A DNA stretch of 64,000 bases. Origin: a virus. The DNA is taken from the IMG/VR virus record IMGVR_UViG_3300035183_000096, positions 62,001 to 126,000 of that record. One strand, given 5' to 3'. Position 1 is the first letter of the stretch, and every line of letters starts with the position of its first letter. A program made the position numbers and the translations under genes. Positions 1-64,000 of the stretch are shown piece by piece. The notes beneath the pieces are model-generated. The model was not told where the DNA came from, searched no databases, and saw only the letters and a list, made by a program, of their open reading frames with translations.

Positions 1-206
1 CTCGATAATGGAACCGCTCTATTATTATTAAGAGCGCCACCGTTAGCAGTACCAACACTGTTTGTAATATAAGTAGTACCTTGAAACTCATTGACTTTTA
101 CACTAGCGCCAAAGCCGGCGTCACCATAAAAACCAATACCAGAGCCACCTAAATCGGTTAAGGTAGAACCACCTCCACCTATACCATAAAATGTAATTGC
201 AGCCAT
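1..206 (-). CDS. Glycine-rich virion-associated protein, N-terminal part (runs off the left edge)
   Basis: This ORF starts at an ATG (206 on the minus strand) behind a GAGGATAATA-type ribosome binding site and stays open to the window edge, giving 68 residues. The visible part is rich in Gly, Ser, Thr and Asn and begins MAAITFYGIGGGGS. Low-complexity Gly-rich starts of this kind are common in phage tail-fibre or virion surface proteins. It is the last gene of the leftward structural operon, 70 bases beyond the hub-like gene. The family is not recognised; a structural role is inferred from position. Confidence 0.6.
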   Translation of the reverse strand, partial: MAAITFYGIGGGGSTLTDLGGSGIGFYGDAGFGASVKVNEFQGTTYITNSVGTANGGALNNNRAVPLS

Positions 207-275
207 ACAGTATTATCCTCATGTAAATAAGCGAATTACTACACCTAATTTAATACACTAATGTAATGCACACCT

Positions 276-3200
276 TTAGCAATTAGCTGCAATTACTACG
301 AACTTATTAGCCTGTGGTAGATAGCCACACAAAACTTTTGTTTTCTCACTTATAACAGCACTAGACCAGTTGTAAACTTCCATTGTTCCATCCAAACCTA
401 TACTATTGCTTAATTTCTTATCATCTAAGCCTAACAGCCGTATCTTAGCTTTTGGCCATTTATCCTTTTTATATACTCTTGGGTCTGAGTCACATGCGTC
501 TAAGTCTTCGAGCAAATACCCATAAACTGTACCGTGTGGTGTCCATACGCCACGCATATCATCCCAAAGTAAATCAACTGGTCCTGTTCTATATTTCATA
601 ATATCGCGTCTATCTTCTTCGTTTAGATAGTCTCTAGCAACTTCCCAATCGCCATTATTTTTTACAGTATCTTGAGCAGAACGACAATATATGTTAAAAC
701 CATATCCACTTACAATTAGCGGTCCCTTAAGACCAATAGCCCTTACATTATCACCAGTTTTTGATTGTCTTGAATACGTTATTGTCTTAGTTTTATAGTT
801 ATAATCAAAACTCTTCATATCTTTATTGAAGGTTGTGCCTCTTGAATAAACTATAATATCATTATCTTGCCTAAATGGATTTAGCGTTTGGCAAGTCATT
901 TTACGGTCATCATTTTTAAGCTGAAGAATAGGCTCAATAAACGCTGGCATATACTCATCATCTTTCTTTGTGGAATATGGACGAAGTAAGCCGTTAATAG
1001 ACATCATAGCTGTTTGTTGAAAATGAGAATTATCCCTTGGGTTAATTGATGCTAAAGCATCGCCTGGAGTCATTGCAGCAACTTCAGAGTAACCCTTGTC
1101 AGTTATGTTATAATGTGTAGCAAACAAAATAGCATGTGGGCTTTTAGTATTTATTGCTGAGTGCATACCGTCACGATAGGCTTGATAAATAGTAATAACA
1201 TTATCATAGAACTTATGAAAGGCTTCACGGGCACGTGCCCTAACCGTCTGTATGCCTCTTCCTATCCTAGCCAACCTTTCTTCCTGTTTTTTGCTTAGAC
1301 TGCCTAGAAATCTATAGTCAAATGTCTTGAGCTTATAAGATGTTACCGCTCCCTGTTGACCTATACTTACGTCTATACCTGTAATATTAGAACCAGCAGC
1401 CACCAAGTTGTCTCCTAAACTAAACGCTGGCAAACCAGCAACTCTTACATCGCCCGCTTCACTTACCAGTAAGTTTGTAGCACTAGAGAATAACTTAGAT
1501 ACGGCTGCCAAATGCATACCAGCATATCCACCAAAATTCCAAGGGGCTAAATTAGTGTCTTGTTCAAATTCGGAGCGTCCGATAGCGCCGTTTAAGAACC
1601 AAAAACCAACGCCCGCAGGTCCACCACCATAGGTTATCAAATTATTACGAATAGGTACAGCAATAGCTGCCGGCATTAAGCATTTAGCCGGAATGCCTAT
1701 ACCATTAGTTGGAACCATATTTGTACTTAAGAATTTTAATGTTGGTGCTGTGTTGAAACCATTACCAAAAATTGCGGGAATAGATTCTTCTATGTTATAA
1801 GGATATTTATATACTGCTGTTATTGTCTGAGATAGATTTACTATTACATGGGGAAATGGCGAGTATTTTATGCCGCCATCTATAGAAGCCTGAACATAAG
1901 CCCCATTAGACTGTAACACGCTACTCCTACTAACGGCTGACATTGCATCAATACGTTTATCATTAAAATAGGCGAAACTACCTAATCTAAAACTAGACTG
2001 TTCAAACAGTAACTGATTAAGAGGGGATAAGCCTAGTGGTGTGGAGCCAAATGAGACATAGCCTCCCTCTGTATCAATATCGTGACTATTTTTAATGTTA
2101 GCTGTTTCTGTTTCAATATATGTCATCACGAAAGGTAAAGCAACTAAGAATGACTTACCCATATACTGATTACCAGCACTAGAGACAAGTCTATGAAGCC
2201 TAGACGCCTTAGTTAAACCTTTATTGGTTCCAGTTCTTGCTCCATGCAAAAAATCAGACATAGCATCATCCATCTTGTGTACTGGTTGTCCAGGCTTTGG
2301 TCCAATATCAGCCTGAACAACAGTTTGCAAGGCGGAAATATCATATTGATTAGCTATTCCGAGAATATTCGCAAGTTGAGGCTTTTGATTAGCAATATAG
2401 TTATTCCAATACTGCTCACCAGCCACAGCCATACGAATCTCAGCCACCGTACAGTTATAGAATGGTCCTATGAAATCCACACAGGACAAACTGTTAAGTG
2501 TTACCCCAGTCTCATCTTCCAGGTTAGCACTAACTAAAGGATTACCATTCAAATCAGCACCCCAATAAGGTAATATACTAGCTTGAGTAGCCAGATAAAG
2601 TTCGCTGATATTAGCTCCAACCAAAAACTTGCTGGTTGGTCCATCATTACGGAGTTCCCATCCTCTATTTTTACTTTCTACTTGCTTATTAGACTCAACG
2701 AATCTATTGATGGAACCCGAATTTGGTCCGTTATTATAAGCTATTTGAACTTTACGGTTTACTGTGCGTACCTTAATAACATTATCATCACTCATCTCAA
2801 GAAAGTAATCTACGCCAGCATCAGTACATCTTTGAGATATGGCATCTAACAAACTTACTTGTGGGTTACCTCTAATTCTGTACCAGAATGGAGCAAATTG
2901 TATTTCAGTAAGGTCAAGAGTGTATCGATTTTGTAAATCTCTAAAACGTAACGGCCCACCCAAACCCGGACCAAATCCATTATTTACAATTGAGTTAAGA
3001 GCAATATAAATTGTTCGCCAAGGCATACCACCTTCATTAGTATGAGATGTGCCAAAACCAGTTAAGTTTTCCCAGAAACCAAATACGTTGATGATATTTG
3101 GTACTGCGGAAGTGGCGCTATAATATGATGACGTTACAAGTTGAGTTCCTGCTAGAATTTCCTTAGCATCAGTTAATGTAACCTCAAACGTAGGATTGCC

Positions 3201-3455
3201 GCCGCGAGCATTTGTCTGTCTCCAACTTTGCAAAAGACCTCTAAAACGAAATGAACCAAATGTAAATGTATATGGTAAACCTATACCTGGGTCTGGAGAG
3301 TTGTTGAACACAAAACTATCACCATATAGTCTATCCTCTACAAGATTGATTGTGCATGTACTTCCCTGTTCCCCCCACCCTATATTCGAGTTGAATCCGG
3401 CGACGGAACACCCTAGAAACTTGATAGCTTCTGTTCCATGTCTTTTCTTAGTCAT
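276..3455 (-). CDS. Large baseplate/tail-hub-like structural protein (1059 aa)
   Basis: A 1059-residue protein near the distal end of the structural operon. Residues ~40-110 describe a beta-rich domain. Around residues 190-235 a segment (FWYRIRGNPQVSLLDAISQR, then a Cys-Thr-Asp-Ala-Gly stretch) resembles the pattern of phage hub or late-control-type proteins, where a domain acting on DAI..RC..AGVDY-like sequence is common. A helical stretch lies near residues 730-780. It sits after the tape measure gene, where tail tip and baseplate hub proteins are usually coded. It starts at an ATG behind AGAGGATAATAATA. The exact family is not identified; a cell-wall hydrolase motif was not seen. Confidence 0.6.
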   Translation of the reverse strand: MTKKRHGTEAIKFLGCSVAGFNSNIGWGEQGSTCTINLVEDRLYGDSFVFNNSPDPGIGLPYTFTFGSFRFRGLLQSWRQTNARGGNPTFEVTLTDAKEILAGTQLVTSSYYSATSAVPNIINVFGFWENLTGFGTSHTNEGGMPWRTIYIALNSIVNNGFGPGLGGPLRFRDLQNRYTLDLTEIQFAPFWYRIRGNPQVSLLDAISQRCTDAGVDYFLEMSDDNVIKVRTVNRKVQIAYNNGPNSGSINRFVESNKQVESKNRGWELRNDGPTSKFLVGANISELYLATQASILPYWGADLNGNPLVSANLEDETGVTLNSLSCVDFIGPFYNCTVAEIRMAVAGEQYWNNYIANQKPQLANILGIANQYDISALQTVVQADIGPKPGQPVHKMDDAMSDFLHGARTGTNKGLTKASRLHRLVSSAGNQYMGKSFLVALPFVMTYIETETANIKNSHDIDTEGGYVSFGSTPLGLSPLNQLLFEQSSFRLGSFAYFNDKRIDAMSAVSRSSVLQSNGAYVQASIDGGIKYSPFPHVIVNLSQTITAVYKYPYNIEESIPAIFGNGFNTAPTLKFLSTNMVPTNGIGIPAKCLMPAAIAVPIRNNLITYGGGPAGVGFWFLNGAIGRSEFEQDTNLAPWNFGGYAGMHLAAVSKLFSSATNLLVSEAGDVRVAGLPAFSLGDNLVAAGSNITGIDVSIGQQGAVTSYKLKTFDYRFLGSLSKKQEERLARIGRGIQTVRARAREAFHKFYDNVITIYQAYRDGMHSAINTKSPHAILFATHYNITDKGYSEVAAMTPGDALASINPRDNSHFQQTAMMSINGLLRPYSTKKDDEYMPAFIEPILQLKNDDRKMTCQTLNPFRQDNDIIVYSRGTTFNKDMKSFDYNYKTKTITYSRQSKTGDNVRAIGLKGPLIVSGYGFNIYCRSAQDTVKNNGDWEVARDYLNEEDRRDIMKYRTGPVDLLWDDMRGVWTPHGTVYGYLLEDLDACDSDPRVYKKDKWPKAKIRLLGLDDKKLSNSIGLDGTMEVYNWSSAVISEKTKVLCGYLPQANKFVVIAANC

Positions 3456-3460
3456 TATTA

Positions 3461-4993
3461 TTATCCTCTTTCATATGTCCATTCATATGACCTAGTATAT
3501 CTTCCTGTAGATGGACTCCATGTTTCTTGGTCGTTACTTACAAAAATGTAAGGACTTTCATAATTAGGGATAAGGTTAGTCAACACAGCAATGACGTTCG
3601 CTCTTACGGATGTTGGTGCAACTAGGTTTTCCATACAAGTACCAGTAAGCCCAACAACCGCTTCGATTACTACTGAGCGTTTTGTAGCCCTAGTTGTTCC
3701 AAGACCCTGCAATACTGGACCTTGAAATCTATTCAATACCAATATCTGTGCTACCTCATCCACATCACCATAAGGGTTGTCATCTGTGATTGTTATACTT
3801 TCGCTTAAGACGCCGCTACCAAGACAGTTGCTTGGTCTATTATTATACTCGTAGTTATAGGTAATTGTCCCGGCAAAAGGATTGCGCCCCACAACTTCAT
3901 TAACAGTATTTACATTGAGCTTAAGACCAGAGTAGTTTTGTGCTCTTGTAATTAAGAATGGTTTAATACCACTCCATGCAATATTCGCATTTGCGTACTT
4001 TAAGTGACTAGCTGGAAACTCAACACTATCAATATCTGTACTATCCAATCCTGTGATAACACCCTGGATACTTACAGTTGTTAGTCCATCTTGTTGACTC
4101 TTACGAGATTCTACACTGAAAGTTTCGTAAAAATTACCAGTTGATAACACCCAACTCTCTGTAACCGAATACTCTCCATTAAAGTAATTTATGTTTTGAT
4201 TTCTAACATGATTATAGGCCGCATATACATTAGTATCTATATTGATTGTCCCACTCATAGCAAGCATAGGATTATAACCTAGACGACTTTCAACCCATTC
4301 TTTGGCATTTTCCCACGCCTCTTTGTTAATAACAGTCGGGTTTTCACTATCTTCCCAAGTCCTTAAACCAACAGCACTTACGGTATGCTGAATGCGAAAG
4401 ATTCCATAAACTTCTGTATCAAAATCCATTGTCCAGCTTTCGTTTACGTTCTGAACATAGTAATCCTTTGGTATATCACTACCATCGTTTTTGTCAGCAG
4501 ATATTGGGTCGCCGTCATTAGCATCTTCATAAGGTGCTAACGAAGGAATACCACAAATAAGTCTATCTGTTTCTAATTCAATAGTATAATCACAAGTTTC
4601 TACCCATGTGCCCTCTGGAAAACTAATATCTTTAACGCGGGGTTGACACTTCATACCCGGTTGGTCATTCCAGGGTGTGATTTCAAACCATCGGCCATCT
4701 CTTGAAAATAAATCACGAATAGCTTCCTGCTTCACGCGAATAGCATTCTGTCTATCATTTACACTTAGAGCGCCATCCGCTGGATAATCAAACGTACCAC
4801 CACTATCAAATAAAGCCTCATTTGTAGTTCCTGTAGCTACAATAGGCGAGCCTTTGTATGGTATAATCTTACCCTTAACACTTATATTATAAATAGGACT
4901 TATCTTTCTTGAGTCCCCCGCCCTACGATAGCTTTTACCTATCGTTACTAGAGGAGCGGGAATTAGCTTTTTTCCATCATATATGACTGGCAT
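3461..4993 (-). CDS. Baseplate/distal-tail structural protein (510 aa)
   Basis: A 510-residue, beta-rich protein without transmembrane segments, coded between the repeat-rich fibre-like gene and the hub-like gene with gaps of only a few bases. The N-terminal half (residues ~70-150) carries a fold-like block with WFEITPWNDQPGMKCQPRV and a later ETCDYTIELETDRL stretch. That pattern suits ring-forming distal tail or baseplate wedge proteins, but no named family can be assigned. Ribosome binding site AGAGGATGGTAAT precedes the ATG. Its role is inferred mainly from gene order. Confidence 0.5.
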   Translation of the reverse strand: MPVIYDGKKLIPAPLVTIGKSYRRAGDSRKISPIYNISVKGKIIPYKGSPIVATGTTNEALFDSGGTFDYPADGALSVNDRQNAIRVKQEAIRDLFSRDGRWFEITPWNDQPGMKCQPRVKDISFPEGTWVETCDYTIELETDRLICGIPSLAPYEDANDGDPISADKNDGSDIPKDYYVQNVNESWTMDFDTEVYGIFRIQHTVSAVGLRTWEDSENPTVINKEAWENAKEWVESRLGYNPMLAMSGTINIDTNVYAAYNHVRNQNINYFNGEYSVTESWVLSTGNFYETFSVESRKSQQDGLTTVSIQGVITGLDSTDIDSVEFPASHLKYANANIAWSGIKPFLITRAQNYSGLKLNVNTVNEVVGRNPFAGTITYNYEYNNRPSNCLGSGVLSESITITDDNPYGDVDEVAQILVLNRFQGPVLQGLGTTRATKRSVVIEAVVGLTGTCMENLVAPTSVRANVIAVLTNLIPNYESPYIFVSNDQETWSPSTGRYTRSYEWTYERG

Positions 4994-4994
4994 A

Positions 4995-7900
4995 TTACCA
5001 TCCTCTTACAAATAGGTTCCCTTGCTTGATGATTTTATCAGAAGTCTTCGGCATTACCAATTTTATATCATTGTCATAAGTTGATGAGGCTGCATTCAAA
5101 AATAGGTCAAAATCTCCAGATATACCAGGAATATAACCGTTGATATATAAAGGCGTTTGCTGTCCAATAGCTGTTTCAATAAACAAATTCATACTGTCAT
5201 CAAATGTTATAAACCCATCTCTTTCTCCTGAGCCTATTATCCATAGGTCAATACTATCTGTAGCACTTAATACGCTATTATGCAAGTAAAGAGGTAGTGT
5301 GCTGTCAAACTCACTCCATCCACCCTCTATACACAAGTTCATTGATTCATCGAATTCTTCAAAGGCTACAGTTTCTAGGTATAATGGCATATCTTCTAGC
5401 CATTCACCTTCTATTTCACTTGTCTTTAAGTATAAGTCTAAACCAGAAGTAAACCCAGTGCTATTTGTACTAAACATCCATAGGTCAGCCCTAGAGTCTA
5501 GTGGAGTAATAGGATTACCCTGTAAATATAGATTTAGACTTTCATTGCTTACATCAAAACCGTGTATAAATAGGTCTATGGGCGATTGCTCTATTGTGCT
5601 TATAAATAATGGTATAGAACTACTAAAATCATCAATTGAGTTGATGTATAGGTTCAAATCCCCACTACCATCATCTTTGCCGCGAATGAATAATTCAGTG
5701 TAAACAGGGTGGATATATAAATCCACACCATCTACCCAGTTGTCAAATTCGCCGCCACTCATGTATAGGTCAAATTGACTATTCAGTGGTTTCGCGGAAG
5801 CCTCTACCCATAGGTTCAAGTTCTCGGATAAGTCAGTAGGTGTCCATACCTTTAAGTAAAGTTCATTAAGTTGACCACACCCAATGTTTTCCGCAACACC
5901 AATCATATTTAGGTTTATGCTAAGACTACTATCTCCACCACCACCAATATATAGATTCAAGTCCTCATTAACTGGTGAATGTATATATAAGTCTAGGCTT
6001 GGGTCAAAATCTAAAGCGTCATCCTTTCCTTTTGCAAACAGAGGAACACCAGTAGAGTTAAAGAAGAATGGGTCTGTAAGTTCTCCTTGAATGAATAAAT
6101 TAAGCCCTTCATCTGCCCCGTACACGCCATCAATAAATAATGATGTAAACCTACCAGCACCAGCATTCACTGTTGTTTGAACTGGAATCGGTCCCTCTAT
6201 TGGCATATAAATATCACGATAACTGGTATAGGAGTTCCATACCTCATCTGCTTCAAAAGCTCTATCACGATAAACACGAACATCCTTAACACATCCATGG
6301 AAGAATGTATCTTTAAGAAAGTTATCAATACCATCCTCAGTACCAGTCTTAAATAATCTTGGCTTATCCCCAGTATTATAAGCAATAGGGAATGTACATG
6401 GACCTTGGGCTATCAATAGTCCATCCAAATACAACTTCATTGTGCCATTACCACTGCCCGGACTTATACCACCAAATATCATAAAGTCTGGTGGACTAGA
6501 TAGAAAGACGCCAGTTTCTTCACCACTACCAGAGCCACTTGGGTCTGGAGTTGTATATTCGTTTGGCATTGCCACTGCGGTTATGTGGTGCCAGTCCGTG
6601 TCATCATACCTAATAGAATTTTCCACTCCACCAGAAATAACATCACCGACTGTATATCCATTTATGGCAAATCTTATGGTGGAAACAGGAGTGCCGGTTC
6701 CAATGCCTGAGTATCCTCCTACTAATCTTAGGTCATAACCACGATTAAATTGCCAAGAAATAATTGGGCCTTCGAGTGTAGTGAATGTCGCTTTTGGAGA
6801 TTTACGACGCACCCAAGCGCTTAATGTTATAGCACCAGTTGCGTCTATAGTACCAGAAGTGTAGTTGTTTATCTCACCATATATGTTTAAGTCTGTTCCA
6901 CCAGGACCAAGTTCTTCCTGGAAGTTAATTATCTTACCAAAGTCTTGGTCGAAATCCCATTGATACTCGTCATTTGACCCAACACCAGATTCGCCGCCTA
7001 AATTACCATCCCAATAGAAGTATTTAGCATCAGCCCTTAATATATCAGTGCTATGCTTACTAAACGTATTGTTATACAAACTTGGGCCATGCCCCTCATT
7101 CATAGGCCAAAATGCGACTTGCCCGTCTTCCCAGACTGAGTTATAATTAGCAAGAGAATGTAAGTGTGGGTAATCGTAAGGATAAGTCTTTTCAATAAAA
7201 AATAGGGCGGCTTGTGTACCAGAATCTTGTACTCCCCATATACATAGAGGTATTGAACTGTCAGGTAAAGGTTCTCCCTCCAAGTGTAGTGGGATGTTTC
7301 TTGAGTCTGTATCGTAACCTTTGATAAATAGATTTCCAACCATACCCTCGTGGTATAACACACTGCTTTCTATAGAGATAGGTTGCATATACTCAGGTGT
7401 TTGGAAAAATCTATTCTTTTGACGACGATATAAGTCCACATGCTCACTAATTTCTAATGGCTTGTCTATAAATAACACGTCGCTTAAGCTACCACTGTAC
7501 CCAGTAGTATTATAAAAGGTAACACCAAACTCATCTGCATAACTAACAGCATCTCCACTGCCAAACTTTAGATACTGACTAGGACCATAAGAATAACCAA
7601 GACCAGGATAAGCCAATCTATTATAACCATTACCCTCAATAACATCATTTTGCTGAACAACCCTACCATTTATTGCGGTTGTAAATTGCCAATAAGAAAA
7701 ACCAAAAATAGGTGATGTCAATGGCTTCATTGAACATGAGAAGTAATTCCAGTCATTTGGACGCAATGCTCCTGTAAAAGAAACATCTGATGCTGTAAAT
7801 CCAGCGGTTCTATTTGTAAATTCAGTTGGATATAATTGCGCGAATGTGCTTGGTACTTCAGAACCTTCTCTAAAGAATATGGATATAGGACCATTTTGTA

Positions 7901-8459
7901 CAACAACATAGGCCGCTGTAGTAGGACTCGACGGTTTCTTTGTGGTCTTATACCAAAACGCAATTGTGTGGCCTTCACTGCTTATACTACCATCTAATCC
8001 CAAGTGGTGCATATTATAAGGAATACCACTAAAAAATACGCTATCCCCAGTATTTTGAAAGTTTAGACACAATCCTCTTTGCTCATCATATTGTACGCTG
8101 GCCCCTGATAAAGTGCCATCAATACCACTATTATGAGTAACATAGGCTCCATAATAAACCACTGGAGCATAACCAAGATTGCGTAATGTGGGCGAGTTAA
8201 AGTCTAGTGTAGGCCAATATCCAGCTATATAATCCTTTGGGAAATAATCTTCATTATTAGTCAATATAGGACTATTCCATGCGTTTAATGGATAGGTCTT
8301 CTCTATCCTTATAAACTTGGACCTATATGTAACTTCACTTTCGCCTACAGCTATCATACTCAAAGGAATATCACCATTTGATGGTGTTGGTGGGTCGCCA
8401 AACACCATCAGTGGTGGTTCATCCCCTAAGAATGTACTACTTAGAATTATGTCAGACAT
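4995..8459 (-). CDS. Tail-fibre-like protein with two LamG/concanavalin A-like domains and repeated LYIxG units
   Basis: 1154 residues. A concanavalin A-like region lies at roughly residues 100-350. A clear LamG-type domain lies near residues 540-740: ITLSAWVRRKSP, then DWHHITAVAMP, MKLYLDGLLIAQG and VKDVRVYRDRAFEADEVW, the classic laminin-G/pentraxin signature. From about residue 770 to the end runs a tandem series of short beta units of the form (L/D)NLYI.G, LDLYLKT, MPLYLET, MNLCIEGG, separated by acidic Ser-rich linkers. A few similar units occur near residues 20 and 370-410. The architecture suggests a receptor- or glycan-binding fibre. The ATG overlaps the upstream tape measure stop region (AGGAAAATAGGA site). 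Confidence 0.7.
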   Translation of the reverse strand: MSDIILSSTFLGDEPPLMVFGDPPTPSNGDIPLSMIAVGESEVTYRSKFIRIEKTYPLNAWNSPILTNNEDYFPKDYIAGYWPTLDFNSPTLRNLGYAPVVYYGAYVTHNSGIDGTLSGASVQYDEQRGLCLNFQNTGDSVFFSGIPYNMHHLGLDGSISSEGHTIAFWYKTTKKPSSPTTAAYVVVQNGPISIFFREGSEVPSTFAQLYPTEFTNRTAGFTASDVSFTGALRPNDWNYFSCSMKPLTSPIFGFSYWQFTTAINGRVVQQNDVIEGNGYNRLAYPGLGYSYGPSQYLKFGSGDAVSYADEFGVTFYNTTGYSGSLSDVLFIDKPLEISEHVDLYRRQKNRFFQTPEYMQPISIESSVLYHEGMVGNLFIKGYDTDSRNIPLHLEGEPLPDSSIPLCIWGVQDSGTQAALFFIEKTYPYDYPHLHSLANYNSVWEDGQVAFWPMNEGHGPSLYNNTFSKHSTDILRADAKYFYWDGNLGGESGVGSNDEYQWDFDQDFGKIINFQEELGPGGTDLNIYGEINNYTSGTIDATGAITLSAWVRRKSPKATFTTLEGPIISWQFNRGYDLRLVGGYSGIGTGTPVSTIRFAINGYTVGDVISGGVENSIRYDDTDWHHITAVAMPNEYTTPDPSGSGSGEETGVFLSSPPDFMIFGGISPGSGNGTMKLYLDGLLIAQGPCTFPIAYNTGDKPRLFKTGTEDGIDNFLKDTFFHGCVKDVRVYRDRAFEADEVWNSYTSYRDIYMPIEGPIPVQTTVNAGAGRFTSLFIDGVYGADEGLNLFIQGELTDPFFFNSTGVPLFAKGKDDALDFDPSLDLYIHSPVNEDLNLYIGGGGDSSLSINLNMIGVAENIGCGQLNELYLKVWTPTDLSENLNLWVEASAKPLNSQFDLYMSGGEFDNWVDGVDLYIHPVYTELFIRGKDDGSGDLNLYINSIDDFSSSIPLFISTIEQSPIDLFIHGFDVSNESLNLYLQGNPITPLDSRADLWMFSTNSTGFTSGLDLYLKTSEIEGEWLEDMPLYLETVAFEEFDESMNLCIEGGWSEFDSTLPLYLHNSVLSATDSIDLWIIGSGERDGFITFDDSMNLFIETAIGQQTPLYINGYIPGISGDFDLFLNAASSTYDNDIKLVMPKTSDKIIKQGNLFVRGW
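5030..6170 (-). repeat. Tandem coding repeats, LYIxG-type units
   Basis: Within the fibre-like gene, the C-terminal third encodes roughly twenty short units, each centred on a hydrophobic strand such as SLNLYLQG, GLDLYLKT, MPLYLETV, LPLYLHN or IDLWIIG followed by an acidic, Ser/Asp-rich turn. At DNA level the plus strand shows recurring taTAAATAnAggTc-like strings. Repeat length varies, so this is a diverged protein repeat rather than an exact DNA repeat. Confidence 0.7.
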
Positions 8460-8461
8460 TC

Positions 8462-11400
8462 CTATTTTCCTGTATTGTTAGGATAACTTATTCTAATTCC
8501 TTGAGCATCAAAGTCGTTCTTTAGACTACTTATAGCTTGATATACCGCCTCTTCAGCAACTTCCTTCATAACCGGTTGTAATCTTGTTAAGACTTCGGCG
8601 CCATTGAATAATACCTCCATCCTATGAGTAAATACACCCTCAATTTGTCTTGGGAAATTATTCATTGCTTGAGCCAATGTTTGCGTTCCTCCAATAAAAG
8701 AGTCAAATACAGACTTAAGTGTAGCTGTAGCTGTATTAAAACTATCTACTGCTGAACTTAATCCACCGCCTCCGTTTCCAGTTGGTATTGGTACGCTTCC
8801 ACCTTGAGCAAAGTAATTAACCTTATGTAAGTTAGCTGTACCTATTCTTGAAACAGCATTCTTGTTAAGAACATATTCACCGGCAGATAACAATGCTGGT
8901 ACTTTATCCCCTGCGCCATGTCCGGTAACAACACCACCACTAGCATATCTAGCAAACCTTTTTCTGTCATAATTGCGTACTACATCCAATGGACCCAGCT
9001 CTTGTTCTATAAGATGAGCATCAGGATTACCTTTTTCGTCAAATGTAGTTATGTAGGCTGTGGTTGGCTCATCAGGGCCAGATGAGTAATACGACGTTCT
9101 AAATCTCACGTTTTTGGAATCCGTCAACTTGGATAGGTTATTTCTAACTGTAGCAAGCTGTTGTTCCAATTTAGCGCCTGGTTTAGTTATGTTTTCGTTA
9201 TTACTCAAAGCAACCAATCTTCTTTCGTAATCCCTTAAATCTGCAATCTTCTTTTGAATATCCTCTTCAGGTAGAATACCAAGGAAGTCTCTAGCATCAT
9301 CATCAGTCAACATATATCTATGTTTATAAGGGTTTTGTAATTCTTGAAGTGTTAGGTATAGTTCTTTTTTATTAGCCAACTCTTTAAGTCTTTCGGATAC
9401 CATCTCACGGTCAGTTTTATTTAACTTAAAAAATTCATCTCTTAACTTATTTTCTTTTGCCTCAATAGCGGCTATCTTATCTTCGACTGTTTCAGGATAA
9501 GACTTTCTATGAATAAACAACACCTGTTGTCCTTTCTTATTTTCATCGCGAACCTCCTGTTGTCCTTTATTCTTTCTTCCCAAGCCAATCTCATCTACGA
9601 TGTCAGAGACAAATAACTCGTTGCCTGCCTCAACAAAGCCATAACTTGGGCTATTATAATTACGCTTACGCAATATAGCAAATCTTTGTTCTAATCTCTT
9701 AATAACCTTAAGTCTATCTTCATACTTCTTTATTTTTAAGAATTTTGAAAATTCACTATCTAGTTTATCACCAATTTGTTCATCAGTAGTTCCTAGGACT
9801 TCTAGCTTTCTATAGTTGCCTATCTTAGCTAATTGGTCCTTAAAGTATAACTCTGTTTCTAATAACCTAATCTCCTTAGCGCGTTCTATTTGTCCGCTTT
9901 TATCTGCTGGAGTATTACTAAACTTAAGAATTCTTTCTATTTTTGCTTGCCTCTCAGCTATATTCTCAAACTCATTACCCTTAGCCTGTCTGGATGACTT
10001 TACGAAAGCGTCAAATCCTGGTAAACCAGTGTTGCCAAGAATATTTTGCTCACCAAGAACAGCTTGCTTAAATCTAATATCTTGTTCGGCTGCTAGTCTA
10101 GCTTGTGGGCGTTTATAAGTAATTCTCTTTTTATTCAGCCTACGATTTAAGTAATCCTCTTCTTCCTTAAGTTTACGCCTTTTCTCCTGTAAATTTATAC
10201 TAATAATCATGCCAATTGATGTGTCAATAAGTCCGCCAGATGATGCATAAATAACATCCTGACCTGAGTTAATTTTGTTTAACAAACCTAAGTGTTTGGA
10301 TGCGGCTCTAGCATTAACAACATACTCACCTGGGGTTAGCATTGCTGGAACAGTATCGCTACCGTGTGGCTTAAATATAATTCCACCTGCGGCCTTCTTC
10401 TCTGGTTCTGGTGGTAACTTAGATATAGCACCGTTAATTACTTCAAGCGTTTTCTTCAAAGCCTGAAACTGTGTGTCCAAATCCTTTAGGCTCGAACCAA
10501 TCTTTCCAGCTTCATCAATAATCCTTGTTATTTTGGATGGGTCAGACTTAATCCTATTAAACAAATCATCCTGTCCAGCGCTTGTGAATCTCTGTTGTAT
10601 TTCTGTTTCTTGAGCCTCTATTTGCCTAGTGAGATTACTGGATTCAGCTTGGAATACTTCAGCAATAGACTCTCTAAATAGCTTTTGTAAATTATTAGGG
10701 TTGTTAAGCGATTCTCTAAACTTATCTCCACCTTGAACAAATCTTCTCTCAAATACCTCCAAAACCTTACCAGCGACTTCAGCCGGAATCCCAGCTTCAG
10801 TAAGTTGTTTCGTTAATAATGGTTTACGTGATTCGCTTATAACGACACGACCATCCTTATCGTTTATTTTACTGTAGATATAAGCAAGAAGTGGGTTCCT
10901 TGTTGCTAATGATAATTGACTTGCTACACCACCACCGCCACCATCATCAAATTTATAGTGCTCAATACCCCTACCTGCTCTATTGTATATGGGACCAAGT
11001 TTAGTAAGAATATTATCAATTTCCTTTTCATCAAATCTACTCTTACTCTCATTAAGCTCCTTTAGTTTAGTAAAAGAGGATTGATTAGCCCTTATCAAAT
11101 TTATCTGCTCATCGGTTGTTATACCAAATTTTTCACTAAGAATCTTCTTAGACGCTATACCACCATTTTCTATTTGAGAAATTGCTGCTTCAGTCTTTAT
11201 CTTTCTTTGCTGTAAATCAGCACGACGCACTTCGGTTTGGCTATTTTCTAATTTAGACAAAAATGATTTAAATTGTTCTTCAATATCTTTTATAAAATTA
11301 GTATTAGCCTGATTCAGATTATTAACCAATTCACGTTGGGCCTGAATTTGTAGCTTATTATTATCCTGAACAATCTGTTGTAGGGCTTCAATCTGAGCCT

Positions 11401-14400
11401 TTTGCTCTGGACTTATATCGGTTGTCTTACCGACATTCGTAGCACCAACTAATTGTTCTTCGACTTCACCAAGAGTTGCTCCACCGAATGCGGCAGAACG
11501 CACATTTCTAAACTGGCCCGTCAATTCAAAGATAGCCTTACGAATTTCCAAAGGTAGATTTTCTATACCTACTTGTCTTGCTGCTAGTAAGCCCTTAGCT
11601 CCCAAGTTTAATCTCTGTAGTTGTTCAGGGTCAGAAGTCAATAGAGTCTTAGCTAAACTACGACGCTCACCTCTTTCTTGCTCAATAGCGTTTAACTTCT
11701 CAGAAGCAATAGCAGCTTTATCAGCATTCTCCGCCAAGTTACGGAGAGCCTGTCTTGCGTTTGCGGCGGCGTTCTGGAATTGAATTAATTCAGCAGCAGC
11801 TTTAGCAGATGCCTCACTACCAACTGGGGCACTATCCCTTCTCTTTAGAGCTTCTTCGGCCTTTTTTTCATTATAAGCTATAACTTTACTTATGGCGACT
11901 GGGTCATTGGCCTCAGCACCCTTTAGACCAGTAAGCCTCTCCTGTCCAATTTGGAATGGCCGAGTAAGTTGATTTATAGTTAGAAAATCAGTAACACTAC
12001 CTTGACGGCCTTCTGCTCTAGCCTGGAATAATGCGTTGGTTTTAGCAAGAGAAAGTTCAAGGTTGTCAATCTTACCTCTTTCGCTGTTGACAAGGTTGCC
12101 TTGCTTAGCTCCCTGAGCAAGACCCGCATTTAGTCTTCCCGCTTGGTCATACAAAGCTCTTCCCATTTCAGCTAAGGCCTTCTTAAACGGGTTGAAATCA
12201 CCAAGAAGTTCTTCGGTTATTTTTTCTGGAGATTCCCTAAGTTTTTCAGCTATATCCTCTGGTTTTGACCCTTCCGCTTTGGATACGATACTATCTGTTA
12301 TTTCTTTAGGTATATTATTAGCATCAAGTTGTTCGCGAAGTTCAATGCCTAGATTTTTTTTACCAAACGCGCTTGATTTAAGAACTGTTGATAGTATTGA
12401 TGGTAGTATTCTTTCGGCTTTATTTAGACCATTAGCGAGTACACCTAATTGATTGTTAGGCACTTGAGCAGTTATGTCTAATATACTTTGATTGAAAGCG
12501 TCCTGATTAGGAGCGCCAAATTGTCTAATACCTTCCTCTGTGTTTCTAAAAGCTATAGGTGTAAAACCACTGTCGAACTTATCAGTCACTAATGTAATCG
12601 AACGTCCAAGGTCTGTAACGCTTTGTGACGCCGTGCTGAAAGCCTGAGCCAATCTATTTATGCTTGACAATACATTATTTACTTCGATAGCAGCATCCTT
12701 TCTTCCTCGTTCAATAGATAATGCCTTTGCTTGCTCCCTAAAAGACTTAACAAAGTCATTCAAAACCTTATCAACTGGCACATTCTTTACTAAGGATATA
12801 GAGCTGAGAATGTCTCTATTGTTTATAGCAAAGTTCTTCTTGAAGTTTTCTACTTCCGCATTAAGTTCTTGTTCATTTAATGTTCTAGTAGTTATCTGTT
12901 TAGCGAAGTTAGCTATTTCCTTATTCATCGCTTCAGCAAGAGCAGGTAATTGCAAACCTAATTGTTGTTTTATGTTAGATAGAGTAGTATCTGCTATTTC
13001 TTGATTCTTGGGTCTAAAGTCGTATTCAGTGGCGCTTAAATCACCAAAAGTATTACCACTTATTAAACCAAGGAATCTACTACCAAAAGCCTTAACTCTA
13101 TTAAATCCCTCATCAACGAATGTTTGTTCAAATTGCTTACTAGTTTTATTAATAGAAGCATCAACTACTTGTCTTGTTATAGAATTAATAGATGCAATAT
13201 TTCCACCCTTACCAGAGTTGAACTCTTCTAACTGTTGTTGAAATTTAGTAAATGTCTTTTCAAGCTCAACTTCAGCTAACTTTTGATTAGTTTCCTTAAC
13301 AGCCTGAGCAAAACCCAATGCGGCACCAGCGGCAGCACCAAAGGCTACACCAATCGGTCCAAACGCAACACCAATACCGGCACCTATACCAGCACCAGAA
13401 AGTGCACCACCAATCCTTTCTTCTCTAACAGCTTGATTTCTTAATGCTTCATTTGGGGCTGTTTCAATAGACAAACCTTTTGTTCTACCAAATTGTTCAA
13501 ACAATACAGACGCGGCGGCTATACCTGTTACACCAGCTACACTGGCTGTTTTACTAAGTTGAGCAAATTTTTGTTTCTTAGCTTCCTTTTCATACTTTTT
13601 AGCATCCGGCAATGTTGTTCTTGCTTCCTTTAATCTTTGTGCTTCTTCTTGGGCTTTATTTCTACTCCTCTCTATAATATCACGTTGTCTTTGAACATCA
13701 GGTTGACTTTCAAAACTCTTTCTGGCCGATTCTGCCTCACGTTCTATTTTCTGAAAACTAGGTAGGCCAAGTGTAGCCTGTCTTTTGTTGAAAGCTCTTA
13801 ATGCCTTCTGTCTATCTACTTCATTGATACCACCCTCTAAAGTGGCTATCTCATCCGGAGTAGCAGAAGCAGCTCTAGCTTTAGCGGCTGTAAGACCTAA
13901 ACCTTCTTGCCTTCTAATGGTTGTTATAAGAGTCCTATCCTTCAATTCAGACTTAGCCGTATCTAAAGCAACACCAGCATTAACCAGTCTAGTGTCAGAA
14001 ACCTCACGGCTCGCTATATCACGCTCTGCTCTTTTACGTGAGGAGGCAGTATCTTTAAGACCCCTAACAGCACTTCTTTCTTGACGTTCAATCTGATATA
14101 CACGTTTACTTGCCTCATTCAGTGCTTTGAATGCGTTAGTGGTTTCCTTTATACTAGAAACCAAATTAACCATGGTTCCAGCAAGTACGGTTATAACAGC
14201 AAAGCCCTCTATACCAGAACTAGCCGGAATAGGAGTGCCGCCAGTCTGAAAGCGTTGAACTACACCACCAGTATGATAACGAGGTAATTCACCAGTCTGA
14301 TTCATCTTGTCTAAGTTTTGCTTACCAAGACGAGCCGCACTTTGCTTAGAAAGAACGTACTCACCAGGAGTAAGTAAGGCCGGAACCTCACCACCACTAG

Positions 14401-16558
14401 CTCTTGATATAGCTCCATATTTTTTATCAATCTCCTTTGGTGGCTTTTGACGAGGCTCGTCAGTCTCTTCTTCTTCGACACCATACCGTCTAATAGCTTT
14501 GGACAAAACTTTAATTCTAGCTTCCTCGTTATCCGTTAATTTGGCGTCACCATTACTACCCAATGTTCCTGGGAAAATTTTATCAATAGACTTAGGAACT
14601 TTAGGAAAATCAAAGTCTTGATTAGAACTAACAATCTTAGTATTTGCTATAGCTTGTAGTGCTGCTTCAAAGATTCTACCTTGACCTTGAGGATTTACAA
14701 CCTTATCAACTAAATCATCATCTATTTTCTCAACATTTCCACCAAAAACATCATTAGCTATTTGACTTACAGCAGTTTTTACACTGGACCTAAACTTAAT
14801 ACCCAACTCATTCTCAGCCTTAACAGATGGTCCAACTGTACGCATAGTAGCCGTTGCTTTTCTTGCTTTACCAATTTTCTCGCGTGCCTCTTCTGTTAGT
14901 TTTCCTCTAGGAGCAACAATAGTGGCAAACTCTGAACTACCCTTCTTATTAGGATTTAAGTATAGTAATGATAATCCTCTACCTCCGTCTTTAGCCCTAA
15001 CAACTCCACCCTGACCATACTTATTTATGCGCTCTAGCGTACCATAACCTATAGCTTGAGCAGACTGCTTGCGAATGACATATTCACCTGGAGTTAGGTA
15101 AGCTGGAACCGTATCTCCGTCACCAGTTCCAGGTACTATACCACCACCAGCCCTATTAATTGGTCTTCCCAACGTATCAGAACGCCCTAAAAAACCTGAA
15201 CCAACACTATTAAAAAACGCTCCTAGAGAAGAGCTTAACTTAACAGCGGCTAAAGCTGTAAGCAAAGGAACAAGTGGTTTAATGGCCTCAATTAAGGTTA
15301 GAGCATTTTTGGTTGCTGTGGCTAAGAAAGTAACTAGATAGTTAAAGCCTTGAGATTGTACAATAGACCTACCTAGAGCTAAGATTTCTTCCTTAACTTT
15401 AGTAAGTTGAACTATGTAAGCCTCTTGCGCTTGTTTAGCATTAACAGTGAGGGAAATACCGCCGGATTGAGCTACGTTAAGAGCTTTCTGAGCAGTTTCA
15501 AACTCTTGAATAAGTGGCACTACCTTTGAGATTTGACGTATGCCACCAATCTCTTCAACAATGGAAGCGAATCTTGTATCTGTTGTTGGTAGATTCTTAA
15601 GAGCTATACTTAATCTACGAATAGCTTCATATGGACCTACGAACTTACCTTCTAGGTTAGCATCACCAAGAGAAACAGCTTCTTCTTTCGTTCTTCTAAG
15701 TTGAATGCCGAGCGCCTCAAGCTCTTTAATTGTTTCTGGGCGTTGAATACGAGCAAAGATTGTGCGAAAAGCCGTAGCGATACTTTCAGCGCTTTCGCGG
15801 GTTGTAGCACGAACGCTTGTAAATAGAGCTATTAACTCATTTAAGTCACCACCAGCTACTTTGAAAGCTCCACCAGTACGCTTAATAGCATCAATCAAGT
15901 CCCTAGACTCAACGGCGAATGCACCAGCAACAGCGTTAATAGAACCTAACTGTTCTTCCAAATCGTTGGCTCCTGTCTTGAATTGTTGCATTATAGCAAC
16001 AACACCTTCGGTGGTTGACTTCAAATCATCGAAGTTAGGAGCTAGAGCGGCCTTAGCTAATGCCTCAAGAGAGGTTTGCACATCTTGTGTTGCTAAACCA
16101 GCTTGTTTGAGGACTACGGCAGCGGCCAATAACTCTTTGGAACTCACACCAAGAGTTTTAGATAATCCAGTGATTTCCTTTTCTAGTTGTGAAATCGTAC
16201 CGTAAGTGTCTCCGCTAACCTGAGCGAGTCTAACTAATTCGCGCTGGAATTTAACAGCCTCACCAATGGCTTCTTTTAGAGTACCAACAAATGTAATAAA
16301 GCCACCAGCAGCAATAGTATAAGCTAAAAATCTCTTAGCTGCTATACCAGTCTGCTCACCAAGTTTATATATGGAATCAGTAACCTTATCAGCCCCATCC
16401 TTAATCGCTCTTAAAGATGTGGTAGCGGCAGCAATGTTAGGAGCATCAACTTTGATATTTGCGTTTAAGCCTTGAAGTTGAGACTTCATTTGAGCCAAAA
16501 CGGTACCAAGGTTTTGCGGACTGCGTACTATTAAATTAACATAAGCATTCATTGCCAC
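8462..16558 (-). CDS. Tail tape measure protein (~2698 aa)
   Basis: The longest gene of the window, rich in helices and coiled-coil segments with Ala/Gly-rich hydrophobic stretches (for example around VAGVTGIAAASVLFEQFG and IGAGIGVAFGPIGVAFGAA). The N-terminal ~450 residues follow the phage tape-measure core pattern: FQRELVRLAQVSG, ELLAAAVVLKQAGLATQDV, ATAFRTIFARIQRPETI. Four copies of a DTVPA.LTPGEYV motif punctuate the protein, as known from many tape measure proteins. At about 1.5 angstrom per residue the length predicts a tail near 0.4 micrometre if unprocessed. I take GTG at 16558 as the start (GAGG six bases upstream); ATG at 16552 is the alternative. A longer reading to 16597 lacks a good site. 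Confidence 0.93.
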   Translation of the reverse strand: MAMNAYVNLIVRSPQNLGTVLAQMKSQLQGLNANIKVDAPNIAAATTSLRAIKDGADKVTDSIYKLGEQTGIAAKRFLAYTIAAGGFITFVGTLKEAIGEAVKFQRELVRLAQVSGDTYGTISQLEKEITGLSKTLGVSSKELLAAAVVLKQAGLATQDVQTSLEALAKAALAPNFDDLKSTTEGVVAIMQQFKTGANDLEEQLGSINAVAGAFAVESRDLIDAIKRTGGAFKVAGGDLNELIALFTSVRATTRESAESIATAFRTIFARIQRPETIKELEALGIQLRRTKEEAVSLGDANLEGKFVGPYEAIRRLSIALKNLPTTDTRFASIVEEIGGIRQISKVVPLIQEFETAQKALNVAQSGGISLTVNAKQAQEAYIVQLTKVKEEILALGRSIVQSQGFNYLVTFLATATKNALTLIEAIKPLVPLLTALAAVKLSSSLGAFFNSVGSGFLGRSDTLGRPINRAGGGIVPGTGDGDTVPAYLTPGEYVIRKQSAQAIGYGTLERINKYGQGGVVRAKDGGRGLSLLYLNPNKKGSSEFATIVAPRGKLTEEAREKIGKARKATATMRTVGPSVKAENELGIKFRSSVKTAVSQIANDVFGGNVEKIDDDLVDKVVNPQGQGRIFEAALQAIANTKIVSSNQDFDFPKVPKSIDKIFPGTLGSNGDAKLTDNEEARIKVLSKAIRRYGVEEEETDEPRQKPPKEIDKKYGAISRASGGEVPALLTPGEYVLSKQSAARLGKQNLDKMNQTGELPRYHTGGVVQRFQTGGTPIPASSGIEGFAVITVLAGTMVNLVSSIKETTNAFKALNEASKRVYQIERQERSAVRGLKDTASSRKRAERDIASREVSDTRLVNAGVALDTAKSELKDRTLITTIRRQEGLGLTAAKARAASATPDEIATLEGGINEVDRQKALRAFNKRQATLGLPSFQKIEREAESARKSFESQPDVQRQRDIIERSRNKAQEEAQRLKEARTTLPDAKKYEKEAKKQKFAQLSKTASVAGVTGIAAASVLFEQFGRTKGLSIETAPNEALRNQAVREERIGGALSGAGIGAGIGVAFGPIGVAFGAAAGAALGFAQAVKETNQKLAEVELEKTFTKFQQQLEEFNSGKGGNIASINSITRQVVDASINKTSKQFEQTFVDEGFNRVKAFGSRFLGLISGNTFGDLSATEYDFRPKNQEIADTTLSNIKQQLGLQLPALAEAMNKEIANFAKQITTRTLNEQELNAEVENFKKNFAINNRDILSSISLVKNVPVDKVLNDFVKSFREQAKALSIERGRKDAAIEVNNVLSSINRLAQAFSTASQSVTDLGRSITLVTDKFDSGFTPIAFRNTEEGIRQFGAPNQDAFNQSILDITAQVPNNQLGVLANGLNKAERILPSILSTVLKSSAFGKKNLGIELREQLDANNIPKEITDSIVSKAEGSKPEDIAEKLRESPEKITEELLGDFNPFKKALAEMGRALYDQAGRLNAGLAQGAKQGNLVNSERGKIDNLELSLAKTNALFQARAEGRQGSVTDFLTINQLTRPFQIGQERLTGLKGAEANDPVAISKVIAYNEKKAEEALKRRDSAPVGSEASAKAAAELIQFQNAAANARQALRNLAENADKAAIASEKLNAIEQERGERRSLAKTLLTSDPEQLQRLNLGAKGLLAARQVGIENLPLEIRKAIFELTGQFRNVRSAAFGGATLGEVEEQLVGATNVGKTTDISPEQKAQIEALQQIVQDNNKLQIQAQRELVNNLNQANTNFIKDIEEQFKSFLSKLENSQTEVRRADLQQRKIKTEAAISQIENGGIASKKILSEKFGITTDEQINLIRANQSSFTKLKELNESKSRFDEKEIDNILTKLGPIYNRAGRGIEHYKFDDGGGGGVASQLSLATRNPLLAYIYSKINDKDGRVVISESRKPLLTKQLTEAGIPAEVAGKVLEVFERRFVQGGDKFRESLNNPNNLQKLFRESIAEVFQAESSNLTRQIEAQETEIQQRFTSAGQDDLFNRIKSDPSKITRIIDEAGKIGSSLKDLDTQFQALKKTLEVINGAISKLPPEPEKKAAGGIIFKPHGSDTVPAMLTPGEYVVNARAASKHLGLLNKINSGQDVIYASSGGLIDTSIGMIISINLQEKRRKLKEEEDYLNRRLNKKRITYKRPQARLAAEQDIRFKQAVLGEQNILGNTGLPGFDAFVKSSRQAKGNEFENIAERQAKIERILKFSNTPADKSGQIERAKEIRLLETELYFKDQLAKIGNYRKLEVLGTTDEQIGDKLDSEFSKFLKIKKYEDRLKVIKRLEQRFAILRKRNYNSPSYGFVEAGNELFVSDIVDEIGLGRKNKGQQEVRDENKKGQQVLFIHRKSYPETVEDKIAAIEAKENKLRDEFFKLNKTDREMVSERLKELANKKELYLTLQELQNPYKHRYMLTDDDARDFLGILPEEDIQKKIADLRDYERRLVALSNNENITKPGAKLEQQLATVRNNLSKLTDSKNVRFRTSYYSSGPDEPTTAYITTFDEKGNPDAHLIEQELGPLDVVRNYDRKRFARYASGGVVTGHGAGDKVPALLSAGEYVLNKNAVSRIGTANLHKVNYFAQGGSVPIPTGNGGGGLSSAVDSFNTATATLKSVFDSFIGGTQTLAQAMNNFPRQIEGVFTHRMEVLFNGAEVLTRLQPVMKEVAEEAVYQAISSLKNDFDAQGIRISYPNNTGK
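8815..8950 (-). repeat. Tape measure LSAGEYV motif, copy 4
   Basis: Encodes ASGGVVTGHGAGDKVPALLS and then AGEYVLNKNAVSRIG close to the C terminus. The usual LTPGEYV is changed to LSAGEYV here. Confidence 0.8.
10261..10390 (-). repeat. Tape measure LTPGEYV motif, copy 3
   Basis: Encodes AAGGIIFKPHGSDTVPAMLT and then PGEYVVNARAASKHLG. It is separated from copy 2 by about 3.9 kb of helical sequence. Confidence 0.8.
14263..14405 (-). repeat. Tape measure LTPGEYV motif, copy 2
   Basis: Encodes ASGGEVPALLTPGEYVLSKQ and then a Ser-Ala-Ala-Arg-Leu-Gly helix, ending in HTGGVV. It lies within 1 kb of copy 1. Confidence 0.8.
15009..15160 (-). repeat. Tape measure DTVPA-LTPGEYV motif, copy 1
   Basis: Encodes GDGDTVPAYLTPGEYVIRKQ followed by a Ser-Ala-Gln-Ala-Ile-Gly helix start and a Gly-rich end. 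This is the first of four copies of the same ~45-residue unit in the tape measure protein. Confidence 0.8.
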
Positions 16559-16604
16559 ATTAAACCTCACTAAAAGCAAAAAGCCGCAGCGTACCAAGCG
16601 TGAG

Positions 16605-16640
16605 TTCTTGGCGTACTACGACTTAATGCTATCCTAATAG
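16605..16640 (-). promoter_or_regulatory. Hairpin in the leader of the tape measure gene
   Basis: In the 87 bases between the upstream gene and the tape measure start, the minus strand can form a stem with CCAAG/CTTGG at its core and a flanking GTAC/GTAC. A T-rich tract (GGCTTTTTGCTTTT) follows about eight bases later. It may act as a weak attenuator before the very long tape measure gene. No homologue was compared. Confidence 0.4.
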
Positions 16641-16645
16641 AAGGG

Positions 16646-17623
16646 TTATTCCTTCTTGTTTTCTATCTTAGTCGTCTCTTCTTTAGCCTGCCTTAACTTA
16701 GCCTTTCTTTCTTCCCATTCAATCTTCTTTTTTCTAAACTCTTCTAACTCAGCTTTATACTCATCATCCAGTATGGGCTTACCTTGCTCATCTACAAATG
16801 GTTGTGGTTCCACTAAGTATTCGCCTTCATCCGTAAAAGCATTACCATTTATGTCTATCAAATCACCTTCATCATTTACCGGGCGACCAAACTCATCAAT
16901 TAGTTGCCCTTTACGATTGATTCGTTTGCCCTCTTTATTGATTAAGTTTAACTCATTATCCATAAATCCATACTTAATCAACCATGCGTTTTCGGGTAAG
17001 TCTTTCAGAGAATCACGACGATTACCAAAAAATAGCTCATAGAAAGCTGATGTAGCCTGTTCTATAACTGGATACTCTTTATCATCATCGGAGCGTTTGT
17101 ACTGAGCTTTATCGGAGAAATCTTCATAGGAAGAAAAAACTCTTTTATTAGTATCTTCATACACCGTACAGGCGTAGATTAAATAGTTAATACGGGCACT
17201 ACTTGCGCGTCCTTCCGCGGAGTTCATTTCAAGAGATGTGCGAAGGGATGTCATCTCAAATAATTCATTCCTAAGTTCCTGCATTTCAATAGCAAGACCA
17301 TAGTATGTATTTTTATCAAACACGCCATGACTTCCCTTTTGCATAGGCTCTGTGCGCCTCTTTAACTTTAACTCACTATCAAATAACTTCCTTTTAAGTT
17401 CCGCAAACCTCTTATCCATTTCCTCAGTCCAAACATTCTGTTCCCTGAGTGACTTTTCCAGTTTAGCGGCTAACGGAATACCCATATCAAGACATTCATT
17501 ATAAGTTTTTGCGTGTACTCTATCACCTTCTTTCAATTCTTCAGCGGTAGGTAATCTAACAACTATCTGCTTATCATTTAGTTTGGCCTTAATCGGTACA
17601 CTTGGTCCTTTAATCTTAGACAT
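16646..17623 (-). CDS. Tail assembly chaperone-position protein, paralogue of the 357-aa protein (325 aa)
   Basis: A 325-residue charged, mainly helical protein directly upstream of the tape measure gene. Its N-terminal half parallels that of the 357-aa protein two genes upstream: a short beta start, PTAEEL...RVHAKTYNECLDMG, then A..EK.L.E..VW and a coiled-coil F..L...L region, then NYLIYACTVY. The C-terminal part (residues ~225-275) is a run of short KG/EG-turn units (NKEGKRINRKGQLIDEFGRP), resembling small beta repeats. Gene order (tube, these proteins, tape measure) is where tail assembly chaperones are coded, which is the basis of the call. Confidence 0.5.
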   Translation of the reverse strand: MSKIKGPSVPIKAKLNDKQIVVRLPTAEELKEGDRVHAKTYNECLDMGIPLAAKLEKSLREQNVWTEEMDKRFAELKRKLFDSELKLKRRTEPMQKGSHGVFDKNTYYGLAIEMQELRNELFEMTSLRTSLEMNSAEGRASSARINYLIYACTVYEDTNKRVFSSYEDFSDKAQYKRSDDDKEYPVIEQATSAFYELFFGNRRDSLKDLPENAWLIKYGFMDNELNLINKEGKRINRKGQLIDEFGRPVNDEGDLIDINGNAFTDEGEYLVEPQPFVDEQGKPILDDEYKAELEEFRKKKIEWEERKAKLRQAKEETTKIENKKE

Positions 17624-17625
17624 TC

Positions 17626-18000
17626 CTAGTTACTCCTGTTGCTCTTAATCGGTAAAATATAATTGTACCTCTTCCATGTAATAATATATTCATTGATTTC
17701 ATTTTGAAAAGCTCTTATTTGGTTATTACCAAGATTGAGCATATTTTTACGCGCTATCTGAAATAGCTCATACCATCGTTTTTCTTCCTCAGTTCTTTCC
17801 TCTGGTTTCTTATTTCTTCCCCATAACTCACCAAAGGCTTCTTCCATTTCTGCCACACATCCAACCATACTTGTCTTAATTTTCTTGACACCTATGTTAG
17901 ATAAACGTTGCGCAGACCTTTGATTATAGTTATTATCTGAGGAAACTTTCTCTCTTTCCTTGGCCGCTTTTAATAATTGTAGTGATAAATCGTTTCCCAT
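17626..18000 (-). CDS. Small protein between two tail-chaperone-like genes (124 aa)
   Basis: A 124-residue basic, helical protein (MGNDLSLQLLKAAKEREKVS start). I take ATG 18000 because AGGAAAGGG lies just upstream and the codon directly follows the upstream TAG. A longer reading from 18027 would overlap the upstream gene by 26 bases. It ends TAG-GA-ATG into the next gene, indicating translational coupling. The family is not recognised. By location it may be a tail assembly chaperone partner. Confidence 0.6.
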   Translation of the reverse strand: MGNDLSLQLLKAAKEREKVSSDNNYNQRSAQRLSNIGVKKIKTSMVGCVAEMEEAFGELWGRNKKPEERTEEEKRWYELFQIARKNMLNLGNNQIRAFQNEINEYIITWKRYNYILPIKSNRSN

Positions 18001-18001
18001 A

Positions 18002-19075
18002 CTATCCCTTTCCTTTAACTCTGTCACTATATGCCTTGGCTATCATTTGTTGTTTCTTAATTATAGCATCAGGCTGGTTTACGACTTCTAATACTCCATG
18101 TTCCTCAACCTTCTTCATAAGAGTCTTTTGCTGTGCTTTAGCTGCCGGGTCGTTGGCCGCATACACTCTCTTACGAAGCTCATCATCTTTACCTACAACA
18201 ACAAACACATCACCCGAGTTCTTAATATCCGGGTTAGTAATATGAGATTCTAACCATTCCTTATCTGTTTCCTTACTTCTTTTACGCTTCTGTATGATAA
18301 ACCATCCATCAAGAGCATCATCATCATTGATTAACTCTTCTGGTGGACAATTGGGGTGTTCATATATATTATCATACACTTGGGTCCAATAGACAAGTGC
18401 TTTTTGCTCATCTGTAAGTTCGATTGCTGAGCAAGGAAAAACTCTATCACCTGTGGCCTTCTTGCAAAACCATATACTACGCCACGGCTCCGTCCTAGCT
18501 AACTCACGGAATTGAGCCTCGGTGATTTTATATTTACTAGCGTCATTATTTAATTCGTCAACTATAGCCGGATTAGATGTCCAATAGGTTTCTGACTCAA
18601 ACATCTTTTTGCCATCTATAGTGTAAACTGACATGGCAGTAAGATAGCGAGCTTTCTGTAAAAGGGCTAAACCGTTCGCAGAAACATAATCATATTCATG
18701 GTGTCGTGTGTGTAGTCTGTCTAACTCAAGCTTTGTTTTACGAATTGCTTCCTTAATAGTTAGACGTGAGTTACTATTTATATAGGTATTACACAATGTT
18801 ACTTTTAGTTCTTCTAAATCTTTCGACAACTTATCAAACTTTGCTTGCAAAACTGGATTCCATATAGCTTTGTTTTCTAAAAATTCCTCAAATTCTTCTT
18901 CACACTTCGCTCCTTCTGTAAGAGCTTCTGTATATGTTTCTTCATATACTCGTTCCGCCTCATACTTATCCTCAATAGTAGGATGCTTTAATATAAAAGT
19001 GCCAAACCTAGTTTTGCATTTTATCTTACCATTAAGAATACGATAAATCATTAACTGACGTTCTGTGTCATTCAT
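18002..19075 (-). CDS. Tail assembly chaperone-position protein (357 aa)
   Basis: The first of three small genes between the tube gene and the tape measure gene. Residues ~20-70 (KTRFGTFILKHPTIEDKYEA, then ERVYEETYTEALTEG) and the following coiled coil align by eye with the start of the 325-aa protein, suggesting an old duplication. A Cys-containing segment (PWRSIWFCKKATGDRVFPCS) lies in the middle. It starts at ATG behind AGGAGTAAGGA and just after a strong terminator, so its level should be lower than that of the tube protein. Confidence 0.5.
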   Translation of the reverse strand: MNDTERQLMIYRILNGKIKCKTRFGTFILKHPTIEDKYEAERVYEETYTEALTEGAKCEEEFEEFLENKAIWNPVLQAKFDKLSKDLEELKVTLCNTYINSNSRLTIKEAIRKTKLELDRLHTRHHEYDYVSANGLALLQKARYLTAMSVYTIDGKKMFESETYWTSNPAIVDELNNDASKYKITEAQFRELARTEPWRSIWFCKKATGDRVFPCSAIELTDEQKALVYWTQVYDNIYEHPNCPPEELINDDDALDGWFIIQKRKRSKETDKEWLESHITNPDIKNSGDVFVVVGKDDELRKRVYAANDPAAKAQQKTLMKKVEEHGVLEVVNQPDAIIKKQQMIAKAYSDRVKGKG

Positions 19076-19102
19076 TCCTTACTCCTGTTGTCCTAAACAG
19101 AT

Positions 19103-19136
19103 AGAAAAGAGCGGCATGGTTCCTGTACCACGCCGC
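19103..19136 (-). terminator. Intrinsic terminator after the tail tube gene
   Basis: On the minus strand GCGGCGTGGT pairs with ACCATGCCGC (10 bp, one G-U pair, six-base loop), directly followed by TCTTTTCT. It lies between the tube gene and the chaperone-like genes and can lower downstream expression. Confidence 0.85.
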
Positions 19137-19163
19137 CCTTATAATACACCTTAACTCAGATTA

Positions 19164-20375
19164 TTATCCACCTGGATTTATCCAATATGCACCACCATTA
19201 CCTGAACCAGTAAGTGGGAATCTGAAGCTGCTCTTTGGGTCGCCTGTATGTAATACGGTAAAGTCATTAAAGGTAGTGTATGTATATGTAATAGTTTGGT
19301 TAGAACCACCAGTTTCACCACCACCAATGTTTACACTCTGTAACTTATTCTTCGTACCAAGGTTAATACGAGTGCCTTCACGGGTAGCAATACGAATAGA
19401 CTCGTTACGCAAATTGTTGCCGTCAGAATAAATACCTTCTTCAAGAGCTTCAATAGCATCACCGCTTACGCTTAATACTTCCCATTCGGAAGTTACTTCT
19501 GTTGGGAAACGAACATAACGGAAGTATGGGGCGCGTCTGCCAAGCTCAAAGATTTCATCGCGACCAAAGTTAGAGTTGACTTTAATGTTTTGAGCGTGTA
19601 CAAGTCTATCTCCATTTGCATCTAGTAAGTTCAAACCGCTTGCGTTACCTACAATTTGAACTGGAATGTTGGTTGCGTGAGCATATACGGAAACACCATT
19701 AGCGTCAGTGCCGTAAAATTGATTTGCAGTATATAAGCCACCTGTTGGTACACCAGTGTCCCATAACAAATCTTCACGTCTGTTGACACCACCAATACCA
19801 ACTGGAGCATCTGGGTTATTGAAATATAGACCATTGAAGAAACCAGTTAATACACCAGGACCAGAGCCTCTAGCGCCACCAGTAGAATACAACAGCTTGT
19901 TATTGCAAACCATGGTTAGACTTTCTGTAAAGTGACCATTAACTGGGAAATTATAGCTTAAAGCGCTAACATAAGCTCCGCTTAACATCATAGCAGCAAC
20001 GGCTGTACCGGAAGCATTATCTTGAGTATCTGGAAAGATACCCATAGCTACCATAGCACGAGCATTACTACGGCCAATTAGAGACGGGCTTGTGCTACCA
20101 GTAGAAGTTGCTAAGTGCCATGCTAACGGATAACCGTCAAGTACGCGCTCTACAGTCATTTCTATGTTAGGAATGTTTTCTATATTTTCATAGTTAGCAA
20201 GTTGACCTAACTCGAAAACCTGTTCTAGTCTAAAATCTGTACGAAGACCAGCGCTTTGACCACCGTGCACAACGTGGCTATCGTTGAAGTTCGTAAATGT
20301 GTAGCTAGGATTTGTGCTAGTTGCTGGAGCTATTAGAATCTGTTCAATAGCATAAAACACTCTCTTATTAGCCAT
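19164..20375 (-). CDS. Major tail tube protein (403 aa)
   Basis: A 403-residue beta-rich protein without transmembrane segments. It begins MANKRVFYAIEQILIAPATS and contains NIEMTVERVLDGYPLAWHLA and, near the C terminus, RIATREGTRINLGTKNKLQS. Blocks such as VERVLDGYPL and FTESLTMVCNNK fit tail-tube-type proteins. It lies directly before the chaperone-like genes and tape measure gene, has a good site (GGAGATAAATAACA) and is followed by a strong terminator, as expected for an abundant virion protein. The tube role is inferred from this context. Confidence 0.7.
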   Translation of the reverse strand: MANKRVFYAIEQILIAPATSTNPSYTFTNFNDSHVVHGGQSAGLRTDFRLEQVFELGQLANYENIENIPNIEMTVERVLDGYPLAWHLATSTGSTSPSLIGRSNARAMVAMGIFPDTQDNASGTAVAAMMLSGAYVSALSYNFPVNGHFTESLTMVCNNKLLYSTGGARGSGPGVLTGFFNGLYFNNPDAPVGIGGVNRREDLLWDTGVPTGGLYTANQFYGTDANGVSVYAHATNIPVQIVGNASGLNLLDANGDRLVHAQNIKVNSNFGRDEIFELGRRAPYFRYVRFPTEVTSEWEVLSVSGDAIEALEEGIYSDGNNLRNESIRIATREGTRINLGTKNKLQSVNIGGGETGGSNQTITYTYTTFNDFTVLHTGDPKSSFRFPLTGSGNGGAYWINPGG

Positions 20376-20434
20376 TGTTATTTATCTCCATAGGAAAACC
20401 TATCATCAGGGATACTACTACTTACACCACTTTT

Positions 20435-21379
20435 TTATAATCCTGGGCAATATAACTCACACATACCGCGAACTATCGCTCTATATAATGGAGGCTCGGA
20501 TTCTACCTCATATCCTGTTAGGTCCATAAACCTTATTGTTCCCCAAGGATAATCATTAAGCAATTGAGGATACACCTTTGTACCTGACCATATTGAGCCG
20601 TGTGGTGTTAGTGGAATGCCAGAGTTTTCTTGCATTTTATTGAAGTCAAAACCGCTTATAGTAGTCTCCGTTTGCATGGTTATAATATCAACGATTCTAT
20701 TTCTGTCATATGGCGTTTCCGCAAATATATGCCACTGAACACCTACATAACACCATTTGCCGCCACCTAATTGTAATGGTGTCCACTTCCTAGAAGGCAA
20801 CACCTCAACTACTACGGCTGGTAATTGTATTCTATTTTCATCAAATACAGTCTTAAAACCTGAGCCATACTCAAAGAAAGTTGCGTCATCCGCCCTAAAA
20901 CTTCTATATGCAATTTCACGAAACCAATCTACGCTTGCTGGTTCAAAACTATAATACTTATGACTAAATTGTGCTGTGACAACCGAGCCGGTTGGTATAG
21001 CATTATCAAATTCTATTCTACCTAAAGGATAGTTTACACTAAAAGCATATGTTCCTCTGGCACCAGTTGGATAAAATGTATTATCTATTTTGATACCAGT
21101 CACTCTAACTGGTTGATAATCGTAGTTTATACCAGTTTCCCACACCCAATTTTTTCTAAAACCTTCCCACACTTGACCTTGAGAAAACCCTGGTGCTTCT
21201 GCATTTCTAAGTTGAGAAAGGTTCCCACCATACTCACCAGATTCACCATACTCTATATTAGAAAAGCCACCTATATTAAGTTGACACCAATCAAACCATG
21301 CAACAATGTTAGTTTCTAGTTGCATGGAAATTGTACTTTCACCAATATGATTTATACCTTTGAAATTAAGTATCGCCAT
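20435..21379 (-). CDS. Tail completion/terminator-position structural protein (314 aa)
   Basis: 314 residues, aromatic-rich and beta-rich (MAILNFKGINHIGESTISMQ; later GARGTYAFSVNYPLGRIEFD; GGGKWCYVGVQWHIFAETPY). It lies just upstream of the tube gene, where tail terminator or neck proteins are found. The start overlaps the end of the previous gene by 14 bases. No family is recognised with certainty. Confidence 0.5.
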   Translation of the reverse strand: MAILNFKGINHIGESTISMQLETNIVAWFDWCQLNIGGFSNIEYGESGEYGGNLSQLRNAEAPGFSQGQVWEGFRKNWVWETGINYDYQPVRVTGIKIDNTFYPTGARGTYAFSVNYPLGRIEFDNAIPTGSVVTAQFSHKYYSFEPASVDWFREIAYRSFRADDATFFEYGSGFKTVFDENRIQLPAVVVEVLPSRKWTPLQLGGGKWCYVGVQWHIFAETPYDRNRIVDIITMQTETTISGFDFNKMQENSGIPLTPHGSIWSGTKVYPQLLNDYPWGTIRFMDLTGYEVESEPPLYRAIVRGMCELYCPGL

Positions 21380-22214
21380 CTCCCTTCCCCAAGAATTTTA
21401 CTAAAGCATTTAGTAGGTTGTCATTTCTATCATCATCGGCCAAGCCTTTCATCATACTATTGATGATTTCCTCTATCTTTGGACGAAATAAATCAAGGTT
21501 TCTAGTAATCCAATTATCATTTGCAGTACCAGCAAACTCAGCGGGTACACCCCAGGCTCCACCATTCTTAGGAACCATTATAGCTTGACCTGTACGAGAT
21601 GTAGGAAAGTTTCCAAACTTAACCCTATAACCAAAGATTACTGGTTCAGCACCACTGGTTAATAACCATTTAAGCCAGTCTATATTGAAGACTTCAAACT
21701 TCTCTGCTGGCCTACCCCTTAATCCCGTCCTCTCTTTACCCAAACTTTTTCTATTCGGATATGACCCTAACCTATCCTTACGAGTTATACGCCTACCATT
21801 AACAGTAGGATAACTAACTTGAACCAAATTATATATCTTTTCTGGGTCACGGTCAAAACTAACAACTATAGCACCAAACAATACATTAGAAGATGAAACA
21901 GGTTTCTGATATTTAACCTTAAACATATCACCTATAAGTTTTGTTAATCTAGTCATTACATATTCTGGCTGTTCTATACCAAATTCCAGTCGCAATCTTC
22001 CGTTTGGTGTCACTAGAGATTGATACTCTGGACTTGCCCTAAGTTGTTGAATAAACATTTTCCCAACAACCTTTGATAACTTATCAGCAATCGAACTAAG
22101 TCTTTTATCCAATCTAACCTTCATATTTCTCATAATCTCTTTCCTAAGCTCACGCTCAGAAATGTTAAGATTAAGAGTTACAGGAAAGTTCATATCATTA
22201 ACGTTAGCCACCAA
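21366..22214 (-). CDS. Head-tail joining/neck protein candidate (282 aa)
   Basis: A 282-residue basic protein with a helical N-terminal third (SERELRKEIMRNMKVRLDKR) and a C-terminal beta/helix part that contains repeated Arg/Lys-rich loops (NGRRITRKDRLGSYPNRKSL). Its order between connector and tube genes suggests a gp10-like neck or tail-completion protein. This is inference from position only. The ATG overlaps the preceding gene by 11 bases. Confidence 0.45.
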   Translation of the reverse strand: MVANVNDMNFPVTLNLNISERELRKEIMRNMKVRLDKRLSSIADKLSKVVGKMFIQQLRASPEYQSLVTPNGRLRLEFGIEQPEYVMTRLTKLIGDMFKVKYQKPVSSSNVLFGAIVVSFDRDPEKIYNLVQVSYPTVNGRRITRKDRLGSYPNRKSLGKERTGLRGRPAEKFEVFNIDWLKWLLTSGAEPVIFGYRVKFGNFPTSRTGQAIMVPKNGGAWGVPAEFAGTANDNWITRNLDLFRPKIEEIINSMMKGLADDDRNDNLLNALVKFLGKGDGDT

Positions 22215-22722
22215 CTCTCTCCCATATTGCGATAAAATATCTATTTGGAACTATATTATTCTTATTAGTAGGGTCACTAACCAATCTAAATCTATACTCT
22301 TGTATTCCCTGTATAGCAACTTGAAAGATGGCGTATGAACATTTCAAAATCTTAGGTAAATCAGATATGTAACCTTTAGTCTGCACAGTAGAACCAGACT
22401 GTCTCATGCGAATATCAGGATTGGTTATTCTATCAAAGGTTCTGCTATCCCAATTGCACAACAATCTAATAGTTTCTGTTTGTTCCTGATGTTTCTGTCC
22501 GCTACCACCACAATACACGCATGAACCAACTCTTGGCGAGGGGCCACCATGGCTCCAAATATGAGGGCCTTTCTTACCAATCAAATCCTGTCCACATGAG
22601 CAAGGAACAGGTGTAGGCGGATATACCAACTTGACATCTTTGCCAAGCTGGTCGATTAGGTCATCTATAGCATCTTGTGCTATCCGTCTAATAGCGTTAC
22701 TTATCTGAAATATCTTGGCCAT
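22204..22722 (-). CDS. Neck-region protein with a Cys4 zinc-binding-like motif (172 aa)
   Basis: About residues 38-80 carry CSCGQDLIGKKGPHIWSHGG and then a CVYCGGSG segment, i.e. CxC and CxxC pairs 28 residues apart with His residues between, which looks like a zinc-ribbon-type site. The rest is a small alpha/beta domain. ATG 22722 has AAGG six bases upstream; an ATG three bases earlier is possible. It belongs to the run of head-tail joining genes, function unknown. Confidence 0.55.
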   Translation of the reverse strand: MAKIFQISNAIRRIAQDAIDDLIDQLGKDVKLVYPPTPVPCSCGQDLIGKKGPHIWSHGGPSPRVGSCVYCGGSGQKHQEQTETIRLLCNWDSRTFDRITNPDIRMRQSGSTVQTKGYISDLPKILKCSYAIFQVAIQGIQEYRFRLVSDPTNKNNIVPNRYFIAIWERVGG

Positions 22723-22730
22723 CATACACC

Positions 22731-23132
22731 TTATAGGCTGAATGACTTACGCTTCGTTGTTGCGCTTGTAAAATTAAGTACAGCTACAACATCACCAACA
22801 CCATCGCTATCTACGCGGGTTGTGCCGTCGGTTGAGCGTTCAAAGAACAACACAACATTACCATTAGGAGAGCCTGTTAGTGTTACTTGAAACACAAAGG
22901 TTCCGCCTATATACTTATCTGTATTATTATCAACCATTGTTGCGGCATCATATGAACCTGGACTTATACTACTACTATTATCCAACACTAAAGTTTCTGA
23001 ATTCTCATAAGATAATGCGCCATCTGCACCAAACTTAAATCTACGGGTGTAAACCTTTGCGTTATTAGCACTTATACTCACACCACTATTATTATATATC
23101 TTAAACCTATAATATCTTGGTAAAACTAACAT
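22731..23132 (-). CDS. Small beta-rich virion protein (133 aa)
   Basis: 133 residues, beta-strand pattern (LPRYYRFKIYNNSGVSISAN; GTFVFQVTLTGSPNGNVVLF). It could be a head or neck decoration protein. The start has TAGGAGTAAGAT. The family is not recognised. Confidence 0.5.
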   Translation of the reverse strand: MLVLPRYYRFKIYNNSGVSISANNAKVYTRRFKFGADGALSYENSETLVLDNSSSISPGSYDAATMVDNNTDKYIGGTFVFQVTLTGSPNGNVVLFFERSTDGTTRVDSDGVGDVVAVLNFTSATTKRKSFSL

Positions 23133-23141
23133 ATCTTACTC

Positions 23142-23345
23142 CTACGTTGTGTAGTAATTCCTATCATCAAACCTGTTATCATATTTACCATAAAATATGG
23201 TGTCGGTATTTGTATCAGTAGTGCCACGCTCTTTTTTTTTAGCCATATCAGTTCCGCCGCTACCTTTACCGCCAGTAGCTACTAAAACTCTACCATGATG
23301 GAAGTTTTGACCACCAACACATTTTGTCGCTACATCTACTGCCAT
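23142..23345 (-). CDS. Small hypothetical protein in head-tail gene run (67 aa)
   Basis: 67 residues, Gly- and Lys-rich with FHHGRVLVATGGKGSGGTDM. It has AAAGGTGATAT before the ATG and lies between two well-supported structural genes with gaps of 9 bases, so it is probably real. No function can be assigned. Confidence 0.55.
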   Translation of the reverse strand: MAVDVATKCVGGQNFHHGRVLVATGGKGSGGTDMAKKKERGTTDTNTDTIFYGKYDNRFDDRNYYTT

Positions 23346-23354
23346 ATATCACCT

Positions 23355-23864
23355 TTAATAAAGAGAATCTGAAGGAACTTCATCCATATCCCAACCGGCA
23401 AATATCCTAAATGGACTTACCACAGCTAGTCCTGGGTTTAGACTACCCAACACAAACTCTTTCTTTGCTAAAGCATAAGCAGCACAATATCCTACATCTT
23501 TCAACATAGCTATCTTACTACCTGCTCTACCAGACAAGGCTATTCTTGAACCAACATCTGAGATGTCTATACCTTGTTCGGCAGCTATTCTTGCTTCTGC
23601 TGTATCTAATAAACAAGCGGCTTTTAATGTAACTAGGTTTATAAAAGCATTATCTTGTGGGTCATCTACAGGGTCTGGAGTAACTGTAATCGCCGGTATG
23701 CTAATAGTATATGTCTTAGGGAATGTTAATTCTCCACCTTGAATAAGTTGGGCAGCAAGCAATAATTGCTTTTCTAGCCTTTCATCATCATAAGTGTAAT
23801 TATCTATATCCATATCCCCAATCATCATACGAAGCATTGGGACCATTACATCATTCCAAGCCAT
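23355..23864 (-). CDS. Head-tail connector/adaptor protein (169 aa)
   Basis: 169 mainly helical residues coded immediately downstream of the capsid gene: MAWNDVMVPMLRMMIGDMDI, DDERLEKQLLLAAQLIQGGE, LVTLKAACLLDTAEARIAAE. This all-helical pattern at this position matches phage head-tail connector (gp6-like) adaptors that ring the portal. The start has GGGAGGATTTTCT. Confidence is from pattern and synteny. Confidence 0.65.
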   Translation of the reverse strand: MAWNDVMVPMLRMMIGDMDIDNYTYDDERLEKQLLLAAQLIQGGELTFPKTYTISIPAITVTPDPVDDPQDNAFINLVTLKAACLLDTAEARIAAEQGIDISDVGSRIALSGRAGSKIAMLKDVGYCAAYALAKKEFVLGSLNPGLAVVSPFRIFAGWDMDEVPSDSLY

Positions 23865-23900
23865 AGAAAATCCTCCCTTTTACAATATATACCCCAATAC

Positions 23901-23935
23901 AAAAAAGGGCCGGAAGGAATAACTCCTCCCAGCCC
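23901..23935 (-). terminator. Intrinsic terminator after the major capsid gene
   Basis: The minus strand forms a 12-bp stem (GGGCTGGGAGGA with TTCCTTCCGGCCC, two wobble pairs) followed at once by TTTTTT. It sits between the capsid gene and the connector gene. Confidence 0.9.
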
Positions 23936-23955
23936 TTATAATGTTGAGTCTTAGA

Positions 23956-24966
23956 TTAGAAGCTACCAAGGATAACTCTACGGTTGTCTAATACACCGAA
24001 GCCAATTTCCATCCAGCCACAGTAACCTTGACGACGCTGACGGAACAAGCTATCATCCTCGAAGATTTCCAACTCTTGACGAATTGGCATTACAAAGCTG
24101 TCATTAACACTTAGGTCAAAACCTACCACAAGTTCTCTATCGGAAGTTTGTAGAGCAGCACCAAGTTCATTTAGGTAGTACAACTGATATTCTTGGTCTT
24201 CACCAAGCTCATCGAGTTCGTGTAGGTTGACTCCGAATAGTCTTGTTAAGCCACCGTCGCCTAGTTGATAGATTTCACGACGAGTTACTTCGTCTATTAT
24301 ATCTACGCCCCAATTACGAATATCTTCCTGAGCTTCTGGGGACATATATAGGTCAGTTAGCTTACCGCGGCTGACACTTGTTGAGTTGCCACCGGAGTTA
24401 CGACGCATAACTAGCTTCATAAGAGAAACAAGTCTCTTTGTGAATTGACCTTGGGTTGCGTCAGAATCATATACTAAGATGTTACGGTCAACACCAGCCA
24501 TCAATAGGGTGTGCCAACCATCATCGTTTAACTTCTTGACAAACATGCTTTCAAGAACTTGCATAAACTTTGCAACAATATTCCAACGCGCATTCTTAGC
24601 ATAACGCAATGACCAGTCGATGCTTGCACCAATTTCGTAAGTAGGCATGGTTACGAAGTCGCCTTCTACGAACTTTTGAGGCATCATACCCTGAGATGGA
24701 ACAGCATAAGCAACATACTCACGCTCTGTACCAGGAGCTAAGAAATCCAATGGATATTCTACATATACGCCTGGTTCAAACTTCTCTTGCTGGAAGATGT
24801 TACCAATAATGTCGCCACTCAGAACACCCTTACGAAGAGGGATTTCAAGCGACTTAGCGATTTCGCGTTGTGCAGCAAAAGCTATATAACGGTCATCACT
24901 ACCAGCGTCTCTAAGTGCACACATAGCCTCATCTAGGTCTAAATTATCTATTATTCTATTTTCCAT
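23956..24966 (-). CDS. Major capsid protein (336 aa)
   Basis: 336 residues from the ATG at 24966, which has GGAGAG eight bases upstream; an earlier in-frame ATG at 25014 lies inside the preceding gene. The protein has the HK97-fold style layout: a charged helical N-terminal arm (residues ~1-60), a beta-hinge with VTMPTYEIGASIDWSLRYAK, a long spine-like helix (IVAKFMQVLESMFVKKLNDD), then a late beta segment (RELVVGFDLSVNDSFVMPIR). It follows the decoration gene and is trailed by a strong terminator, typical for the main capsid gene. Confidence 0.85.
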   Translation of the reverse strand: MENRIIDNLDLDEAMCALRDAGSDDRYIAFAAQREIAKSLEIPLRKGVLSGDIIGNIFQQEKFEPGVYVEYPLDFLAPGTEREYVAYAVPSQGMMPQKFVEGDFVTMPTYEIGASIDWSLRYAKNARWNIVAKFMQVLESMFVKKLNDDGWHTLLMAGVDRNILVYDSDATQGQFTKRLVSLMKLVMRRNSGGNSTSVSRGKLTDLYMSPEAQEDIRNWGVDIIDEVTRREIYQLGDGGLTRLFGVNLHELDELGEDQEYQLYYLNELGAALQTSDRELVVGFDLSVNDSFVMPIRQELEIFEDDSLFRQRRQGYCGWMEIGFGVLDNRRVILGSF

Positions 24967-24982
24967 TTTTAGTTTCTCTCCG

Positions 24983-25453
24983 TTACTTAGGAAGTTCAAC
25001 GTATAGCTTTGCAAAACCGTCAGAGTTCTTACGACTACCGAAGACGCCGACTTGTGGAGTTGCAGTTGCGTTTACGAATGTTGGGGTAACATTACCGTTA
25101 TTGGTTAGATAAGCCTTGTCACCAGCCTTTGGATTACCAGTGATTTTGTTTGTAACAACCCAACCTTTCTGAACGATAGTGACCTTACCACCTGTTTGAA
25201 CTTCTTCTTTATAGAAATTCAAGTGTGTTTGGGTCAAATCCTTATTTACAACGTCTTGTATAATGACACCTAATGGAATAGTGCCACTGGCCGTAGATGC
25301 TACATAGCAAAAGGCTTCTGCGTCATCTAAAGAAACACCAGCGCCACCACTAGGGTCTTGGGCAAATACTACTACTTGACCCTTCTCGGCTAAGCCACTT
25401 GAAAAATAATCAATAGAATCTTGAATAATTAGTCTATCGCCTAATAGAGCCAT
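24983..25453 (-). CDS. Capsid decoration/stabilisation protein (156 aa)
   Basis: 156 residues, small beta-barrel pattern: GLAEKGQVVVFAQDPSGGAG, GTIPLGVIIQDVVNKDLTQT, GGKVTIVQKGWVVTNKITGN, PKAGDKAYLTNNGNVTP. This is the signature order of DUF2190/gpD-like capsid decoration proteins and it lies directly upstream of the capsid gene. Site AGGAGAATTAAAAA precedes the ATG. Confidence 0.75.
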   Translation of the reverse strand: MALLGDRLIIQDSIDYFSSGLAEKGQVVVFAQDPSGGAGVSLDDAEAFCYVASTASGTIPLGVIIQDVVNKDLTQTHLNFYKEEVQTGGKVTIVQKGWVVTNKITGNPKAGDKAYLTNNGNVTPTFVNATATPQVGVFGSRKNSDGFAKLYVELPK

Positions 25454-25465
25454 TTTTTAATTCTC

Positions 25466-26089
25466 CTATATAAGTCTTGTCGTCTTATTTGCCCTGGACC
25501 TAGATTGCTCGAACATGTTTGCAATAGCAATACGACGCCGTTCTACCTTATCTTCATTTACACCAGACGTTGCTAAAGCAACATCTTTATTTACACTAAC
25601 ATTATCTAAATCTTTTGCGGTTACGTCATTAAACCTGCTCTTCTTATCAACTTCAGCCCTATCCTTTTCTTCTTTCTTCTTCTTATTAAAATATGCAGCC
25701 CTAGTCTTTTCTACATACCTTGCAAATAGTTCATCGGTCAAAGAAGTTGTAATATCGAATAGTTCGCTTGCTTCATTCTTATCTACACCTAGCTTTTCAA
25801 CTAATATAGAAATACGATTAGACTTAACTCGCTCAGCCTTATTCCTAGCAATTTCTTCGTTAGCATCTGCCAAGTCTGCACTTAGTTCATCGACCTTCTT
25901 AGAAAGTTCGATAATCTTTTCGTTAGCTTTTGCTAATTCGGAAGCCTTAAAACTAAGTTGCTCATCACGAACATTAACATCTGCTTCAAGAGCAGCAATC
26001 TTAGCCTTTAATTGTTCATTTTCTACTTGTAGTTGGTTGTTCTGCTTAGTAAGAGCATCTACCTTTGCATTTAGCTGTTCTAAAGTCAT
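25466..26089 (-). CDS. Scaffold protein from an internal start (207 aa)
   Basis: An in-frame ATG at 26089 (MTLEQLNAKV) has a clean AGGAG at 26099-26103, nine bases upstream, inside the protease gene. It would yield the coiled-coil scaffold alone, in frame with the protease C terminus, as in lambda C/Nu3. Residues 1-100 are heptad-rich (QVENEQLKAKIAALEADVNV). The internal site is visible; its use is inferred. Confidence 0.65.
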   Translation of the reverse strand: MTLEQLNAKVDALTKQNNQLQVENEQLKAKIAALEADVNVRDEQLSFKASELAKANEKIIELSKKVDELSADLADANEEIARNKAERVKSNRISILVEKLGVDKNEASELFDITTSLTDELFARYVEKTRAAYFNKKKKEEKDRAEVDKKSRFNDVTAKDLDNVSVNKDVALATSGVNEDKVERRRIAIANMFEQSRSRANKTTRLI

Positions 26090-26980
26090 ATCATCCATCT
26101 CCTGTGTTTGTTGAGTAACACCGCTAATACCATTCATATACCCCACAGTTTTAGAATTTGAAACAATTTCTTTACAAGAAGCAAAAGTTCTTCCATCAAA
26201 GTCAATTATATTTTGCTTAGCAAAGATAACACTATCTGGATTAGCTGGCTTTTTTACAAGCCCTTTACCAGAGAAAATAAGGTTACGAGGCAACCTACCA
26301 ATCTTGCAACCGTTATATATCCCTGTACCACCATATGCACGTAAATATTTTGTAAGAAATGAACTCTCCTCATTTCTTACTATAATCTTCTGAGAACCAT
26401 CTGGTAAAACAATGGCGTAATCATAATTAGAGAAAAGACATTCCATAGATACAAACCATTTACCTTCCGGTAATTCGGCTAGTATAGTATCCATTCTCTT
26501 CTGCAAATCTTTATTATCATGCCAGACTTTGTATAATACAGATGTTGAAAAGATGTGGAACTTGGATGGTAAGTCTTCAATTGATGTATCATTACCATCC
26601 TTATCAACCTCTGGTATAATGTTATACTCTTCATCAATCGGAGAACATCCAATGATATGACCTATGATGTCTGAAAAGTCGTGCTGATAATTCAATGGCT
26701 TATCTTCAGGCGTATTGCGACTAGCCCATGTCTCACTACGTTCAAAAACATCATCATTAAGATTCCATCCGGTACTTACCATTATTGAGTTTAACGGATG
26801 TAGGTCCACTAGACTTTTAACATTAGCTTTAAGTAACTTATGTAACTTCTCCTCATCAATCTTCTTTGCCTTCAAATTTTCAGCAAGAGAAAGTTCAGCG
26901 GTGTAGGCTAAACAGGCTTTAGACTTAATCTTATGCTGTAAGCCATCCAAAATTTCTTGTCTGTAAATTGGAATCGCCAT
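25466..26980 (-). CDS. Prohead protease fused to a scaffold domain (504 aa)
   Basis: Residues ~50-260 look like a phage prohead serine protease: HPLNSIMVSTGWNLNDDVFE, PLNYQHDFSDIIGHIIGC (candidate His 100 or 108) and GKWFVSMECLF (candidate Ser 178, the SME motif seen in this class). Residues ~295-420 form a long coiled coil (MTLEQLNAKVDALTKQNNQL onward), the usual scaffold part. The C terminus is basic. ATG 26980 has GGAG eight bases upstream; an ATG at 26986 is too close to the site. It lies between portal and decoration genes, as in many phages where protease and scaffold share a frame. Confidence 0.8.
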   Translation of the reverse strand: MAIPIYRQEILDGLQHKIKSKACLAYTAELSLAENLKAKKIDEEKLHKLLKANVKSLVDLHPLNSIMVSTGWNLNDDVFERSETWASRNTPEDKPLNYQHDFSDIIGHIIGCSPIDEEYNIIPEVDKDGNDTSIEDLPSKFHIFSTSVLYKVWHDNKDLQKRMDTILAELPEGKWFVSMECLFSNYDYAIVLPDGSQKIIVRNEESSFLTKYLRAYGGTGIYNGCKIGRLPRNLIFSGKGLVKKPANPDSVIFAKQNIIDFDGRTFASCKEIVSNSKTVGYMNGISGVTQQTQEMDDMTLEQLNAKVDALTKQNNQLQVENEQLKAKIAALEADVNVRDEQLSFKASELAKANEKIIELSKKVDELSADLADANEEIARNKAERVKSNRISILVEKLGVDKNEASELFDITTSLTDELFARYVEKTRAAYFNKKKKEEKDRAEVDKKSRFNDVTAKDLDNVSVNKDVALATSGVNEDKVERRRIAIANMFEQSRSRANKTTRLI

Positions 26981-26986
26981 ATACAT

Positions 26987-27086
26987 CTCTCCTTTGCTTA
27001 TTTCTTATTGCGTTCGTTGCGTGATTCGACGGCACAAAACCGTCTAAGTCAGACTTAGCGCCCACCGCTGCTTATGCAGCCATATA
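26987..27086 (-). promoter_or_regulatory. Three consecutive hairpins between portal and protease genes
   Basis: On the minus strand, GCTGC/GCAGC, CTAAGT/ACTTAG and GACGG/CCGTC can form three small stem-loops in 100 bases ahead of the protease start. None has a clear U-tract, so this is more likely an RNA-processing or stability element than a terminator. Confidence 0.45.
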
Positions 27087-29228
27087 TTACTCGTCGGTTA
27101 GTCCGATAATACAAGCTACAGCTTGAATGGTTCTTATATCCTCTATACTTGGTTCAGCGTTTACTTTAGTCATAAAATCCAATAGAGTATTAGCATATAT
27201 ACGACGAACATTGTCTGGAACTTGCACTGGATTACTAATAATCCCAGCAACAGTTTCCTCTTCTATTTTTTTAAGAGGCTTAAGATTGGCTAAAACTCTA
27301 AATCTTAACTCTTCAAGAACTTGTGCTTCTTCGTCGCTTAATTGACGTAGATTCTTTTTGCCACATGATTCAAGATACACCGGAGTTAAAATATCTGTTA
27401 TAATTCTTTGAGCTTCTTTAGCCCATGCTACCATAGAAGCAAATTCTGCCTTACTACGAGGCTTGACAATTTTTTGCTTACGCTTATTACTATCCTTTGA
27501 GTTTTTCGGCCTACCTTGTTGTGGTTGTCCTTTTTGTTTAGGACTTCCTGGTAAACCCAAAGGAGCTTTAGGTATGGTTTGTCGCATTAAGATTTTCTTT
27601 GTATCCAAACTACTTTTAATACCAACATCTTCTGGGCGTATTAAACCTCGCTGTAAGGCAATCCTTTTCATTTCTTCAAGATTACCCGTCCTATGGTATG
27701 GAGAGGTTTTTTCTGGTAATGCACCTAACTTACGCTGACGATATTCTCTCTTCATACGAATGTTTTCTAGCTCAGGAATCAGATTAAACCTTTCCATTAG
27801 AGCTTCACCAGAAATAAGGTCGCGGTCAGCTAACTGAACTAATAAAGCCTTTTCAGCGTCTTCACTTGTTAATGAAATCTTATCAAAAACTAATTTGGCT
27901 GGTTCGTTCCAACCTAGAGCCTTCTGTACTAAACGTAGTTGGTGATTCCAGAACATAATTAAGATATTTCTAACATAGTTAAGTCTTTCAATGAGTGTCT
28001 TAAGACTTACAGCGTTGTTAGTAAAACCACCGGAGCTGTCACCAGTAAGTGTGCTAGGAATACCTAAACCAGCATAGATATTACGAAGACTTTGTTCGTA
28101 TTTAGCTGAACCAATAAACTTATCTATATCTGTTGATATTTCTTCAACTTTTAGGTCTGGCCCCCATATGATGTCAATGGTGCCACCAGAACCTAATGCC
28201 ATTAACATATTATTAAGTTTGACGAAAGCCGCTGGACCAGGAACAAATTGGTGTTCCAGGCTACCCAACTTCCACACTCTAATACGGGAAGCAGCAGCAT
28301 CTAACGCCGTTCTATCTGCTAATCTAGCTTTTTGGTAGTCAATTAAATCATCCAATATACAATAATGGATTGGGTCCGCCCATGTTTGCCAATCATCTTT
28401 TTTATAATGATAAACAAACGTTTTATCGTCAGGAAGTGGTATATATTTAGCCCCACTTTTTACTAGACTAAGCAATTCGGCAGGTAAGTTTGCTACAAGT
28501 TCTACTACCTTTGGGTCATTAGTAGAACGCATAGCTCTCATTACATTTTCAGGAACCCTTAAAACATATCTGGAAACACCAACGAAAGCTGCAACTTCCT
28601 CACCAACCACTTCAACATCAATTGGATTAAGAAATGTGTACTTCCAAGGGATTTCGTTTTTCTCTGTTGTAGATAAATCTTCTGGATTGGTAATATCAGG
28701 AGCGGCGGATGTTTTTGTCAACTTTTCTACTCTACGAGCGTTTAATTTAGCTGTAGTCATCTTAACCACAGTATTACCAGCCCTCATAAGTATGTTGGAA
28801 AATCTTTCTGAGCGTTCTTTACCATTTACTTTTTCAAACCAAGCCTTAGCTACCTTATCCTTAGCTTTGTTGGTATGCACAACATTTATGCCCTGAGTAA
28901 CAAAGTCAGACATTAAATCAATTACATTGTGAACGATACCAATTTTACGAGCAGCCTCCATACACTCCTTTATATTTTCTTTTTGCCTACGAGGAGTTTG
29001 CTCATTCTTACGGAAGTAGTAGTAGTCGTTATTAGAGTATCCATCCCTTACAGATACATTGGGAGCTACATTTTGGAACGTATTCCATGCAGAAGAGCGG
29101 TGTATTGGGTCGAAATTTTGTGTAGCATTAGCTGACATAGTTAGGGCTTCGGCCTTACTCTTTGCATTATCCCATGTTATATACATAGGACCAGTTTGAT
29201 GTCTTGTCTTCATATACTTAGCAGGCAT
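27087..29228 (-). CDS. Portal protein (713 aa)
   Basis: 713 residues. The portal core is recognisable: ARKIGIVHNVIDLMSDFVTQ, VSRYVLRVPENVMRAM, DPIHYCILDDLIDYQKARLA and YAGLGIPSTLTGDSSGGFTN, followed by an AVSLKTLIERLNYVRNILIM helix pair and a C-terminal basic Lys/Pro/Gln-rich linker. It forms the dodecameric DNA gate at the capsid vertex. It is coded directly after the large terminase gene. Start has AGAGGAATATCAAT. Confidence 0.9.
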   Translation of the reverse strand: MPAKYMKTRHQTGPMYITWDNAKSKAEALTMSANATQNFDPIHRSSAWNTFQNVAPNVSVRDGYSNNDYYYFRKNEQTPRRQKENIKECMEAARKIGIVHNVIDLMSDFVTQGINVVHTNKAKDKVAKAWFEKVNGKERSERFSNILMRAGNTVVKMTTAKLNARRVEKLTKTSAAPDITNPEDLSTTEKNEIPWKYTFLNPIDVEVVGEEVAAFVGVSRYVLRVPENVMRAMRSTNDPKVVELVANLPAELLSLVKSGAKYIPLPDDKTFVYHYKKDDWQTWADPIHYCILDDLIDYQKARLADRTALDAAASRIRVWKLGSLEHQFVPGPAAFVKLNNMLMALGSGGTIDIIWGPDLKVEEISTDIDKFIGSAKYEQSLRNIYAGLGIPSTLTGDSSGGFTNNAVSLKTLIERLNYVRNILIMFWNHQLRLVQKALGWNEPAKLVFDKISLTSEDAEKALLVQLADRDLISGEALMERFNLIPELENIRMKREYRQRKLGALPEKTSPYHRTGNLEEMKRIALQRGLIRPEDVGIKSSLDTKKILMRQTIPKAPLGLPGSPKQKGQPQQGRPKNSKDSNKRKQKIVKPRSKAEFASMVAWAKEAQRIITDILTPVYLESCGKKNLRQLSDEEAQVLEELRFRVLANLKPLKKIEEETVAGIISNPVQVPDNVRRIYANTLLDFMTKVNAEPSIEDIRTIQAVACIIGLTDE

Positions 29229-29279
29229 ATTGATATTCCTCTAATTGAATTGTAATTCTATTAGTTATCATACACCTGA

Positions 29280-31397
29280 TTAACTCCTGACGATAACAGA
29301 GAACTTGCAATTTCCATCAACTTGGCTAGAATACCAGTGAGCGCCAAGATACATAGACTGACCTTGACTTTTGCTTACCTCTTCTTTCTTAACTTGTCCT
29401 ACCACGCCTCCGATATTGTGATATTCTGGTTTTTCTGGCGCGCGTTGTATAGTACGAGCCGCCATATTAGCGATAAGAAGTGCGGAGTATCTATCCTTAC
29501 GAAGCCTACCCTTCTTTTGCATACCCGGAGTCTTAATCTCAGGCGTGTCCCAACGCTCGCGACCATTTGAGGTTTGGGTGTGCTGAATACTAGCTAATTC
29601 TTCCTTAAGTTCCTCAATCTCAATCATACAATCTTCAAGAGTATCCTCTCTTGGTACACCATAGTCTTTTTCATACTGGTTATCTTCTTCGCCAGCTAAT
29701 TGTATTTCAACGGCATCAAATCTAGGTAGTAATAGAACCTTGTCTTCAAAGTCTTTTTTCATACCATGATTTGCTTCACTTACCCATTTACCATCTGAGA
29801 AATTAACTAACTCAACGAGATGTAAGCCAGCATAGCTGTCACTATCTTTCGGCTCATCTGGGTCACGAACAGGCCATATTGGCAATTCTCCGGGGTACAT
29901 CTTGTCGGTGTCGTAAAGAGCTTCAGCTACCTCACGCCCGCCGCCTTCAGCATCCATAACAATACGTTCACAAGGGAATGTCTTCATAAGCTCGCGAATT
30001 TTACGGGCACAATAAGCATAAAATTGATGTTCTTTAATAATACCCTTTTGAAACTTTTCCTTAAATCTTTTCCTATCTGTTGTCCAAACATAAACAACAC
30101 GACGATGTTCCGGCCAAAGCTCAAGTAAGGTTATAGCAAAATTATCGCGTTCGGAGGCTGGGTCAATTCCATAAACATATCTACGTTTTGGATGACCTTT
30201 AATAGTAGCAGAAAATTGCACTGGAATACCACTTATATAGATTGGGTGGCGGGTAACGCATGTTTCAACTAATGTACGCTTAAAAAAACCATCACTGTCG
30301 CCCACAAAGACTGCTCCGTACTCCATTTCATAAGCTGCTTTGTGTAAGGTAGCTTTGTTAGAAGCAATCTGGGTGGCGTCAAAGTAACCTTCTTGTAGTA
30401 AGTCAACGGGTATGCGAATTATACAATAATCTTTCCAGTTAAGGGCAGCCATATTTTCGGTATCACCGCCCATCATTTCAGCCAACTTGGCTTGATTACC
30501 TTTGCTTGAAATAATAGCTTTATACTTCTTCCAATACTTAGCAAAATTACGAAAGCTATATGATGCTGTGCCGGAGATGATAACCTGATTACGTTTGGAC
30601 TCAAACAATTCTTTTGCTCTTACTTGATTATCTTCGTTAATAAAACCTAACTCTTGCATAGCCTTATAGCTTGCTTTACGCTCCATATTCTCAATTGGGT
30701 TGTCTGATACAACAGTAAAACCTTTAATAACGGTTTCAAAAATTTCGGTATCAATAGCATCAAACTCATCAGCAACAATAGTGTTGGCGCGCAAACCTCT
30801 AATCTTCTCACCATTACCAATAGGTAGAGCAGTAATAACACTGTCAGCCAGAATCATTTCATGACGGTCTATATTACGATGTGGGCCATTTCTTAAGCCA
30901 CGGGCACCAGTATCACCAAGTAAATCTCTTAATATATCTGCCTTATACCATATAGTTTCACCATACTCAGACAATAATTTACTTTGACGAAAACCGGCGC
31001 CCGTTAGAATAATCTTTGAGCCTTGTTTAATAAGGCCTTTATACATAACATAGAACGCTAATGTAAAGGTCTTAGACATACCACGACTACCCACCAATAA
31101 TGGAAATGGGTGGTCCCACAACAACCTAATTAAAGCCACCTGCATTGGCGACAATTTTACATTAAAAATATGTTTAGCTGTAAAATGAACGTAGTTTACA
31201 TCAGTAATAAGTTTAACTAGATACTTATGTGGTCTCTCTATATCCTCACGAGTAATGTGAGCTAGAGGATTATCAATTTCCCGGCCTATTAAATCAGGTA
31301 AGTTTAACCACGCTCTTTTTACATACTGTTTCGCTAACTCTGGGTCACTTTTTATTTCTTCTAGGCTTAGTCGCGGGTCTTTCTTTTTCGCGCTCAT
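29280..31397 (-). CDS. terL: Terminase large subunit (705 aa)
   Basis: The packaging motor ATPase and nuclease. Walker A LLVGSRGMSKT at ~100-110, Walker B TIVADEFDAID at ~206-216, a coupling-like SGTASYSF near 275-282, and RNase H-fold nuclease motifs YGIDPASERDNF (Asp 412) and RIVMDAEGGGRE (Asp 482), with further acidic residues near the C terminus. Length fits T4-type large terminases. Its ATG lies inside the end of the ERCC4-like nuclease gene (53-base overlap). Confidence 0.95.
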   Translation of the reverse strand: MSAKKKDPRLSLEEIKSDPELAKQYVKRAWLNLPDLIGREIDNPLAHITREDIERPHKYLVKLITDVNYVHFTAKHIFNVKLSPMQVALIRLLWDHPFPLLVGSRGMSKTFTLAFYVMYKGLIKQGSKIILTGAGFRQSKLLSEYGETIWYKADILRDLLGDTGARGLRNGPHRNIDRHEMILADSVITALPIGNGEKIRGLRANTIVADEFDAIDTEIFETVIKGFTVVSDNPIENMERKASYKAMQELGFINEDNQVRAKELFESKRNQVIISGTASYSFRNFAKYWKKYKAIISSKGNQAKLAEMMGGDTENMAALNWKDYCIIRIPVDLLQEGYFDATQIASNKATLHKAAYEMEYGAVFVGDSDGFFKRTLVETCVTRHPIYISGIPVQFSATIKGHPKRRYVYGIDPASERDNFAITLLELWPEHRRVVYVWTTDRKRFKEKFQKGIIKEHQFYAYCARKIRELMKTFPCERIVMDAEGGGREVAEALYDTDKMYPGELPIWPVRDPDEPKDSDSYAGLHLVELVNFSDGKWVSEANHGMKKDFEDKVLLLPRFDAVEIQLAGEEDNQYEKDYGVPREDTLEDCMIEIEELKEELASIQHTQTSNGRERWDTPEIKTPGMQKKGRLRKDRYSALLIANMAARTIQRAPEKPEYHNIGGVVGQVKKEEVSKSQGQSMYLGAHWYSSQVDGNCKFSVIVRS

Positions 31398-31866
31398 TAA
31401 CTAATTCCACCATTCTTTTCATTAGACAGGAGGCTATACGATGACCGTTACCACTTCCGGCCAATATAAACTTGGTTTTGTACTTAAGTTGAAACTCCAT
31501 CAACTTTGCAAGAATAAGACGTGGGGATATTTTTGCCAAACTCTTCCAATACATTTTTGGTATGCCAGAATTTTCGGGAAAGTTAAGGATGTCATCCATA
31601 TTAAACTCTAAGACAACATATGGAAACTCAAACTCCTGTAATCTCTCTAATTCTTTTATAAATCTTGCCTCAAGTATATTGCGGGAAAACTCTGATGTAT
31701 TTGCCTTACGCTCAATAACAAATATGTTTTCCAAACCCTTTAACGTATAATCACCAGTTGGTAAGGCTTCAATTACTGTACCATTACACCAATCGCAAGG
31801 ACTAAACATCCATCCATGCCCCTCCTTTTCCCTTGTGTCTCTAACTACTGTATATAGTTTATTCAT
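31345..31866 (-). CDS. ERCC4-type nuclease (173 aa)
   Basis: ERCC4-domain motifs: VVRDTREKEG at 7-16, ALPTGDYTLKG near 35-44, FVIERKANTSEF near 49-60 and RFIKELERLQEFEFPYVVLE. The GDY...ERK core is the catalytic signature of XPF/MUS81-family nucleases. I take ATG 31866, which has AAGGTG upstream and overlaps the previous stop (AATGAATAA); a longer reading to 31920 would sit inside the dehydratase gene. Small ERCC4 proteins occur near terminase genes and may trim or resolve DNA for packaging, which is inference. Confidence 0.85.
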   Translation of the reverse strand: MNKLYTVVRDTREKEGHGWMFSPCDWCNGTVIEALPTGDYTLKGLENIFVIERKANTSEFSRNILEARFIKELERLQEFEFPYVVLEFNMDDILNFPENSGIPKMYWKSLAKISPRLILAKLMEFQLKYKTKFILAGSGNGHRIASCLMKRMVELVNEREKERPATKPRRNKK

Positions 31867-32923
31867 TATTATTACACCTTTGAATATCATGATTAACCAT
31901 TTCATAAACAAGTTCATCAAAACTTATAGTAGTCTTCCAACCAAGTTTTTCGCGCGTATAGGTGCTATCACCTAATAAGTACGGCACTTCAAGTGGACGA
32001 ATAAACTTAGGGTCTATTTCTACGATTTTAGCAAGAGAAAGGTTAGGAATATAATAAGATGAATGATTTGATAACCATCTTACGAAAACCGCATATGCTT
32101 TTTCTAAGAACTCTTGTATTGTATGAGTTTCCATAGATGAAAATACAAAGTCTTCGGGCTTATCGAGTTGCATCATACGCCAAAAACCGTCAACACAATC
32201 GCGGGCGTGCGACCAATCGCGTTTGGTTGTTAATGTACCCAAATGTAGTTTTGGATAGTTCATTTCGCCTGTAAGATTAAAGATAACTTTATCGTTTATA
32301 ATAGCAGCGGCTAACTCACCAAAGTATTTAGTTATCTTACGAGTAACAAAGTTTTCGCCGCGTCTTGGGCTTTCATGATTAAAGCATATGGCGGACGCCG
32401 CATATAAGCCAAAACTCTCTCTATAAACTTTAGTCATTTGGAAAGCCGCTGTTTTAGCAACAGCATAAGGACTACGAGGATTAAAAGGTGTTGTTATACG
32501 TTGGTGCCCATCATCATCACAGGCATCGCCGAACTGTTCGCTAGAACCAGCATAAAAGTAACGGGTATCAGGCTTAATGGTGCGAATTGCTTCAAGACAA
32601 TTTAAGCACCCTACCGCGGTAGATTGAAAACACGATGAAGGTTCAGCCCAACTAATGTGAACGTGACTCATAGCGGCAAAATTGTATATTTCATCCGGCT
32701 TAACTTCGCTTATGATTCGAGTAACAGAACCGGCGTCAGTTACATCGCCGCTATGTAAATGAATTTGATTTAATACTTTAGGCTCAAATCTGGTTGTATT
32801 TGGTACTGAGGTGCGTCTAGCCACACCATGTACGTCATATCCTTTAGCAAGAAGGAAATCAGTCATATATGAGCCATCTTGTCCTGTGATTCCGAATATC
32901 AACGCTTTCTTTTTATTCACCAT
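31859..32923 (-). CDS. gmd: GDP-mannose 4,6-dehydratase (354 aa)
   Basis: A short-chain dehydrogenase/reductase-fold enzyme that converts GDP-mannose to GDP-4-keto-6-deoxymannose. Visible motifs: NAD(P)-binding GITGQDGSYM at 11-20, AGSSEQFG with catalytic Ser/Glu near 127-129, Tyr 153 and Lys 157 in SPYAVAK, FNHESPRRGENFVTRKI, and GTLTTKRDWSHARDCVDGFW. The usual EMYG is EQFG here. It is embedded between the presumed small terminase and the ERCC4 nuclease, overlapping both, so it is co-transcribed with late genes. The product could feed the DegT-type aminotransferase at 49680-50768. Confidence 0.93.
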   Translation of the reverse strand: MVNKKKALIFGITGQDGSYMTDFLLAKGYDVHGVARRTSVPNTTRFEPKVLNQIHLHSGDVTDAGSVTRIISEVKPDEIYNFAAMSHVHISWAEPSSCFQSTAVGCLNCLEAIRTIKPDTRYFYAGSSEQFGDACDDDGHQRITTPFNPRSPYAVAKTAAFQMTKVYRESFGLYAASAICFNHESPRRGENFVTRKITKYFGELAAAIINDKVIFNLTGEMNYPKLHLGTLTTKRDWSHARDCVDGFWRMMQLDKPEDFVFSSMETHTIQEFLEKAYAVFVRWLSNHSSYYIPNLSLAKIVEIDPKFIRPLEVPYLLGDSTYTREKLGWKTTISFDELVYEMVNHDIQRCNNNE

Positions 32924-33728
32924 CGCCCTCTTCTTCCTCTAACATTTGAATGGTTTTAGAACATAATATGGGCTGGTCAACAAGCCCATCCATGTATTTA
33001 TGAGGCTTAGCCAGCCTTTTTAATTCTCTCTCGCCAGCCATCCTCATTAGTTCCATCTCTTCGCCCTCGTGTTTTCTGAAGGATTCATTATCAAACGCCC
33101 TTAATAACTCAACGACTTCCTTCTTTGCGCCTTCTTCATTCTTGCGAATCTGGTCCCTAGTGCCCTTAATATCCCTAATTTGCTTCTGCCACTTATCCAT
33201 ATAATCATTAACGTTGGCAACGACCCTAGTTAATGCGGCGCGAGTATTAGTTATAAGCTCGTGTAACTTAGCTATTCTGGGCTTCTTAACCTTTTCTTCA
33301 TCCAGGCTATCATCATTACGAACCTCTTCTATTTCAAGTTGCCAGGCAATTATGCTATCTTCCATTTGCTTACGCTGAATGAGTGTTTTACTGATTAACA
33401 ATTCATAAGTTACGGCCAATACTATTTGACTACGTTCACTTGGCTTAATATCATTCTTGAACTGTAACGTAAGCTCTACATACTTATGTTCAAAAATAGC
33501 CATTTCGTCTTCAGCGAATTGTCTTTTGATTTGATTGTATTCTGGCCTATTTCTGAAGTCAGCAATAATCTCTTGAGCCTCTTCATAATTCTCCTCCTCT
33601 TTCATTACACTTATGATAAAGTCTTCGGTGCGGTCTAACATTATAGCTATTTCTGCTGGCGTCTTCTTTCTTGCGTTATCTCTTATTGTTTTAATTTCCG
33701 TAGCACTTGGTCTTCCACGTTTAGGCAT
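32913..33728 (-). CDS. Putative terminase small subunit (271 aa)
   Basis: The N terminus (MPKRGRPSATEIKTIRDNAR, then KKTPAEIAIMLDRTEDFI) reads as a helix-turn-helix DNA-binding domain, followed by a long coiled-coil region and a C-terminal acidic tail EEEEGDGE. This layout and the position upstream of the large terminase fit a small terminase that recognises packaging sites. No signature unique to the family was seen, so the call rests on layout and order. Site GAGGAAGA. Confidence 0.6.
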   Translation of the reverse strand: MPKRGRPSATEIKTIRDNARKKTPAEIAIMLDRTEDFIISVMKEEENYEEAQEIIADFRNRPEYNQIKRQFAEDEMAIFEHKYVELTLQFKNDIKPSERSQIVLAVTYELLISKTLIQRKQMEDSIIAWQLEIEEVRNDDSLDEEKVKKPRIAKLHELITNTRAALTRVVANVNDYMDKWQKQIRDIKGTRDQIRKNEEGAKKEVVELLRAFDNESFRKHEGEEMELMRMAGERELKRLAKPHKYMDGLVDQPILCSKTIQMLEEEEGDGE

Positions 33729-34326
33729 TCTTCCTCACCTCAAATATCGTTGCTATATACCTTTGTAACTTCTCCCTCTCAGTTTTCCGTAACTTTCCAC
33801 CGCCCTTAGCCTTTTCCCAAAAAACTTGAAGAGTTTTAGGTAGATTACGCTCAATTATCGCTATGATTTCACGGAGTTCCACGTCCTTAACCACAGAAGA
33901 TTTTTTGGAGATTTGACTATCGAAAATGAGACTTATATCAACTGGATAGAGTAAACCTTGTTTGTTAGCATTACGTCTAGTCCAATTAGCAAATTTAATA
34001 CAAGACATTCTATCCTCAAATGCTGCACATTTGTTTCGAGACTTATCATAGAATGGGCAGCCTACGCACGGCGGCTCACTACGCTTATATTTATTACGTT
34101 TTAGATTTATAAGACGACTTAAGACAACTGTATATAGAAAGTTCTCTAGCGGCCTCTTATTATCATACCTCTCTTCGGACAACGCTTTTATTGCTTCATA
34201 GCGCGCTTCTTGCTTCATATCCTCTACGTCATAATAACCGAACTTAAACTTAGGAGCTAATATAGCCACTACCTTCTCTATGGCCGCCAACACCTGTTGT
34301 TCGGTCATTCCTGGTGGAATTACCAT
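33721..34326 (-). CDS. Sigma70-like (region 2) transcription factor, candidate late sigma (201 aa)
   Basis: Residues ~25-85 match sigma70 region 2: YYDVEDMKQEARYEAIKALS, then PLENFLYTVVLSRLINLKRN, with the EDMKQEA core-binding helix and a following helix that would contact the -10 element. A Cys cluster follows (CVGCPFYDKSRNKC then CIKF), reminiscent of a zinc-stabilised insert. No clear region 4 is visible. It heads the leftward structural operon, so a T4 gp55-like role in late transcription is a fair inference. MVIPPGMTEQQ gives two possible starts (34326 or 34308). Confidence 0.7.
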   Translation of the reverse strand: MVIPPGMTEQQVLAAIEKVVAILAPKFKFGYYDVEDMKQEARYEAIKALSEERYDNKRPLENFLYTVVLSRLINLKRNKYKRSEPPCVGCPFYDKSRNKCAAFEDRMSCIKFANWTRRNANKQGLLYPVDISLIFDSQISKKSSVVKDVELREIIAIIERNLPKTLQVFWEKAKGGGKLRKTEREKLQRYIATIFEVRKNA

Positions 34327-34453
34327 TGAGTGGTTTTGCCTCCGCTATTAATTTGTTAAAGGTTTCACTACTATCCTTCGTTTCCAAATCTTCCGCTTTG
34401 CTTTTTTCTATCATTCTCATATATAATACGGTTGGAACGGGGATTACGTTCAT
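34250..34453 (-). CDS. Small ORF leading the late operon (67 aa)
   Basis: 67 residues, start MNVIPVPTVLYMRMIEKSKA, with a good AGAGGATGATGTT site. Its last 77 bases overlap the sigma-like gene in another frame, and it may exist mainly to couple translation to it. No family recognised. Confidence 0.45.
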   Translation of the reverse strand: MNVIPVPTVLYMRMIEKSKAEDLETKDSSETFNKLIAEAKPLNGNSTRNDRTTGVGGHREGSGYISS

Positions 34454-34466
34454 AACATCATCCTCT

Positions 34467-34496
34467 TTGGTTTAATGCAACTTATATCAATATAAT
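34467..34496 (+). promoter_or_regulatory. Sigma70-type promoter for the first rightward gene
   Basis: A perfect -10 TATAAT (34491-34496) is preceded by TTGGTT at 34467-34472 with an 18-base spacer. The predicted transcript would start at about 34503-34504, i.e. at the ATG of the first rightward ORF. Confidence 0.55.
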
Positions 34497-34503
34497 AATA
34501 CAC

Positions 34504-34731
34504 ATGAAGCATAGATATAGTCAGCAAGAAAAAGAATGGTTGATTAGGGAGAGCGGTAATTACAAAGATAGAGAACTGCTCATACGGTTTAATAAAGTGT
34601 TCCAAACAAATGTAGGTTTATATAGCTTAAGACAACAACGACGTAAGCTAGGTTTACAGAAAGTGGGAGGACGAGGAAAATGTATGCTAAAAGCGAAAAC
34701 GCCAAATCTTATGTCATTGTTTATGGCGTAG
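34504..34731 (+). CDS. HNH-endonuclease N-terminal-like fragment (75 aa)
   Basis: 75 residues: MKHRYSQQEKEWLIRESGNY, KDRELLIRFNKVFQTNVGLY, SLRQQRRKLGLQKVGGRGKC. It resembles the N-terminal DNA-binding segment that precedes HNH domains in many phage homing endonucleases (F(S/T)..E..FL....y...EL...FN..F). The HNH catalytic part is absent. No ribosome binding site is seen and the ATG follows the -10 by 7 bases, so the mRNA may be leaderless. It may be a decayed homing endonuclease or a small stand-alone DNA binder. Confidence 0.5.
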   Translation: MKHRYSQQEKEWLIRESGNYKDRELLIRFNKVFQTNVGLYSLRQQRRKLGLQKVGGRGKCMLKAKTPNLMSLFMA

Positions 34732-34886
34732 GTTGTGATATGACTGTGATTCCTGTAACTACTCTGCCTATGTTTTGGGATAATGTATGGCTCTATGATA
34801 ATCAAACTAATAAATTCTTGAACGGTTCTATTCAGACAGATTTAGTTAGTCATAATTTTAGGTTTACCGAAAAAGGGCAACCATAG
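34680..34886 (+). CDS. Small hypothetical protein (68 aa)
   Basis: 68 residues (MYAKSENAKSYVIVYGVGCD, later PMFWDNVWLYDNQTNKFLNG). Its start lies inside the previous ORF and has GGGAGGACGAGGAAA immediately upstream, which argues for real translation. Unknown family. Confidence 0.5.
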   Translation: MYAKSENAKSYVIVYGVGCDMTVIPVTTLPMFWDNVWLYDNQTNKFLNGSIQTDLVSHNFRFTEKGQP

Positions 34887-34991
34887 GGATTGTTTAGGTG
34901 GGACATCTGTGATTTTTGGTGACTTGTTGTGAATGTACCCCCACGTTGCAAAACAACCTGGTAAGAACATGAGGAAAACAACAAATAAATC

Positions 34992-35035
34992 GTACCCCCC
35001 CTGCCGTGCATAGTAATAGGTGTAAGGGGGGGTAA
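34992..35035. other. C7/G8 hairpin at the left boundary of the GC-rich island
   Basis: TACCCCCCC and GGGGGGGTA can pair over 9 bp around a 24-base spacer. It is followed on the plus strand by an A-rich tract, not a U-tract. The stretch 34887-35099 has no convincing gene and marks the change from AT-rich DNA to the island. Confidence 0.5.
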
Positions 35036-35099
35036 AGGAAAAATAAAAAAAAGAATCCTTTGCCCATTCGTGGTAATCTAATACAGGAAGGGGGCGGTT

Positions 35100-35198
35100 A
35101 TGCTCCAACAACTTATCGGCGTGCTTTTCAGTCCAGCCGGCTTCGTGGCCGGCACAGTTTTCCTGACAGCACTTCTTTCTATGAGGTGCTGGAAATAG
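35100..35198 (+). CDS. Small membrane peptide (32 aa)
   Basis: ATG at 35100 has a strong GGAAGGGGGCGG site. The peptide MLQQLIGVLFSPAGFVAGTV continues with a hydrophobic FLTALLSM and ends RCWK, forming one membrane-spanning segment. The stop is 11 bases before the next ATG. Too short for any family call. Confidence 0.5.
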   Translation: MLQQLIGVLFSPAGFVAGTVFLTALLSMRCWK

Positions 35199-35209
35199 GG
35201 GGTCTTCAC

Positions 35210-35386
35210 ATGGCTAAACGCAATCCGAGTGACTTCGAGGGTCTTCACGAAGACTTCGAGGACGAAGCACTACCGATTGAGTGCTTCGAGATTGAGGAAG
35301 AGGAATTCGACCGCTTCCGCTACGACGGGTACGATGTCCCAATGCCAGAGTATGATGCATATTGGGACACTGACTACCCATGGTAG
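35210..35386 (+). CDS. Acidic small protein (58 aa)
   Basis: I take the ATG at 35210 (MAKRNPSDFEGLHEDFEDEA), which has GGGGG seven bases upstream and follows the membrane peptide stop; a longer reading from 35060 would overlap that gene. The protein is strongly acidic with repeated FD/FE and a Tyr-rich tail (YDGYDVPMPEYDAYWDTDYP). It may be a DNA mimic or partner protein, but this is only suggested by composition. Confidence 0.55.
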   Translation: MAKRNPSDFEGLHEDFEDEALPIECFEIEEEEFDRFRYDGYDVPMPEYDAYWDTDYPW

Positions 35387-35394
35387 CAGAGGGA

Positions 35395-35416
35395 GCACGG
35401 GGCGTATGCCCCGTGC
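35395..35416 (+). ncRNA. Island hairpin 1 (9-bp GC stem)
   Basis: GCACGGGGC pairs with GCCCCGTGC around the loop GTAT, 8 bases after the 58-aa gene. It shares the preceding GCAGAGGG and the GCACGGGG arm with the hairpins at 35872 and 36937. Confidence 0.7.
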
Positions 35417-35451
35417 CGCGAGCTAGTGGCCGCTTTGGCGTAACACAGGGA

Positions 35452-35485
35452 GGTGGGGCATATCATTATACCCCGCCCCTTTTTT
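35452..35485 (+). terminator. Intrinsic terminator in the island, copy 1
   Basis: GGTGGGG pairs with CCCCGCC (7 bp, one G-T) around CATATCATTATA and is followed by CC and TTTTTT. It is related in sequence to the terminator at 36308. Confidence 0.8.
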
Positions 35486-35594
35486 ATTGTCGCCTGACCA
35501 GGCGGCGAAAAAAAAGAAAAAAAACTGAATCCTATAGTAATTTCCAGCATCTATATATATGTATGAGGCAACCGGTAGGCAGAAAGGAGCATCT

Positions 35595-35855
35595 ATGGCT
35601 AGAGTAAAGGTAGAGGACCGGCGGCTTGACCGCCGGCTACTCAGCGTCGATAACCTACGCCCCGGCGAATCTATGGTTGCCGAACTTTCCACCATTGGTG
35701 ACCTTGACGGGCAGGTCGGGGTCGTAATGCGGACGGCGTTTAACCCTCCGGAACTGCACTTCTTGACTGAAGAAGGCCAGTTCGTAAAACTCGGTGTTGA
35801 CACCGAGTTCTACAAATCATATTGCTGCGTAACCGTACAAAACGTGTGGTATTAA
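35595..35855 (+). CDS. GESMV-family small protein, paralogue 1 (86 aa)
   Basis: 86 residues with a conserved core LRPGESMVAELSTIGDLDGQ, VGVVMRT, LHFLTEEGQF and FYKS. It is one of three paralogues in 1.4 kb; shared pattern: V.(v/i)(e/d)..., dL.pGeSMV.el, dG..Gi(i/v)Mkt, L.FltaEG.f..L..Dt.FYkS...V.V.n. ATG 35595 has AAAGGAG and a six-base spacer; an upstream ATG at 35559 lacks one. A small beta-rich fold is likely. No named family is recognised. Confidence 0.75.
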   Translation: MARVKVEDRRLDRRLLSVDNLRPGESMVAELSTIGDLDGQVGVVMRTAFNPPELHFLTEEGQFVKLGVDTEFYKSYCCVTVQNVWY

Positions 35856-35871
35856 CCACATGGCAGAGGGG

Positions 35872-35954
35872 GCACGGGGAGCACGCCCCGTGCTTAATGC
35901 GGGCACCCTTACGGTGAGGGTGCACGGTCCCAACTCCGCTCCAAGGGGAAAATC
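35872..35954 (+). ncRNA. Two-hairpin RNA leader, copy A
   Basis: Hairpin a: GCACGGGG (35872-35879) with CCCCGTGC (35886-35893), loop AGCACG. Hairpin b: 35903-35911 with 35915-35923, nine pairs including one G-T, loop CGG. Then CGGTCCCAACTCCG and an AAGGGGA site lead into the GTG of the 113-aa gene. It matches copy B position by position, with compensatory stem changes. Confidence 0.7.
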
Positions 35955-36296
35955 GTGGTCACTCTGACAGCAGAGGCCGATTACGGCCTCAGCGGCCAGT
36001 ACATCGCCCAGATTACTGGCCGGGACAAGAAGTATGTTTTTAGTCGGGAATTCGTAGGCCGCAAATGCGGCCGCCGTAATGAAACAACAGAAGCCCGCGT
36101 CGATGACGCTGGGCTTTACGAAGTCTGTAATGCCACAAGACACGGCAAGAACAGCCGTTTTGTGGTATTAGCCGAAGTGGGTGGCGAACTCCGGGTAATT
36201 AAGATTACCCGGGAACAAGCCATGAAAATTGCAAAGGCCCTGGATGACGGCCAGGATTTTGCGGACTTAGTCCGCGACCTGGCCACCGCACCTTGA
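35955..36296 (+). CDS. Hypothetical island protein (113 aa)
   Basis: Starts at GTG 35955 behind CCAAGGGGAAAATC, directly after the two-hairpin leader. 113 residues: MVTLTAEADYGLSGQYIAQI, Cys-containing GRKCGRRNETTEARVDDAGL, a beta part (RFVVLAEVGGELRVIKITRE) and a C-terminal helix. Unknown family. The stop overlaps the -35-like TTGACA of a downstream promoter candidate. Confidence 0.65.
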   Translation: MVTLTAEADYGLSGQYIAQITGRDKKYVFSREFVGRKCGRRNETTEARVDDAGLYEVCNATRHGKNSRFVVLAEVGGELRVIKITREQAMKIAKALDDGQDFADLVRDLATAP

Positions 36297-36321
36297 CAAA
36301 GAGGTAGGGGGCGGATATATT
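36293..36321 (+). promoter_or_regulatory. Sigma70-like promoter overlapping a terminator
   Basis: TTGACA at 36293-36298, a 17-base spacer and TATATT at 36316-36321. The -10 box falls in the loop of the terminator at 36308-36340. It would serve the two downstream GESMV-family genes. The -35 overlaps the stop of the 113-aa gene. Confidence 0.45.
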
Positions 36322-36340
36322 ATTATACCCGCCCCTTTTT
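36308..36340 (+). terminator. Intrinsic terminator in the island, copy 2
   Basis: GGGGCGG pairs with CCGCCCC (7 bp) around ATATATTATTATAC, followed by TTTTT. Its loop and 3' side closely resemble the terminator at 35452. Confidence 0.8.
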
Positions 36341-36389
36341 ATGGGGTCAGTAGGAAACCAGTCCTGTTCCACCCGAAAGGAGGAAACTG

Positions 36390-36665
36390 ATGGTGTTCGT
36401 AAAAGTTGAAGATTCGGAACGTCGCGAGCGAAGCCGGCTGCTTTACTCGGAAGACCTACAGGCCGGTTCGTCTATGGTGGTAGGAATATCATCCTATTCC
36501 AGGGGCCTCAATGGGGTTACTGGGATATTGATGAAGCCGATTATTGACTCAGGCAAACTATACTTCTTCCACTCGGAAGAAGGCCGGATTTGGGAATTAG
36601 GTGGGGATGTATTGTTTTACCCATCTACTTCAACAATTAGTGTAAAAAATGCAAAAGGAGGATAA
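36390..36665 (+). CDS. GESMV-family small protein, paralogue 2 (91 aa)
   Basis: 91 residues, the most diverged of the three: MVFVKVEDSERRERSRLLYS, DLQAGSSMVVGISSYSRGLN, GVTGILMKPIIDSGKLYFFH, SEEGRIWELGGDVLFYPST. GES is changed to GSS. AAAGGAGGAAACTG precedes the ATG. It lies three bases from paralogue 3. Confidence 0.75.
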   Translation: MVFVKVEDSERRERSRLLYSEDLQAGSSMVVGISSYSRGLNGVTGILMKPIIDSGKLYFFHSEEGRIWELGGDVLFYPSTSTISVKNAKGG

Positions 36666-36668
36666 TAA

Positions 36669-36926
36669 ATGGCAAAAGTGACAATTGATAACCAGCAAAA
36701 GAGGCAAATATTTACTGTGCATGACCTTAAACCGGGCGAATCCATGGTTGTCGAACTTCGTACCGTAGATGATGCCGACGGAAGAACAGGCATCATCATG
36801 AAGACGCCGTTTTGCCCAACCAGTCTTTTTTTTCTGACTGCGGAAGGGGAATTCCATCATTTGTCCAATGATACAGTCTTTTATAAATCAAAAAATAAGG
36901 TAATAGTGGAAAATGCTCCAGAATGA
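36669..36926 (+). CDS. GESMV-family small protein, paralogue 3 (85 aa)
   Basis: 85 residues: MAKVTIDNQQKRQIFTVHDL, KPGESMVVELRTVDDADGRT, GIIMKTPFCPTSLFFLTAEG, EFHHLSNDTVFYKSKNKVIV. It is closest to paralogue 1 in the core. GGAGGATAATAA precedes the ATG and overlaps the end of paralogue 2, so the two are translationally linked. Confidence 0.75.
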   Translation: MAKVTIDNQQKRQIFTVHDLKPGESMVVELRTVDDADGRTGIIMKTPFCPTSLFFLTAEGEFHHLSNDTVFYKSKNKVIVENAPE

Positions 36927-36936
36927 CGCAGAGGGG

Positions 36937-37020
36937 GCACGGGGAACACGCCCCGTGCTTAATGCAGACGCCCTTATCGTAAGGGCGTGCGGTCCCAACT
37001 CCGTTATAAAGGGGTGAAAG
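36937..37020 (+). ncRNA. Two-hairpin RNA leader, copy B
   Basis: Hairpin a: GCACGGGG (36937-36944) with CCCCGTGC (36951-36958), loop AACACG. Hairpin b: ACGCCCTTA (36968-36976) with TAAGGGCGT (36980-36988), loop TCG. Then CGGTCCCAACTCCG and an AAAGGGGTG site lead to the ATG at 37021. Relative to copy A, two stem pairs swap (G-C to A-T, A-T to G-C) and one T-G becomes T-A. Confidence 0.7.
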
Positions 37021-37770
37021 ATGTTAAGCTTCACCAAGGGGAACAAAAAACTTCGCGTCCACAATGGCCTGTGGACATTCAGCTTACCCGCGGGGCATAG
37101 CTGTCCCGGTGCCTTAGACTGCCTGTCTAAGGCTGACCCTGAAACTGGTAAAGTGCGGGACGGGCGTAGCACCAAGTTCCGGTGCTACGCCACCAGTGAG
37201 GAAGCATTTAAGCCCAGCGTCAGAGTGTCACGCTGGAACAATTTTAAGCAAGTGAAAAGGATGCTATCACAAAAAGACGGCGTCCATAAACTTGCCGACT
37301 TAATCAATGCCAGCCTTCCGAAGAAGGCAAGAATTATCCGGATTCACGCATCCGGAGACTTTTTTAACTATGAATACATGAAAGCTTGGCACATTGTTGC
37401 CGAACGTAACCCGGACATTTTATTCTATGGCTACACGAAATCCTTAGACTTTTGGGTTCGTTTAGAAAGGGAATATGCCGGATTGGCACATAATTTTGTG
37501 CTCACCGCCAGCGTTGGCGGGAGGCATGATTGGATGATTGAGGCACGACGACTGCAAAAAGCAGTTGTGGTGTTCAGTGAGGAAGAGGCCCAAAGCCTCG
37601 GACTCCCTATCGACCACGACGACACGCACGCTATGCGTCGGCAGGGCGATTTTGCCCTGTTGATTCACGGGGTTCAGCCAGCCGGTACCCCGGCGGCAAA
37701 GGCCCTGGCTAAACTCAAAAGCCAGGGGTATAATAAAAATCGTCGGCTCGCTCTACCAATGGTAGGGTAA
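37021..37770 (+). CDS. GP88-like phage protein with CxxxxxC and CYA motifs (249 aa)
   Basis: 249 residues. N-terminal HNGLWTFSLPAGHSCPGALD is followed by a second Cys, then FRCYATSEEAFKPSVRVSRW; then RIIRIHASGDFFNYEYMKAW and ILFYGYTKSLDFWVR. This set (CPGA..C, CYA, SGDF, YTKS) is what I recall for the mycobacteriophage gene product 88 family, and it also resembles DUF5131 proteins. Clustered Cys residues suggest a metal or Fe-S site, but the activity is unknown. It starts directly after leader copy B. Confidence 0.6.
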   Translation: MLSFTKGNKKLRVHNGLWTFSLPAGHSCPGALDCLSKADPETGKVRDGRSTKFRCYATSEEAFKPSVRVSRWNNFKQVKRMLSQKDGVHKLADLINASLPKKARIIRIHASGDFFNYEYMKAWHIVAERNPDILFYGYTKSLDFWVRLEREYAGLAHNFVLTASVGGRHDWMIEARRLQKAVVVFSEEEAQSLGLPIDHDDTHAMRRQGDFALLIHGVQPAGTPAAKALAKLKSQGYNKNRRLALPMVG

Positions 37771-37812
37771 GCACTTAACCGAGGGGTGGTGAGTGACCGC
37801 CCCTGTCTTACC
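37766..37812 (+). ncRNA. Nested hairpin between the GP88-like gene and the next ORF
   Basis: Outer stem GGTAAG/CTTACC (including the upstream stop) encloses GGGGTGGT/ACCGCCCC (8 bp, one T-G, loop GAGTG). It lies 21 bases before the next ATG, whose leader has CTTTTCGGGAGA. Confidence 0.65.
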
Positions 37813-37832
37813 ACTTTTCGGGAGAAATCGAC

Positions 37833-38057
37833 ATGTTGCCAACCAACGAACACTTCGCAGTGCGAGTTGATGAGGAGTACGCCGCCGAGTGCTGGTGGAA
37901 CGCTCTCCGGGAGCGTTACCCCAGCTTCGCCCGGCTTCTGGAACGAGACGGTTTTTCCGTAATTACCGTTCCGTTCTGGGAAAAAATCACATCGTTGCCG
38001 GGTTTCTCCGGTGGTCCAAAATATGCACCTACCGCCCTGATTAGCGAAGGAGAATAA
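37833..38057 (+). CDS. Hypothetical island protein (74 aa)
   Basis: 74 residues: MLPTNEHFAVRVDEEYAAEC, WWNALRERYPSFARLLERDG, FSVITVPFWEKITSLPGFSG. The leader CTTTTCGGGAGAAATCGAC is nearly repeated ahead of the DUF932 gene. Unknown family. The stop is two bases before the next ATG. Confidence 0.6.
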   Translation: MLPTNEHFAVRVDEEYAAECWWNALRERYPSFARLLERDGFSVITVPFWEKITSLPGFSGGPKYAPTALISEGE

Positions 38058-38059
38058 CT

Positions 38060-38371
38060 ATGACAAAATCCGTCCGCACGTCCTATAAAGACGTGTACCG
38101 GGCTTTCCGGCCAATCGCGATTGCTTTGAGGCTGGAATATGTGGAAGGCACCCCAGATTTCGACAAGGTTGGCACCGTCTATATGGGGTGGACAAAGGGC
38201 GGGTTTTACCGCCCGATGGAAGTAACAAAAGACGGCGGAAGCCGCCCTGTACTGAAAGGAGTCCCTCCGCTCAAGGCCGCTGATGCGGTTCTTTTATTCA
38301 ATGGCATTTCCGCTGTCTTACCTCAACTGAGCAAGCACGGGCGACGCCGTGCGGATTATAAGGCCGGTTGA
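38060..38371 (+). CDS. Hypothetical island protein (103 aa)
   Basis: 103 residues: YKDVYRAFRPIAIALRLEYV, VYMGWTKGGFYRPMEVTKDG, basic Lys/Arg-rich C terminus. AGGAGAATAACT precedes the ATG. No family recognised. The stop lies within a 9-bp hairpin. Confidence 0.6.
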   Translation: MTKSVRTSYKDVYRAFRPIAIALRLEYVEGTPDFDKVGTVYMGWTKGGFYRPMEVTKDGGSRPVLKGVPPLKAADAVLLFNGISAVLPQLSKHGRRRADYKAG

Positions 38372-38384
38372 TAATTCAACCGGC
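38363..38384 (+). ncRNA. Perfect 9-bp hairpin over a stop codon
   Basis: GCCGGTTGA pairs with TCAACCGGC around TAAT. The TGA of the 103-aa gene is inside the 5' arm. It is followed by AAAGGA and the next small ORF. Confidence 0.7.
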
Positions 38385-38400
38385 GTCAGAAAGGAACCCT

Positions 38401-38490
38401 ATGCACAGGGACGAATGGATTACTAACCTCTTTCTTGTCGTTTGCCTGCTATCCTTCACGGCAGGCTTCTTTCGGAAAAAAGGTAGGTAG
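38401..38490 (+). CDS. Small membrane peptide (29 aa)
   Basis: ATG 38401 has AAAGGA five bases upstream. MHRDEWITNLFLVVCLLSFT is followed by AGFFRKKGR, giving one membrane span with a basic C terminus. The stop is three bases from the next promoter's -35 box. Confidence 0.45.
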   Translation: MHRDEWITNLFLVVCLLSFTAGFFRKKGR

Positions 38491-38493
38491 CCC

Positions 38494-38522
38494 TTGACAA
38501 GCTTGGCCTAATAGGCTACACT
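38494..38522 (+). promoter_or_regulatory. Sigma70 promoter for the DUF932 gene
   Basis: TTGACA at 38494-38499, a 17-base spacer, and TACACT at 38517-38522 (four of six consensus). It is 47 bases upstream of the ATG at 38569. Confidence 0.7.
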
Positions 38523-38568
38523 ACTAGAGTAGGTAACACACACAACCAACTTTTCGGGAGACATACAC

Positions 38569-39768
38569 ATGTCCGAAACGCTCCAACCTATCATCGGCTC
38601 CGGTAACAGCGGAGAATTCGTCCTCAAGAGCCAAAAGTTGGCAACGAACGAAGGCTTCGCCCATGTGAGTAAAACTTGGTATGATGTGGGCACCATGTCA
38701 TACCAAGAGGGAAAAGAGCTGCTGGCCAACAGCCGTAGCCAAACGGAAGACTTTATGGCCACGCTAAGCGAAATGCGACCCGCCGTAACTACCAACGGCA
38801 AGTTCTGCTTCCGCTATAAGGACGGTCGCGAATTTGTGCCCACAGAACACTGCCTTAACCAGGCAAGCATTTGGGCACGGTGCGGCTGCTGGCTGCCGCA
38901 ACAGTTGGCCTATAACGATGAACGGGTCAACGACACGCAGGACGCGGAAACCTTGGTTAAGATTATGTCCAATGGTTTCAGGTTCGTCAATCCTGACAAG
39001 AAATTCCTATTCCGCACTCGCACAGACGGCACCCTACGTGCCATGATGAGTGACAAGTATGCTATTCTCAACAATGAATGGTTGCTTGATTCCATCGCCC
39101 GGATTATCCCCGGCGGTCGCCTCAGTCATTGGAACAGGTGTGATGGGGTCGATACCATCTGGGGAAATGTGTTGATTCCCGATAGCCTCCGTGCAGAAGA
39201 TGATTCCGATTACGGCGGGGGTGTTAGTATTGGGAATTCCGAAATTGGCGTCCGACAATTAAGCAGTTGCCCTTGGCTCTTCCGGGCAATCTGTAAGAAC
39301 GGTTGCGTATGGGGCAAAATTAGCGGGAAGGCTTACTACCGTGTACATAGAGGCAGGTCTATTGACCTTAACCTTGAGTTTCAAAAACTCAAGGACAACA
39401 TCACCTTACAAATTCCGCTAATTCCCGAACACCTGGAAGGATTGAAGCGGCTGAATGCCTACACCTGGGCATCTGACTCCGAAAGGCCCCTGTTCGCTCA
39501 GGTTGCTAAGATTGTTCATCTTAGCAAAAAGGAGGCAACCAAACTGCTGTCCGCCTACGCGACAGAGCCTCGAAAGAGTGCCTTCGGGCTTGTCCAGGCC
39601 ATCACAAGGGCGGGTCAAGAAATGCCTCAAACCAAGTGGTTTGAGTTAGACAGCTTCGCCGGACGCTTGATTCAGTCTGCCGATAAGCTGTGGGATGAAA
39701 TTATAAGAAAGGCCAACTCCCTAACGGCCCATGAAGTGGATGAGGTATTCAGCCTAATTGCCGCTTAA
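38569..39768 (+). CDS. DUF932 family phage/plasmid protein (399 aa)
   Basis: 399 residues with the DUF932/phage-plasmid-like layout: DGTLRAMMSDKYAILNNEWL, LDSIARIIPGGRLSHWNRCD, GVSIGNSEIGVRQLSSCPWL, FRAICKNGCVWG. Members are widespread on phages and plasmids and of unknown function. It has its own promoter and a CTTTTCGGGAGA leader, and is the last gene of the GC-rich island. Confidence 0.75.
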   Translation: MSETLQPIIGSGNSGEFVLKSQKLATNEGFAHVSKTWYDVGTMSYQEGKELLANSRSQTEDFMATLSEMRPAVTTNGKFCFRYKDGREFVPTEHCLNQASIWARCGCWLPQQLAYNDERVNDTQDAETLVKIMSNGFRFVNPDKKFLFRTRTDGTLRAMMSDKYAILNNEWLLDSIARIIPGGRLSHWNRCDGVDTIWGNVLIPDSLRAEDDSDYGGGVSIGNSEIGVRQLSSCPWLFRAICKNGCVWGKISGKAYYRVHRGRSIDLNLEFQKLKDNITLQIPLIPEHLEGLKRLNAYTWASDSERPLFAQVAKIVHLSKKEATKLLSAYATEPRKSAFGLVQAITRAGQEMPQTKWFELDSFAGRLIQSADKLWDEIIRKANSLTAHEVDEVFSLIAA

Positions 39769-39836
39769 CCAAATACCGCTGGCATACCGGTCACAATAGT
39801 ATGCCTTTCATTTGTCCTATCTCTTCCATCCGGCTC

Positions 39837-39853
39837 GCCCCATGAGATGGGGC
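39837..39853 (+). terminator. Short GC hairpin after the DUF932 gene
   Basis: GCCCCAT pairs with ATGGGGC around GAG, followed by TATTATC. The U-tract is weak, so termination is uncertain. The 137 bases 39769-39905 carry no gene and close the island. Confidence 0.45.
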
Positions 39854-39905
39854 TATTATCAAAACGTGTACAGCCGGGCCGATTCTTAATGTAGGATGAC
39901 CCAGA

Positions 39906-40463
39906 ATGATTAAAAATAAAATTAGGATTTGTTTATATGGTGGGCCGGGTATAGGAAAATCAACATTGGCTCATACTCTCATTTCGCGTCTCAAACAAGA
40001 GTTTCCTGCTCTTAATGCTGAGTTTGTGGATGAATGGGTCAAGCAATGGGCTTATGAGGGTAAGAGACCTACCGGCTGGGACCAACTATTTATATTTGGC
40101 AATCAGGTACACAAAGAAGAAAGGTTATTGAAGAATGGCATAGACCTTATTATTGCGGATAGTCCAGTTCTTTTACAATGCTGTTATATGCACGGCCTTC
40201 CGTTTCAACAACAACTTATAGAACTTTCTCAGATGTTTGATAAACAATTTCCTGCTATCCACGTTCTACTTGAACGACAAGACTTTGGTAATTTTAATAC
40301 TGTTGGCCGTTATCAATCCAATCTTGAAGAGAGTTTGGCTAAAGATAGAGAGATTGAAGAAATTGTAGAAAAACGCGCTATCGGTCAGATTGTAAAAGTG
40401 AAAGTTAGTAACGGAGATTACTTATACAACCATATCGTTAGTAATCTCGATTTTTCCCATTGA
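39906..40463 (+). CDS. P-loop nucleotide kinase-like protein (185 aa)
   Basis: 185 residues. Walker A YGGPGIGKST lies at 11-20, followed by LAHTLISRLKQEF and DEWVKQWAYEGKRPTGWDQL, with DLIIADSPVLLQCCYM as the probable Walker B region. The overall plan resembles the AAA_28/NadR-kinase type of P-loop kinases. Substrate is not evident. It marks the return to AT-rich DNA. Confidence 0.7.
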   Translation: MIKNKIRICLYGGPGIGKSTLAHTLISRLKQEFPALNAEFVDEWVKQWAYEGKRPTGWDQLFIFGNQVHKEERLLKNGIDLIIADSPVLLQCCYMHGLPFQQQLIELSQMFDKQFPAIHVLLERQDFGNFNTVGRYQSNLEESLAKDREIEEIVEKRAIGQIVKVKVSNGDYLYNHIVSNLDFSH

Positions 40464-40487
40464 CAATCTCTAAAAATCTGGTATTAT
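40460..40487 (+). promoter_or_regulatory. Sigma70 promoter for the tRNA region
   Basis: TTGACA at 40460-40465, a 16-base spacer and TATTAT at 40482-40487. It starts within the stop of the kinase gene and would transcribe the hairpin, both tRNAs and the hairpin-rich region. Confidence 0.75.
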
Positions 40488-40526
40488 TGGGATGTACAAA
40501 ATCGCTCTTAGTGTATATTATGTCGA

Positions 40527-40575
40527 TGGGTGCTTCGTGTTTATCTAAGTTGTCTTAAATTATATGCGAAGCATC
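40527..40575 (+). ncRNA. Long hairpin in the tRNA transcript leader
   Basis: GGGTGCTTCG (40528-40537) pairs with CGAAGCATCC (40565-40574) over 10 bp, one extra A-T pair outside, with a 27-base A/T-rich loop that contains TAAG/CTTA. It ends 10 bases before the first tRNA. Confidence 0.6.
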
Positions 40576-40585
40576 CAGTCTTATG

Positions 40586-40659
40586 ATGGCGAGGTAGCCC
40601 AACGGTAGGAGGCACTACGCTTAGAACGTAGGTAGTGTGGGTTCGAGTCCCTCCCTCGC
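40586..40659 (+). tRNA. tRNA with anticodon TAG (Leu, CUA)
   Basis: Acceptor GGCGAGG/CCTCGCT (G1-T72), short D stem GCC/GGC with GG in its loop, anticodon stem CTACG/CGTAG with loop CTTAGAA, T arm GTGGG-TTCGAGT-CCCTC (one T-T mismatch), A at position 73, no encoded CCA. The variable loop is only GTAGT, so the long arm of normal tRNA-Leu is missing; charging identity is therefore uncertain. Confidence 0.85.
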
Positions 40660-40664
40660 TACTT

Positions 40665-40738
40665 ATGGGAGCGTAGGCCAAAAGAAGAGTCAGCGGACTT
40701 AAAATCCGTACAGTGCGGGTGCAAGACCCGCCGCTCCT
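40665..40738 (+). tRNA. tRNA with anticodon TAA (Leu, UUA)
   Basis: Acceptor GGGAGCG/CGCTCCT, anticodon stem GCGGA/TCCGT with loop CTTAAAA, T arm GCGGG-TGCAAGA-CCCGC, A73, no encoded CCA. The variable loop is ACAGT and the T loop is TGCAAGA in place of TTCRANN. The same class I-like form appears as in the neighbour five bases upstream. Confidence 0.85.
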
Positions 40739-41054
40739 ACTCATGAACATACTGTTGAGCCGAGTGTAAGGCAAACAACTATCGGCCTATACAACAAACG
40801 TCAAGAGTATGGTTATGACCCAACGGCAGTTGAGCATGAAGAACGATTTCGCAGTCTCTTATGCTCCAGCAAAGTCTTACGTTCACGTTAGTCTAACTAA
40901 CAGCAATCTACTCGTAGGGCGAGAGTTTCGACAGATTGCTACGTCACAGGGTTTCGATTCCCCTATCATCCACTTAGGTAAACGGCTATGCTTACTACAC
41001 CTAATCATCAATAGCGTCTTACGAGCGCTGGCCACGGTTACAGGGAGGAAATAT
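40739..41054 (+). ncRNA. Hairpin-rich region after the tRNAs, candidate structured RNA
   Basis: No convincing gene. Stems include 40741-40753 with 40806-40818 (12 of 13 pairs); GCCGA/TCGGC and TGTTG/CAACA inside it; GAGCAT(G)AAGA with TCTTATGCTC; AGCAATCT/AGATTGCT enclosing CTCG/CGAG; AGGG/CCCT with loop TTTCGATTC; and TTAGGT/ACCTAA. An open frame covers part of it in extension of the next gene, but that gene has its own strong start at 41055. It could be a phage RNA of the GOLLD kind (which often sits by tRNAs), a decayed tRNA tract, or a new RNA. Confidence 0.45.
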
Positions 41055-41468
41055 ATGAAGACGTTTTCATTTTGGTTTGTAGCGATTCTATACTTGACCT
41101 ATACTGAATTTTTTGACTTGTGTGTTACAGCCAAATTGGAAGGTGAAAACATTCCTATAATTATGGAGGTACACAGCTTTGAGTCAAAACATACTTCACC
41201 AACTAAATTCCTAAACTATATGGCTCAAAAAAAGTTTAGGGCGACGGCCACAGGAGGCCTCTTCACCATTACCCGTAATGTCAACGGTCAAGGTGTAGTA
41301 ACTTGGAAAGGTGAGGTTCCCGAAAAGGATGGTAAGATACAGCGGTGTGAGTTTACTTACACTTTTGACGGCGAGATTCCAAAGATTTTGCAGGAAACGC
41401 CTAAGAAGTATAAAGATTACTTCTTAAGAAGTGCCAGCAAAATAAACGATGAGATATCCGCCGAATAA
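41055..41468 (+). CDS. Secreted or membrane-anchored small protein (137 aa)
   Basis: ATG 41055 has GGGAGGAAATAT. N-terminal MKTFSFWFVAILYLTYTEFF followed by DLCVTA looks like a signal peptide or anchor, then a small beta-rich domain (RATATGGLFTITRNVNGQGV; EFTYTFDGEIPKIL). Longer readings upstream enter the hairpin region and lack a good site. The EGENIP string after the hydrophobic start also occurs in the CxxCH protein at 57146. Confidence 0.65.
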   Translation: MKTFSFWFVAILYLTYTEFFDLCVTAKLEGENIPIIMEVHSFESKHTSPTKFLNYMAQKKFRATATGGLFTITRNVNGQGVVTWKGEVPEKDGKIQRCEFTYTFDGEIPKILQETPKKYKDYFLRSASKINDEISAE

Positions 41469-41477
41469 GGTGGGTTT

Positions 41478-41606
41478 TTGGACCCCTGGAGTTTTTCTGA
41501 AAAATTTAGGCACATTGATATTGCAAAAATCGTATTTCGTGGCAAACTAACATTGGAGTTTGTGAAGGCGGTTAGGGCTGGGGATGTACCAGGCATAGCT
41601 GGATAG
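41478..41606 (+). CDS. Small TTG-start ORF (42 aa)
   Basis: TTG 41478 preceded by AAGGTGGG; the peptide LDPWSFSEKFRHIDIAKIVF, then RGKLTLEFVKAVRAGDVPGI. It has protein-like composition, but its start codon and length keep confidence low. Confidence 0.35.
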   Translation: MDPWSFSEKFRHIDIAKIVFRGKLTLEFVKAVRAGDVPGIAG

Positions 41607-41626
41607 AGAGAGCACAGGAGAACTAA

Positions 41627-42610
41627 ATGTTAGCTGTACAAAGGTACCTTATAAACGGCAAGAGTCTAACGGACCTTAAGGCCGAATACGGCATTGAAGT
41701 TACAGAACATCCTACTGAACCTTTAGTTATCCTAAACTATAACCAAATTGAGTCTCCTAAGAATGAAATCATCGCTCAGGAATGCCGCGCCCTTACCTTA
41801 GAAAAGGACACCTGGAATGTTGTTGCTCGCTCTTTTACCAGGTTCTTCAACTATGGTGAAATGGTGGATTTGACTTCTAAGTTTAATTGGAATAAGTTTG
41901 AGGTTACATCTAAGGAAGATGGCTCCCTTATGGTTATGTATAACTACAAAGGTACCTGGCGAGTCAACACACGGGGAAGTTTCGCAAAGGGTAATGTATG
42001 TGATGGTGGACCCACTTGGGAAAATCTATTCTTTGATGCCCTTGGCGGCGTTAAAGTCGCCAATGAACTCCTAAGCCCCCAATCTTCCTTTGTGTTTGAA
42101 CTATGCTCCCCGTGGAATAAGGTTGTGCGTCAATATACTAAGCCTACTCTTTTCTTGCTTACTATCTTCAACAAGGATTTGGACGCTACTTTCGAGGGTG
42201 TTGTGTGTCGTGATAATACTAACATGCGTATTAAGGTTAAGAATGCACGTTATATTAGCTTACACACACTAAAGGGTAATAATAATATCTTCTTGAACAA
42301 AAATCTTGTTCCTTTTGTGCTTGCTGGTGAAGGTTCTGAGCTACTTACCTACTTCCCAGAAGTTCGTCAAAAGTATGAGAGGATTGAAACAATTATAAAC
42401 AACGCAAAGTCTGAACTGGTAAGGATTTGGGACGAAGCGAAATACATTGAAAATCAAAAAGATTTCGCCCAATTCATCCTACCAAAAACACGACTTTCAA
42501 GTATATTATTTGAAGCACGTAAACTCAAGAAACATCCACTTGATGTATGGAAAGAAAGTCCGGAACGAGCACTATCTTTTGTAGAGTCAAACATAAAGGA
42601 GACAGTATAA
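41627..42610 (+). CDS. T4 Rnl1-like RNA ligase (327 aa)
   Basis: Seals 5'-phosphate and 3'-hydroxyl RNA ends. Nucleotidyltransferase motif I is SKEDGS with the AMP-accepting Lys near residue 96. Upstream ECRALTLEKDTWNVVARSFT and RFFNYGE match the T4 RnlA pattern CRG...ARP..KFFN. Motif-like FELCSPWNKVV, FEGVVCRDNTNMRIKVK follow. Length is close to T4 Rnl1 (374 aa) but shorter. It works plausibly with the kinase-like protein at 53584. Confidence 0.9.
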   Translation: MLAVQRYLINGKSLTDLKAEYGIEVTEHPTEPLVILNYNQIESPKNEIIAQECRALTLEKDTWNVVARSFTRFFNYGEMVDLTSKFNWNKFEVTSKEDGSLMVMYNYKGTWRVNTRGSFAKGNVCDGGPTWENLFFDALGGVKVANELLSPQSSFVFELCSPWNKVVRQYTKPTLFLLTIFNKDLDATFEGVVCRDNTNMRIKVKNARYISLHTLKGNNNIFLNKNLVPFVLAGEGSELLTYFPEVRQKYERIETIINNAKSELVRIWDEAKYIENQKDFAQFILPKTRLSSILFEARKLKKHPLDVWKESPERALSFVESNIKETV

Positions 42611-43044
42611 TGAATGTATTGATTAGATTGTGTGGCGAAGGTGAAAATATTGTATTTAGTCACAAGATAGATAGCCTTAGTGACTTAGCCGAATGTGTTG
42701 ATAAGTCCATCCTACATACTAAGGGGCATAACTATGTCCTAGATGTAGTACCAGTTAAGATTGGCTTAAAAAAAATCGAGAATGGAGCGATAACAGATGT
42801 TGTAGGCTCCTTTAACGGCACCAAAGAGTTTGTAACTTGGGCTACTGAAAAGTCTTGGAGCAAGTATAAGGATAAGTTGATTATCTTCAAGTATAGTGGT
42901 GGCAGTAAGCCGGGCAATGACCGCTTCGTTATGGTCAAAGAAGTTAAGAACGGCGTTTTACATTGCGATGATTTGGCCGCCAATGAGCCTCGTAACTTTA
43001 GTATTTCTAAAATAAGCGATGTTAGGTTGGTAAAATATTTTTAA
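42610..43044 (+). CDS. WYL-like small protein (144 aa)
   Basis: The start overlaps the ligase stop (TAATG) with AAGGAGACAGTATA upstream. Residues ~85-140, KDKLIIFKYSGGSKPGNDRF, VMVKEVKNGVLHCDDLAANE, PRNFSISKISDVRLV, resemble the Sm-like beta domain of WYL proteins (I.F.Y.....R.v...v..gvL.a.d.....R.F.i..I.dv). No DNA-binding domain is seen. It is possibly a regulator or ligand sensor tied to RNA repair. Moderate confidence. Confidence 0.5.
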   Translation: MNVLIRLCGEGENIVFSHKIDSLSDLAECVDKSILHTKGHNYVLDVVPVKIGLKKIENGAITDVVGSFNGTKEFVTWATEKSWSKYKDKLIIFKYSGGSKPGNDRFVMVKEVKNGVLHCDDLAANEPRNFSISKISDVRLVKYF

Positions 43045-43056
43045 GGAGAATTACTC

Positions 43057-43260
43057 ATGGGAGAACGTAAGGGGAAGTATGCGAGCAAGGCAGATTTTAT
43101 AGCTGCCTGGAATGCGTCAGACTCAGTAGATGCTGTGGCAACTAAGACAGGAATGCCCAAGGCAAGCTGTTTAAGTAAGGCTTCCTTGCTCCGTAGGGCG
43201 GGAGAAAGTCTTAAGTTCTTCCGCAAACCTGGGGGTAAGAAGACCAATACACTAAATTAG
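43057..43260 (+). CDS. Small helix-turn-helix-like protein (67 aa)
   Basis: 67 basic residues: KYASKADFIAAWNASDSVDA, VATKTGMPKASCLSKASLLR, RAGESLKFFRKPGG. The spacing of helices fits a small DNA-binding domain like those in phage regulators. AAGGAG eight bases before the ATG. Confidence 0.6.
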   Translation: MGERKGKYASKADFIAAWNASDSVDAVATKTGMPKASCLSKASLLRRAGESLKFFRKPGGKKTNTLN

Positions 43261-43269
43261 AAACAATAT

Positions 43270-43299
43270 GAGGGTGTAACACCAATGGTGTTCACCCTC
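43270..43299 (+). ncRNA. 13-bp hairpin between two small genes
   Basis: GAGGGTG/CACCCTC encloses AACACC/GGTGTT with a single bulged T and a three-base loop AAT. No U-tract follows. It lies 10 bases after the helix-turn-helix gene and 23 before the next ATG. Confidence 0.75.
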
Positions 43300-43322
43300 A
43301 ACTCATAAGCGAGGCAAAAAAA

Positions 43323-43631
43323 ATGGGGGCATATAATCCAAACACAGAAGTTGTAGTTAAAAACCCGCTTATCAATTTCCTGGGAATACACGCAAAGGCT
43401 CTCAGGGAACATGCGAGTGGAATTGTGTCAATCAAGGCATCTATTGAAGAAACAAATGAATATAAACAATTACTGTTTGACGCCGCCAAACTTATAGATA
43501 AGGCTTCTAAAATACTACCTGAAGAAAACCCGGTAGTTAAAGTAAGAAGACATACCCCTTGGTGGTGTTGGCTATCATTAGGTTTAGTATTAGGTGTCAC
43601 GCTCTATCTCAGTAGAATGTTTTTTATTTAG
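43323..43631 (+). CDS. Small protein with C-terminal membrane anchor (102 aa)
   Basis: 102 residues, helical N-terminal part (HAKALREHASGIVSIKASIE; YKQLLFDAAKLIDKASKIL), then WWCWLSLGLVLGVTLYLSRM as a single membrane helix. GCGAGG lies about 9 bases before the ATG. Confidence 0.6.
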   Translation: MGAYNPNTEVVVKNPLINFLGIHAKALREHASGIVSIKASIEETNEYKQLLFDAAKLIDKASKILPEENPVVKVRRHTPWWCWLSLGLVLGVTLYLSRMFFI

Positions 43632-43651
43632 CAAAAGAAAGGTTGTGTATA

Positions 43652-44644
43652 ATGAAATCAACGTATAAGGCAGAAGTTGTCAAAATCCATATGGAAACCC
43701 ACCCTAATGCTGACAAGCTATCTATCGTTAGGGTCTTTGGTGGTTATACAGTTTGTGTAAATAAGGAAGAATGGAAAGAGGGTCAACTAGCTGTTTATAT
43801 TGTTCCAGACACTATTGTAGATACTACTCGTCCTGAGTTTGCTTTCTTGGCTGCTGATTGTAAGACCGGAGATAAGTATTACAGGGTTAAGGCTAAGAAA
43901 CTACGTCAAGTTCCGAGCTTTGGTGTGTTGGTACCAGCCCCAGAAGGAGCTAAAGAGGGTGATGACTTATTTGATGTTCTAGGGCTTACTCATTACGAAC
44001 CTGAAACTCCTGCTATTACTGGCTGTGATGAGGTTACCCCTCCCGCCGCCAACATTCCTAAGTATGATATTGACAACATTAAGAGATATGTTGACAAATT
44101 CACAAAGGGTGAAACAGTAGTAGTAACTGAAAAGATTCACGGAGCTAATGCTCGTTATACCTTTCATGATGGCCAAATGTACTGTGGAAGCCGTACAGGT
44201 TGGAAGAAAGAAGACGAACGTAGTATTTGGTGGAAAGCCCTTCTCGCTAATCCTCAAATAGAAGAGTTCTGCAAAGCTCATCCAGAATACGCTCTATACG
44301 GAGAGGTATATGGTCAAGTTCAAGACTTGAGGTATGGCACCAAACCCGGCGAAGTTAAGTTTGCCGCTTTTGACATCTGGGATAAGAATAATGCAAAGTG
44401 GTTGAACTGGAGGGAGATGGAACATTACAACAACGTATATAACATTCCAGTTGTGCCTTTGGTTGCAGTTACTAACTTCAACATAGACATCATTCTTTCC
44501 ATTGCTGAAGGTCAAAGTCTTATTCCAGGGGCTAATCACACTCGTGAAGGTGTTGTAGTCAAGCCGATAGAGGAGCGTACCGACCTTGAGATTGGTCGTG
44601 TTATCCTTAAGTGTGTAAGCCTTGGATACTTAACTCGTAAGTAA
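43652..44644 (+). CDS. RNA ligase of the DRB0094 (Rnl5) type (330 aa)
   Basis: N-terminal OB-like domain (KAEVVKIHMETHPNADKLSI; TGDKYYRVKAKKLRQVPSFG), then the nucleotidyltransferase domain with motif I TEKIHGANARYT (Lys near 161), YGEVYGQVQDLRYG, FAAFDIWDK and EGVVVKPIEE with a final LKCVS. This is the KxHGxN subclass typified by the Deinococcus DRB0094 ligase. I take ATG 43652; a TTG nine bases upstream is possible. It is coded 1 kb after the Rnl1-like gene. Confidence 0.9.
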   Translation: MKSTYKAEVVKIHMETHPNADKLSIVRVFGGYTVCVNKEEWKEGQLAVYIVPDTIVDTTRPEFAFLAADCKTGDKYYRVKAKKLRQVPSFGVLVPAPEGAKEGDDLFDVLGLTHYEPETPAITGCDEVTPPAANIPKYDIDNIKRYVDKFTKGETVVVTEKIHGANARYTFHDGQMYCGSRTGWKKEDERSIWWKALLANPQIEEFCKAHPEYALYGEVYGQVQDLRYGTKPGEVKFAAFDIWDKNNAKWLNWREMEHYNNVYNIPVVPLVAVTNFNIDIILSIAEGQSLIPGANHTREGVVVKPIEERTDLEIGRVILKCVSLGYLTRK

Positions 44645-44694
44645 CGCCGGTGTATTTATCATAATGCAACCATTTCTCTTTTTCGAGGTGTGTT

Positions 44695-45495
44695 ATGGTA
44701 AATAAATATGCCGTATGGATTGGTGGAGCTTTATTTTTTGTAAGTTTAATGGCTTTGCTTATAGCAACTACCGCAAAATATACTACTCCACCAATTTCTG
44801 TACCTCGTCTTTTACAAGAATCCTCTGTTACGGTTGTTGCCGAGAATGGTAATACTACTGCATATGGCTCCGGCACTTTAACAAATGTGGGCGGTGAAAG
44901 TTATGTTGTTACCTGTGCCCATACTTTCAGGTGTGTTAGATTAGCAGAAGATAAGTTTTTACCAGTTACAGTATTCACTGACAACTACCAAAACGGCAGG
45001 GTAACAAGTAGAACAAATTATACTGCCGACATCATAAGAATATCTCCGCCGGGCGCGGAAGATTTAGCTTTACTTCATGTAAGACAAAAAAATGCTGCTA
45101 AGCACACTATAAATTATATCAAAGCGGATAGCCTACCAGAGTTGGGCACAGAGGTATATCACGTTGGTAGTCTATTCGGGATTCGTAATCCTAACAGCTT
45201 GACTTCTGGCATTTACTGTCAGTATGATAGAAAAGGGGACAACACTTACTTTGACCAGATTAGCGCTACAGCCGCCCCAGGTTCATCAGGCGGCGGCGTT
45301 TTTGAAAAAAGCACAGGAGATTGCCTTGGTATTCTAACTCAAGCTACTATAGATTGTGAAACCATTAACTTTATAGTACCTATGCGTAGAGTACATCCAT
45401 GGGCAAAAAGGGTTGGTATTAGTTTCATTTTTAACAAAGATGTAAGCCCTATACCTATTGAGGTTATTAAACAAGGGAAAATAGAGGGTGAATAG
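44695..45495 (+). CDS. Membrane-anchored trypsin-like serine protease (266 aa)
   Basis: One N-terminal membrane helix (KYAVWIGGALFFVSLMALLI), then a chymotrypsin/DegP-type domain. Catalytic His 76 in VVTCAHTF, Asp 123 in EDLALLHV, Ser 198 in APGSSGGGVF. The N-terminal anchor suggests action on the outer face of the inner membrane or in the periplasm. GAGGTG precedes the ATG. Substrate unknown; it may process envelope proteins or phage proteins. Confidence 0.88.
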   Translation: MVNKYAVWIGGALFFVSLMALLIATTAKYTTPPISVPRLLQESSVTVVAENGNTTAYGSGTLTNVGGESYVVTCAHTFRCVRLAEDKFLPVTVFTDNYQNGRVTSRTNYTADIIRISPPGAEDLALLHVRQKNAAKHTINYIKADSLPELGTEVYHVGSLFGIRNPNSLTSGIYCQYDRKGDNTYFDQISATAAPGSSGGGVFEKSTGDCLGILTQATIDCETINFIVPMRRVHPWAKRVGISFIFNKDVSPIPIEVIKQGKIEGE

Positions 45496-45498
45496 ATT

Positions 45499-45588
45499 AT
45501 GTACGACAAAAAATGGTTAAACGCCGGTAAACCAGAGGGGCGTAGCCTAGCTGGAAGTAATGAGCTTTGGTTAAGTATTCAAGTTTGA
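45499..45588 (+). CDS. Very small ORF (29 aa)
   Basis: ATG 45499 with GAGGGTG about ten bases upstream: MYDKKWLNAGKPEGRSLAGS and then NELWLSIQV. The TGA begins 29 bases ahead of the next ATG. Real translation is plausible but unproven. Confidence 0.35.
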   Translation: MYDKKWLNAGKPEGRSLAGSNELWLSIQV

Positions 45589-45614
45589 GCAAAAGGGAAA
45601 ATAGGTGGTTTGGG

Positions 45615-46661
45615 ATGTCAAAAAAGAGACTATTATACATAAGTTGTCATGAAGTCCTAGAACACGATGAGCTTCGTATCTTTCATGAACTTGGTTTTGA
45701 TGTATTTAGTATAGGCTACTGGATGAATCCTCATAAGCCCACAACGAATATGAGGCCCGCCATACCTGAGTTAAGCGTAAACCAAGAATTGATAGATAAG
45801 TTTAATCGTGATTATCCTGAATATAAGCCACCGAAGGCTGAGTTTATGACCGGGCGAGTTGCTTTACGAAAGGACTTCCTAGATAACTTTGATGTTATAG
45901 TAAGCTGCTGGTATCCTGACAACCTCACGCACATTCTCAAGAATGCTGGCGACAAGCCTGTAATTCACAGAACAATTGACATTATCAATAGTAGAGTTGA
46001 AGACTACATAACTGGTCTATATATGCGTGCAAGACCATTTTTTATGGTTCGTATGTCTGAAATGGAAGTTATCCAGCTTAAGCCCGCTATTAAATGCCAA
46101 GCCATCATCCGTCAATGTGTAGAGATTGATAAATATAAGGGATGGGTAGGCACAGAAAAACAAGTATTTACTAACATTAAGGCTATGAAGAAAAGGCCCG
46201 ACATCCTAGATGACATTTATGAAATTGTAACAAGTAATCATAAGAGAGTGCTGGTTGGTGCAGAAAACGAAGGCATACCTTATGCTAAATGTAGTGTGCC
46301 AGAGGATGAGTTCATAAGTTTAATGCAAAAGTCTCGCGTAAATTATGTTCAACCAAGATTGGGGGCGGCTATTACTTATAGTTTTATGGAAGCCCTTAGT
46401 TGTGGTTGCCCTATAGTGACATTAGGCACTAAATTTAATGGACCCAATTGGGAAGCCGGTTTTTTTATTAAGAATGGACTCAACGGTTTTTGTGTAAATA
46501 CTATTGATGAGGCTATATCCTATATAGACCTGCTTATGAAAGACGATAACCTCGCCCACTCAATCTCCCAAAAAGCTCGTAAGACGGCTATAGATAATTT
46601 TAATTATCCTGTAGCTAAAGAGGGTTGGGCGAAGCTTATGAAAGAAACGGGGGTTCAATGA
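45615..46661 (+). CDS. Glycosyltransferase, GT-B/GT4-like (348 aa)
   Basis: Starts MSKKRLLYISCHEVLEHDEL; C-terminal half has TYSFMEALSCGCPIVTLGTK (the E..GCP nucleotide-sugar motif), FFIKNGLNGFCVNTIDEAIS and a closing QKARKTAIDNFNYPVAKEGW helix, typical of GT4-type enzymes. Sugar donor unknown. ATG 45615 lies after AATAGGTGGTTTGGG. It opens the glycan cassette and its stop overlaps the next ATG (ATGA). Confidence 0.8.
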   Translation: MSKKRLLYISCHEVLEHDELRIFHELGFDVFSIGYWMNPHKPTTNMRPAIPELSVNQELIDKFNRDYPEYKPPKAEFMTGRVALRKDFLDNFDVIVSCWYPDNLTHILKNAGDKPVIHRTIDIINSRVEDYITGLYMRARPFFMVRMSEMEVIQLKPAIKCQAIIRQCVEIDKYKGWVGTEKQVFTNIKAMKKRPDILDDIYEIVTSNHKRVLVGAENEGIPYAKCSVPEDEFISLMQKSRVNYVQPRLGAAITYSFMEALSCGCPIVTLGTKFNGPNWEAGFFIKNGLNGFCVNTIDEAISYIDLLMKDDNLAHSISQKARKTAIDNFNYPVAKEGWAKLMKETGVQ

Positions 46662-47320
46662 AACTACTTGAAGAATTAGGCTTAACAATGTTACCATCTA
46701 AGCTATTTGGTCTTACGGCAAGACCGACTTACCAACCGAGATATAGCGACAACGAATCCTCGCCACATCCAGTGCTTCATAAATTCTATAATAAAAGCCA
46801 ACAGGATAATAGCCCAAGAGTAATGGCCAAAGTAAAGGAAGTTGTAGAGGGATTACCGAATGGTTATGGCATACTCGAAATAGGTGTTGCCTTATACAAA
46901 CCAGAATATTCATTTAGTTATCATCTAATGAATCATAAACCTGAAAATACCATATATTTAGGGGTGGACTTAGAAGACAAGAGTTTCCTTAATCAGCCGG
47001 ACAAGAAAGTTTATACCTTACGCACAAATTCTGCTAATCAGGCAGAGATTAGATTGGCTATAAGAAGATTTGGCATAGAACAACTTAGCCTACTTGTGAT
47101 TGACGGCTGCCACTCCCTAAATATGGCAATAAACGATTGGGCTTATGTTGACTTACTTATGCCGGGCGGTATAGTATTGATACACGACACTAACACTTGG
47201 TTTGGACCTGTCGCTTTAGTAAACTCTATAGATAGAACTATGTTTGACGTAGAAATGTTCTTTAGAGAATACGACGACGACTACGGCCTTACATTAGCCA
47301 GAATTCGGTGTAATACATAA
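46658..47320 (+). CDS. Class I methyltransferase-like protein (220 aa)
   Basis: SAM-binding pattern: GYGILEIGVALYKPEYSFSY, NTIYLGVDLEDKSF, SLLVIDGCHSLNMAINDWAY, LMPGGIVLIHDTNTWFGP. This order (motif I, acidic end of beta 2, IDG.H, GG..V.HD) is that of Methyltransf_24-type sugar or amino-sugar methylases. ATG overlaps the glycosyltransferase stop. It could act on the glycan built by its neighbours. Confidence 0.75.
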   Translation: MKLLEELGLTMLPSKLFGLTARPTYQPRYSDNESSPHPVLHKFYNKSQQDNSPRVMAKVKEVVEGLPNGYGILEIGVALYKPEYSFSYHLMNHKPENTIYLGVDLEDKSFLNQPDKKVYTLRTNSANQAEIRLAIRRFGIEQLSLLVIDGCHSLNMAINDWAYVDLLMPGGIVLIHDTNTWFGPVALVNSIDRTMFDVEMFFREYDDDYGLTLARIRCNT

Positions 47321-47724
47321 TTAGCAAAAGGAAAGATGTCTATGGGAAGAAAGACGGAGAAATAGTAACAGCTTTACCAACTATCGTGCAAGCCGGTTCT
47401 TTTATGCTGTTCTAACGCCGGCATCTGTCCGCCATCACCTTGCCATATTCCCGGCAAGGGTGTAACTGCCAGAGAGTAGCCAAACTCTCAATGGGATAAC
47501 AAGTAATACGAGTTGCTTGGGGCACGAAATAGTCTTGGTTTCGTCAAAAAAAAAGAAAATTGGGGGCACTGTCCTACCTGACAACCCCCGACCAAACGGA
47601 CGAAAGCAAGTGTTCTTTAGATGGCAAAAATCCATAGGCATTACTAAGACAATCGCAATACCCCAAACGGCAATACTTAATGCGTTTGGGATATAAAGGA
47701 CTCGGTATGTCTATAGGAGAAAGA
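47321..47724 (+). ncRNA. Noncoding, hairpin-rich 400-base region, candidate structured RNA
   Basis: No convincing gene. Stems on the plus strand: 47436-47444 with 47453-47462 (9 bp, one bulge), GAGAGT/ACTCTC (47472-47489), ACGAAA/TTTCGT (47524-47544), TTGGGGG/CCCCCGA (47560-47591, one wobble), a possible outer TTGCTT/AAGCAA clamp around the last two, and CCCAAACG/CGTTTGGG (47662-47690). The last hairpin sits 35 bases before the ATP-grasp start. The leader TTAGCAAAAGGAAAG at its beginning recurs at other gene borders. Confidence 0.45.
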
Positions 47725-48642
47725 ATGCGTAGTTTATTACTTGGCGCTGGGCGTAGGGTGAGCTTTGCATCCGCTTTGTCTGAATACAGCGAGGTTTATA
47801 GTTATGAGATTGAAGAGAATGTGCCAATTAGTTGTGTGGCTAAAGTAATTAAGGGTAAGTCATGGAAAGATGAAGATATTTTATCAGACATCTACAAAAA
47901 GATTATAGACCTTGGTATAGATGTTATAATTCCGCTGGATGACGCGGCCACCGTGTTATGCACTCAACTCAAACCCTTATCAAATAAGCACTTCTGGCCG
48001 GTGGTTTCCTCAAACTTTACCACAAACACTTGTTATGATAAATCGCGCTTTGAATTATTTTTCCGAAATCATCTACCATTGATGTATCCGTGGGCAAATC
48101 CAGGTCAACCAGCCATCATCAAACCTATTCATGGTTATGGGAGCCGTGGAATCTTTACCGTGGATAGGTATGATAAGTATGATTTTGAACGTAAACATAG
48201 TGCCACACATATAGCACAGAAATTTATAAAAGGACAAGAATATAGTGTTGACGCATACTTCGGACGTAACGGCAAGATGATAGACGCTATACCTCGCACT
48301 AGACTCAGAGTGGCTAATGGAGAAGTATTGGATAGTCAGACGGTATATCATGAACTTATGATTCAGAAGGTGGAAGAAATACATAGCTACCTTCAATTCA
48401 GGGGACCAATTTGTTTACAGTTCATAGAAGAGGAATTTAGTAAGTACATCTACATTATGGAGATAAATGCAAGGTTTGGTGGTGGATGCATATTATCTAT
48501 GGAAGCTGGCGTACCTATGCTTAGGTTTATTAGGGATGAATGGCAAAATGGCGAAACCCATCATATACCTTTTAAGTGGAGAAGAGGTTTGCTAATGAGG
48601 CGGGTAAACAGAGAGTTCTTTTTCACTAACTCTAAGGTGTAA
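47725..48642 (+). CDS. ATP-grasp ligase (305 aa)
   Basis: Starts at MRSLLLGAGRRVSFASALSE (ATG 47725 with AGGAG five bases upstream; a start at 47707 is also possible). It is an ATP-grasp enzyme of the carbamoyl-phosphate-synthase-like kind: DLGIDVIIPLDDAATVLC, AIIKPIHGYGSRGIFTVD, AQKFIKGQEYSVDAYFGRNG, YIYIMEINARFGGGCILSME. The ligation substrate is unknown; in glycan cassettes such enzymes add amino acids or other carboxylates to sugars. Confidence 0.85.
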   Translation: MRSLLLGAGRRVSFASALSEYSEVYSYEIEENVPISCVAKVIKGKSWKDEDILSDIYKKIIDLGIDVIIPLDDAATVLCTQLKPLSNKHFWPVVSSNFTTNTCYDKSRFELFFRNHLPLMYPWANPGQPAIIKPIHGYGSRGIFTVDRYDKYDFERKHSATHIAQKFIKGQEYSVDAYFGRNGKMIDAIPRTRLRVANGEVLDSQTVYHELMIQKVEEIHSYLQFRGPICLQFIEEEFSKYIYIMEINARFGGGCILSMEAGVPMLRFIRDEWQNGETHHIPFKWRRGLLMRRVNREFFFTNSKV

Positions 48643-48644
48643 AC

Positions 48645-48953
48645 ATGAAGATAGGCGTTGATATCGACGGCGTGCTATGTGAAGATAGGATTAGAGAGGA
48701 ACGCTCAATAGCCAAGCCATTGTATGGGGCTAAAGAGCGTATAAATAAGTGGTACTATGATGGTCATGAAATCATACTATTCACAGCTAGAACATGGTCA
48801 GAATACAATATGACTAAGTGTTGGTTGGACGCAAACGGCTTTAAGTATCACATACTAATATGTGGTAAACCTATGTTTGATATATTTATAGATGATAGAG
48901 CTGTCTCAAGCCTTAACGACCCTAAGTTAAAGGAGAAGCTCAATGAAGTATAA
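48645..48953 (+). CDS. HAD-superfamily phosphatase-like protein (102 aa)
   Basis: HAD motif I MKIGVDIDGVLCED at the N terminus, motif II FTARTW near 50, and a C-terminal FIDDRAVS motif IV. Its small size fits the 5'-nucleotidase/phosphatase group of HAD proteins. It sits two bases after the ATP-grasp stop. Probably dephosphorylates a sugar or nucleotide intermediate, which is inference. Confidence 0.85.
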   Translation: MKIGVDIDGVLCEDRIREERSIAKPLYGAKERINKWYYDGHEIILFTARTWSEYNMTKCWLDANGFKYHILICGKPMFDIFIDDRAVSSLNDPKLKEKLNEV

Positions 48954-49683
48954 ACTGGGAATATGCTCATTGTTTAGAGATAGTATGCAATGGGGTGGCA
49001 TACATATCAATCATATAGAAAGGTACTTTCATCAGATAGAGTCTCAAACCAATCTTAATCAAAACGAGATTGGTTTTTTCTTACTAGAGGGAGATTCCAA
49101 AGATAATACGGCCGACACCCTCAAAATTTATGCAAGCGAAAGAAATAATGTAAAAATATTCCATCAATCCGCAACTTACGGAATGGTTACTTCAACTGAT
49201 GACCCAAACAGAATAGCCTCGGTTAGTAGGCTTGGTACAAGATTGATAAATGAGGCCAAAGAACATTGTCAATATGTTATGTTCGTTGAGTCCGACCTTA
49301 TTATGCCCGACAACTTAATCTCTACTTTGCTTAGCGATATTGAACAACTGAAGGCTGGGATTGTAGCACCAATAGCGATGCTTTACGCCCAAAATATCTT
49401 CTATGACACCTGGGCTTTCCGTAACCTAGATGATAGTCGTTGGCAGGGCCATCATCCATTTTCCCATGTTATCGACCAGTATGAAAGATTTATACCTATG
49501 AAATCGGTTGGCTCTTGTGCTATAATAGATGGAGAGGCTCTCCGTAAAGGTGCTAACTTTAATGAAGGCGCTTTTGTGGAGCTATGTAATAACGTGCGTA
49601 GCTTAGGGTATGAAATATATGCTGACAAACTTTTGCGTATATGGCATCCCTCAAGTAGTCTAGTTAATGGTAGGTGGGTATGA
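48943..49683 (+). CDS. Glycosyltransferase, GT-A-like (246 aa)
   Basis: MKYKLGICSLFRDSMQWGGI, EIGFFLLEGDSKDNTADTLK and CQYVMFVESDLIMPDNLIST (acidic ESD metal-binding region) indicate a GT-A/Anp1-like fold. C-terminal FNEGAFVELCNNVRSLGYEI, WHPSSSLVNG. It overlaps the HAD gene by 11 bases and the aminotransferase ATG by 4. Confidence 0.75.
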   Translation: MKYKLGICSLFRDSMQWGGIHINHIERYFHQIESQTNLNQNEIGFFLLEGDSKDNTADTLKIYASERNNVKIFHQSATYGMVTSTDDPNRIASVSRLGTRLINEAKEHCQYVMFVESDLIMPDNLISTLLSDIEQLKAGIVAPIAMLYAQNIFYDTWAFRNLDDSRWQGHHPFSHVIDQYERFIPMKSVGSCAIIDGEALRKGANFNEGAFVELCNNVRSLGYEIYADKLLRIWHPSSSLVNGRWV

Positions 49684-50768
49684 TAAGGACATATTCTCCG
49701 ATAATAGCTAAGAATCAAGTAAAGTATGTAAACGATTGCCTAGAAAGCAATATGCTCACATTTCATGGTAAATATGTTCGTGAATTTGAAGAGAGGTTGG
49801 CCGACTATATAGGCACTAAGCATTGTATTACAACTTTCAACGGCTCAGTATCCCTATTTGCTATATTACATTGTATTAAGCCACAACACCATCGCCCCTG
49901 TATATTCACATCTTCTATGACTTATGTAGCCACAGTAAGCCAAAGTATATTAGCGGGATATGAACCGATACTAATAGATTGTGATAGCAACTTTCAAATG
50001 GACCTAAATAAGTTAGAGGACGCATGTAAGACATTCGGCGGCGTTAAAATTCTTCTTCTACCTCAATTATACGCTGATACGGCAAACATCAGGGAGGTTA
50101 TAAGACTGTGTGATAAGTATAATCTCACTTTGCTTGAGGATTCCGCTGAAGCCTTTGGTTGTAAAACTATGGACAAACATCTTGGAACATTTGGGCTAGC
50201 GGGTTCATTTTCTTTCTTTGCTAATAAAATAATAACTTGTGGTGAGGGCGGATGTATAGTTACAGATGATGATATACTAGCTGAGAAACTTCGTCTATTT
50301 AAGAATCAGGCCAACATAGGTTACTATCGTCATGACGGCGCAGGTTCCAACTTCAGAATGACTAACATACAAGCCGCTATAGGTTTAGCTCAACTGGAAG
50401 AAATCGACTTTATTTTAGAACAAAAAGCCTTGATAGCCGCCGCCTATCGTGCTAAAATTTCAAAAAAAGTGCAAGCAGTGGTGCCGCAAAACGCCAAATC
50501 CTCTGAATGGATGCCGGTGTTTAAGTTACCATATAATGTAAACTATCTCGATTTTGATAGACACTGCAAACAAAATGATATTGAAACAAGGCCTGGTTTT
50601 ATGCCAGTACATCTAATGGATGGGTTCAGACAACTAAAAAGAACTGATTTATCTATGTGTGAGTCTATGGTAGATAGATACTTTATACTACCATGTGGCC
50701 CAACACTTACGAACGCGGAAAGAAACTCAATCATTAAGGTTGTAAATAGTTATTTTGAAAGGAAATAA
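49680..50768 (+). CDS. DegT/DnrJ/EryC1-type sugar aminotransferase (362 aa)
   Basis: PLP aminotransferase with the DegT signature: SNMLTFHGKYVREFEERLAD, HCITTFNGSVSLFAI, LLEDSAEAFGC (Asp 154) and SFFANKIITCGEGGCIVTDD with the Schiff-base Lys near 183. It is about 15-20 residues shorter than perosamine synthases but has the same order. With the phage GDP-mannose 4,6-dehydratase it could produce GDP-perosamine or a related amino sugar; the donor is inferred. GTG 49674 is an alternative start. Confidence 0.88.
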   Translation: MIRTYSPIIAKNQVKYVNDCLESNMLTFHGKYVREFEERLADYIGTKHCITTFNGSVSLFAILHCIKPQHHRPCIFTSSMTYVATVSQSILAGYEPILIDCDSNFQMDLNKLEDACKTFGGVKILLLPQLYADTANIREVIRLCDKYNLTLLEDSAEAFGCKTMDKHLGTFGLAGSFSFFANKIITCGEGGCIVTDDDILAEKLRLFKNQANIGYYRHDGAGSNFRMTNIQAAIGLAQLEEIDFILEQKALIAAAYRAKISKKVQAVVPQNAKSSEWMPVFKLPYNVNYLDFDRHCKQNDIETRPGFMPVHLMDGFRQLKRTDLSMCESMVDRYFILPCGPTLTNAERNSIIKVVNSYFERK

Positions 50769-50769
50769 C

Positions 50770-51351
50770 ATGAACTTTTGGTTTACAAGCGATTTTCATT
50801 TTGGTCACGCCAACATCATTAAGTATAGTAACAGGCCGTTTGTTGACACAATTGAGATGGACGAAACAATTCTCCGCAATCTTAACCGCAAGGTAAAACC
50901 GGACGACATCCTATACTTTCTTGGCGATTTCCTTTTCGGCCAAGACAAGATTAGAAGGTTTTTCAATTACCGTTCCCGCATTAAATGCAACAACATTATC
51001 GCTATTTGGGGCAATCATGACGATGTTATCCGTAAGGACAACAACATTCGCCAAGCCTTTAGTTGGAGTGGTGACTTCAAAGAGGCTTTCCCAGGCGGTA
51101 AACGTATTACACTATGCCATTACGCCATGAAGATTTGGAATAAATCCCATCATAGAGCGTACCACCTCTACGGCCACAGTCATGGCTCTCTACCTGACGA
51201 CCCAACATCATGTAGTTTCGATGTTGGTGTAGATACAGAGCTATTTGGTCACACTAGGTTTACGCCTTACAGCCTGGAAGAGGTTGTAGAAATTATGACC
51301 AAACATAAAAGGTTTGTGCCTGTGGACCATCATAACACTATAACTAAGTAA
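50770..51351 (+). CDS. Calcineurin-like metallophosphoesterase (193 aa)
   Basis: Metallophosphoesterase motifs: FTSDFHFGHANIIKYS (DxH near residue 7), LYFLGDFLFG (GD), IIAIWGNHDDV (GNHD), CHYAMKIW and YGHSHG. It is similar to phosphoesterases found in many phages. AAAGGAAATAAC precedes the ATG. Substrate unknown. Confidence 0.88.
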   Translation: MNFWFTSDFHFGHANIIKYSNRPFVDTIEMDETILRNLNRKVKPDDILYFLGDFLFGQDKIRRFFNYRSRIKCNNIIAIWGNHDDVIRKDNNIRQAFSWSGDFKEAFPGGKRITLCHYAMKIWNKSHHRAYHLYGHSHGSLPDDPTSCSFDVGVDTELFGHTRFTPYSLEEVVEIMTKHKRFVPVDHHNTITK

Positions 51352-51355
51352 AAGA

Positions 51356-51925
51356 ATGGCTACCGCGTACATGCAAAGAATGTTCACGCCTGAGTGCCTT
51401 AAAAAAGACGCAAAACTCATGGCAGACTATATCAAGGCAAGCGGCATACAATACGATTACATAGCCTGTCGGGGTATAAGTGGGATTGTCTTTGGAACCG
51501 CCCTTAGTATGGTGACCGGCAAGGGTATCGCGGCTGTCCGCAAGCCTAATGATGACACCCACGCGAAAACCCTAGTTGAATTTAACGAAGGACTCTCAAA
51601 CCCAACCCACAAATATATAATCGTTGATGACTTTGTGGCCAGTGGAGCAACTGCTCGTTCCATCATCGAGGTTATGAGGGGCCACGGTTTGTGCTGTGCC
51701 GGCATGTTCTGCTATCACACCGACGGCGACCCCATACAATGCCGGAGCGACATCACGCCCGACACTCCGGAGCTGCCCATCGTGTACTGTATGCACGATT
51801 TGAAAAAGTGGTTAGCCATGGTGAAAGGGATTTATATGCCAGAACCCATCAAGCCACTGGTTCAAAAAATCATCAAGGTTTTTGAATCCAAACTGAAGAG
51901 ACAGGCACCTAAAAAGAAAGGTTAG
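51356..51925 (+). CDS. Type I phosphoribosyltransferase (189 aa)
   Basis: PRPP-binding motif YIIVDDFVASGATARSI at ~87-103, preceded by DYIACRGISGIVFGTALSMV (the GxS/G phosphate loop). It may act in purine or pyrimidine salvage. The base substrate cannot be read. Coded four bases after the phosphoesterase; the C terminus is basic. Confidence 0.85.
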   Translation: MATAYMQRMFTPECLKKDAKLMADYIKASGIQYDYIACRGISGIVFGTALSMVTGKGIAAVRKPNDDTHAKTLVEFNEGLSNPTHKYIIVDDFVASGATARSIIEVMRGHGLCCAGMFCYHTDGDPIQCRSDITPDTPELPIVYCMHDLKKWLAMVKGIYMPEPIKPLVQKIIKVFESKLKRQAPKKKG

Positions 51926-51931
51926 GCTATC

Positions 51932-52231
51932 ATGATGGAAGTAAGGTGGGAGCTGTCCAACCTACCCAGACGAACCTTCTCCTTAGACCTAAGCAAAAGA
52001 AAGGATGGTGTTATCGTGCGTAAGACGACATTCAAAGTTACGGGTAGTGCACCGCGTGAAAATAACGCTAACTACATCGAACGCAGCACAACCTGTAAGA
52101 ACCTAGAAGACGCTGAAGCCTTATACGAAGTCTTCAAGAACCTCTATCATGTCGTCATCTTAGTACGATACATGTACTACCAGACCGACCTCGTGGAGAT
52201 ATGTACAATTAAATCCTACTATCAAGGGTAG
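51932..52231 (+). CDS. Hypothetical protein (99 aa)
   Basis: 99 residues, beta-rich with several Cys: NYIERSTTCKNLEDAEALYE, LVRYMYYQTDLVEICTIKSY. AAAGGTTAGG upstream of ATG-ATG. Family unknown. Confidence 0.6.
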   Translation: MMEVRWELSNLPRRTFSLDLSKRKDGVIVRKTTFKVTGSAPRENNANYIERSTTCKNLEDAEALYEVFKNLYHVVILVRYMYYQTDLVEICTIKSYYQG

Positions 52232-52467
52232 TAGTGTCCTATCTTTTTTTTAAAAAAATTCTTATAGTCCGGTGTAGAATTATATGTTGGAGTCAACGTC
52301 CAAACCTCCGCATGATTACCTGCATCAGTAATGATGTTCATATTCGAGTAAGTCGGGCACATAGGCTTTGAGTCACGCGACGACAACAACCTATCACTAA
52401 TCTTTCTTTTGCTTAGATGTCTAGGACATCATAAGCATGATAGTCCATTGTCTATAGGGCAGAAAAT
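52232..52467 (+). other. Noncoding gap with hairpins and a TTTTGCTTAG motif
   Basis: 236 bases without a gene. It contains TTGGA/TCCAA, ATTAC/GTAAT and CTTAGATGTC/GACATC(A)TAAG (10-bp stem, one bulged A, around 52412-52435), and a CTTTCTTTTGCTTAG box (52402-52416) that recurs near 54093 and 60041. Confidence 0.45.
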
Positions 52468-52686
52468 ATGAAAGAACTACACGAAAAGTTCCGCAAGTTG
52501 TTTGTTTTATACCTCATGAAAGAGACTCCGGACAAAGGCCCCATTGTTATCACCCGCACTTCAACTGAGCGTGATAGCGTAGTAAACCTAGCCAAACGCC
52601 AGCAAATCCCTATCACAGTACAAGTTGTAAGTCCTGATATGGCCTATGTTTACGTAAAATCGGCTCAAACACCTGGGAAGGCGTGA
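52468..52686 (+). CDS. Hypothetical protein (72 aa)
   Basis: 72 residues: MKELHEKFRKLFVLYLMKET, PIVITRTSTERDSVVNLAKR, QQIPITVQVVSPDMAYVYVK. Small alpha/beta domain of the thioredoxin-like size, no motif. AGGGCAGAAAAT precedes the ATG. Confidence 0.55.
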   Translation: MKELHEKFRKLFVLYLMKETPDKGPIVITRTSTERDSVVNLAKRQQIPITVQVVSPDMAYVYVKSAQTPGKA

Positions 52687-52829
52687 AATTTGATGTAAGT
52701 CCTTACGCTGTAAGGGTTAAGATAAATTTTGATTACTTGCTTAAAGAGTTGCTCAGTAAATGTTATGATTTAACCTTACGACGCCATTTTCTCCTTCCTT
52801 CTCTTTCTATGTGTTCGTGTGAGGTCTAA
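52683..52829 (+). CDS. Small GTG-start ORF (48 aa)
   Basis: GTG overlaps the previous TGA (GTGA): MKFDVSPYAVRVKINFDYLL, then KELLSKCYDLTLRRHFLLPS. The site GGGAAGG lies only one base away, so translation would rely on coupling. Its start also contains the CCTTAC/GTAAGG hairpin. Confidence 0.35.
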   Translation: MKFDVSPYAVRVKINFDYLLKELLSKCYDLTLRRHFLLPSLSMCSCEV

Positions 52830-53019
52830 ATCTATACAGGATAAGGACTTATGTTTACAAACCCCCACTAAGTTTTCCGGTAAATCTACCTTTCATACCT
52901 AGTACTATTCATTACATGAATCACACTTAACGTTATTTTAATCTCAGTAAACAATCCACGATAATAGTTCTTATTACCATAATAAATAAAAAAAATAAGA
53001 AATTAAACACAGGCTGGGC
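52830..53019. other. AT-rich noncoding gap
   Basis: 190 bases without a supported gene, ending in a long A-rich run before the promoter. I see no tRNA or terminator in it. Confidence 0.4.
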
Positions 53020-53048
53020 TTGAAAAATAGGTCGGGCTGTGCTATAAA
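53020..53048 (+). promoter_or_regulatory. Sigma70 promoter
   Basis: TTGAAA at 53020-53025, a 17-base spacer and TATAAA at 53043-53048, 43 bases upstream of the 129-aa gene. Confidence 0.65.
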
Positions 53049-53090
53049 TGGGATATACCTAACCCGGACAGTTTAGGAGAACACACAAGT

Positions 53091-53480
53091 ATGAACGAGG
53101 CTAAAAAACTCAAGAAAATCATCGAACTTACACCGTATGAATTCCAATACCTTTTTAGGGAGAGAAATCTCACTCTAACTCTTGATGAAATTCCAACCAT
53201 CAAAAACATCAACTCTTGCATTCTTAAGGAATATGAGAAGGATAAGAGTAAATTTGAGATGGGCGGATGGCACGACGGTGATAAGCATTGTTTGGCTGGA
53301 TGGGCAATCCATCTTGGCGGCGAGGAGGGGTATGAATTACAAAGCAAAGTTGGCCCAGGCATGGCCGGCTCTCTTATCTTTGCCAAAAATAGTGGTCATG
53401 TGCCTAACTTCTATTCCAATAATCGAAATGCCATTAAAAACCTTCGTAGGCGTGCAGCCCGCGAAAGGCGTCATGGCTAA
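53091..53480 (+). CDS. Hypothetical protein with GWHDGxxHCLAGW motif (129 aa)
   Basis: 129 residues: GGWHDGDKHCLAGWAIHLGG, EEGYELQSKVGPGMAGSLIF, then VPNFYSNNRNAIKNLRRRAA. The HCLAGWA..LGG pattern is seen in small uncharacterised phage and bacterial proteins; function unknown. Basic C terminus. It follows a sigma70 promoter and AGGAGAACACACAAGT. Confidence 0.65.
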   Translation: MNEAKKLKKIIELTPYEFQYLFRERNLTLTLDEIPTIKNINSCILKEYEKDKSKFEMGGWHDGDKHCLAGWAIHLGGEEGYELQSKVGPGMAGSLIFAKNSGHVPNFYSNNRNAIKNLRRRAARERRHG

Positions 53481-53583
53481 ACATCGTATGACCTTGGCGA
53501 GATACAAAGTGGGATGCCAATGATTTTATCAACAGGATTAATGGTCTATGGTGTTTTGAAGAGTTCCAGGAGGAGGTGTAGAT

Positions 53584-54072
53584 ATGAAGACTACAAAAAC
53601 TCTATACATGATGAGGTCTATTCCAGGTGGAGGCAAAACTTTCCTAGCTAACCAAATAAAGAAACAAGCGGAAGAGGCCGGAAAAACTGCAGTTATTCAC
53701 TCTACAGATTCATACTTTATGAAGAATGGAGTGTATGATTTTGAGCCGGATAAGTTAGGCTACTATCATAAGTGTAATCAAGCGGCTTGTGAAGGTAGTA
53801 TGCTTAAGCAAGAGGAAATTATAGTGATTGATAATACAAATATCACTTGGAAAGATATGAAAAGGTATATTGAATTAGCTAATGAGTATGGTTACAGAGT
53901 TGTATTTGTTTATCCTCAAACTTCTTGGCGTATGGATGCTAATGAGTGTTTTAAACGTAATACTCACGATGTACCATTAGAAGCTATTCAACGTATGGTA
54001 AAAAGATTCATACCACACAACGAGTTGTTAAAAACTGTATGGAATGAATTTCCAAACTTGGAAGTTGTATAG
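53584..54072 (+). CDS. Polynucleotide kinase-like P-loop protein (162 aa)
   Basis: Walker A RSIPGGGKTFLA at ~11-22, HSTDSYFM, VIDNTNITWKDMKRYIELAN and CFKRNTHDVPLEAIQRMVKR, the AAA_33/Pnk-like lid. Only the kinase domain is present; no 3'-phosphatase domain follows. With the Rnl1-like and Rnl5-like ligases it could rebuild cleaved RNAs. AGGAGGAGGTGTAGAT precedes the ATG. Confidence 0.8.
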   Translation: MKTTKTLYMMRSIPGGGKTFLANQIKKQAEEAGKTAVIHSTDSYFMKNGVYDFEPDKLGYYHKCNQAACEGSMLKQEEIIVIDNTNITWKDMKRYIELANEYGYRVVFVYPQTSWRMDANECFKRNTHDVPLEAIQRMVKRFIPHNELLKTVWNEFPNLEVV

Positions 54073-54158
54073 GGTTAAAACCCATACATTAACTTTCCTC
54101 TTGCTTAAAAGATATACAAGATGAAGGCAAAAAGTCAAGTAAAAAAAGGAGATTTTTT

Positions 54159-54377
54159 ATGTTTTTTCCGGAATTTCTGTTTACGGTTTGGTTAATAATT
54201 ACTAGCTTTTTCATTTTATTCTCACTTTGTTTGTCCGTGGTTAACTATGAAAGAACAATTAAGATTTTTGCCATTGCGATGGTATGGCCTATACTTACAG
54301 CAATATATATTTTCAGGTTTTTATTAAAAAGCGTAGTTGAAGCCATTGCTTTAGTATATCATTACCTTTACTCATGA
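54159..54377 (+). CDS. Small two-span membrane protein (72 aa)
   Basis: Two hydrophobic segments: FLFTVWLIITSFFILFSLCL and IKIFAIAMVWPILTAIYIF, then SVVEAIALVYHYLYS. GGAGATTTTTT precedes the ATG. It lies ahead of the rIIA-like gene. Not a recognisable holin. Confidence 0.65.
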   Translation: MFFPEFLFTVWLIITSFFILFSLCLSVVNYERTIKIFAIAMVWPILTAIYIFRFLLKSVVEAIALVYHYLYS

Positions 54378-54435
54378 CCAGAAAATTATGTTACATTCGT
54401 CGGACATCCACTAACCCCGTGTAAAGGAGACAAAA

Positions 54436-56451
54436 ATGAAGCTGGAAGGCGTTAAGAACGAAATCGAAACTTCTGGTAACATGGAACAGACTTCGTTTCG
54501 TATTAAGACTTCGGCCAACAGCTTTCGTATTTTATCCTCCGGTCTTTACAAGAATAAGGTGCGGGCTATTGTACGCGAGCTTGGCACCAACGCTTGGGAC
54601 GCTCATGTTGCGGCTGGTAACACAACTAAGCCGTTTTATGTCCACTTGCCTAATCGGTTTGAGCCTTTCTTTATGATTAGGGACTATGGCACGGGGTTGT
54701 CTGACAACGATATTAAGTCAATATATACAACATACTTTGAATCTAACAAGTCAGACAGCAACGACTTTACTGGCTGTCTAGGCTTAGGCTCTAAGAGTCC
54801 TTTCAGCTATACAGATAGCTTTGCGGTGTCCTCCTATCAAAATGGCCGTAAAACTACTTGGACCGCGTTTGTTGGTGAGGAAGGCGTACCAATGATTGCT
54901 TTCGTAAGTGAAGAAGTTACCGATGAACCTGATGGTTTATGCGTACAATTTCCTGTGGCCGGTTCCGATATTGATACTTTCCTTTATGAAGCAAAGTCTG
55001 TTTATAACAACTTTGTGGTGAGACCAAAGATTGTTGGTCAAACGGTGAATTGGACCGAACTTCCCCAGCCTTTAATGCAAGGTGCTTATTGGGCTGCTTA
55101 TGACCGTAATACGACGAGTAAAAGTATGTTGGTTATGGGTAATGTTACTTATCCAATTGAATGGGGTTTGGCTGGAGTATGTAGCCGGCTATTCAATCGC
55201 TATAATATTCGTATCAATGCCAACATCGGTGACGTAGATATTACCGCTTCTCGTGAAACACTTAAATATACTAAGAGAACAAAAGATTTTATTGCTCGCA
55301 TCGGCAAGCAAATCGGCGATGAGATGAGCAAGCAAATCCATGTTGAGCTTGATAAGGAAGATTGTTTGTATAACGCACGCCACTTTGTACGTCAACATTA
55401 CTTATTCTTCCCGCATGGTAGTCAGTTTGTCTGGAAAGGTACTTCGTATGCGTCAGATGCGACTACTAATATTGGGCGTGACTTTATTCGTCTTAAGTGT
55501 ATTTTTAAGGATAAAATTCTTAAGAAGATTTATAGCGTAAATTCCGTATATGGTCAAGCTATTCAATATAATATCCCACTCTCTCGTATTATGTTCGTAG
55601 TAGCTGATATCCGCCGTGGTACGGAAGCTCGCGTGCGTTACCATGTCAAGAATAATCAGGATATTCGAGAAGTATATATCTTTACTAAGCCTTTTAAGGA
55701 CGAAGCAGAACGCAAGGCTTTTGTTGACAACCTTGGTATTCGTGATAGTGATATTATTATGGCTTCCACATTAGCCAAGGCTAAGTATCCCAAGAAAAAT
55801 ACAACTACTCAACCAAATGTGGATAAGATTTTCAAGTATGATAACAAATCTGGCAGCATGAAGAGCCGTTGGATACTTGAGCCTACTGCCGCTGGTGGTT
55901 ATTATGTTGAGCTTAATGGTTTCAAACCAACTGGTTATAAAACCAATGAGTTCGACAACATTATTGGCGTATTACAATGTTTAGATGCAACTCTCGTTTG
56001 CAAAATCTACGGTGTGCATAAAAGCATGTTACCGAAAATCCAAGGAAATTCTGCTTGGATTCCCTTGACAAAGGCTGTGGAACACGCTAAAATCCAGGAG
56101 GCTCAATGCTTGGAAATGGCTACCCATTATGATTACTGGAGTAAGCTAAATTGTCTTGACTGCATTAAGAAGACGAATAATAAGGTTATCATGGATATGG
56201 TAGCTGAGTACAAGAAGTTTATCGGTAATTTTGAAACTATTAGTAAGTTACGGTACATTGTTGGTGAAGAAGAGAGGGAGAAGTTTAAGAACAATAAGGT
56301 TGAAGACTTCCTTACGAAAATTGAGAAACAGTATCCATTGGTTGCATTTTGGTGTCGTAACGGGCAATACCCCAGTGATACACATTTGGTACAACACTAC
56401 GTAGAATTAGTCGAGGCACAATATGAACGGCAGCTTCTTGAAGACAAATAA
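54436..56451 (+). CDS. rIIA: rIIA-like protein (671 aa)
   Basis: N-terminal GHKL ATPase domain: RELGTNAWDAHV (N box, Asn 52, Asp 55), IRDYGTGLSDND (G1), FTGCLGLGSKSPFSYTD (G2). It resembles T4 rIIA, a protein of phage exclusion escape and lysis inhibition whose biochemistry is unsettled. 671 residues is close to T4 rIIA (725 aa). The end overlaps the rIIB-like gene by 29 bases. Confidence 0.85.
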   Translation: MKLEGVKNEIETSGNMEQTSFRIKTSANSFRILSSGLYKNKVRAIVRELGTNAWDAHVAAGNTTKPFYVHLPNRFEPFFMIRDYGTGLSDNDIKSIYTTYFESNKSDSNDFTGCLGLGSKSPFSYTDSFAVSSYQNGRKTTWTAFVGEEGVPMIAFVSEEVTDEPDGLCVQFPVAGSDIDTFLYEAKSVYNNFVVRPKIVGQTVNWTELPQPLMQGAYWAAYDRNTTSKSMLVMGNVTYPIEWGLAGVCSRLFNRYNIRINANIGDVDITASRETLKYTKRTKDFIARIGKQIGDEMSKQIHVELDKEDCLYNARHFVRQHYLFFPHGSQFVWKGTSYASDATTNIGRDFIRLKCIFKDKILKKIYSVNSVYGQAIQYNIPLSRIMFVVADIRRGTEARVRYHVKNNQDIREVYIFTKPFKDEAERKAFVDNLGIRDSDIIMASTLAKAKYPKKNTTTQPNVDKIFKYDNKSGSMKSRWILEPTAAGGYYVELNGFKPTGYKTNEFDNIIGVLQCLDATLVCKIYGVHKSMLPKIQGNSAWIPLTKAVEHAKIQEAQCLEMATHYDYWSKLNCLDCIKKTNNKVIMDMVAEYKKFIGNFETISKLRYIVGEEEREKFKNNKVEDFLTKIEKQYPLVAFWCRNGQYPSDTHLVQHYVELVEAQYERQLLEDK

Positions 56452-57115
56452 CGGTACTCTTACGGTTTTCTATGATGGCAACATGCTAACCGTAAATCCA
56501 GACCATCCCAATTACGCTGAGATTCTGAAGCGAGTTCGTTCTGGCGAGTTTTATGGGTTGTCCGAACTATTCAACATTGCTAAGGGCATTGCTGAATACA
56601 CCTTTGGTAAGGTAGTTGTTAAGGATTGTAAAGTGTGGTATGGCACCCATGAGATTAATAATACATTGGTTGACCGTATCATCGAGGGCATGAGAAATGG
56701 TGTGGACTATGAACGCTTCATAAAGTTCCTTGATAAACTCTTGGAAAACCCAAGCAATCGTTCTTTGGAGCAGTTGTACAACTTTCTCAAGCACAACAGT
56801 CTTGCGATTGCTGAGGATGGGGATTTCTATGCTTATAAGGGTATCCGTGAGGATTGGAAAGATTGTTACACTGGTAGCATCGACAACAGTGTTGGTAAGA
56901 CTATCAACATGCCTCGTAACCTGATTAGTGACGACCCGCAAAAGGTTTGTCATCGTGGCTTGCATATTGGAACAGAGAGTTTTGCCCGTGGGTATGGTTC
57001 TCGTTTAATTAAGGTGAAGGTAAACCCAAAGGATGTGGTAAGTGTACCCTATGATTTTGATAGTCAAAAATGTAGGACTTGTTCCTATTTCGTAGAATCT
57101 GAAGTGCAAAAGTAG
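56423..57115 (+). CDS. rIIB: rIIB-like protein (230 aa)
   Basis: LEQLYNFLKHNSLAIAEDGD, FYAYKGIREDWKDCYTGSID, NMPRNLISDDPQKVCHRGLH and LIKVKVNPKDVVSVPYDFDS are the typical rIIB signature order. 230 residues against 312 in T4. Translation starts inside the rIIA reading frame with GAGGCACAAT. Confidence 0.85.
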   Translation: MNGSFLKTNNGTLTVFYDGNMLTVNPDHPNYAEILKRVRSGEFYGLSELFNIAKGIAEYTFGKVVVKDCKVWYGTHEINNTLVDRIIEGMRNGVDYERFIKFLDKLLENPSNRSLEQLYNFLKHNSLAIAEDGDFYAYKGIREDWKDCYTGSIDNSVGKTINMPRNLISDDPQKVCHRGLHIGTESFARGYGSRLIKVKVNPKDVVSVPYDFDSQKCRTCSYFVESEVQK

Positions 57116-57145
57116 TGTCCGTATGGAACCCCAAGGAGATTAGAG

Positions 57146-58405
57146 ATGAAATGGTTGCTTAGCATATGCGTTATAGTTCTGGCTATGGCCGAAGGCGAAA
57201 ATATACCAAACGAATATCCTTTACACCCTATGCGTATGGGTCTTAATGTTCCTCGCATAACAGATGATGCAGAAATGGACCACGCTTTACATAGTCCTAA
57301 CACAGTGTATTATAAGTTTAGGCAGGTGTGGCAACACTACATCCCAGATTGTGTAGTGGAAGAGAAGAATGAGACACTTGGAACCGTAACTAAGCAACTT
57401 CATTTAGGTACTTGGGGAGTGTTTTTCAGTGATTACCTTAAGGATACCAACGCTAATCAGGACTTTCCTTGGGAAACAACGATAGGGTTAAACATCCCTC
57501 ATAAAGCGGGCAGTAAACTATATGGAGCGATGAACTTTATACATCTACCAGAACGACCCGACGGCAGTATTATCCCAATCTTGCTTATTCCAGGTAAGCT
57601 ACGCCCTCCTCAACCTGCCCGCTGGATATTCCCACCAAAAACCATAGTTGGTGAAATTATTTATGTTACCCACAATGGTAAAAATTACATACAAGAGATT
57701 AGGACAAGACAAAAAACTACGGACCAAACCAAATGGTTTCCTAATGTATATAGGCCAGTTAAGAATCAAGCTGAATTTACAATTCTAGCTGGAATTCCCC
57801 CATACACCCCTACAACTAAATATATGTTCTTTAGAAACTCAGAAGAAGACGAAGTTCAAAAGCTAGAAGGTCATATTGAGAGATTACCAGATATACCTGA
57901 GAGTAAGGTTATTGATATACTTAAGAGAGACTTTAAGAAAGTAACTAACGAAAATTGGCATCCTATGGCCGAACAAGACTTCCATATTCTACCAAAGGAT
58001 TATAGTTTTGGTGTCGTTGGACAGGTTGATGCGGTTAATTGTGCCCGTTGCCACAACCAAACACAGATTAGCGTGCGTAATCTTATACCAAAAGAACCAA
58101 TCATTAGATTAAACCCTCAAAGTGTTGGTAACATTCGTGGTAGTGATGGTATATTTACATGGCAACCTTTTGAATTAAGCAGCATACGGGCTTCTGCTTA
58201 TGACCCAATAACACCAAATGTGGAACAGCCAAAGTACAGGGATTATGATTTGCGTCGTGGTATAATTAAAGTTGTTGGCCCTCACGACCCAAACACAGAA
58301 GACTATAAGATGACTTTGTACGTACAAGAGGCTTTACTTCCATACGAATTGCCCGAATCTAAGTATCTTCATCCTACTCAGAAAGGAAAGAAACAAGATG
58401 ACTAA
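57146..58405 (+). CDS. Secreted protein with a CxxCH haem-binding-like motif (419 aa)
   Basis: N-terminal signal-like MKWLLSICVIVLAMA. CARCHNQTQ (Cys 299, Cys 302, His 303) is a CxxCH c-type haem attachment motif, followed by GNIRGSDGIFTWQPFELSSI. A similar GSDGI(F).(F/W).PF string after a CxxCH site is one I associate with planctomycete-type secreted proteins, from memory only. Possible covalent haem would need host maturation. The C-terminal end overlaps the decarboxylase-like gene by 8 bases. Confidence 0.65.
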   Translation: MKWLLSICVIVLAMAEGENIPNEYPLHPMRMGLNVPRITDDAEMDHALHSPNTVYYKFRQVWQHYIPDCVVEEKNETLGTVTKQLHLGTWGVFFSDYLKDTNANQDFPWETTIGLNIPHKAGSKLYGAMNFIHLPERPDGSIIPILLIPGKLRPPQPARWIFPPKTIVGEIIYVTHNGKNYIQEIRTRQKTTDQTKWFPNVYRPVKNQAEFTILAGIPPYTPTTKYMFFRNSEEDEVQKLEGHIERLPDIPESKVIDILKRDFKKVTNENWHPMAEQDFHILPKDYSFGVVGQVDAVNCARCHNQTQISVRNLIPKEPIIRLNPQSVGNIRGSDGIFTWQPFELSSIRASAYDPITPNVEQPKYRDYDLRRGIIKVVGPHDPNTEDYKMTLYVQEALLPYELPESKYLHPTQKGKKQDD

Positions 58406-59534
58406 TCAGATTGAGACACTCCATAACAAACGTAAGCATATGCTTGGTTATCCTATTAACCTAGCTGGTACTCCGGGGCTGAGCGAATACTTGGCCCCTT
58501 ATCTTAACTATAGTTTGAATAACTTAGGTGACCCGTTTATTGGCGGAATGTATGGGTTGAATACATTTGAGCAAGAAAAGGATGTAGTGTTGGCTATGTC
58601 CGATTTCTTTCACTTGCCACACGACCTATCTTGGGGTTATATCACTTCATGTGGAAGCGAATCCAACCTACGTGCCCTTTCTCTTGCTAAGCAGCACTAT
58701 CCAGATGGAGTTATATACTTCTCGGAGGCTAGCCATTATAGTGTTAAAAATGCTGCACAACTTACTTCACCTTGTAAGTATAGGATAATCAGGACGTTTA
58801 AGAATGATAATGGTGGCAGTGAAGTCATAGACCTGGATGATTTGTATTCAAAGATTGATTTAACTAAACCAGTTATATTATCACTAAACGTAGGAACAAC
58901 ATTTACACAAGACTTGGACCCGGTTGAGGATATAATTCGTAAACTAAGAAAGCATTTAACAGCAAATATGATGTTTGTGCATATTGACGCAGCACTCTCT
59001 GGTATGATGTTGCCGTTTCTAGGCAGTAACTACAGGTTTGATTTTTCGTTGGATATAGACAGCTTAACAATCTCAGGCCATAAGTTTCTTGGATGTCCTA
59101 TGCCATGTGGCGTGTTTTTATGCAGAAAAAAACATATTCAGAATAACTATATTGACTACATATCGTCAAGTAATAATACCTTGTTTGGTAGTCGTAATAG
59201 CCTTGCTGTCTTAGCATTACACTATATCCTTGGTCACTATGGATGGGATAGATTTTCTAAGCTCGGTAAGGTAGTTGAGCGGTGTTGTAATAATACTAAT
59301 TACCTTAGACAGGGACTTATAAACATAGGCGATGACGTATATAAAGTCAAAGCCCCAGAATTAGCTAATACACTTACGTTTAATATGCCCAGCCTCAAAC
59401 TTGTGGAGAAATGGCAACTAGCTACCAAGCCAGACCAGGGCTTAGCTCATGCCATAGTTATGCCTCACGTTAATAAACCTATGATTGATGAGTTTATTGC
59501 AGATATGAAGGAGGATTATAATGGCTATACATAA
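58398..59534 (+). CDS. PLP-dependent decarboxylase, histidine-decarboxylase-like (378 aa)
   Basis: Group II PLP decarboxylase fold: MLGYPINLAGTPGLSEYLAP, DPFIGGMYGLNTFEQEKDVV, YITSCGSESNLRALSLAKQH, SEASHYSVKN (His 113 stacking on PLP), FVHIDAALSGMMLPFL (Asp 197) and SLTISGHKFLGCPMPCGVFL with the PLP Lys 229. The order and 378-residue length match bacterial PLP histidine decarboxylases. Substrate is inferred; aspartate or related decarboxylases are alternatives. Confidence 0.82.
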   Translation: MTNQIETLHNKRKHMLGYPINLAGTPGLSEYLAPYLNYSLNNLGDPFIGGMYGLNTFEQEKDVVLAMSDFFHLPHDLSWGYITSCGSESNLRALSLAKQHYPDGVIYFSEASHYSVKNAAQLTSPCKYRIIRTFKNDNGGSEVIDLDDLYSKIDLTKPVILSLNVGTTFTQDLDPVEDIIRKLRKHLTANMMFVHIDAALSGMMLPFLGSNYRFDFSLDIDSLTISGHKFLGCPMPCGVFLCRKKHIQNNYIDYISSSNNTLFGSRNSLAVLALHYILGHYGWDRFSKLGKVVERCCNNTNYLRQGLINIGDDVYKVKAPELANTLTFNMPSLKLVEKWQLATKPDQGLAHAIVMPHVNKPMIDEFIADMKEDYNGYT

Positions 59535-60027
59535 ACCTAAAGACGACGATGTTAAGTTAGAAATAGGTCATGTTATAAGCTATGATGATGACCAATGGGT
59601 TGTTGAAGATATTGTATATAAACATGGATGGAAGCCGGATATGAAAACAAAGGTGTGGGGGAGTTGGCTGACGCTTCGTAAGTTAAAAAAGGACTTAAGT
59701 TATAATCCGAAAGGGTGCGTAACCAATGTATTTCTTGAGGAACTTCAGCAACAAGGGATGCTGCCGATTATCGGAAGAATGCAGAAACTTTTTATGTGGC
59801 CCGAACGCGAAACTGTTATTAACAATGCGCAAATTATTAATGGAACTCAGGTGGGTTGTAGTGGTACTGTTGAAAAAGAAATTTATCACAAACGCGAAGA
59901 GTCTTCTCCGGTGCCAACTAATGATTACAACCCACTAACGGTCCCGTTAAGCGTACTAAATCCCCTTATTCAATTATCTCCGTTGTCACCATTTTACGAC
60001 ACGTTAGAAAGCTACGACTTTAGCTGA
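59521..60027 (+). CDS. Hypothetical protein (168 aa)
   Basis: 168 residues: MAIHKPKDDDVKLEIGHVIS, YDDDQWVVEDIVYKHGWKPD, LQQQGMLPIIGRMQKLFMWP. Overlaps the decarboxylase stop by 14 bases with AAGGAGGATTATA. No family recognised. Confidence 0.6.
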   Translation: MAIHKPKDDDVKLEIGHVISYDDDQWVVEDIVYKHGWKPDMKTKVWGSWLTLRKLKKDLSYNPKGCVTNVFLEELQQQGMLPIIGRMQKLFMWPERETVINNAQIINGTQVGCSGTVEKEIYHKREESSPVPTNDYNPLTVPLSVLNPLIQLSPLSPFYDTLESYDFS

Positions 60028-60080
60028 TGTGATTATTCACCTTTCCTTTTGCTTAGTTGTGGATTGCTAGGGTTATTAAC

Positions 60081-60311
60081 ATGGACAAAAAATTATTCGA
60101 TTACATGATTCAGGTTTGGACCAATCCATTCTGGTGGCTTGGTATTGTATTTACGATAGCGATGAGTTTTCCTAGACAATTAGAGGCTGGTAATATAATA
60201 GGTTTTATTTTTTGGCAAATAGTAGTCTTCATTATCTTCTCAGGTCTGTCTGCCTGGATTATGATGAAGTCAGACGACGATGTGGAGGGCCATGATAAGA
60301 AAAATGTTTAA
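60081..60311 (+). CDS. Small two-span membrane protein (76 aa)
   Basis: WWLGIVFTIAMSFP and NIIGFIFWQIVVFIIFSGLS are membrane segments; charged C-terminal SDDDVEGHDKKNV. Start MDKKLFDYM at 60081 with a weak AGGG about ten bases upstream. Its C terminus overlaps the methyltransferase start. Confidence 0.55.
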   Translation: MDKKLFDYMIQVWTNPFWWLGIVFTIAMSFPRQLEAGNIIGFIFWQIVVFIIFSGLSAWIMMKSDDDVEGHDKKNV

Positions 60312-61119
60312 TACTCAACAAGATATTTTGGGCTATCTGGATAGTATAGGTATTAGGGATGATGAAACTAATCTTATACAATCTCAGGCAATTAAAGACA
60401 GGATTGCAACTGGTAAATATACTCAGGAAGAGTATGATGCTTTGTCGCCAGATAGTCCTCATAATAGGTTATTTTGGGAAACAATCGACAACAATTTTAA
60501 TCACTCAGTATTAGGCGTTCCGCCTCGTGGTATAAGCAAAGAAAAAATAGATGTTAGTCAAATTAACGCTGACAACCTCTGTCTTGCTTATCAGACTGGT
60601 ATAATGAATGTGTTCTTTACTAAAATGGACAGGCTTAGAAGACAGGGCAAGAGCGGCCTGAAAGTTTTGGAGATAGGGCCGGGTTATGGATGTATTAAAA
60701 ACCATATTAAAGCTATGTTTGGTCCAGAACTTGAATATGATGGTGTTGATATAGCACCTAAGATTCCGGATATATGGAACACAAATGAGCGAGGCACTTT
60801 ACCTGATGAATTGTTGAAAAAGAGAGATTACTTTGACATCGTTGTATCTAGCAACGTATTTCAACATTTAAGTCAACTTCAAATTCAAGAGTACATTAAC
60901 GAGGCTTATCTGGTATTAAGAGAGGGGGGCTATCTAGTCTTCTCTAGTTTGTGTGCATACAGAAAAGGTGATATTATTACTCATTACGGTCAAGTAACTC
61001 ATCCATATACAAAGGAAGTTTATATAGGTTTGCTTGAGTTAAGTGGTTTTACCGTATTCTCTGTAACCAGCAGATTGTGCGACAATTTTAATACATTCGT
61101 ATGTTATAAAGGACGGTAA
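60292..61119 (+). CDS. SAM-dependent methyltransferase (275 aa)
   Basis: Motif I KVLEIGPGYGCIKNHIKAMF, YDGVDIAPKIPD, YFDIVVSSNVFQHLSQLQIQ, REGGYLVFSSLCAY: a class I methyltransferase with the typical post-motif pattern. ATG 60292 lies three bases after GGAGGG; ATG 60304 is the alternative. Substrate unknown. Confidence 0.8.
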   Translation: MIRKMFNTQQDILGYLDSIGIRDDETNLIQSQAIKDRIATGKYTQEEYDALSPDSPHNRLFWETIDNNFNHSVLGVPPRGISKEKIDVSQINADNLCLAYQTGIMNVFFTKMDRLRRQGKSGLKVLEIGPGYGCIKNHIKAMFGPELEYDGVDIAPKIPDIWNTNERGTLPDELLKKRDYFDIVVSSNVFQHLSQLQIQEYINEAYLVLREGGYLVFSSLCAYRKGDIITHYGQVTHPYTKEVYIGLLELSGFTVFSVTSRLCDNFNTFVCYKGR

Positions 61120-61139
61120 CATTGCAGAAGGATAATGAT

Positions 61140-62339
61140 ATGAGAATAATTAACTCTGTTAAACTTGATTTTGATAATGTGCTACTTCGCCCAAAGCGTA
61201 GTGACGTAGGTAGCCGTAAAGACGTGGACTTAAAACGCATGTTTACTTTCTTAAACTCAAAGAAAAAATGGGAAGGCGTACCCATTGTAGTTGCCAATCT
61301 TGATACCACAGGCACCTTTGCTATGGCTAAGGTTATGAAGGCTAATAGGGCATTGTGTTGCTTACATAAGTTTTATAAAGATGAAGACTTAGTTAAGTTC
61401 TTTTGGTTTGACGATTATTTTGGTGGTATATATACGTTAGGAGCTAGCGATAAAGAGATAGATAAATGTGTTAAGATTTTCAAAACAGACATCAACCAAC
61501 ATAATAAACCAAATTTTCTATGTATGGATGTGGCTAATGGCTATACTCAATACTTTAAGGAACAGTTGCATAAGCTACGGGAGAAATTTAGAGACACCAC
61601 TATAATCGCCGGCAATGTGGCAACACCTGAAATGGTAGAGTCCTTACTACTTGAAGGTATAGCCGACATCATTAAGGTTGGTATAGGTCCAGGTAGTTTA
61701 TGTAAAACTCGCAAGGTTAGCGGAGTAGGTTATCCTCAACTTTCAGCTATTATAGAGTGTGCTGATGCTGCTCACGGTCTTGGTGGGCATATTATGGCAG
61801 ATGGTGGATGTAAAGACCCAGGAGACGTGGTCAAGGCTTTTGCTGCTGGTGCTGATTTCGTTATGATTGGAGGTATGTTTTGTGGAACATCGGAATGTGA
61901 TGGAGAATGGATATATTATGATGATTCTGAAATTCAAAACGTGCCTGATTTAGAAAGCTCTTATGACTGGGAAGACTTTTTAGTAAGTGAGCGTGATGTA
62001 CTAACCAATCCAAAAGAATATCTTCATAATGACAATGTTCAACTTGGAACATATGATGTACCTAATCGTAGGTATTTAGCAAGAAGAAAGGTATATAAAC
62101 AACTTAAGAAATCTCTTAAGTGTTATGGCATGTCATCCAAGGAAGCGATGATTAATCACTACGGCAGTATGCCTGATTATAGAACATCTGAGGGTTTAGT
62201 TAAAGAGATTCCGTACAAGGGTCCAGCACAAGATGTTATGAATGAAATACTTGGAGGATTAAGGTCTGCATGTACATATGTGGGGGCAAGAAGACTGAAA
62301 GAATTATCAAAGCGCGCCACATTTATAAGGGTGAGATAA
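61140..62339 (+). CDS. guaC: GMP reductase (399 aa)
   Basis: IMPDH/GMPR barrel: [60 protein letters not shown] with the active Cys near 188, [40 protein letters not shown], and C-terminal [20 protein letters not shown]. This reads as GMP reductase rather than IMP dehydrogenase: no CBS domains and the guaC-like tail. About 45 extra residues lie between GGMFCGT and [14 protein letters not shown] precedes the ATG. It turns GMP into IMP. Confidence 0.92.
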
Positions 62340-62370
62340 TATTAGTTATATTATGCTTCACCAAAAGCCC

Positions 62371-62399
62371 TTGACATAAGTTACTCCAGGGGCTATAAT
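62371..62399 (+). promoter_or_regulatory. Perfect sigma70 promoter
   Basis: TTGACA at 62371-62376, a 17-base spacer and TATAAT at 62394-62399, all at consensus. It drives the acidic 102-aa gene, whose ATG is at 62451 behind GAAAGGGGGCACACA. Confidence 0.9.
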
Positions 62400-62450
62400 C
62401 GGGGTAGAGAGTGAAATTACGTTAAACACAAAATTGAAAGGGGGCACACA

Positions 62451-62759
62451 ATGGCCGACAATCGCGAGAAAGCATTGGCAACAAAGATTGTAGAAGATTC
62501 TAAGGCTGCGTTGGATAAGGCATTAGCTGAAGGCGACTACGCTAGCATTGTTGAGGCTGGCGATGTCTTGTTGGGTGAAGACGACCCTGTTGCTACTGAG
62601 TTGTATGAATTGATTTCAGAAAAAGATGATGAGTTGGATGAGGATGAAGATTGGATTGATGACGAAGATGATAATGACGATGGTTTGGACGACGAAGATT
62701 TTGATGATGACAGTTGGGATGATTGGGATGATGATAGCGACTTTGAAGAAGCTGCCTAA
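62451..62759 (+). CDS. Highly acidic small protein (102 aa)
   Basis: The first half is a helical acidic domain (MADNREKALATKIVEDSKAA, VEAGDVLLGEDDPVATELY); the second half is an Asp/Glu/Trp run (DDELDEDEDWIDDEDDNDDG). Such composition suits a DNA-mimic, a nucleic-acid-binding protein antagonist or an RNA-polymerase delta-like tail. No family is recognised. Expression should be high and early, judged from the consensus promoter. Confidence 0.7.
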   Translation: MADNREKALATKIVEDSKAALDKALAEGDYASIVEAGDVLLGEDDPVATELYELISEKDDELDEDEDWIDDEDDNDDGLDDEDFDDDSWDDWDDDSDFEEAA

Positions 62760-62812
62760 CTTAAGTTAGCACACGAATATGTTTTATATCGTTCGTACTA
62801 GTGTGTTGGCTA

Positions 62813-63562
62813 ATGCAAACTAAAAAAATACTCCCTATATTTTTCATTTGTTATCGTGAGGGCGAACTTCATGACTACACATTTAACAGCTACATTAGTT
62901 ATGTGTATGATGAGTTTCCCACCCCTATTATATTTTTTAACTCAAGTAAAGATGAGCAAAAGAATGTTAGTGTGAGAGCTAAATTAAAAGCCTTGTTTGG
63001 TAAACGCACGTATATACTACATGAAAACATAATAGACCACAATTACAACTCTGTACAAGTAGCCAGCATGGATTGTCTGTTGTACGCGCACCAACAAATT
63101 AAGAAGCAGTCATCATGGATAAACTATCTTTTGCTTAGAAAACCAAAAGTGTTTGATGGTGTTATGTTCTGCGAGGATGATATTACCTTCTCTAATCTTT
63201 TTGTTAGAAAGGTGTCTCAGTTTAACTTTTCTGCTAGAACAGCTTTTTTAACAGCTTATCAGCCTGAGTATGGTTATATTTGTAATCCGCATGGAGAATT
63301 TTCACCAGAAGTTTTTTATGGAACGCAATGCACAATTTTTCCTCTTGACAGCCTGAAGAAGTTGTGCCACAATGCAAAAAGAATAAAGGAAATGAAAGAG
63401 GTGTATGATAGAGTTTGGGTTAAGTTTTTATCTCATTTCGGCTATCAACCATATGCTTTAGATGGCTCCTATGTTCAGCATAATCAAGTAGCTTCGCTGC
63501 TGGCTGGAAATACCCGTACTCATACGAGTGCGGTTTTCAAATTCAATTGGGAGGAAATATGA
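62813..63562 (+). CDS. Glycosyltransferase-like protein (249 aa)
   Basis: MQTKKILPIFFICYREGELH, then FDGVMFCEDDITFSNLFVRK with an acidic EDD metal-binding-like site and a late LDGSYVQHNQVASLLAGNTR. The plan resembles GT25-like or other GT-A enzymes, moderately certain. A start twelve bases upstream at a GTG is possible. The upstream leader carries a loose TTAGC/GCTAA inverted repeat. Confidence 0.6.
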   Translation: MQTKKILPIFFICYREGELHDYTFNSYISYVYDEFPTPIIFFNSSKDEQKNVSVRAKLKALFGKRTYILHENIIDHNYNSVQVASMDCLLYAHQQIKKQSSWINYLLLRKPKVFDGVMFCEDDITFSNLFVRKVSQFNFSARTAFLTAYQPEYGYICNPHGEFSPEVFYGTQCTIFPLDSLKKLCHNAKRIKEMKEVYDRVWVKFLSHFGYQPYALDGSYVQHNQVASLLAGNTRTHTSAVFKFNWEEI

Positions 63563-63798
63563 ACGTTTATCGTAAGTTTAAGGTCAAGGCTACCATTCCT
63601 TCTGTCGAGGACAAGACTAGAATGGTTGGTTGGACATTCTTTGTCTGGGCTACCAGTATGGAGAGCGCGGAAAGTTTGGCCAATGAACATATGCAACAAG
63701 TAGTTGGTGGTCCTGGTGGTGTAATTAACTATGTGAGACGGGCCACTCCACGCCCCTTGAAGGGCGGTCTTGGTGGTAGCATAGTTGCCTATGGATAA
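63559..63798 (+). CDS. Small hypothetical protein (79 aa)
   Basis: GGAGGAAAT lies directly before the ATG, which overlaps the previous TGA (ATGA). MNVYRKFKVKATIPSVEDKT, GWTFFVWATSMESAESLANE, then a Gly-rich VVGGPGGVINYVRRATPRPL. No family recognised. Confidence 0.6.
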   Translation: MNVYRKFKVKATIPSVEDKTRMVGWTFFVWATSMESAESLANEHMQQVVGGPGGVINYVRRATPRPLKGGLGGSIVAYG

Positions 63799-63813
63799 TG
63801 GGAGTGATGAAGT

Positions 63814-63885
63814 GGCCCCATAGTATAATGGATAGAACAACAGTTTCCTAAACTGTGGATAGAGGTTCGATTCCTCTTGGGGCTA
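63814..63885 (+). tRNA. tRNA-Arg (anticodon CCT)
   Basis: Acceptor GGCCCCA/TGGGGCT (G1-T72), anticodon stem ACAGT/ACTGT with loop TTCCTAA, T arm AGAGG-TTCGATT-CCTCT, A73, no encoded CCA. It reads AGG, a codon used in the AT-rich phage genes. Confidence 0.93.
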
Positions 63886-63888
63886 CTT

Positions 63889-64000
63889 ATGTTGGATTTC
63901 CTGAAAGGTCAGGTTATAAAAACAGACTTAATCGACGCTTTGTGTTATTCCGCCATCATTGGGGTATTACTCATTATATGGGTATTAACCAAGATGGGGG
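63889..64000 (+). CDS. Small membrane protein, N-terminal part (runs off the right edge)
   Basis: MLDFLKGQVIKTDLIDALCY and then SAIIGVLLIIWVLTKM: a short charged start and one membrane segment. ATG at 63889 is three bases beyond the tRNA, and there is no clear ribosome binding site besides GGGGC in the tRNA end. Confidence 0.45.
   Translation, partial: MLDFLKGQVIKTDLIDALCYSAIIGVLLIIWVLTKMG

Follow-up and report, generated by a model that had tools for sequence, protein, structure and literature searches.

The window, the whole stretch of DNA that we analyzed, is 64,000 nucleotides long (bases 62001 to 126000 of a 126,592-base virus record) and encodes a terminase large subunit. At two junctions between open reading frames (ORFs), similar structured elements, which we call copies A and B, separate one gene from the next (Table 1). 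The ORFs immediately upstream of the two copies are paralogues (48% amino acid identity), and the one before copy A matches no family in Pfam or PHROG. The only match for the ORF that follows copy A is a weak one to a PHROG whose function is unknown. The ORF that follows copy B belongs to the GP88 family and is preceded by a Shine-Dalgarno (SD)-type AAAGGGG at 37008-37014. Neither DNA searches nor searches with the small upstream protein identified relatives among annotated phages or viral contigs.

Table 1. Features of the two junctions and their surroundings (positions are those of the window)
Feature	Position	Strand	Details
Copy A, type-P5 twister ribozyme (predicted)	35862-35939	+	RF02684, core bases, T1 and T2 pairing
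Copy B, type-P5 twister ribozyme (predicted)	36927-37004	+	RF02684
Copy A stem P1 (hairpin a of the first-pass annotation)	35872-35893	+	Arms GCACGGGG/CCCCGTGC
Copy B stem P1	36937-36958	+	As in copy A, with a single loop change
Copy A stem P3 (hairpin b of the first-pass annotation)	35903-35923	+	9 pairs, compensatory relative to B
Copy B stem P3	36968-36988	+	9 pairs
Predicted cleavage step, copy A (U-A)	35895-35896	+	Alignment to the twister scissile step
Predicted cleavage step, copy B (U-A)	36960-36961	+	Alignment to the twister scissile step
Copy C, remnant	35384-35416	+	TAG stop, GCAGAGGG, and an intact P1
ORF, 86 amino acids	35595-35855	+	Ends 6 nt before copy A; paralogue of 36669-36926
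ORF, 113 amino acids, 3' of copy A	35955-36296	+	GTG start; AAGGGG at 35943-35948
ORF, 85 amino acids	36669-36926	+	TGA stop abuts copy B; paralogue of 35595-35855
ORF, 249 amino acids, GP88 family, 3' of copy B	37021-37770	+	ATG start; PF17338, E = 3e-40

Some other features lie nearby. The ORF at 36390-36665, a third member of the paralogous set found 5' of A and B, lacks an accompanying ribozyme, and the next ORF begins 3 nt later. The small operons end at 35440-35490 and 36300-36345 in long hairpins that resemble each other; both hairpins have an AT-rich loop (GGGGCATATCATTATACCCC-type), precede a T-run, and overlap a promoter-like match. Farther downstream, a T4-type RNA ligase (PF09511, 41627-42610, plus strand) lies 3' of two tRNA-Leu genes (40588-40740, with tag and taa anticodons). 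These could form a tRNA repair set, or the ligase could act on ribozyme-made ends.

Based on sequence matches and covariation, which together define both class and fold, copies A and B are almost certainly type-P5 twister ribozymes. Copy B scored 40.6 bits against the Rfam covariance model RF02684, which is above the gathering score of 37.6 bits (E = 5.2e-5, searching the whole window). Copy A matched the full model (positions 1-58) with E = 1.6e-5 in a search of 2.3 kb, but its 36.9 bits are slightly below the gathering score; this score and a short P4 are its weak points. RF02684 is the best match within its clan. The conserved core bases (GCAGAG, UAAUGC, and GGUCNCAA) are found in both, and the elements occur in the order GCAGAGG, P1 hairpin, UAAUGC, P3, P4. 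This is the type-P5 permutation, in which a loop closes P1 and the termini are on the P5 side. Stems P1, P2, and P4, the optional P3, the pseudoknots, and the U-A step also correspond, and the fold does not differ from that of twister-P5. Although the first-pass annotation proposed a cis-regulatory RNA of no obvious known class, the Rfam match rules out a hitherto unclassified regulatory RNA. The only Rfam families that we identified, either at gathering scores or at E up to 0.3, were tRNA and twister-P5, with no riboswitch among them. Relaxing the threshold to an E of 10 revealed no further RF02684 copies in the 126,592-base record.

This phage thus has only two intact copies, plus one remnant (copy C), which escapes detection by Rfam. 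The P1 arms of copy C are the same as those of A and B, but TTAATGC is replaced by CGCGAGC and the catalytic 3' half is gone. A terminator-like hairpin and T-run follow at about 35455-35485 (identified by eye, as the loop exceeds the limit of the terminator scan).

To describe the fold, we number the first matched base as 1, so that position i is window position 35861+i in copy A and 36926+i in copy B. P2 consists of G2-C39, C3-G38, and A4-U37; P1 pairs 11-18 with 25-32; P3 pairs 42-50 with 54-62; and P4 consists of C64-G77, G65-C76, and G66-C75. Pseudoknot T1 is formed by GGG and CCC in both copies (G7-C70, G8-C69, and G9-C68), and pseudoknot T2 is formed by position 40 with U74 (G-U in A, A-U in B) and by G41-C73. 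The scissile step of twisters is the U-A that adjoins P1 (PMC5408937), so we predict that each copy is cut at the corresponding step (Table 1). According to computed folding (-18.4 kcal/mol), the P1 hairpin would sit flush at the 3' terminus of the upstream product. The downstream product would begin with a structured leader of 59-60 nt, followed by the start codon of the next gene. Given the class of ribozyme, cleavage in vivo is very probable.

The two copies align over 78 nt without gaps and with 12 differences. Three changes from A to B are compensatory within P3: G42-C62 becomes A-U, A44-U60 becomes G-C, and the wobble pair U49-G55 becomes U49-A55. The first-pass annotation described these changes correctly, and its view that the two copies share a selected, cis-acting structure is borne out: the compensatory changes are genuine, and both stems and pseudoknots covary. 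It missed a fourth structural change, from G40-U74 to A40-U74 in T2. Its wording that the copies match except at stem positions also needs correcting, as differences 1, 20, 51, 52, 63, and 78 lie in loops, in linkers, or at the ends. The first-pass boundaries also dropped the 5' strand GCAGAGG(G), at 35863-35870 in A and 36928-36935 in B, which is the part of the catalytic core that forms P2 and T1. The elements do lie just 5' of start codons, but they are more than leaders for the genes that follow: each starts at the preceding gene's stop codon and is therefore part of a gene-gene junction. Pairing of a CCCC arm with the GGGG of the SD site is not required, because this CCCC forms the 3' side of P1.

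The paralogy of the two upstream ORFs shows that a unit of gene plus ribozyme was duplicated. Within the duplicated units, the ribozyme is 66/77 identical (86%), as compared to 141/255 for the coding part (55%; Fisher P = 5e-7). The better conservation of the ribozyme points to selection on it in this window.

We also asked if additional copies would show changes that break the stems, as the first-pass annotation had suggested checking. Across 131 unique cores, there was instead strong covariation of the stems and of both pseudoknots. The three T1 pairs are intact in 131, 131, and 129 of the 131 cores, with A-U, U-A, or C-G replacing G-C in some of them: for instance, CAGAGAG occurs with UCUC, and CAGAGUG occurs with UCAC. 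The two T2 pairs are intact in 128 and 113 cores. The middle pairs of P1 and P4 are intact in 127-131 cores, which is far more than in shuffled sequences. The loops of P1 and P3 are variable, with no conserved aptamer-like sequence.

We also searched more broadly. A degenerate pattern matched 65 stretches in viral contigs, and of the pattern-matched contigs, 48 were searched as whole records; RF02684 was found in all 48. The highest copy numbers were 20 in contig G027 (90.6 kb), 15 in G001, 14 in G022, and 9 each in G013 and G040. From 14 array stretches (149 kb from 13 other virus contigs), we collected 107 RF02684 matches at or above the gathering score, in same-strand arrays; since the contigs were picked for the presence of the motif and, for arrays, for high copy number, and since some homologous genes are shared, these 107 matches are not fully independent. 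Just 82 of them were also found by the pattern search, which missed some true copies, so our statistics rest on the Rfam matches. In bacterial genome contigs, the pattern matched 30 times, but only 6 of these matches survived a filter for pairing; the remainder are therefore probably, for the most part, chance matches.

Most of the ribozymes in the arrays have a fixed register relative to genes: a stop codon lies within -12 to +2 nt of the start of CAGAG, and an SD site and start codon follow the 3' end by no more than 60 nt. This arrangement was found for 90 of the 107 matches, as compared to 3.4% of positions chosen at random on the same strand and 3/107 on the antisense strand, although any intergenic element in a compact phage genome will fall near a stop and a start. 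In 31 of the 107 cases, a TAG stop codon supplies the first G of GCAGAGG. More broadly, TAG is the stop codon of 44 of 86 genes that precede ribozymes (51%) but of only 16 of 104 other genes (15%; P = 1.5e-7). A ribozyme is present at 97 of 176 gene junctions in the arrays. As 43 of the ribozyme-free junctions are 15 nt or less, the occupancy of wider junctions (over 15 nt) is 97/133, and in G027 (stretches L101 and L102), 19 of 21 wider junctions are occupied.

Twister-P5 is thus tied to gene junctions, and the flanking genes are mostly unrelated. Clustering of the 142 flanking proteins gives 125 families, of which 113 have a single member, and the proteins with annotations include GrpE, RadC, a VWA protein, a radical SAM protein, DUF932, and DUF2786. 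In other viral contigs (L014-L016), homologues of GP88 occur without an adjoining ribozyme, so the association is not with GP88.

Our gene calls for the arrays are simple ones, but they agree with an independently annotated genome, that of the cultured phage Tunturi_4 (PP885687; L115). Tunturi_4 infects Tunturiibacter empetritectus M8UP27, a member of the Acidobacteriota. Its genome contains four unannotated twister-P5 ribozymes (48-62 bits, within 11980-16780), which lie in the deposited gaps gp88/gp87, gp87/gp86, gp81/gp80, and gp79/gp78. The paper describing Tunturi_4 does not mention ribozymes.

We propose that these ribozymes probably serve as intercistronic punctuation, which would separate messages and protect or insulate their ends. 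The proposal is based on position, gene independence, and end chemistry; position and gene independence are supported by the statistics on related phages. As a polycistronic transcript emerges, each ribozyme, which lies 3' of one gene's stop codon and 5' of the next gene's SD site, would fold (P1, P2, P3, P4, T1, and T2) and cut itself once at the U-A step after P1. The upstream mRNA would then end just past its stop codon, with a flush P1 hairpin and a 2',3'-cyclic phosphate. The downstream mRNA would begin with 5'-OH-AAUGC and the P3/P4 leader, followed by its SD site and start codon. One transcript would thereby become several messages that are separately stable and separately translated, regardless of which genes flank the ribozymes. 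We infer the stabilizing or insulating effect. The type-P5 arrangement requires a closed P1 hairpin, so the presence of P1 does not by itself prove that ends are protected. More tentatively, twister-P5 might be general intercistronic punctuation in many dsDNA phages, with a ribozyme in nearly every operon gap, joined directly to the preceding gene's stop codon. If so, RNA alone would process transcripts at the scale of operons, yielding single-gene mRNAs with structured ends.

Alternatively, cleavage could be switched by a ligand, by a protein, or by translation of the upstream gene, which would make the twisters gene control devices. The glmS ribozyme is a precedent for regulated self-cleavage. 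In one form of this idea, a ribosome that occupies the stop codon hides the 5' strand and slows folding: the 5' core strand starts at or inside the stop codon, with exact overlap in the TAG cases described above, so a terminating ribosome should mask P2 and T1. However, the variable P1 and P3 loops lack anything resembling a conserved aptamer, and the diversity of the flanking genes speaks against one shared ligand and against control of specific genes. We consider regulation unlikely. It is somewhat less likely still that the ribozymes are selfish or hitchhiking elements that multiply when gene-plus-ribozyme units are duplicated and recombined, without benefit to the phage. A and B do lie in duplicated units, some arrays (such as L101 and L027) contain similar ribozyme-plus-SD tails, and copy C has decayed. 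But selfish spread is disfavored by a ribozyme that is more conserved than the adjacent coding sequence, by the many compensatory changes in stems and pseudoknots, and by the strict orientation and register.

A third alternative, which we view as very improbable, is that pairs of cuts release gene-length RNAs whose ends are ligated into circles or repaired by ligases. A 5'-OH and a 2',3'-cyclic phosphate are suitable ends for this, and genes for suitable ligases are present: one for a T4-type RNA ligase in this phage and one for RtcB in contig G029. However, each of these ligases is found in just 1 of 19 ribozyme-bearing records, so circularization is not favored, and for prophage hammerheads, circles were sought but not found (PMC3088659). 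Finally, an ordinary terminator, attenuator, or uncharacterized riboswitch leader would fit GC-rich hairpins shortly 5' of start codons but is scarcely credible given the complete twister match, and the terminator that the first-pass annotation had raised as an alternative is ruled out, as neither copy has a terminator call at its hairpins or a U-run after them.

The proposed role resembles that of RiboJ-type synthetic insulators, in which a self-cleaving ribozyme beside the SD site standardizes the 5' end of an mRNA. Those insulators are engineered and based on hammerheads, whereas the twisters here are natural and occur at successive junctions. The idea of punctuation is not new: Perreault et al. 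proposed it in 2011 for tandem prophage hammerheads, which cut polycistronic RNA in vitro and, for one triple arrangement, in E. coli as well (PMC3088659). As in the twister arrays, phage genes, singly or in blocks, are flanked there by multiple ribozymes, but the hammerheads are of another class and form small clusters (three tandem arrangements were tested, one of them triple), as compared to up to 20 copies here. The tight register from stop codon to ribozyme to SD site was not found in the passages of that paper that we consulted. Several same-strand ribozymes flank individual genes in the related phages, while the phage studied here has the two intact copies and the remnant.

The Weinberg group reported an enrichment of bacterial hammerheads and twisters in the vicinity of Mu-like phage genes and of one another, and stated that the role of these bacterial and phage ribozymes, and the reason for their clustering, are unknown (PMC10085705). 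Ribozymes likewise cluster in phage-related loci in our data, but they associate with junctions rather than with particular genes, and the flanking proteins are mostly unrelated. What is distinctive here is that twister-P5 is placed precisely in the stretch from the stop codon of one phage gene to the SD site of its neighbor and, in some related phages, forms large arrays. In the literature that we searched, which did not include the original twister papers, neither punctuation by twisters at the scale of operons nor arrays of up to 20 copies in a fixed register were described. Given the register, the arrays, the gene independence, and a cultured phage-host pair (Tunturi_4), the role of these ribozymes becomes a question that the mapping of RNA ends could settle.

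Other observations concern individual contigs. G027 (L101/L102) and G022 (L103) contain some of the densest arrays of self-cleaving ribozymes in this analysis. In G029 (L117), ribozymes occur together with RtcB, which is a ligase for the type of ends that twisters make. In L013 (4417-4632), a type-II hammerhead ribozyme lies about 80 nt 5' of a twister-P5, on the same strand.
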